A stretch of 21,064 nucleotides of DNA from a virus, in the IMG/VR virus record IMGVR_UViG_3300007734_000455, positions 1 through 21,064 of that record. One strand, written 5' to 3'. The first letter of the stretch is position 1, and the number at the start of each line of letters is the position of its first letter. A program made the position numbers and the translations under genes. Below the pieces are notes generated by a model. It worked only from the letters and a program-made list of their open reading frames with translations, searched no databases and was not told where the DNA came from. This document shows positions 1 to 21,064 of the stretch, piece after piece.

Positions 1-46
1 GTATTCTGCACGCGCTCAAAATAGGAAAAAAAGCACATATTTTTGT
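1..46. other. Non-coding terminal segment, end of gene map
   Basis: No gene is seen. After the last stop the minus strand contains a 7-base T run (ATGTGCTTTTTTTCC), which could mark the end of the transcript, but no clear stem precedes it. Together with the 57 non-coding bases at the other end it would make a short gap if the genome were circular. Confidence 0.35.
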
Positions 47-304
47 TTAATCCACCTTGCTAACCAGCACATGCAATGTGCCTGATCCACCGGCAGTAAC
101 AGCCCACAAATCTTCACCATCTACCAGCGACAACCGCAATACATCACCGTTATCCATTATGTAACCGTTTGTTGATGTAACACCGCTATTACCAATAAAC
201 ACTTCATGCTTAGCGTGTAGTAATACATCACGCGTTACATTATCAACGCTAATGATTGATTGCCTTGTACCTGTAACTGTTACCTGGCTAGTTATTATCG
301 CCAT
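47..304 (-). CDS. Small beta-rich structural-type protein
   Basis: An 85-residue protein: MAIITSQVTVTGTRQSIISV, then LLHAKHEVFIGNSGVTSTNG, then MDNGDVLRLSLVDGEDLWAV and TAGGSGTLHVLVSKVD. The TVTGT opening, vYIG-x-SGVTxxNG and final Ala-Gly-Gly strand match small phage proteins often annotated as head or tail accessory proteins. Fold probably all-beta. ATG 304 with GTGAGG about 10 bases upstream is chosen over ATG 349, which has an extra 15-residue head inside the glycosyltransferase. The role in the virion is inferred. Confidence 0.7.
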   Translation of the reverse strand: MAIITSQVTVTGTRQSIISVDNVTRDVLLHAKHEVFIGNSGVTSTNGYIMDNGDVLRLSLVDGEDLWAVTAGGSGTLHVLVSKVD

Positions 305-1022
305 TAATCTGTTCCTCACTCTGTAATCTCGCACGCCTGAACCGTGCAAAGTCTTGGTGTTGCTTCTTACCTATCCACATCTTGCGTTGATGTTCCATCT
401 GCACACCGGTGTGTGCATATAGTTTATACCCAAAACTCTTAGCCCTAATGCACCACAACAAATCTTCACCCACCCATTCATGATGCAATGGCATATCCTG
501 GTAAAAGCACCACTTATCACCCTGATGTGTTTGATCGGCTTCTTTTACAAACCGTTCAAATACTGATCTATGTACAAGTATTGCACCTGTACCAGCCGCA
601 TCCACTTCAATGATGCTATCTTCTTCATAATCATGTACAGCGTACAATCCATTATCACTGCCTAACTTAAAGATGCAAGGCACTGGCTCTAGGTATAGTT
701 CACCGACTTCCCAACCACCATGCACAACACCGGACACAATAGGCCGTTCATCTTTGTCAGCCGCACTTACTAACTTCTTAAAATGATCAACTGTAAATCT
801 CTGATCTGTATCTATCTGCAATAGCCAATCATCAGTAGTTTTATTTAAGAATGTAGCAACTACCTGATTACGCAATCTACTAATAACACCTGATCCTTGT
901 AGGCTAATAAACTGACCTAATTGTTTTTGTGATCTAGCGACATCTAAAATACTGGTCATAAAATCAGTTACTACATAACCAGGTGATGTAATACCTATGG
1001 TTATCTTTTCTGTATCCTTCAA
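288..1022 (-). CDS. Second glycosyltransferase, GT-A type
   Basis: A 244-residue protein. KITIGITSPG starts the nucleotide-binding fold; DDWLLQIDTDQRF carries the DxD metal site (Asp71, Asp73); IIEVDAAGTGAILVHRSVFE is the mid-domain sheet; WVGEDLLWCIRAKSFGYKLY (Glu186-Asp187) and MEHQRK (His211) complete the family pattern. Acceptor unknown. TTG 1022 is preferred (overlaps the previous TGA, GGTGG about 8 bases upstream); GTG 1034 is an alternative but has its purine-rich site directly adjacent. It is not adjacent to the other glycosyltransferase, about 5.7 kb away. Confidence 0.82.
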   Translation of the reverse strand: MKDTEKITIGITSPGYVVTDFMTSILDVARSQKQLGQFISLQGSGVISRLRNQVVATFLNKTTDDWLLQIDTDQRFTVDHFKKLVSAADKDERPIVSGVVHGGWEVGELYLEPVPCIFKLGSDNGLYAVHDYEEDSIIEVDAAGTGAILVHRSVFERFVKEADQTHQGDKWCFYQDMPLHHEWVGEDLLWCIRAKSFGYKLYAHTGVQMEHQRKMWIGKKQHQDFARFRRARLQSEEQINGDNN

Positions 1023-1177
1023 ATGGACATCCACCCTTCATATTGAGCATTTGGATTATCTCTATGCCATTGCTCTTTTAACCTGTTTTGATGCACCCAA
1101 TCTACTTCATGTGTGGGCAATCCACAGTAATGACACAATGATGTACCCAGGCTTTTATAGACATGCTTACAATCCAT
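1019..1177 (-). CDS. Zinc-ribbon microprotein (52 aa)
   Basis: A 52-residue protein that starts MDCKHVYKSLGTSLCHYCGL and goes on PTHEVDWVHQNRLKEQW to the end EGWMSI. Cys3, His5, Cys15 and Cys18 are placed for one zinc, with the THEVDW segment following. It shares TGATG with the lysozyme stop and its TGA overlaps the likely TTG start of the glycosyltransferase, so both borders are tight. Function unknown. It lies between a wall hydrolase and a glycosyltransferase. Confidence 0.75.
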   Translation of the reverse strand: MDCKHVYKSLGTSLCHYCGLPTHEVDWVHQNRLKEQWHRDNPNAQYEGWMSI

Positions 1178-1608
1178 CAATACCAGCCATGCTTTTTATG
1201 AAATGCAAGTGCCTGGCATGGATTGTTATGCCTATGCTTTATGTACTTTAATCCGGCATCTATCTGCCTGTAAGGATTTTTCTCTTTTAAGCCTAGAATC
1301 TGAGGAATCCCAAAAGCACTAGATTTTTTATTTTTAGCCTTATGATCCCAACGGCTCTCTCTAAACCACAATTCATCAACGCAATAAAATTGTGTAAAAG
1401 AATAATCAAGTTGATGGAATGTATATTGCTTTAGATTAGATTTGTAAATTATTTCGGAATTCGCTCTTGTAATGGGCAAAAATGTCATTAAACATAGAGT
1501 TATCCCAAATAGCCAGCACCTTGCAAGCCATCCCCTTCGGGGCTTGCATTTTTGGCCTTTACGCCAAATGCTAAGGCGTGAGCCTAGCACATATAAGCAA
1601 GTTGTCAT
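1177..1608 (-). CDS. Exported lysozyme-like transglycosylase
   Basis: A 143-residue protein with two parts. Residues 1-50 form an N-terminal export signal: a long basic head (RKGQKCKPRRGW), a hydrophobic core CWLFGITLCLMTFLP and a possible cleavage area TRANS. Residues 70-143 are the actinobacterial transglycosylase-like domain: DELWFRESRWD with catalytic-type Glu84, SSAFGIPQILG, QIDAGLKYIKHRHNNPCQAL and HKKHGWY at the end; Cys76 and Cys131 may form a disulfide. It would cut glycan strands from outside, independent of the holin. AGGAG 8 bases from the ATG at 1608. A CRP-like dyad lies just upstream. Confidence 0.85.
   Translation of the reverse strand: MTTCLYVLGSRLSIWRKGQKCKPRRGWLARCWLFGITLCLMTFLPITRANSEIIYKSNLKQYTFHQLDYSFTQFYCVDELWFRESRWDHKAKNKKSSAFGIPQILGLKEKNPYRQIDAGLKYIKHRHNNPCQALAFHKKHGWY
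1523..1547. repeat. Hairpin inside lysozyme signal region
   Basis: GCAAGCC (1523-1529) and GGCTTGC (1541-1547) form a perfect 7-bp inverted repeat around an 11-base loop. ATTTTTGG follows on the plus strand, so it could stop plus-strand transcription; on the minus strand it lies in the coding part of the basic signal head. A chance or minor regulatory structure. Confidence 0.3.
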
Positions 1609-1642
1609 TGCGTAACTCCTAAAATCATCTCAATATGTGAGA

Positions 1643-1658
1643 TGTGATCTAGTTCACA
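1643..1658. promoter_or_regulatory. Perfect CRP-type dyad TGTGA-N6-TCACA
   Basis: TGTGATCTAGTTCACA has both half sites of the CRP/FNR-family consensus intact and sits in the only 50-base gap between the small zinc-ribbon gene and the lysozyme-like gene, 35 bases before the latter's ATG. All 10 specified bases match; about 0.02 such sites are expected in a random 21-kb sequence of equal base use. It could bind a host CRP-family regulator. Confidence 0.55.
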
Positions 1659-1763
1659 CTAATTTAATTTCTTTTGACTTCTCATTAATATGTAACAGAT
1701 GTAACAAGATTGATCGCTAATAATCCAGTTACCACATTTATTGCATCTGATTGGTTCGCTCAT
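1659..1763 (-). CDS. Zinc-ribbon microprotein (34 aa)
   Basis: A 34-residue protein MSEPIRCNKCGNWIISDQSC followed by YICYILMRSQKKLN. Two C-x2-C pairs nine residues apart (Cys7, Cys10, Cys20, Cys23) form a minimal zinc ribbon with a basic tail. It starts inside the end of the nuclease gene (26-base overlap), with purine-rich GAGAGAG close upstream. Its TAG ends one base before the perfect CRP-like dyad. Very small size lowers trust, but the cysteine pattern and placing support it. Confidence 0.6.
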   Translation of the reverse strand: MSEPIRCNKCGNWIISDQSCYICYILMRSQKKLN

Positions 1764-2244
1764 GCGCTCTCTCTAACAGGATGTCCACTAATTCAATGAA
1801 TGGTCTGCAATGTCGCTTCCGCACCATATAGAAGCGTTGGGTTATATCTCTCTGTGCATCATAATATTCCTGGATACCCCAATCATACTTTGTTGCAACT
1901 GGGATCACAAAGATATTTAGGGTTTTTTGGCTAATAATTACATAGGCAAAAGGCTTGATAATCTTGCTATCAAAGCCATAAACCGTGTCCACAATCAAAG
2001 GATTATGCGGAAAATCATCTATATCGGTAAATGATCTACTGCTACTTTTAACTTCCAGGATCAGGTCATCAACCACAATATCCTTCTCATTGAAGGTTTT
2101 ATCTTTGATTTCATCATGGGTTGTAGCAATAGTAAATTCAGGTACATCTATCTTTGGAATCCCAAATGTGGCCAGTAGGTCAGCCACATATAGGTTATAT
2201 CCATGACCTTCACGCATAGCCTTGTGATAGTCAAATTTACTCAT
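1738..2244 (-). CDS. PD-(D/E)XK-type nuclease (probable)
   Basis: A 168-residue protein with a nuclease-type core: HGYNLYVADLLATFGIP near the start (helix before the active site), DIVVDDLILEVKSSS (about 55-69) with Asp, Glu64 and Lys66 in the D-x(n)-E-x-K order, then the strand FAYVIISQKTLNIFVIP. This is the usual layout for recombination exonucleases and restriction-like enzymes. Together with the annealing protein it could form a Red-like or RecE/T-like pair. ATG 2244 is chosen (overlap with previous stop) over ATG 2307. It ends 26 bases inside the next small gene. Confidence 0.7.
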   Translation of the reverse strand: MSKFDYHKAMREGHGYNLYVADLLATFGIPKIDVPEFTIATTHDEIKDKTFNEKDIVVDDLILEVKSSSRSFTDIDDFPHNPLIVDTVYGFDSKIIKPFAYVIISQKTLNIFVIPVATKYDWGIQEYYDAQRDITQRFYMVRKRHCRPFIELVDILLERAHERTNQMQ

Positions 2245-2431
2245 GAACCCGGTACTCAATGTGGTTGATGCATCCACATCCGGCGCATCTGCGGATACCA
2301 TTAACATTGATCATGCGTGGGTCATTGCAAAACTCACAACACTCACTAAATGGCACAATATCCACTTCAACGCCCCGGTCAGTAAATCTAGCCCTAACGC
2401 CGGTAGGATCAATCATCTCCATATCACCCAT
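2237..2431 (-). CDS. Zinc-ribbon protein (64 aa)
   Basis: A 64-residue protein with CCEFCNDPRMINVNGIRRC then AGCGC: a C-x2-C pair followed by a second C-x2-C pair, a zinc ribbon in the middle to end of the chain, preceded by a short beta region ARFTDRGVEVDIVPF. ATG 2431 is chosen (AGGTG, 7 bases spacing) over a GTG at 2440; it overlaps the previous stop. The end overlaps the nuclease start by 8 bases. Role unknown; linkage with annealing protein and nuclease suggests DNA work. Confidence 0.75.
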   Translation of the reverse strand: MGDMEMIDPTGVRARFTDRGVEVDIVPFSECCEFCNDPRMINVNGIRRCAGCGCINHIEYRVHE

Positions 2432-3167
2432 TGTTAGCACCTGGGTAATACCACTTACCTGTTTCCTTACTCATAGTTGCCCATCTAGGCTCACAACCCT
2501 TTGGGCAGGTGTAACCGTAGTAGGGTGTGCCACGACCCTTTGAGATTCCGGTTTTGAGTTGCATCTCACCGTGTTGGCAATGTTGTACGGCAGGTGTATC
2601 GGTGGCTAATGCATCCACTACCTGATCTAAACTCATTGGTGTTGGATTAAGATCAACTTCTTTTTTGTCCTCAATAAATTGATGGCGCATAATTCTTTCC
2701 ATCAATGCAGACTTACTACCAGGGCTTCCATAGATTTGTTTTACCGCCGGCTTTGGTTCAGCCGGTCTTGATAGTAAATCAGAATCTAATGATGGTGTAG
2801 GTGTAACTGCCCATGCTTCTTGCCTAGTTTTAGCCGCCATCACTTCTTGCTTAGATGCAACCCGCTTTGTAGCGGTTTTCATAGCCGCGACAATGGCTCG
2901 CCCCCAGGCACTTGTTTCACAAATCATAAGTTCACTACCGGCGGTCATGCCTTTACCTGGGATTTGTTCCCAGGCAACGGCTATCCCAGGGCGAACATCA
3001 TGAGGATCACGGTAGCAGGCGGCGGTATAAACCACATAGGTTTTACCTTCTACCTGCACAATCTCATAAGGCTTATTTGGATCATAAGGTTGCAATGATG
3101 CTTCAGGATAGGCTTCTTTTAATTGCGCTATGCGCTCAGCCACATCAACATAATCATTCATGTTCAT
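2424..3167 (-). CDS. Probable single-strand DNA annealing / recombination protein
   Basis: A 247-residue protein. The N-terminal 100 residues read ERIAQLKEAYPEASLQPYD, VVYTAACYRDPHD and then SELMICETSAWGRAIVAA; the ET-S-A-x-GRA signature near residue 84 occurs in phage ERF/Rad52-like annealing proteins. A linker rich in Pro and Ser follows, then a C-terminal zinc ribbon with Cys197, His199, Cys221 and Cys225. It would bind phage single strands and pair them in recombination or replication. A predicted nuclease lies two genes on. AAGGA upstream of the ATG. Family by motif only, moderate trust. Confidence 0.6.
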   Translation of the reverse strand: MNMNDYVDVAERIAQLKEAYPEASLQPYDPNKPYEIVQVEGKTYVVYTAACYRDPHDVRPGIAVAWEQIPGKGMTAGSELMICETSAWGRAIVAAMKTATKRVASKQEVMAAKTRQEAWAVTPTPSLDSDLLSRPAEPKPAVKQIYGSPGSKSALMERIMRHQFIEDKKEVDLNPTPMSLDQVVDALATDTPAVQHCQHGEMQLKTGISKGRGTPYYGYTCPKGCEPRWATMSKETGKWYYPGANNG

Positions 3168-3445
3168 TATCTGTTTTCCTTATCCCAAAGACTTACAACC
3201 TTTTCCATCAAATATTCATTATCGGCTTCAAGCATCTTTTGGCGCATTGATGGGTGGCTTCTAACTGTAAATTTCTCTACCTTTACATTAGTTTGCTTTG
3301 TATCGGTAGTACCGCGCTTGTAGCCGTTTTTAAATCCTTTGTCATAACCGTTTTCAACGGCAACAATCCATGTAGCAACTATTAATAGTGCTACCAGCGT
3401 AAATAGGCTGATTACCATCAACCAACCAAATATTTCATAGTTCAT
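3167..3445 (-). CDS. Single-pass membrane protein with GY-rich repeat
   Basis: A 92-residue protein with one membrane helix (WLMVISLFTLVALLIVATWI, about 8-27), then NGYDKGFKNGYKRG, a four-residue Gly-aromatic/basic repeat, and a hydrophilic helix ending LMEKVVSLWDKENR. Probably N-terminus out and C-terminal part in the cytoplasm, by the positive-inside rule. I do not recognise a family. GGTG lies close to its ATG; it is followed by TAATG to the annealing protein gene. Confidence 0.65.
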   Translation of the reverse strand: MNYEIFGWLMVISLFTLVALLIVATWIVAVENGYDKGFKNGYKRGTTDTKQTNVKVEKFTVRSHPSMRQKMLEADNEYLMEKVVSLWDKENR

Positions 3446-3632
3446 ATTTCACCACTTCCTTGAACTTATCTAACCAATATGCTTCAACCATTTTGGCTGA
3501 TAGCCTTCCTCTGATCTGCCTTGCACCAATTGATTTTTTGGCGTGTTGGCGTATCAAAGAAGCCTTTACAAAATGCTTACGCTTTTCATCAACATAAGCA
3601 CCGCTTTGTTTATCGTATTTAACTAATTCCAA
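3435..3632 (-). CDS. Small basic protein, unknown
   Basis: A 65-residue protein, strongly basic: MELVKYDKQSGAYVDEKRKH, KASLIRQHAKKSIGARQIRG and RLSAKMVEAYWLDKFKEVV. Helical and perhaps DNA-binding from charge alone; I do not recognise it. The start is a TTG at 3632 with AGGTG five to six bases upstream, inside the end of the primase gene. The end overlaps the next gene by 11 bases, so it is coupled on both sides. Confidence 0.6.
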   Translation of the reverse strand: MELVKYDKQSGAYVDEKRKHFVKASLIRQHAKKSIGARQIRGRLSAKMVEAYWLDKFKEVVKYEL

Positions 3633-4111
3633 GTCATCACCTGTTCTAATTCAATCGGTAATTCAACTGGATCAATATTATTTATTACCTGATACTTCGT
3701 ACCATTTGGATGTATTGATGGATGCGCCACTACATAACCTTTATGTTTAATATCTATACCTGATATCACCTTGCCTTTAAATTGCTTTGTTTTATCGGCA
3801 AGATAATAAAAGTGATAGCCATCATCTGTTTTAACTGTAAAAGTATCTGACAAAACACACAAGCGGCGATACTGTTCCCATAATGTTCTAGATGCAATGT
3901 TGCGCTTATCAAAATCCAATACAACTAAATTAGATTGAGCGAGGGCTAATCCAATATTTAAATTATTATTACCCTTGAACCATTTATTAATGGTTGCTAA
4001 ATCATCAGTTGCATCAAGATAACCGTGCCGTAAAAACTTGCACGGCTCTTTAGATTGTGGCTTTAAAGGTAGAACAAACCAACCCTTTTCAACATAGGCT
4101 ACGGCGTTCAT
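3623..4111 (-). CDS. Stand-alone Prim-Pol (AEP primase) domain
   Basis: A 162-residue bifunctional primase/polymerase N-terminal domain of the archaeo-eukaryotic primase superfamily. Motifs: GWFVLPLKP (10-18), LALAQSNLVVLDFDKRN with the metal-binding Asp66-x-Asp68, the DGYHFYY segment with His100, and SGIDIKHKGYVVAHPSIHPN with Asp120. All expected parts are there, but nothing follows: no helicase or zinc domain is fused. It would prime or extend DNA at the phage origin using host machinery. ATG 4111 (ATGA overlap, GGGTG upstream) is chosen over ATG 4123. It is the only replication enzyme seen in the window. Confidence 0.85.
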   Translation of the reverse strand: MNAVAYVEKGWFVLPLKPQSKEPCKFLRHGYLDATDDLATINKWFKGNNNLNIGLALAQSNLVVLDFDKRNIASRTLWEQYRRLCVLSDTFTVKTDDGYHFYYLADKTKQFKGKVISGIDIKHKGYVVAHPSIHPNGTKYQVINNIDPVELPIELEQVMTWN

Positions 4112-4123
4112 GCGTTCACCCAT
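4106..4123 (-). repeat. Repeated gene-junction sequence, copy 2
   Basis: ATGGGTGAACGCATGAAC spans the stop of the 89-aa gene and the start of the primase gene. Copy 1 at 4545-4562 is ATGGATGAACGCATGAAA: 16 of 18 bases agree. In each, one gene ends W-(V/M)-N-A-TGA and the next starts at the overlapping ATGA. Confidence 0.7.
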
Positions 4124-4377
4124 GAGCCGGCATAGTTAGTTGTAAAGCAATATTGAGCCATAGCATTGTCATAAGAAATGCTGTAATCCCAACGGTTTTG
4201 TCTTAGATATTCGGTAGCCAATACAACTGATGCATAGTTTTCTACCCAATAAATAAATTGATGTGACCAACAAATTGAATCTTCAAATCGGTCTTTTTGT
4301 TGTAACCAATCTGTATTGCCAACCCATTCCATTTGTGCTTCTGTTAAACCTTCAAATTGATTCTTGGTAAGTTTCAT
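4108..4377 (-). CDS. Hypothetical protein, 89 aa
   Basis: A protein I do not recognise. It is rich in Trp, Tyr and Asn/Gln: FEGLTEAQMEWVGNTDWLQQ, SICWSHQFIYWVENYASVV and MAQYCFTTNYAGSWVNA. No membrane segment or known motif. It looks mixed helical and soluble. Start shares TAATG with the previous gene. The end, WVNA followed by TGA, lies in an 18-base junction sequence almost identical to the one at 4545-4562 and couples it to the primase gene. Confidence 0.7.
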   Translation of the reverse strand: MKLTKNQFEGLTEAQMEWVGNTDWLQQKDRFEDSICWSHQFIYWVENYASVVLATEYLRQNRWDYSISYDNAMAQYCFTTNYAGSWVNA

Positions 4378-4550
4378 TATTTTGATTCCATTTTGTGTTT
4401 TACAAATTCTCTTTTAATGAAATCTCTGTGACCGCGTATATCTCCACGGCGTTTAACTCTTGTTAAATATTGGTTAAACTGACCACAAGAACATGTACCT
4501 GAATCCCAGTAACCCCCACGGCCACCTTTGATTGTTAATGTATGTTTCAT
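4377..4550 (-). CDS. Small protein with CSCG motif, unknown
   Basis: A 57-residue basic protein: MKHTLTIKGGRGGYWDSGTC, then CSCGQFNQYLTRVKRR and GHRDFIKREFVKHK. A C-x-C pair and two later His residues could bind a metal; such W..GtCsCG..H layouts recur among small actinophage proteins of unknown function. ATG 4550 is chosen over an in-frame ATG at 4562 because it makes an ATGA overlap with the previous stop, with GGATG five bases upstream. It ends in TAATG with the next gene. Confidence 0.7.
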   Translation of the reverse strand: MKHTLTIKGGRGGYWDSGTCSCGQFNQYLTRVKRRGDIRGHRDFIKREFVKHKMESK

Positions 4551-4562
4551 GCGTTCATCCAT
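4545..4562 (-). repeat. Repeated gene-junction sequence, copy 1
   Basis: ATGGATGAACGCATGAAA spans the stop of the 47-aa zinc-ribbon gene and the start of the 57-aa gene. It provides both a purine-rich G(G/A)TG site and the ATGA coupling signal for the downstream gene. See the matching copy at 4106-4123. Confidence 0.7.
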
Positions 4563-4690
4563 GCATTTGATTTTTCATGTACTTGTACAATTGCTTGCAT
4601 ACATGGCTTACAAACTACTTTTTTGGTTTTATGAGCAAAAGTTGTAAAACCATAAACAAAATAACTTTCATTACATATTGCACATTTCAT
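4547..4690 (-). CDS. Zinc-ribbon microprotein (47 aa)
   Basis: A 47-residue protein starting MKCAICNESYFVYGFTTFAH with a second pair VCKPCMQ, i.e. C-x2-C and C-x2-C (Cys3, Cys6, Cys27, Cys30) spaced to bind one zinc. It ends AWMNA. A strong ribosome binding site GGAAGGGG lies about 6 bases before the ATG, and the stop overlaps the next start as ATGA. It is the first gene after the 4691-4787 control region. The zinc ribbon is seen; the role (nucleic-acid or protein contact) is unknown. Confidence 0.8.
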   Translation of the reverse strand: MKCAICNESYFVYGFTTFAHKTKKVVCKPCMQAIVQVHEKSNAWMNA

Positions 4691-4708
4691 AATTAACCCC
4701 TTCCGGTC

Positions 4709-4758
4709 AATTGCGTTTGTAAATGCAATTAAACACTACCCCACCGACAAATGCAATT
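4709..4758. repeat. Repeat cluster AAAYGCAATT in control region
   Basis: AAATGCAATT occurs as direct copies at 4721-4730 and 4749-4758, and a third copy, AAACGCAATT, is inverted at 4709-4718. The inner copy and the inverted copy form a near-palindrome with two bases between arms, right at the predicted transcription start. Operator or replication-origin iterons are both possible. Confidence 0.45.
4728..4756 (-). promoter_or_regulatory. Candidate promoter of the small-gene operon
   Basis: On the minus strand TTGCAT (4756-4751) and TTTAAT (4733-4728) are separated by exactly 17 bases, giving 3 of 6 and 5 of 6 matches to sigma-70-type hexamers. Predicted start near 4721, about 31 bases before the first ATG of the run (4690). 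It lies in one of the few real gaps in the genome. Confidence 0.45.
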
Positions 4759-4776
4759 GCCAGACATGGCGTGTTG

Positions 4777-4792
4777 TGTGATCTACCTCACC
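4777..4792. promoter_or_regulatory. CRP-like dyad (one mismatch)
   Basis: TGTGATCTACCTCACC matches TGTGA-N6-TCACA at 9 of the 10 specified bases. It overlaps the stop codon of the metallophosphoesterase and lies upstream of the proposed promoter for the small-gene operon, centred about 63 bases before the predicted transcription start. One mismatch could occur by chance in 21 kb; location is the main support. Confidence 0.4.
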
Positions 4793-5552
4793 CAAAGGCC
4801 TTACCCATAGCCACAAATGAGCCATCAACATTAAATGGAATCATCTCTACGCTTACATTGCCGCGCTTGATGTGGATGATCACCGCACCTGCCTGCCAAT
4901 TGGCGTAGCCTTTCGTATAAGCCATCTTTTTTAGGTCACAAGTATGACCACACTCAACCCCTACTAAAACCCTCTCTAATCGGCCATTAAAGGCTTCTGA
5001 GTGGCATGTATAGCCCAGCCTATGAGTATGCCCCGACACTACTGACCGCCCCCACCTGCGGCCTATGTTCAACGCGGTCTGACCGGAAATCTTAGATATA
5101 GCACCTTCATCCCCATGACATAGGACAAAGTTAGTGCCAGGTATCGGATATGGCTCTTTGGCGTAGTAAATGCCTAGATCATCAAATGACATAAATTTTG
5201 CATATTGCAACTCAGGCAATGCCATCAATCCAGGTATTCGGGATATGGCTTTGTATAGGCGGTCGGAATGATTTGATCTGCTAACTACATCTGTTTTTAG
5301 ATCATAAAGAATATCCTGGCAGGTTGTACGATCTTGGTCTAAGGTCTGTAAAAAAGATTCAGCCTTGCCATCTGCAAACCTAGAAATCGTATTAAAATCC
5401 ATTTCATCACCCACATTTAAAACTAGATCAAACTTAAAAGCCCTAACCAACTTCTTTAAATTGATTACGGCTTCTGTAAATTGAAATGGTACTTGTAGGT
5501 CACTGACCACAAGGTAGCGTGCGTTAAATGATTTATCGCGCTTAATCTTCAT
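4788..5552 (-). CDS. Metallophosphoesterase (calcineurin-like)
   Basis: A 254-residue phosphoesterase. Metal-site motifs in order: SDLQVP (Asp18; Gln20 in place of the usual His), VGDEMD (48-52), RSNHSDRL (Asn94-His95), CHGDEG (His146) and GHTHR (174-177). The Gln in motif I is common in the phage branch of this family. Substrate unknown: nucleotides, RNA ends or phospho-sugars are possible, the last because a sugar gene pair lies just upstream. Start ATG 5552 (MKIKRDKS) is chosen since the conserved fold begins soon after; in-frame ATGs at 5558, 5561 and 5591 cannot be excluded. Its stop codon overlaps a CRP-like site. Confidence 0.85.
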   Translation of the reverse strand: MKIKRDKSFNARYLVVSDLQVPFQFTEAVINLKKLVRAFKFDLVLNVGDEMDFNTISRFADGKAESFLQTLDQDRTTCQDILYDLKTDVVSRSNHSDRLYKAISRIPGLMALPELQYAKFMSFDDLGIYYAKEPYPIPGTNFVLCHGDEGAISKISGQTALNIGRRWGRSVVSGHTHRLGYTCHSEAFNGRLERVLVGVECGHTCDLKKMAYTKGYANWQAGAVIIHIKRGNVSVEMIPFNVDGSFVAMGKAFG

Positions 5553-5802
5553 CCTCATCATCTGTTGGATCAATTCGGGGAATGATCTCATGTGGTTTTG
5601 TCGGATTAACCCAATCAGGCATTGATGCACCCGGCTCTGTAATTAACCAAAATGCAACTTCACTACTAAAGCCTGCCGCTTTTGCGGCACGGTACATCTC
5701 ATTTAATGTTATGTAATGATTTTCTAATTTATTTAATGCATCAGCCTTACGCGGCGCACGCCTTCTGCGCTTTGTAGTTTTATTGGTTTTTTTAGTGGCC
5801 AT
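5542..5802 (-). CDS. Small conserved phage protein, unknown
   Basis: An 86-residue protein with a very basic head (KKTNKTTKRRRRAPRK), a helical middle LNEMYRAAKAAGFSSEVAFW, then LITEPGASMPDWV and an acidic close IIPRIDPTDDEDED. This helix / W-I-P / DPTDDE layout recurs in small proteins of actinophages, but I know no function for it. The charge split (basic start, acidic end) may suit binding to nucleic acid or a partner. Its end overlaps the start of the metallophosphoesterase. Confidence 0.65.
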   Translation of the reverse strand: MATKKTNKTTKRRRRAPRKADALNKLENHYITLNEMYRAAKAAGFSSEVAFWLITEPGASMPDWVNPTKPHEIIPRIDPTDDEDED

Positions 5803-5819
5803 AGTAAGCCAATTTTAGA

Positions 5820-6698
5820 TCATACAATGCCGCGAATGGCACGCTCAACGCCTTCTTCCAGGCTAATTTTTGGGGTGTAGTAATCGCTCATCATGGTGGG
5901 ATCACCGACCCGGTAGGCCACACCTGCCGGCTTGTCGGTTAGAACCTTAAAATTCTTCCTGTGTGTTTTTTCATGTCCCAGGGTTTTTAAGGCTATTGAT
6001 GCTAACTCTAAAAAGGTTGTAGGTCTGCCTGTACATAAATTAATAGTCTGATTGCAATCATTTCTAACCATAGTTATGACAGCATCAACAATATCATCAA
6101 TGTGTATAAAATCCCGGGTAGTAGTTGCCTTACCCCAAATATTAAATGGGTTGGCGTTCATTATGGCGCGTTCAATAATAGAAGGAAATGGATAATCTAA
6201 ATCTTGATCAGTGCCATATCCGCTAAATGGTCTAAGGGTCAATACCTTTGTGCCTTCTTCACGCAAGTAATTCATTAACATTTCGCCGGTTAGTTTTGAC
6301 CAACCATAAGTCATATCAGGCTTACCAATCTTATTGAAATTGATGTCCTTTTCTTTTAACTGGCGTTTTTTGTTTAGTGTTTGTAGTTCAACGGGATAAG
6401 CGGCTGATGATGAAAAATAAACAAGATAGGGTTGCTTAGTTCTCATTGCCCAGGATGCAAACTCAGCATCAATGGCTAGATCAACCGCTAAGGCTAACGG
6501 TTCATTCTCTATAAGCATCCGGCCACCGACCACTGCGGCCAAATGAATTACAAGATCATATTGCTTTTTTTCTAATTGAAAAAACTTACGACAATCAACA
6601 CCTTGTTTCAAATCTACTAAAGTTAAATTAGCGTGTGGTAGCGCACGCCTAAAGGCACGGCCAACAAAGCCATGTGATCCTGTAATTAAAATGTTCAT
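5820..6698 (-). CDS. NAD-dependent sugar-nucleotide epimerase/dehydratase
   Basis: A 292-residue extended SDR enzyme. NILITGSHGFVG carries GxxGxxG (residues 7-13) for NAD(P); VIHLAAVVGG follows strand 4; FSSSAAYP and the catalytic YGWSK (Tyr131, Lys135) are intact; LRPFSGYG and RDFIHIDDIVDAV are typical of UDP/GDP-sugar epimerases and GDP-fucose synthase relatives. Length is normal, so the enzyme looks functional. Joined to the glycosyltransferase by ATGA, it likely makes the sugar donor that the transferase uses. The exact sugar cannot be read from sequence. Confidence 0.88.
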   Translation of the reverse strand: MNILITGSHGFVGRAFRRALPHANLTLVDLKQGVDCRKFFQLEKKQYDLVIHLAAVVGGRMLIENEPLALAVDLAIDAEFASWAMRTKQPYLVYFSSSAAYPVELQTLNKKRQLKEKDINFNKIGKPDMTYGWSKLTGEMLMNYLREEGTKVLTLRPFSGYGTDQDLDYPFPSIIERAIMNANPFNIWGKATTTRDFIHIDDIVDAVITMVRNDCNQTINLCTGRPTTFLELASIALKTLGHEKTHRKNFKVLTDKPAGVAYRVGDPTMMSDYYTPKISLEEGVERAIRGIV

Positions 6699-7378
6699 CT
6701 AAGTTTATTAACTAAATCAACATACTCTTGTGATCTGATGTATTTCTGTAATGTTAATAAATCTTCTTCATACCATTTAGGTTGATTAACCCTGGCATAA
6801 CCTTCATCCATTTTGGCCTTGCCTGCTACTGGATGCAGATGTTCAATGATTACATCAGGTAAATACTTTAAGCATCCTAGATCAATACCTAATTGTTTAA
6901 CAAAGTTATCAAAAAATAAATGTATGCATCCTGGAAATGTCATACCCCTAAGTTGATTGACTACTTCACGGCTAGTTGCATAAGCGGTAGGCAAGTTTTC
7001 ACCTTGCAATAAATCATTACCGTAGGCAATACCAGCATCATGATTTAACGCTTGTATAAGTGCTTGATCCCACTTTTGGGTTCTAGGAAGGTGATCATCA
7101 CCCATGAAAACAAAATAGTCATATAGAGGAAACTTAGTAATATCCATAAGCAAAAGCGCACCGGTATTAAGAGAAGCGGCACAACCACCTGTTTTATTAT
7201 CTGCCGGCAACATTGTATAAGATTCATTTTTTGCATACTCATTCCACTTAGGATCATCATTATCTACAACAATATAAAGATCAGCATCAGCATTAGTATC
7301 AATAAAGGCTTTGGCCAGGCGATCTGCATTTTCAGGCCTACCCCTACTAGGTACAACCACACACATCTTCATGGCCAT
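6695..7378 (-). CDS. Glycosyltransferase, GT-A type (phage)
   Basis: A 227-residue protein with a GT-A nucleotide-sugar fold. It begins CVVVPSRGRPENADRLAKAF, has VVDNDDPKW (residues 37-45), AASLNTGALLLM and the metal-binding-like FMGDDHLPRT (Asp94-Asp95). A late His motif IIEHLHPVAGK (about 177-187) is typical of these phage enzymes. It would transfer a sugar to phage or host surface material, or to DNA or protein; the acceptor is unknown. Tandem ATGs at 7378, 7372 and 7366 are all possible starts with no clear ribosome binding site. It ends in ATGA overlap with the epimerase gene, so the two work as a unit. Confidence 0.8.
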   Translation of the reverse strand: MAMKMCVVVPSRGRPENADRLAKAFIDTNADADLYIVVDNDDPKWNEYAKNESYTMLPADNKTGGCAASLNTGALLLMDITKFPLYDYFVFMGDDHLPRTQKWDQALIQALNHDAGIAYGNDLLQGENLPTAYATSREVVNQLRGMTFPGCIHLFFDNFVKQLGIDLGCLKYLPDVIIEHLHPVAGKAKMDEGYARVNQPKWYEEDLLTLQKYIRSQEYVDLVNKLR

Positions 7379-7399
7379 AGGGTAGGGGATTAGGCTGAC

Positions 7400-7603
7400 T
7401 TAATTCCTTGAAATGAGTATTTGGTAAAGCGTGTCTAACTTTTCTTCTATACGCGCAACCCTGCCTTCTAGGTTATGGCGGCCATTATTATCAGGTTTTA
7501 ATTCACTTAAATAATGCTTTACCAGCCATCTAACAGTTGCTACAAGTGCGCCCAAAATGGTGACCGTTGATACTGCTAAGGCCGCCCAATCATTCACGCT
7601 CAT
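7400..7603 (-). CDS. Second small membrane protein of lysis block
   Basis: A 67-residue protein with one N-terminal membrane helix (WAALAVSTVTILGALVATVRWLV, about residues 6-28) and a C-terminal heptad-like coiled coil LEGRVARIEEKLDTLYQILI. It overlaps the holin stop in ATGA. It may be a holin, antiholin or spanin-like partner; membrane proteins of this form are frequent beside holins in actinophages. Orientation would place the coiled coil in the cytoplasm if the N-terminus is outside; this is not decided by the sequence. Confidence 0.65.
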   Translation of the reverse strand: MSVNDWAALAVSTVTILGALVATVRWLVKHYLSELKPDNNGRHNLEGRVARIEEKLDTLYQILISRN

Positions 7604-7794
7604 TTACTATTAATGCCAAATTTGTCATCCGCTTTATCAAAATAACGCGCAAGCGGCGCAACAATAGCACCGGCAAGAATCGCATATTCAGGTGACCATT
7701 CGGCAACCAAAGCCAATGCTGTTGTAACAGTAGCGGCGGCAACGCTTCTTAGATATGACTTTAGAATTTCTTTTTTCTTCTTATCTAATTTCAT
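7600..7794 (-). CDS. Holin (probable)
   Basis: A 64-residue protein with a very basic N-terminus (MKLDKKKKEILKSYLRS), a hydrophobic stretch AAATVTTALALVAEW, a turn at SPEY, a second hydrophobic stretch AILAGAIVAPLARYF and a polar tail DKADDKFG. This two-helix form, and the position directly after the endolysin with ATGA overlap, fit a phage holin that opens the cytoplasmic membrane at lysis. Confidence 0.8.
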   Translation of the reverse strand: MKLDKKKKEILKSYLRSVAAATVTTALALVAEWSPEYAILAGAIVAPLARYFDKADDKFGINSK

Positions 7795-8264
7795 TTTAAT
7801 CCTAACTGTTTTATTTTTTGTTCAACTTCATACCTGGTTAATGCTATTTCAAAATGCATTTCATCTTTACGCTTTTTGTAATTGCCACCCCAATTTAACC
7901 CATATTTAGTTATTAGTAGGTTAATTGTATTACGCTGATGCTTATTAAATGTATTTGACTTGCCCAAAGGATGTTTAATTGCATTTAAATCTATGGCTGT
8001 ACCGGATGAATGATTGCTTAAAACCCGATCTGATCCCCTGGTCATGCGGAAGGCATAACCCCAATCATCTAACTGGCCTTCATCAATTGGTTCAACTAAC
8101 TCATGAAATTCTTTGGCAAAATTAACAAGCAATGGCGCAACGGCTTTACAGCAAGCAAACTTTATTTTTGTGCCTGGCACATTAAAAGATTCAATGCCTA
8201 ACGCCTTGCGATCCTCACTAGCCGGCCACCCATTAGGGCTAGTGAGTTCTCTAATTTTCGCCAC
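7791..8264 (-). CDS. Endolysin, M15 peptidase (VanY/L-Ala-D-Glu type)
   Basis: A 157-residue single-domain peptidase that would cut peptide stems of peptidoglycan. The M15 zinc-site motifs are present: SNHSSGTAIDLN (His85, Asp92) and DEMHFEI (Glu135, His137), with WGGNY just before the second, as in M15_4 enzymes. No wall-binding domain and no signal peptide, so it needs the holin just downstream to reach the wall. The start is GTG at 8264 because a stop codon precedes it in frame; no good ribosome binding site is seen nearby. It ends in an ATGA overlap with the holin gene. Confidence 0.9.
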   Translation of the reverse strand: MAKIRELTSPNGWPASEDRKALGIESFNVPGTKIKFACCKAVAPLLVNFAKEFHELVEPIDEGQLDDWGYAFRMTRGSDRVLSNHSSGTAIDLNAIKHPLGKSNTFNKHQRNTINLLITKYGLNWGGNYKKRKDEMHFEIALTRYEVEQKIKQLGLK

Positions 8265-8289
8265 AATTTAAATGCACTATTCCCTAAGA

Positions 8290-8511
8290 TTATGCCAAAA
8301 GCAGTTTAGCCTCGGCTTCGGTTATACCAAGCCGTTCTAATAAAGCGGCTTTGGCTTGTGCTTTGGCTTCGGCTTCGGCTACACGCTTTGCTTGAATGGC
8401 TTGATAAATGGCTTCTGTTTCCTGATATTTATCAAATTCCTCTTTAGTCATTTCACGATCAATAATTTCATCAGTTTCTTGATTGTGTATTCTTATCATT
8501 GGTCTAGCCAT
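8290..8511 (-). CDS. Small conserved tail-associated protein
   Basis: A 73-residue helical protein: MARPMIRIHNQETDEIIDRE, then MTKEEFDKYQE, an Ala/Lys/Glu-rich helix AEAEAKAQAKAALLERLGIT and the end EAEAKLLLA. Proteins with this design (short strand, MTxEE helix, Ala-rich coiled helix, LGITEEEA end) are common directly after phage fibre genes. Their exact role is unknown; a fibre chaperone or accessory role is possible. It starts in TAATG overlapping the fibre stop, so the two are translationally coupled. Confidence 0.7.
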   Translation of the reverse strand: MARPMIRIHNQETDEIIDREMTKEEFDKYQETEAIYQAIQAKRVAEAEAKAQAKAALLERLGITEAEAKLLLA

Positions 8512-9512
8512 TATTTGACTCCATACATTAGTAATGTTCCAGCGGTGAATGTTCTTGCCAAATTAGTGGTGAAAGTAAAACTGTTTATGGCTGTTGTGGA
8601 GTTAATAAAGCCATTGTAATCAACATATCTGCCATTACTAGATGTTCCATTAAAACCAAATTGTGAAAGAAAATTTTTCCTTGCACTTGTATTGGCATAA
8701 TTTTGAATTTGTATGGTTAAGGTATTTGCTCCACCAGTAGCGGCTGGTTGTTCAACTGTGTCATCATAATTATTAAAAGCAACAGTATTTCTTTGACCAG
8801 CAACAATGTTGGTTAATGCAATTTGTTGCAAAGTATAAACGCTGCCAGAAATGTTAGTGCTCCATTGAAGGCTAGAATTTCCCCCTGAAAATTCCACTCC
8901 ATAAACAACAATATAAAGATGATTGTAACTAGATGAAATTGAAGAAATTGTTACAGATGTTCCAGAAAGAGCAGTGGTTGATAGTAAAGTCATCCCACCA
9001 CCGCTAGCAGGTGCCGCCCATTTTAATCCAGTAGCCTCCGCACTATCCGCTACGAGTGTGTGGCCGTTTGTGCCAACTGGCAATCGCGCATCACTGGTAC
9101 TAAATGTATAAAGATCACCTTTTGTAGTTAAAGGCGATACCGCGCCGGCTTGTACAAAATCAAAATAAATAGCCGCGCTTGCGCTTGTAAAATACAAAAC
9201 TCCACCATCATATTGCGGCACAATTAAACTACCGGCTGTATTTACAGTTGCAGTACCGGCAGTAATTGTAACTGCACCTGATCCCCAGTTTTGAATTGTG
9301 ACAGTATCGCCGGCAGAAAATAATCCAGTATTAACAGTAATTGTAGTTGCGCTTGTGCTATTAACAGATACAACCGTGCCGGCATCCGCCGCTACTAATG
9401 TGTAACTTGCAGTTTTAGCAGTAGCCGATCCACCAAGCATTGCGGTTTGTTGCAATGATGTCATTTGGGCGGCTGTAAGAACTTGCCCAACGCTAAATGT
9501 TTGTTTTGCCAT
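8511..9512 (-). CDS. Tail fibre / receptor-binding type protein
   Basis: A 333-residue protein rich in Thr, Ser, Gly, Val and Asn. The N-terminal part has MAKQTFSVGQVLTAAQM, then strands such as YTLVAADAGTVVSVNS. A central linker carries SPLTTKGDLYTFSTSDARLP and VGTNGHTLVADSAEATGLKW, a motif recurrent in phage fibre and head-fibre proteins. The C-terminal domain from about residue 173 is beta-rich (YNHLYIVVYGVEFSG) and would be the host-contacting part. It is the last large tail gene before lysis, the common position for a receptor-binding protein. AGGGAG upstream of the ATG. Host-binding function is inferred. Confidence 0.75.
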   Translation of the reverse strand: MAKQTFSVGQVLTAAQMTSLQQTAMLGGSATAKTASYTLVAADAGTVVSVNSTSATTITVNTGLFSAGDTVTIQNWGSGAVTITAGTATVNTAGSLIVPQYDGGVLYFTSASAAIYFDFVQAGAVSPLTTKGDLYTFSTSDARLPVGTNGHTLVADSAEATGLKWAAPASGGGMTLLSTTALSGTSVTISSISSSYNHLYIVVYGVEFSGGNSSLQWSTNISGSVYTLQQIALTNIVAGQRNTVAFNNYDDTVEQPAATGGANTLTIQIQNYANTSARKNFLSQFGFNGTSSNGRYVDYNGFINSTTAINSFTFTTNLARTFTAGTLLMYGVK

Positions 9513-9520
9513 TACACTCC

Positions 9521-10771
9521 CTAATAAGCCAAAGAATCTTCATCTAAAATTCCATCCACCGCCGAGTTTAGCAAAAATCCTGATGCAAAAGGTTGGGCGC
9601 ATGTAAATGTCACTTGAAAAGATTTAGGTGTTATCTGATAGGTCAGACCTGCAATAACGCTATCCGTGACCACATTGCCGGCTGGCAGGGTTTGAGTAAC
9701 TTCTATTGGGTCAAACATGTCCAAATTTAAAGCGGCTATGACCCTGCTAGGATCATCTTCACCATAGGCATCAACAGTTAATGAGTTTAACTGTATATCA
9801 ACGCCTTGTTCTTTTCGGGATGCAATAATCATTTGTGCTTGATTTAATGCATCTGCATCAGTTTGCATAATGCCGCCCCTTACCCGGCTATGCTGGAAAT
9901 AATCATCAATGCTTGTAGTATCGCTGGCAGTTTGCGGTGAGCCGCCTGTTCTTGTAATTGTGACTTTATTAATCATTTGATAATCAGAAATATCAAATTG
10001 CACTGCCTGGTAAGTTACATCACCCGATCCTGGCACATCACTAAAGGCTGTAACAGTGTCACCTGAAGCGGTTATGATGTCATTGCGAGATAAAAATTTG
10101 GCATATCCGCGTTCATCCATATAAAATGCACCCAAATCTGTACCTTCTACAACCTGGCAAGCGGCCAATAATGATCTTGATGACCCATCATCTGCCTGCA
10201 CTGTTGTGGTTGCCGTAGTTGATATATCACGCATACCACCTGGCCATTCACCGGCATCCAACAAACTTGATATTCTTTGTGCGGTAGTTTGTCCGGCTGT
10301 ACCACCGGTAACTGATGTGATAGTTGTAAGGTTTAGTAATTGGAAACCATCTACACAAGCCAAAGTTACATAGGCTGGATCAAATCCGGTAGGGCTTTGA
10401 TAATTCCATTCCTGGACATAAAAAGAACCTAAGTTATATGTGACACCTAAATATTCTGCCGTAAAACGAATCTTACGCATTGGTTTAATTTTGCCATATA
10501 AACTTGATGAAGTATTAGCCGGATTAAATTCACCTGATTCATCAACAAAAACTAAACGCGCCGTACCACCTGTAAAAGAATCTGATGATCTGTTAAATGC
10601 ACGGTTGATATAACATTGAGTTACATAAGGTGTTATATCTACAACATCTGCGGCAACAGTACCTAATACTGCCAAGTCTAAAGGTGTTGCCGGATCATCC
10701 AGCACTAAAGCGGGATCAAATGAAGCACCATTGCTAAAATCAATTTCTGCGCTAAATATTGCGGCTGGCAT
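9521..10771 (-). CDS. Minor tail protein (hub/baseplate type)
   Basis: A 416-residue protein directly after the tape measure. Visible elements: ITPYVTQCYINRAFNRSSDSF and GTARLVFVDESGEFNPAN, typical of actinophage minor tail proteins with a beta-sandwich start; IKPMRKIRFTAEYLG and LGSFYVQEWNYQSP; then ACVDGFQLLNL, AGEWPGGMRDI, FYMDERGYAKFLSRN and ITPKSFQVTFTCAQ. The pattern resembles the tail hub proteins that cap the tube and carry fibres. Joined by TAATG to the tape measure stop. The family level is sound; the precise hub role is inferred from position. Confidence 0.75.
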   Translation of the reverse strand: MPAAIFSAEIDFSNGASFDPALVLDDPATPLDLAVLGTVAADVVDITPYVTQCYINRAFNRSSDSFTGGTARLVFVDESGEFNPANTSSSLYGKIKPMRKIRFTAEYLGVTYNLGSFYVQEWNYQSPTGFDPAYVTLACVDGFQLLNLTTITSVTGGTAGQTTAQRISSLLDAGEWPGGMRDISTTATTTVQADDGSSRSLLAACQVVEGTDLGAFYMDERGYAKFLSRNDIITASGDTVTAFSDVPGSGDVTYQAVQFDISDYQMINKVTITRTGGSPQTASDTTSIDDYFQHSRVRGGIMQTDADALNQAQMIIASRKEQGVDIQLNSLTVDAYGEDDPSRVIAALNLDMFDPIEVTQTLPAGNVVTDSVIAGLTYQITPKSFQVTFTCAQPFASGFLLNSAVDGILDEDSLAY

Positions 10772-12639
10772 TATCTACCTAAATTAGTTAATTGAGTTAC
10801 TGCGCCTGCTCTATTTAAGTTATACAAAGCATCCTGTATTACTGTTTGCAATTGACCCTCTGATATAACTGAGCCTGCAACATTTACATTTACAGTAGTA
10901 CCAAATCCACTTATTTTGTCTAATGGAATTACCGCTTCAGTGCCGGCTTCTCCTATCATGGCTAAAGTAGGTGAATTAACAATTCCACCTTCTGCCATGC
11001 GTGGTATGTCCAAAAGACCTTGATAGTAAGCAATTGCCTGGGCTGAGTATCTACCGCTCATTGCCGCCATAGCCGGAGTTGCACCCTGTTGCCTTAATCT
11101 ATCTACAACTTCTTGACCAAATGCGCTAGGTGCTTGACCTGACAAAACTGCAAGTTGAACTCTTGGATCAGTATTGGTTGCAAACTGCTCTAACTGATAT
11201 TCCCTTGTTAAACCTATTGGTGTTGTAGGTTTAGATTCTTCTTGCTTTTTCTTTTTATTAACTTCATCCAATAAAGCCAACATTTTGCGTAATTCATCAT
11301 TACTTGCAAATAATGTTCTCAAATAAATTAATACTTCAGTAGTTGTAATGCCCCACTTTTTAGCCAGCATTTCTACTTCACCTGTTGTAATTTGACCATC
11401 TTCTATAACTTTTAAAATATCCGCATAGCGTTGCGCTTCATTAACTGCGGCGGCTGTACCGTCTGCAAGTTTTTGTAATATGCGTACGCGTGTTTCATCC
11501 TCAGCCGATAATTTTCTAGTCAAAGCGGCTTGTAGGTTTATTTGTTCAAGATCAAACATAGCCATTAATTTACGCTTTTTATCATCAATTGCGGCTTGTG
11601 CAGTTTTTTCTTTTGTGTTTAATTTTTCAGTTGCTAAAATTTTCTTTTGTATGTCGGCAATAATTTGATCAAATGTTAAAAGTTTTTTAGTATCTTTTAA
11701 TCTATCTTCTCTTTGATTAGCGGTTTGCTTTTCTGTACTTAATGCTTTGATGCCGGCTTTTTCTAAATTTTGCAAAGCACTAGTTTCGCCCACTAAACCT
11801 TGTAAGGCTACCTTTGCTAATTCAACATAAACGCCCAAACCTTTTTCTTTTGTGGTTGCGGCTATGCCTACAAAAATATTGCTAAATTGTCTTGCGGCAA
11901 CTTCTAAATCAGTACCTAAATTTTTAATTAATGGTTGGCCGCCTGAAATAATTGCAAAAGCGGTTAGCATGCCCTGGCCTAATGTTTCAGTTGCTTCTCC
12001 GGCACTGATCTTAAATGCTTTGACTTGCCCATCAAGCGTTAAGGTAGCCGCTTCTGCCGATCCGGTATATTTTTGTAATAATTGCATACTGCCGGCAAAA
12101 CCTAATGTTTTTGCTTGCGCGGCACTAATACCAATACCTAATGTGCCAATGGCTCTGTAATTACCAACGGCGGCTTTTGTGATGGCATCTATAACGGTGC
12201 TTAAATCTTTACCTGTACCAGCACTAGTATCTAATGCGATTCTTAACAAACCTTGTGATGCTTCAAGATCGCCGGTTTGTGCAATCAATTGTTGCAGTGC
12301 AGGTACTAATTGTTCCTCTGACACATTTGTGGCAGATTGTAATGATTGGATAAATGCATTTACTTCAGTAGCAAAACCACCGCGACCAATGCTATCCAAA
12401 GTTAATTTTAATGACTTATCTAAGCGTTCTTGTGCTAGTGCGGCATCAACAGCCTTTTTTGCAAAAATTGTTAGGCCAGCCGCCGCCGCTACGCCACCGG
12501 CTTTTGCAAACGCTTTTAATCTAAATGATCCTGTTGCAACTACTTTGTCAAAACCCTTTAATTCTTTGGTTGCACGCTCTAAGCCTTTTTTGTCAAATTT
12601 GGTTAAGAAGTTAATAGCAACATATTGACTTAATGCCAT
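10771..12639 (-). CDS. Tape measure protein
   Basis: A 622-residue tape measure protein, which sets tail length and passes into the host during DNA delivery. It begins with FDKKGLERATKELKGFDKVV, has a hydrophobic stretch AGGVAAAAGLTIFAKKAVDAAL near residues 47-68, a long helical middle rich in Ala, Lys and Gln, and ends with the family-typical MAEGGIVNSPTLAMIGEAG and TEAVIPLDK. At roughly 0.15 nm per residue it predicts a tail near 93 nm, at the short end for siphoviruses. No lysozyme or peptidase motif was recognised inside it. AGGGG before the ATG; shares TAATG with the next gene. Confidence 0.93.
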   Translation of the reverse strand: MALSQYVAINFLTKFDKKGLERATKELKGFDKVVATGSFRLKAFAKAGGVAAAAGLTIFAKKAVDAALAQERLDKSLKLTLDSIGRGGFATEVNAFIQSLQSATNVSEEQLVPALQQLIAQTGDLEASQGLLRIALDTSAGTGKDLSTVIDAITKAAVGNYRAIGTLGIGISAAQAKTLGFAGSMQLLQKYTGSAEAATLTLDGQVKAFKISAGEATETLGQGMLTAFAIISGGQPLIKNLGTDLEVAARQFSNIFVGIAATTKEKGLGVYVELAKVALQGLVGETSALQNLEKAGIKALSTEKQTANQREDRLKDTKKLLTFDQIIADIQKKILATEKLNTKEKTAQAAIDDKKRKLMAMFDLEQINLQAALTRKLSAEDETRVRILQKLADGTAAAVNEAQRYADILKVIEDGQITTGEVEMLAKKWGITTTEVLIYLRTLFASNDELRKMLALLDEVNKKKKQEESKPTTPIGLTREYQLEQFATNTDPRVQLAVLSGQAPSAFGQEVVDRLRQQGATPAMAAMSGRYSAQAIAYYQGLLDIPRMAEGGIVNSPTLAMIGEAGTEAVIPLDKISGFGTTVNVNVAGSVISEGQLQTVIQDALYNLNRAGAVTQLTNLGR

Positions 12640-12641
12640 GA

Positions 12642-13283
12642 TTAACCCCTAAATTCTTTACCTAGATATTTTTTAAGCACACCGTATAGATTATCATTTA
12701 CCTGCCCACCTAATTGTTGTGATGCGCGGTAAATCAATCTTTTTTCCTTATATGCGCTAGAACTAGCCGTGCCATCTAATTTTCTAATAAAAGATTCACT
12801 AGCGTTTTTATTACGGCTTACGCGCCTTGTTCGGCTTCTTGATTTTGATGTACCAAAGCCAGCCAACTCATAAATTATACCCGGCACTGATTTGTTTATG
12901 ACGGCTAAGGCGGTTACTGAAAATGTTGTGCCTTTTACTCTTTGTACTTTTGTTTTAGCACTACTTAATTTGATGCCGGCAACCACTTCTGATTGTGACC
13001 ATTTCCAACGGCTTCTTTTATTCTCACCAATTGTTCTACCCCTATGAACATTGTCATAAGCCCATCCCCATGCGGGTGGATAAGAAGGTTCAACATCTCG
13101 CCAACCTGGAAATGGTGAATGTGGCACAAAACTTTGGGCTAGTTTTGCAACCGGCCTTACAGCCTTGTTTAATTCTCTTTTAAATTCTTTTTGTAGATCA
13201 GCATCCATTTTTTTCATTTTGTCCATTACAACATCTAAGTTCTCAACATAGATTGCCTTTAGTGATCTATCCGGCAGTATCAT
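12642..13283 (-). CDS. HK97 gp10-like tail/neck protein
   Basis: A 213-residue protein. The opening helix (LDVVMDKMKKMDADLQKEF) followed by ELNKAVRPVAKLAQSFVPHSPFPGW, strands with VVAGIKLSSAK and FSVTALAVINKSVPGIIYELAGFG resemble the gp10/minor-tail family that has a helix, a Pro-rich loop after VP and an E-x-G close. A strongly basic stretch (SKSRSRTRRVSRNK) follows. The position is unusual: it lies after the chaperone and before the tape measure instead of between connector and terminator. TAATG joins it to the frameshift product stop. Function by resemblance only. Confidence 0.6.
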   Translation of the reverse strand: MILPDRSLKAIYVENLDVVMDKMKKMDADLQKEFKRELNKAVRPVAKLAQSFVPHSPFPGWRDVEPSYPPAWGWAYDNVHRGRTIGENKRSRWKWSQSEVVAGIKLSSAKTKVQRVKGTTFSVTALAVINKSVPGIIYELAGFGTSKSRSRTRRVSRNKNASESFIRKLDGTASSSAYKEKRLIYRASQQLGGQVNDNLYGVLKKYLGKEFRG

Positions 13284-13701
13284 TATTTACGCCTAACTGT
13301 TGCCTTCTTATTGTTGTAATACTTTTCTTGCAAAATGGCTTTTATGGCCGCATAAATCGCTGGATCAACTTCTAGTAAATCTTTAGGGCTGATACCTGTT
13401 GCCACCGACACGGTAGCGACTTCATAGATTTGTCCGTGCCGGTCTATCCATTTTTTGAATCATAAACCAAATCAACATCTGAGTATTGATTGATATATTC
13501 ATCACCAAAGGCTAGTTCGGTTTTGCCTGCATCTTTTTCAAGTTTCCAGGCAAACCACCACAAATCACTTTCCATTTGTAGGTCACTTAATCTCTTACGC
13601 CAGCCTGTTTTAAATTCGGCTTCAAAAGCCACCTTTACAGATGGCGTAAGATCATAAGTAAGTTTTTTTCCATCTTTTTTAACAATTTCAATCTTGTGCA
13701 T
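13283..13701 (-). CDS. Tail assembly chaperone, -1 frameshift fusion (G-T form)
   Basis: If ribosomes slip back one base on A AAA AAT (13456-13450), translation passes the TAG at 13446 and continues with TGG ATA GAC, giving WIDRHGQIYEVATVSV, GISPKDLLEVDP, AIYAAIKAILQEKYY and ending KKATVRRK: 55 added residues, 139 in all. The added part is open up to a TAA that shares TAATG with the next gene. It has no start codon with a ribosome binding site of its own. Programmed -1 frameshifting at this gene is a known, widely conserved feature of siphovirus tails; the site and the open frame are both seen here. Confidence 0.85.
13444..13701 (-). CDS. Tail assembly chaperone, short form
   Basis: An 85-residue protein between the major tail protein and tape measure that ends YDSKNG. 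It has the features of a G-type tail assembly chaperone: short beta start (MHKIEIVKKDGKKLTYDLTP), central helices rich in Trp (LWWFAWKLEK) and an acidic end. Such proteins coat the tape measure during tail assembly and are absent from the virion. AAAGGTGG four bases from the ATG is a good ribosome binding site. The last codons contain a slippery heptamer that allows a longer fusion product. Confidence 0.85.
   Translation of the reverse strand: MHKIEIVKKDGKKLTYDLTPSVKVAFEAEFKTGWRKRLSDLQMESDLWWFAWKLEKDAGKTELAFGDEYINQYSDVDLVYDSKNG
13450..13456 (-). promoter_or_regulatory. Slippery heptamer for -1 frameshift
   Basis: A AAA AAT in frame fits the X XXY YYZ rule and lies only one sense codon before the TAG stop of the short chaperone. 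Six consecutive A bases, preceded by TC and followed by TGG, are read here. No stem-loop was worked out downstream. Confidence 0.85.
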
Positions 13702-13719
13702 TGTCCCACCTTTCCTTTA

Positions 13720-14127
13720 TTACGCGCTTGTTGATTTTGTTAATGCAGTTACCGGAATTGAAACACTTACGCTTGCTACTGCATCAACAGCACCATTAAC
13801 AGGTGTCCATGATGAAATAAGGCAAGACATTGTGTAACTAGGATTTGTCGCTGAAACTGTGCCTGATACTGGGATCAACTTGATGTTGAGTTTAGTACCT
13901 AGCGCATCTTCAAATAGTGAGTTCACTGATGCAGATGCAAAATCATTGTACAGTTCAAGATTTAGTGTTGGGCGTTCAATCCCACCAATCATGTTTTGTA
14001 CGGAATCATTCATTGCGGTGATCTCAACTTGATCAATTTCCCGGTTAAGGCTTACAGTGCTGACATGATCAGTAATGGTAGTTGTACCTACAATCACGGC
14101 AACTTTGTTACCCATAAATATGGCCAT
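13720..14127 (-). CDS. Major tail (tube) protein
   Basis: A 135-residue protein with all-beta character: MGNKVAVIVGTTTITDHVSTV, SLNREIDQVEITAMND, IGGIERPTLNLELYND, then LNIKLIPVSG and a long terminal strand VASVSVSIPVTALT. This is the compact tail-tube fold, at the short end of the family range. It sits between tail terminator and tail assembly chaperone, as usual. GAGGAAAAAT before the ATG is a strong ribosome binding site, suited to a protein made in many copies. About 15 bases separate it from each neighbour. Confidence 0.85.
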   Translation of the reverse strand: MAIFMGNKVAVIVGTTTITDHVSTVSLNREIDQVEITAMNDSVQNMIGGIERPTLNLELYNDFASASVNSLFEDALGTKLNIKLIPVSGTVSATNPSYTMSCLISSWTPVNGAVDAVASVSVSIPVTALTKSTSA

Positions 14128-14143
14128 ATTTTTCCTCTCGTTA

Positions 14144-14554
14144 CTAACCTATCAATTCAACCGAATATTGATAACTTAGGTAGTCAATATTAGCGGAAGT
14201 AATTGTGCCAGGGCTTGCAGACACAACCCTGAGCGTTTGTACAGCACCGCTTAATGTTTTATCAGCCTCAATTGCGGTTTTAATTGAAGTTGAACCGGAT
14301 GAAGCAAGTAGCCCATCCAATCTTTCTTGTCCATTTCTTTCACTCATTCTACCAACTACTACAATAATTTGACAGGATGCAGAATCAAATCCTCTATTCA
14401 ATGTGTAGTCATAATTCATAGTTAATTGGCCAACAATTGCAAAAGCATTGTTTGTTGGGATGTTTGTAGAATCCGGGACATAATCAAAAACACGCAACCC
14501 ACTTATTGTTTGTAGTGCAGTTTTAAGATTATCTCTAACGGTGCTTGGTGTCAT
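14144..14554 (-). CDS. Tail terminator protein (probable)
   Basis: A 136-residue protein in the slot before the major tail protein. Visible pattern: TVRDNLKTALQTISGLRVFDYVPD, then NYDYTLNRGFDSASCQIIVVVGRMSERNGQ broken by loops, then LDGLLASSGSTSIKTAIEAD and a final beta strand LSYQYSVELIG. This helix-strand layout and the R-G-D-S/GRxSxR-Q-LD spacing match tail terminator or tail completion proteins of actinophages, which cap the tail tube and join it to the head. No stopper-type protein is seen between this gene and the connector. Start by ATGA overlap with the connector stop. Confidence 0.7.
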   Translation of the reverse strand: MTPSTVRDNLKTALQTISGLRVFDYVPDSTNIPTNNAFAIVGQLTMNYDYTLNRGFDSASCQIIVVVGRMSERNGQERLDGLLASSGSTSIKTAIEADKTLSGAVQTLRVVSASPGTITSANIDYLSYQYSVELIG

Positions 14555-15174
14555 GCAATTACTTCTTTTTTATATGCCCTAACCATTGCCGTTACATCCC
14601 GACCAATTGGTGACATTCTGACAACACCTAAATCACCTAGTCCTAATATTCCACCAGGGGCATCTTTGCGCTTGTATAAATCGGCTGTAAGAATTAAACA
14701 AGCCATATTTATGTCATCTGGTACTGACGGCCAGCCCCATCTAGCAGTTACTTGTACGCCTGGGCGCAAACCATTTTGGGTTAGTCCTGGGAATATTGGC
14801 CAGGTTTCGGTATTAGATACCATTGTTAATTGAGTAAAAGGTCGGCCTAAAGATGATGCGGTTAATGGGTCTAAAATGTAATCTTGGTTTAAGGTTAAGG
14901 TTTTTGTGTAAGTACCATTGCCATTTATATCTAAGGCAACAACCAAACTAGATGTAGTACCAATATCATCTACATAAACAAAAATATCTGAGTACGCACG
15001 ATACAGCCGTGCAGATGCGTTAGCATCTAAATAAAATCTTCTATTAGCAATCCGATCAATTGACCTTGATGCTGATTCAATCAAATCTTCTAGCAAGTCA
15101 TTATCTGTATTGTCAGATATAGACATGTAGTTTTTAATTTGAGTTAATGTTGCATATCCATTTGTTATAGCCAT
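14551..15174 (-). CDS. Head-tail connector (gp6-like adaptor)
   Basis: A 207-residue protein that begins MAITNGYATLTQIKNYM and continues DLLEDLIESASRSIDRIANRRFY, the first helices of the gp6/gp15-type head-tail adaptor that docks on the portal. The middle carries DLNGNGTYT-like beta sequence (ALDINGNGTYTKTLTL) and VTARWGWPSVPDDINMACL, the usual closing segment of longer actinophage versions. ATG 15174 is preferred over an in-frame TTG at 15216, because GGA lies 8-10 bases upstream and the family motif starts a few residues later. It ends in an ATGA overlap with the next gene. A long hairpin may limit its translation. Confidence 0.85.
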   Translation of the reverse strand: MAITNGYATLTQIKNYMSISDNTDNDLLEDLIESASRSIDRIANRRFYLDANASARLYRAYSDIFVYVDDIGTTSSLVVALDINGNGTYTKTLTLNQDYILDPLTASSLGRPFTQLTMVSNTETWPIFPGLTQNGLRPGVQVTARWGWPSVPDDINMACLILTADLYKRKDAPGGILGLGDLGVVRMSPIGRDVTAMVRAYKKEVIA

Positions 15175-15241
15175 GATCGGTATCCAAATCCTGTACTGCC
15201 CTGGGACATTAGACAAACTCCATTCTCTGAATACCGATCAT
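15173..15241 (-). repeat. 11-bp inverted repeat covering the connector start codon
   Basis: A perfect 11-bp inverted repeat, ATGATCGGTAT at 15173-15183 and its complement ATACCGATCAT at 15231-15241, with 47 bases between arms. On the minus-strand transcript the second arm ends two bases into the ATG of the head-tail connector gene (15174). A folded RNA would hide that start codon. It could also be a pair of protein-binding half sites. The repeat is read directly; the role is inferred. Confidence 0.5.
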
Positions 15242-15250
15242 AGTTAGAAT

Positions 15251-15278
15251 CCAGGCCACTGGAAGGGTAGCGGCCTGG
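15251..15278 (-). terminator. Hairpin after capsid gene
   Basis: Just after the capsid stop, CCAGGCC and GGCCTGG form a perfect 7-bp G+C-rich stem around a 14-base loop (arms 15272-15278 and 15251-15257). It is followed by ATTCTAACT on the minus strand rather than a clear U-run, so it is a weak terminator or attenuator at best. It may instead protect the 3' end of capsid mRNA. Confidence 0.45.
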
Positions 15279-15290
15279 AAACTTATTGGT

Positions 15291-16649
15291 TTAGAAACTT
15301 GGTGTTGCTAAACCTGTACCGTTAATTTGTGCAACAGCCTTTGGATAACGCTCTGCGGTAAATGCTGACATACCGAATAGAACAATATTAATTGCAACCT
15401 TGCCACTTGGTTCTTCAAATGTGACATAGGTAGGTGCGGCGGCTTCTTCCCATAGATGGGTTTCATTCAAATCAACTACAAAGATTGTATCTTGATTTGT
15501 ACCTGCACCAACATTGGTTGCAATGTTGGCATCTACGATAATTGGCAATCCTAGAATTGAGTAACCTGAGTTACCGTATGTAGGTGTGCCGTTACCTGTA
15601 CCCATTGCGTTCATAGGATTGTATGCCTGTGGCACAATCAATGGCCTATTTTGACCATCAACACCAGCCAATAGGAATCCTAGACGGCGTGGGTGCATGA
15701 TTACTGCATTTGGATTGACATAGATATTGCTTTGAATCTGTTGGATTGCATCTGCAATCTTTGGATATAGTCCAGCAACTGTACCTGTTGTAGCAGTGTA
15801 AGTTACTAACACTCCGCTAGTCATAGTTAATAGACCTAATGGTTGGCCGTTTGCGCCTGATCCATTTAGGAGTGAGTTATCCAACTTGGTGTGGTAGTCG
15901 CGAATCAAGTCACCCAAAACAATTCCCTCAATGTTGTATCCGCGTAGTAATGCTTGCTTAGATACTGATTGTTGGCCGGCAATTGTATTTACATTGACGG
16001 TTAGGGTGTTGTCTGCAATATCTTGTGATACTGCGGCTGTATTTTGTGATGTTTGATATGCAGTGGTTGTGCCAGTATTGATCTTAGAGATAACTACTGA
16101 CATGCCCTGTGTAGGCAATTGGTGTTTGCGTGCGGCATCTGCAAATGGGCGACCAGCGCGTGCCAATGGTGCATATAGATCAACTAGGTATTGTGGCACT
16201 ACCAAGCCTGCAAAATTGGATGTACCAACTGCACGCTTCTCAATTGCCATTTCCTGTTGATGGCGTGCGATTCTCGCACTAGCATCACCATCAGTTTTAA
16301 ATTGTGCTTTTAAAGCATCTGTTAAGAAATCATTGCCTGATCTCTCTGAGTAAGTAAGTTGCTCGCTTGTAACAATAAAGCCACCGGCGCGTGCTTCTTT
16401 CTTTGGCTCAACATTAGCATCAACCTTAGCGGCTAATTCTGCGGCCTTTTGATTGCGAATTTCAATATCGCTCATCTGCTCAATTCGCTCATCCAACTTT
16501 TTGATCTCCAAGTTAAGGGCTTCAACATTAGCCAACTCAACTTCTGATAGATCGCGTGCTTCTTCTGCGGCACGGTCTAAAGTTGCCTGAATGAGAGATG
16601 TCTTTGATTCGCGCTTCTCGCGTAGAGAAGATAGAAATGTGTTTGACAT
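15291..16649 (-). CDS. Major capsid protein (HK97 fold)
   Basis: A 452-residue precursor of the capsid subunit. Residues 1 to about 80 are a charged, heptad-like coiled coil (for example VEALNLEIKKLDERIEQM), the delta/scaffolding domain that the upstream protease would remove. The HK97-fold shell domain follows, with VVPQYLVDLYAPLARAGRPF, LDNSLLNGSGANGQPLGLL, VIMHPRRLGFLLAGVD and YSILGLPIIVDANI, and it ends with FTAERYPKAVAQI. AGGAGAACT before the ATG at 16649 is a strong ribosome binding site. The gene stands apart from its neighbours: it has a promoter-like leader above and a non-coding gap with hairpins below, which fits a protein needed in large amounts. Confidence 0.96.
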   Translation of the reverse strand: MSNTFLSSLREKRESKTSLIQATLDRAAEEARDLSEVELANVEALNLEIKKLDERIEQMSDIEIRNQKAAELAAKVDANVEPKKEARAGGFIVTSEQLTYSERSGNDFLTDALKAQFKTDGDASARIARHQQEMAIEKRAVGTSNFAGLVVPQYLVDLYAPLARAGRPFADAARKHQLPTQGMSVVISKINTGTTTAYQTSQNTAAVSQDIADNTLTVNVNTIAGQQSVSKQALLRGYNIEGIVLGDLIRDYHTKLDNSLLNGSGANGQPLGLLTMTSGVLVTYTATTGTVAGLYPKIADAIQQIQSNIYVNPNAVIMHPRRLGFLLAGVDGQNRPLIVPQAYNPMNAMGTGNGTPTYGNSGYSILGLPIIVDANIATNVGAGTNQDTIFVVDLNETHLWEEAAAPTYVTFEEPSGKVAINIVLFGMSAFTAERYPKAVAQINGTGLATPSF

Positions 16650-16685
16650 AGTTCTCCTATTAGTAGTTTTTGTAGTGAGAAGGTG

Positions 16686-16708
16686 TAACGCGCCGGTAAC
16701 CGGGGTTA
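16686..16708 (-). promoter_or_regulatory. Hairpin in capsid leader
   Basis: An interrupted inverted repeat lies in the leader of the capsid transcript: TAAC (16686-16689) pairs with GTTA (16705-16708) and CCGGT (16693-16697) with ACCGG (16699-16703), with unpaired bases between the two parts. Because the inner arms are separated by one base, the hairpin would form as a four-pair stem with a 3-base loop. It could stabilise the 5' end of the capsid mRNA. Function is inferred. Confidence 0.35.
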
Positions 16709-16729
16709 GGTGTTCTACGACTTATCAAA

Positions 16730-16760
16730 ATTATATCTCTTTTTTTAATGCTTTAAGCAA
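16730..16760 (-). promoter_or_regulatory. Candidate promoter for the capsid gene
   Basis: On the minus strand a perfect -10 hexamer TATAAT occupies 16735-16730. A -35-like TTGCTT lies at 16760-16755 with a 19-base, A-rich spacer. Transcription would start near 16723, leaving a leader of about 74 bases before the capsid ATG. The TATAAT overlaps the stop codon of the preceding gene, so it falls exactly at the gene border. The -35 is weak and the spacing long. Confidence 0.5.
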
Positions 16761-17261
16761 TTCCATAGCCGTGTTAAATCTTGTTTTTTCTTCACCGCGA
16801 TTTTGATTAGCAATTTTTTCTGACCATGACTTGCCCGCATCTCCACCCCACAAAGCCCAGGCAATGCGACCATTTGACGGATAACCTTCTTCACCTGGGC
16901 TAAATCCTTCTGCCTTTTTATCAACTTCATGTCTTGCAAAAAATGACACCATTCGGTTCACTGTATCTAAAGGCAAATTCTTGCCATTAACAATATCTCT
17001 TGCTCTAGCAATACCGACTTCTGTACCGCCCCTACCAAATTCTGAACGCCAATCTAAACCCCTTTGTGCTTCTGCCTTCATTGCGGCAGTTGGTTCATAT
17101 CCTTCTGCTCTGTTTTCGCCATACTCAGATATGTTAATTGCGGTCATTTGATCTTCCGCTTGTGCCTGAGTTTTGTGGCAACCAATTAACTCATTGGTAT
17201 CAGTTTTTACAACTGCAAAACCTTCACACTCAGGATGGTTATTTGTTACGCTGTATGGCAT
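16731..17261 (-). CDS. Conserved phage head-region protein, function unknown
   Basis: A 176-residue protein between protease and capsid. Two parts can be seen. Residues 1-45 contain HPECEGFAVVKTD and LIGCHKT, a small domain with two cysteines. Residues 57-155 contain AAMKAEAQRGLDWRSEFGRG, ARARDIVNG, RMVSFFARHEVDK and GRIAWALWGGDAGKSW, a block I recognise as recurring in phage proteins near the prohead protease. The protein ends in a basic helix, MELLKALKKEI. No catalytic role can be assigned. Position suggests a capsid assembly or internal-head function. AAGGAAAATATTAG precedes the ATG. The stop codon overlaps the -10 box of the proposed capsid promoter. Confidence 0.75.
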   Translation of the reverse strand: MPYSVTNNHPECEGFAVVKTDTNELIGCHKTQAQAEDQMTAINISEYGENRAEGYEPTAAMKAEAQRGLDWRSEFGRGGTEVGIARARDIVNGKNLPLDTVNRMVSFFARHEVDKKAEGFSPGEEGYPSNGRIAWALWGGDAGKSWSEKIANQNRGEEKTRFNTAMELLKALKKEI

Positions 17262-17790
17262 CTAATATTTTCCTTGCTTCATCTAGGCGTGGGGTTATTG
17301 GCGGTTGGCCATCACGCATACCTGTGACGCTGGCAAGTTCGCCATAAGCACCAAAGGTAACAAGTGATACTTCTGCCAAATGTGCCTTCAATCTTTCCAT
17401 TACACCATCAGGTCTTTTTTTGTTTTTGATTGGCATAAATCCAACTGACAATTGATCTAATGCGCCATCTTTAACCAACTCTAATGCTTCATCACCTTCA
17501 CGCGTTTTAGAAATTTTAAATTCTGCATATAAGCCTTCATCTGTTTCCCTAAGCAATGTAGCACGGCCTAAAACATTATTCTCACCATGTCCTCTAAGAA
17601 GTTTGACCCGGTGCGGTGCTTTGATAACTTCTGCAAAAACGCCTTTTCTAAATACTTCAATCATGGTGCTGGTGATGCGCTGTTCTTTGTTATATGGCAC
17701 GGCAATACCAAAAATAGTACGGCCATCTCCATTAGCGCGTAACTCTAAATTAACTGAGTAACTTCTATTTTCCATTTTTTCATCAGACAT
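17239..17790 (-). CDS. Prohead maturation protease (HK97 family)
   Basis: A 183-residue serine protease of the HK97 prohead protease family, which cleaves the scaffold-like part of the capsid protein. The family pattern is visible as RTIFGIAVPYN, then EVFRKGVF, then LLRGHGENNVLGRA containing the active-site His, and LDQLSVGFMP containing the probable active-site Ser, followed by LAEVSLVTFGAYGELASV. The ATG at 17790 has AGAGGA 8 bases upstream and overlaps the portal stop; another ATG at 17799 sits too close to that ribosome binding site. Its C-terminus overlaps the next gene by 23 bases. Confidence 0.92.
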   Translation of the reverse strand: MSDEKMENRSYSVNLELRANGDGRTIFGIAVPYNKEQRITSTMIEVFRKGVFAEVIKAPHRVKLLRGHGENNVLGRATLLRETDEGLYAEFKISKTREGDEALELVKDGALDQLSVGFMPIKNKKRPDGVMERLKAHLAEVSLVTFGAYGELASVTGMRDGQPPITPRLDEARKILDAIQRNK

Positions 17791-18973
17791 AGTTAGCATC
17801 CTCTACTGTATCCACCGCATCACTTTGTAATGATTCATCTTCTTCGTTTTCTTCTTCATCCCCTTCTTCATGATCCATAGGGTCAAGGTTTTCATAATCT
17901 CTAACTTCATCAACAGTTAAAAATCCGTTTGATAATGCAACCGCATAAGCATCATATCTACTAGCGGTATCGGTCTTTAATAATGATTCATACTTAAATG
18001 CGGCTGTTTGACCCCGAACAAGTAAATCAGAAAATGCCGCTTCAATGCGTTCTGCTATTGGCTGAATTGACCATTTGATTAATTGCAAGTTTTCTTGTTC
18101 AACATTTGAGTAGGTTCGGCTTGAATTAGGTGATCCTAAGAAATACGGCGGTAAGCCTAAAATGTTTGCCGCTTCTGTAAGCCCGGCTGTTTGCGCTTCA
18201 ACTAATTGAGATTCTGCCGCATTGCTACTTAACACTTCAAAATCTGTTGATGAATTCATTACAACTGGTGATCTATTGCGAGATGAATACATTGCCATCC
18301 ATGCGCTCTTTAGGGCATCCGCTTCTTCTTGTGTTAAATCAGGATTGGCAGATTTGATAACTGCCGTAGGATTTACACCACCATCAAAATATCTTGATGC
18401 ATATTCATTGATTGCTATTTCTTTACCTAATGCTTGTTTAGCAACGGCAAGGATGCCTTTACCAACTAAATCACCTGGCATTGTAAAATTTTTAATATGT
18501 AAAATTTCTGATTGATCGTAGGTGCGTTCATCAATTGTATAAACAATTCTGCCATTATCTCGCGCAACTTGAACGCGATCAGGTGAAACAGGGTAGATGC
18601 TCTCCGGCAATCCATTAACGCCTGGTTCACCTAATACCGCAACATAATTACCATGAATGATCAAAGCGGCGGCCATTGCGCTAATTGTCTGCATCCTTGT
18701 TTCATTTGGTACTGGCCGCATTAAAATTTGTGGCGTTGGTTTAACTTCTCTTTTATTGCGATAGGCACACAAAGGTAATGCACCAATAGCATCACTTATT
18801 AAAGTTATACCGCGAAATATTGCAGGTATGCCAAGTGCAGTATTTTGATCTACATAAGCACCTGCCCAATTGCCTTCAAAAAATCGGCCAACTCTACCTA
18901 AAGAATCTACATACCCGGAAGATGTATAAACCATAGATGGTTGTATTTGTCTTTTAAGTAAGCGGCCTAGCAT
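17783..18973 (-). CDS. Portal protein (HK97-like)
   Basis: A 396-residue portal protein, the dodecameric ring at the capsid vertex through which DNA passes and on which the head and neck are built. It is typical of the HK97/phage_portal family in length and in having GIPAIFRGITLISDAIGALP near residues 48-67, the central LHIKNF segment, and a helical stretch with LGLPPYFLG and TYSNVEQENL. The C-terminal 30 residues are strongly acidic (EEGDEEENEEDE). AGAGG lies just upstream and the start shares TAATG with the preceding membrane-protein gene. The end overlaps the prohead protease start by 8 bases, indicating translational coupling. Confidence 0.95.
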   Translation of the reverse strand: MLGRLLKRQIQPSMVYTSSGYVDSLGRVGRFFEGNWAGAYVDQNTALGIPAIFRGITLISDAIGALPLCAYRNKREVKPTPQILMRPVPNETRMQTISAMAAALIIHGNYVAVLGEPGVNGLPESIYPVSPDRVQVARDNGRIVYTIDERTYDQSEILHIKNFTMPGDLVGKGILAVAKQALGKEIAINEYASRYFDGGVNPTAVIKSANPDLTQEEADALKSAWMAMYSSRNRSPVVMNSSTDFEVLSSNAAESQLVEAQTAGLTEAANILGLPPYFLGSPNSSRTYSNVEQENLQLIKWSIQPIAERIEAAFSDLLVRGQTAAFKYESLLKTDTASRYDAYAVALSNGFLTVDEVRDYENLDPMDHEEGDEEENEEDESLQSDAVDTVEDANYV

Positions 18974-19119
18974 TATTTACCTCTGTTTTCCAAAGCAACG
19001 CCAAATAAAACTAAAAATGCACCTGCCAATATTACAGCCACAACCGGATTAAATGTTGCGACACCTGCAACTATAAATAAAGAACCTGTTATTTGTAAAG
19101 CGGATGGTAAATATTTCAT
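18973..19119 (-). CDS. Small membrane protein between TerL and portal
   Basis: A 48-residue reading frame that exactly fills the gap between TerL and portal: its ATG shares TAATG with the TerL stop and its TAA shares TAATG with the portal start. The protein begins MKYLPSALQITGSLFIVAG and is almost wholly hydrophobic, reading as two transmembrane helices with a turn at Asn-Pro (residues 24-25) and a short polar tail LENRGK. Small membrane proteins at this spot occur in other actinophage-type genomes, but their role is unknown. The exact fit at both ends is the main evidence that the gene is real. Confidence 0.8.
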   Translation of the reverse strand: MKYLPSALQITGSLFIVAGVATFNPVVAVILAGAFLVLFGVALENRGK

Positions 19120-20534
19120 TAGTAGATTTTACTCCTTGCCACCGGCTGATCTTCTATTTTTGTTACCACTCCATACCGTGCCAGTGTAGCCGCTACAAGT
19201 GGTGTTATGTTGGTTGTGCTTTGGCGATTCCATGCCCAGGAATCTCCAAGTGGTCTTTTAGTTGAACCCATAATTGCCGTTTTTAAATTAGGATCATCTA
19301 AATGACATATTGTTTTAGCCTGTACCGCATCATAAAATGAACCACAGGCGCGTGCGTAGTCACGCAAGTGTATAGACATAACACCAATATCCTGTTTTTC
19401 AAGTTCCACTATTAATGATGCGGCAGGCGATCCAGTATCTATAACCACCTTTGTATTGTGCTTTTTACACAACTCAACCAATCTAGGCAGTACCCATGAT
19501 GTGCCTTCTTTACATTCAATCAACTCAATAGGCGTAAAATCTCTAACTAGCCCGGATACTGCTATTGATGCCCTATCGCGCTCACGCGAAATATCTACAC
19601 CAAATACAACTTGATTGCCAACGGTTATATCTGTTCTTGCCAATGAATCCCATAATTCAGTATTGATAACTTGTACGGCATCTTTAGCCGGCCATACATT
19701 CAACCACTCTTTTGTAAATATCTCAGGGCTATTGGTTGCCGCCGCTTCTTTAACCGCATCCAGTAATACACCCTTTTCTTCATGCAATGACGGTATGGCT
19801 TGATACCACACTTCTTGATCTAGGTAATCAAATTCATCATTAGCCGGACACCATTCAAACCAAGCCAATTTGTTTTGCGGTTCGGCTATCTCTCTATGTC
19901 CTATTTCGCGGTAATGTTCTAATAACTCAGATTGGCCGGGTCTGCCGGCATTGGAGAGAATCCATAATTGACCATTGCGCTTTGTAGCCAAAGTTGGTTG
20001 TAAGTTAGCAATTAGTGATAGCGGATGGGTCAATGCTTCATCAATGACCATGAGATTTAAACTTAGGCCGCGTGCGCCTTTGTCATTAGGTGTAACAATT
20101 CCATAGGTTGAGCCATTACGCATGTATATCTTTTCACTGCCATTTACTCGCGATACCCTAGCAATACGCTTTAAAAATTTAGGCGATAATTGAAAACTTA
20201 ATAAATGTTCTTCCCATTTACCTTTAGCCATATTGCGATCCTGGGCAGTGTAGGCAACATGCCTTTTAGGTTGTAATAGTTCATAAGCAATACGCGTTTC
20301 AATAAGTTTGCTTTTGCCATTTTGCCTGCCCACCTGGGCGGCTACGGTGCGGTATTTGTACAAACCATCTTGATCTTTTTCTAATCCCACATCTGCTACA
20401 TATTTTTGCCAATCAAACAATTCAAAACCTAATAGGCGTGCTACCTGGGCTAACTTGTCGCCTTCCGTTTCGCATGTTTCATCTCTTAGTGATGCCCATC
20501 TAGGCTTACATAAGATTTTATTCAAAAAGATCAT
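19119..20534 (-). CDS. terL: Terminase large subunit
   Basis: ATPase-nuclease of the DNA packaging motor, 471 residues from the chosen start. Walker A is GRQNGKS at about residues 69-75 and Walker B is VIDEA at about 163-167. The RNase H-like nuclease domain starts at VFGVDIS (Asp314) and continues with VVIDTGS (Asp366). The ATG at 20534 overlaps the TerS end; a GAGGA sits very close to it, so a TTG at 20525 with better spacing is an alternative start. A longer reading to 20624 would overlap TerS almost completely and is rejected. It ends in TAATG shared with the next small gene. Confidence 0.95.
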   Translation of the reverse strand: MIFLNKILCKPRWASLRDETCETEGDKLAQVARLLGFELFDWQKYVADVGLEKDQDGLYKYRTVAAQVGRQNGKSKLIETRIAYELLQPKRHVAYTAQDRNMAKGKWEEHLLSFQLSPKFLKRIARVSRVNGSEKIYMRNGSTYGIVTPNDKGARGLSLNLMVIDEALTHPLSLIANLQPTLATKRNGQLWILSNAGRPGQSELLEHYREIGHREIAEPQNKLAWFEWCPANDEFDYLDQEVWYQAIPSLHEEKGVLLDAVKEAAATNSPEIFTKEWLNVWPAKDAVQVINTELWDSLARTDITVGNQVVFGVDISRERDRASIAVSGLVRDFTPIELIECKEGTSWVLPRLVELCKKHNTKVVIDTGSPAASLIVELEKQDIGVMSIHLRDYARACGSFYDAVQAKTICHLDDPNLKTAIMGSTKRPLGDSWAWNRQSTTNITPLVAATLARYGVVTKIEDQPVARSKIY

Positions 20535-20790
20535 CTTCCTCAGGCAAACTACAACTATCCCATATCTCGCGTAACTCTTTAGATATTGATGGGATTGTGT
20601 GGCCACCTTTACCTGATTCCTCAATGCGATCCCAGGCGCGTGCTAGACCTAATAGCATCTCTCGCTTTACACCATCAATATCTGTACGCCCGGTTAATGA
20701 TTTAACCATTGCGGATGTATGACGGCCTAACTTCTTTTTAGGCTTACCATTGCCGACTATTTTTAATGGCCTTGCGTTTTGCGTTTCCAT
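20518..20790 (-). CDS. Small terminase subunit (probable)
   Basis: A 90-residue protein placed between HNH and large terminase, the usual slot for the DNA-recognition subunit of the packaging motor. It has a basic N-terminal part (KPKKKLGRH), a helical middle with DIDGVKREMLLGLARAWDR, and an acidic tail ending EEDDLFE. The start at 20790 is chosen because AAGGGG lies 8 bases upstream; an upstream in-frame ATG at 20823 lies deeper in the HNH gene. The gene overlaps HNH by 47 bases and its end overlaps the TerL start. Assignment rests on position, size and charge pattern more than on a sequence signature, so a DNA-binding domain is inferred. Confidence 0.7.
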   Translation of the reverse strand: METQNARPLKIVGNGKPKKKLGRHTSAMVKSLTGRTDIDGVKREMLLGLARAWDRIEESGKGGHTIPSISKELREIWDSCSLPEEDDLFE

Positions 20791-21007
20791 ATTTAGCACC
20801 CCTTGAATAGTTGCAACTTGCACATGATGGCCTTAAACTCCCACTCCACAATTCAGGCGTTGGGAAGGAATCAATAGGTGGCTCATGATCAAGCGTAGTT
20901 GCAACAGCCTTTTTACAGTAAAAACAGCGCGGTTTTTGCGCCAAAACAATTTCTCTAATTTTTTTATATTCCGCATTGTATTTTCTACTTTTTATAGTTT
21001 TCATCAA
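20744..21007 (-). CDS. HNH endonuclease next to terminase
   Basis: An 87-residue HNH nuclease. It has a zinc-binding CFYC (Cys28, Cys31), the first HNH strand TTLDHEPP with Asp40-His41, and SCASCN (Cys62, Cys65, Asn66), giving a complete Cys4-HNH core in a protein with almost no extra sequence. The family makes metal-dependent nicks or breaks. In cos phages an HNH protein beside the terminase is known to assist large terminase in cutting genome ends, and this one is the first gene of the packaging block. Two tandem ATG codons (21007 and 21004) are both possible starts; neither has a good ribosome binding site. The C-terminus overlaps the start of the small terminase. Confidence 0.85.
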   Translation of the reverse strand: MMKTIKSRKYNAEYKKIREIVLAQKPRCFYCKKAVATTLDHEPPIDSFPTPELWSGSLRPSCASCNYSRGAKYGNAKRKAIKNSRQW

Positions 21008-21064
21008 AAACTTTATTTTTTTTCAAACTTTTTTGCACTCGCCGGGGAGAGAGAAAACGCGAAC
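21008..21064. other. Non-coding terminal segment, possible cos-proximal end
   Basis: No gene is seen here. Read on the minus strand it opens with a short G+C-rich stretch containing CTCTCCCCGGCGAG inside otherwise very A/T-rich DNA, then runs of A and T up to the HNH start. Lying directly before HNH-TerS-TerL, it is where cos-packaging phages carry their cohesive-end site. The cos assignment is inferred from position and composition only; no overhang can be read from one strand end. Confidence 0.3.

What the first reader, a model, noticed from the sequence alone, without database searches (positions are those of the whole stretch)
1643..1658. Perfect CRP-family operator in a phage gap before an exported lysozyme
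TGTGATCTAGTTCACA is an exact TGTGA-N6-TCACA dyad in a genome with few gaps, directly after a 34-aa gene and 35 bases before a wall-hydrolase start. An exact 10-base match is expected about 0.02 times in 21 kb. This suggests that a host CRP-type regulator may tie expression of a late or exported hydrolase to host energy or carbon state. Activator or repressor action is not decided: no clear -35/-10 pair was found at the right distance.
Basis: partly seen in the sequence, partly recalled or inferred. Interest (0 to 1): 0.66.

Follow-up and report, generated by a model that had tools for sequence, protein, structure and literature searches.

The report
CRP-type switch in actinobacterial phage promoters
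The short palindrome is real and conserved: it matches the binding site of a common host regulator (CRP/GlxR) and forms half of a promoter module that unrelated freshwater actinobacterial phages share, here probably driving the late genes from inside the start of a wall-hydrolase gene.

Summary
TGTGATCTAGTTCACA lies at 1643-1658 and matches the GlxR/Crp consensus TGTGANNTANNTCACA at 12/12 positions. Of 16 complete close relatives found by protein homology, 15 keep it. It is half of a composite: the dyad abuts a second repeat, TCTCA-N5-TGAGA (IR2). The composite recurs before unrelated genes in 21-kb and 27-110-kb phages and is absent from 84,980 prokaryote genomes. In large phages it sits at fixed distances upstream of a sigma70-type promoter; the dyad-IR2 gap is 0-2 or 9-11 nt, never between, i.e. 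one helical turn apart. In the lysozyme group a TANNNT box starts 40-41 nt after IR2 (57 of 58 sequences), inside the lysozyme ORF, so the predicted promoter starts inside the gene. A covarying three-way-junction RNA begins there. Permuted contigs place the element between the replication module and lysozyme-terminase-capsid-tail, as expected of a late promoter. A second CRP-like site (4777-4792) is conserved at another promoter. Nanopelagicales, a plausible host order, carry a Crp with the mycobacterial recognition helix, but no class III cyclase was found, so the link to energy or carbon state is unsupported. Binding, sign of regulation, true host and the IR2 ligand are unknown.

The parts
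1643..1658 (-). IR1: CRP/GlxR-type dyad TGTGAACTAGATCACA
   Evidence: 12/12 match to TGTGANNTANNTCACA; 15 of 16 complete close relatives keep it, 12 as the exact TGTGAN6TCACA dyad
1628..1642 (-). IR2: second inverted repeat TCTCA-CATAT-TGAGA, abutting IR1
   Evidence: 10/10 in most of 59 upstream regions of an unrelated gene found by protein only
1581..1589 (-). Predicted extended -10 box TGC-TAGGCT, inside the hydrolase ORF
   Evidence: TANNNT starts 40-41 nt after IR2 in 57 of 58 group-A sequences although the start codon moves and the reading frame differs
1573..1576 (-). Predicted transcription start (inferred, not mapped)
   Evidence: About 5-8 nt downstream of the predicted -10; inference
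1514..1573 (-). Three-way-junction RNA at the predicted 5' end of the transcript
   Evidence: Covarying helix; model hit 1501-1586, 103.6 bits, window in the training set; fold -26.1 kcal/mol
1177..1608 (-). 143-aa exported wall hydrolase (lytic-transglycosylase-like, aggregation-promoting-factor C-terminal domain)
   Evidence: phrog_12661 E 1e-18; NF052397 68.5 bits vs cut-off 40
1659..1763 (-). 34-aa Cys-rich (zinc-ribbon-like) peptide gene ending at the dyad
   Evidence: conserved with the element in A1 relatives
288..1034 (-). Glycosyltransferase, next gene in the putative late operon
   Evidence: phrog_34859 E 1.7e-26; order kept in permuted contigs
4777..4792 (-). Second CRP-type site GGTGAGGTAGATCACA at the end of the metallophosphoesterase gene
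   Evidence: kept at the same place in all distinct A1 relatives covering it, N6 varying around a central A, usually TA
4728..4756 (-). Promoter-like TTGCAT-N17-TTTAAT downstream of the second CRP site
   Evidence: TSS not mapped

Best explanation
The dyad is a binding site for the host's CRP/GlxR-family regulator. It is the upstream half of a phage promoter module: CRP site, then IR2, then a -10 box 40-41 nt further on (with a TTGNNN -35 in the large-phage version). In the window the module most likely activates the late operon. CRP at about -76 and an unknown factor on IR2 at about -61 recruit host RNA polymerase to an extended -10 (TGC-TAGGCT, 1589-1581) inside the first codons of the hydrolase gene. 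The transcript then starts with a three-way-junction RNA and runs through hydrolase, glycosyltransferase, terminase, capsid and tail. Shown: sequences, conservation, spacing, RNA covariation, gene order. Inferred: CRP binding, activation, TSS, late timing.
For: 12/12 match to the published GlxR consensus. Kept in 15 of 16 complete close relatives. The composite stands before unrelated genes. In 59 upstream regions found by protein only, IR1, IR2, -35 and -10 stand in fixed order; IR1-IR2 gap 0-2 (15 cases) or 9-11 (38), none 3-8. TANNNT 40-41 nt after IR2 in 57 of 58 group-A sequences, in two frames, and in 40 of 40 independent A2/A3 relatives that keep both repeats. Large phages: 36 GTGAN6TCAC sites in seven contigs or contig parts vs 4.1 expected; in the four contigs checked, 24 of 25 lie outside ORFs of 80 aa or more. 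Host-order Crp: 109 of 121 genomes, recognition helix identical to M. tuberculosis CRP 3d0s. No phage-encoded cNMP-binding protein in 41 records. Late-operon position. IR1 changes on one side only, arguing for protein-DNA contact, not an RNA stem.
Against: No binding or transcription data. The host is inferred: MCP hits are all mycobacteriophages, 8 of 41 element records carry WhiB. The candidate host order has 0 of 121 genomes with the perfect site, and near-sites examined were in coding sequence, so no host regulon backs the specificity. The dyad centre (~-76) is not in standard class I phase, and the second site stands at 51, 56-57 or 61 nt from its hexamer. Many A2/A3-type relatives lack the module. 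The group-A promoter has no -35, and its predicted start is downstream of the hydrolase ATG.
Confidence: 0.6

Rival explanations
1. The dyad is a CRP site used for repression: host Crp holds the late or hydrolase promoter down until late infection.
For: Phage T1 promoters are repressed by host cAMP-CRP (PMC6737242). No -35 is seen in group A.
Against: IR1 and IR2 lie upstream of the -35/-10 region at fixed distances, an activator geometry; GlxR acts mostly as an activator (PMC4254451).
Confidence: 0.15
2. Both repeats bind one or two regulators other than Crp (phage-encoded or another host factor); the resemblance to the CRP site is convergent.
For: The composite is absent from 84,980 genomes; host genomes lack perfect sites; IR2 is not enriched in the host order.
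Against: The central TA of the GlxR consensus is kept while neighbouring N positions drift; IR1-like sites occur without IR2; the small window proteins shared with the large phages do not resemble DNA-binding proteins.
Confidence: 0.15
3. IR1 and IR2 act as RNA hairpins (terminator or leader structure) in read-through mRNA from the 34-aa gene.
For: IR2 can form a 7-bp stem; the 71-nt region folds better than shuffles, z -2.6.
Against: IR1 positions 1 and 5 vary while their partners never do; some relatives break the left arm of IR2 (TTCCA, GTCCA) and keep the geometry; no T-run; in large phages the repeats lie upstream of the promoter.
Confidence: 0.06
4. Chance palindrome without function.
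For: Short motif.
Against: Conservation, composite structure, fixed spacing, enrichment.
Confidence: 0.02

Closest known systems
GlxR (Corynebacterium) / Crp Rv3676 (M. tuberculosis) operators
   Same: Consensus TGTGANNTANNTCACA (PMC4254451); candidate host Crp has the identical recognition helix
   Different: Site is on phages, abuts IR2, and the candidate host order lacks perfect sites and class III cyclase
CRP-repressed promoters of coliphage T1
   Same: Host cAMP-CRP acts on phage promoters (PMC6737242)
   Different: T1: repression in E. coli lysogens; here a composite in actinobacterial phages with activator-like geometry
Phage lambda late promoter pR' region (from general knowledge)
   Same: Position between replication and lysis/terminase/structural modules; promoter followed by a special leader RNA
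   Different: No Q or qut identified; the -10 lies inside the first lysis-type gene; upstream CRP + IR2
HK022 put RNAs (from general knowledge)
   Same: Structured RNA at the predicted 5' end of a phage transcript
   Different: Different fold (three-way junction), no sequence relation tested, antitermination not shown

Membership tests
CRP/GlxR-type operator | Sequence TGTGANNTANNTCACA | tested here: met
   12/12 in the window
CRP/GlxR-type operator | Selected and conserved in relatives | tested here: met
   15 of 16 complete close relatives; 59-region set; but absent in many A2/A3-type relatives
CRP/GlxR-type operator | Host has a Crp/GlxR with the matching recognition helix | tested here: inconclusive
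   Yes in Nanopelagicales, but the host of this phage is not proven
CRP/GlxR-type operator | Host genome carries a regulon of the same site | tested here: inconclusive
   0 of 121 genomes of the candidate order have the perfect site; imperfect host sites were not fully assessed and the host is not proven
CRP/GlxR-type operator | Bound by the protein in vitro or in vivo | not testable with these tools
   Needs gel shift or ChIP
Class I CRP-activated promoter | Site at -61.5, -71.5, -82.5 or in phase | tested here: inconclusive
   Predicted about -76 (window) and one turn further in most large phages; IR2 sits at about -61; TSS not mapped
Class I CRP-activated promoter | Sigma70-type -35/-10 downstream | tested here: inconclusive
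   Met in most large-phage promoters; window version has only an extended -10
Lambda-type late promoter | Lies before lysis, terminase and structural genes | tested here: met
   Permuted contigs L108, L089, L005, L004
Lambda-type late promoter | Q/qut antitermination | not tested
   No Q search made; only the covarying RNA was found

The most novel reading that the evidence does not exclude
Unrelated freshwater actinobacterial phages share a promoter code made of a strong host-Crp site plus a phage-only second operator (IR2), not seen as a composite in cellular genomes. In small phages it drives a late transcript that starts inside the lysozyme gene with a three-way-junction RNA that controls elongation or stability, and Crp may act without cAMP.
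Probability: 0.3. Interest if true: 0.8.

Novelty: new variant of a known kind. Interest (0 to 1): 0.62.

Why it matters
Control of transcription in the phages of abundant freshwater actinobacteria is essentially unread. The module gives a sequence code (dyad, IR2, spacing) that can locate promoters in many uncultured phages, suggests that one conserved host regulator is borrowed by unrelated phages, and links a predicted late promoter to an undescribed structured RNA. Crp without an evident cyclase in the candidate host order raises the question of what signal, if any, the phages read.

Tried and rejected
RNA-hairpin reading of IR1 rejected: one-sided changes without compensation. A -10 inside the IR2 loop (YATANT) was considered from group A alone and dropped, because the large-phage versions have a clear -35/-10 starting 15-17 nt downstream of IR2 and the group-A TANNNT falls at the same distance. 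Phage-encoded Crp: none in 41 records. Host regulon for IR2: at chance level. Shared regulator between window and large phages: the short shared proteins look like a holin-type membrane protein and a Cys-rich peptide, not DNA-binding proteins. Host CRP regulon via near-perfect sites: the examples examined lie in coding sequence. Rfam: no credible match. GenBank phages: no DNA match to the window, none to the large-phage 54-aa protein; actinophage KU886271 is not held. One covariance model was first built with a mis-shifted structure (R1) and replaced by R2.

Full report
1. The observation. The dyad TGTGATCTAGTTCACA is at 1643-1658. All main genes are on the - strand, so the functional reading is TGTGAACTAGATCACA. 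It begins at the base after the stop codon of the 34-aa ORF and ends 34 nt before the ATG at 1608 of the 143-aa hydrolase. Under a first-order Markov model GTGAN6TCAC is expected 0.17 times in the window and found twice. The second, 4777-4792, is the only one-mismatch hit.

2. Conservation near home. A protein search with the hydrolase gave 32 IMG/VR loci. Among 16 relatives that carry the 34-aa gene with complete upstream sequence, 12 have the exact TGTGAN6TCACA dyad, 3 have TGTGGTGTAGATCACA, and one (L032) has lost the stretch. The spacer varies (ACTAGA, ACTAAA, GGTAAA) around a kept central TA, as in the GlxR consensus TGTGANNTANNTCACA (PMC4254451). A second group of relatives (L011-L024) lacks both the 34-aa gene and the dyad.

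3. The composite. Directly after the dyad stands a second repeat TCTCA-N5-TGAGA(T), IR2. A pattern scan found the pair in many viral contigs before different genes: hydrolase genes of three divergent groups (A1, A2, A3), a 54-56-aa protein (B) and an 87-aa protein (C) of larger phages. A scan of 84,980 prokaryote genomes found none.

4. Unbiased promoter set. Loci were collected with the B protein alone, giving 59 distinct upstream regions. Most have IR1 (9-12 of 12), IR2 (10 of 10), then 15-17 nt, then TTGNNN-N17-TANNNT (in some rows the automatic scan picked another pair, and by eye many of those sequences also carry TTGTAT-N17-TAGACT-type pairs). The IR1-IR2 gap is 0, 1, 2, 9, 10 or 11 nt (6, 1, 8, 19, 17, 2 cases) and never 3-8. 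This one-turn step, with IR2 fixed relative to the promoter, is what two DNA-bound proteins working together or on RNA polymerase would leave.

5. The window promoter. In 58 distinct group-A sequences a TANNNT hexamer starts 40 or 41 nt after IR2 in 57 (TAGGCT, TATGCT, TACTCT, TACCCT), while the start codon sits mostly 13-22 nt after IR2 and the hexamer falls in two reading frames. This is the distance at which the large phages have their -10. In the window it is TGC-TAGGCT, 1589-1581, inside the hydrolase ORF, so the predicted start (~1574) lies downstream of the ATG. A further test with A2- and A3-type hydrolases found by protein only gave 40 upstream regions with both repeats: all 40 have gap 0 and TANNNT at 40/41. 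About 95 have no module, and a few keep IR1 with a half-broken IR2. So the geometry is rigid when the module is present, but the module is not universal.

6. A structured RNA. At the predicted start begins a three-way junction. In A1 the third helix has 100% paired cells with three pairs changed on both sides; over the two helices tested, 20 double-changed cells were seen against 6.5 in shuffles, although the shuffle test on the number of such pairs was weak (50/500). In A2/A3, 5 of 7 pairs of that helix change on both sides, 0 of 500 shuffles. Between L003 and L030 the same nucleotides are read in different frames, so the RNA rather than the peptide appears conserved. A covariance model finds it in A1 and A2, more weakly in A3, and in the L011-L024 group that lacks IR1/IR2, but not convincingly in the large phages. 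Rfam has no credible match.

7. Where it sits. Permuted contigs give the order primpol, gp49-like, 189-aa, 34-aa gene, module, hydrolase, glycosyltransferase, 100-aa, terminase, portal, protease, capsid, tail (annotation). This is the junction of replication and late genes, as for lambda pR' (general knowledge). Late timing is inferred.

8. More CRP sites. The site at 4777-4792, overlapping the stop codon of the phosphoesterase gene, is kept in every distinct A1 relative that covers it, with varied spacers, before TTGCAT-N17-TTTAAT. Its distance to the hexamer is 51 nt in most, 56-57 or 61 in others, so phasing there is not strict. In seven large-phage contigs or contig parts GTGAN6TCAC occurs 36 times against about 4 expected, clustered; in the four contigs checked, 24 of 25 sites lie outside ORFs of 80 aa or more.

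9. The regulator. None of 41 element-bearing records encodes a cNMP-binding protein, so the ligand should come from the host. The phage is actinobacterial: MCP matches are all mycobacteriophages, terminase is closest to Gordonia phages, and WhiB is in 8 of 41 records. Nanopelagicales genomes were reached with a 16S pattern; 109 of 121 carry a cNMP-binding protein, nearly always a single Crp-sized one, with [25 protein letters not shown] as in M. tuberculosis CRP 3d0s apart from one conservative change outside the recognition helix. Two cautions: no genome of 121 has a perfect site, and none of 41 has a class III cyclase while C. glutamicum rings as control. Other cyclase classes were not searched. 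The host of the window phage is not proven.

10. Mechanism. Best reading: host Crp on IR1 (~-76) and an unknown factor on IR2 (~-61) activate a weak promoter with an extended -10. Repression, another regulator, and RNA hairpins are weighed as rivals. Host CRP acting on phage promoters has precedent in coliphage T1 (PMC6737242). Literature searches found no report of this composite, within an open-access library only.

Noticed in passing
window 4707-4731 (-): Inverted repeat AATTGCATTTACAAACGCAATT just downstream of the second promoter, conserved in A1 relatives; possible operator.
   Followed up: no
L011-L024, about 20-60 nt upstream of the hydrolase match: Relatives without IR1/IR2 keep a TGATANNCT box and the RNA, with a different upstream motif GACACGCC.
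   Followed up: partly
window 1019-1180 (-): 53-aa Cys-rich ORF with TTG start between hydrolase and glycosyltransferase; homologs lie near the CRP-site clusters of large phages.
   Followed up: partly
L444 585-8773 (G009 about 80.6-88.8 kb): All six GTGAN6TCAC sites of a 110-kb phage contig lie within 8.2 kb, suggesting an early regulatory region.
   Followed up: partly
Nanopelagicales genomes (G042-G165): Crp nearly universal, yet no class III cyclase found and GTGAN6TCAC rarer than its reversed control.
   Followed up: partly
L366, L392, L393, L613, L618: Variant IR2 with left arm GTCCA and intact TGAGA, same spacing; IR2 may not need to be a palindrome.
   Followed up: no
L032 around its hydrolase match: A relative with the 34-aa gene and the RNA but with IR1 (partly), IR2 and the -10 deleted; real deletion or assembly fault.
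   Followed up: no
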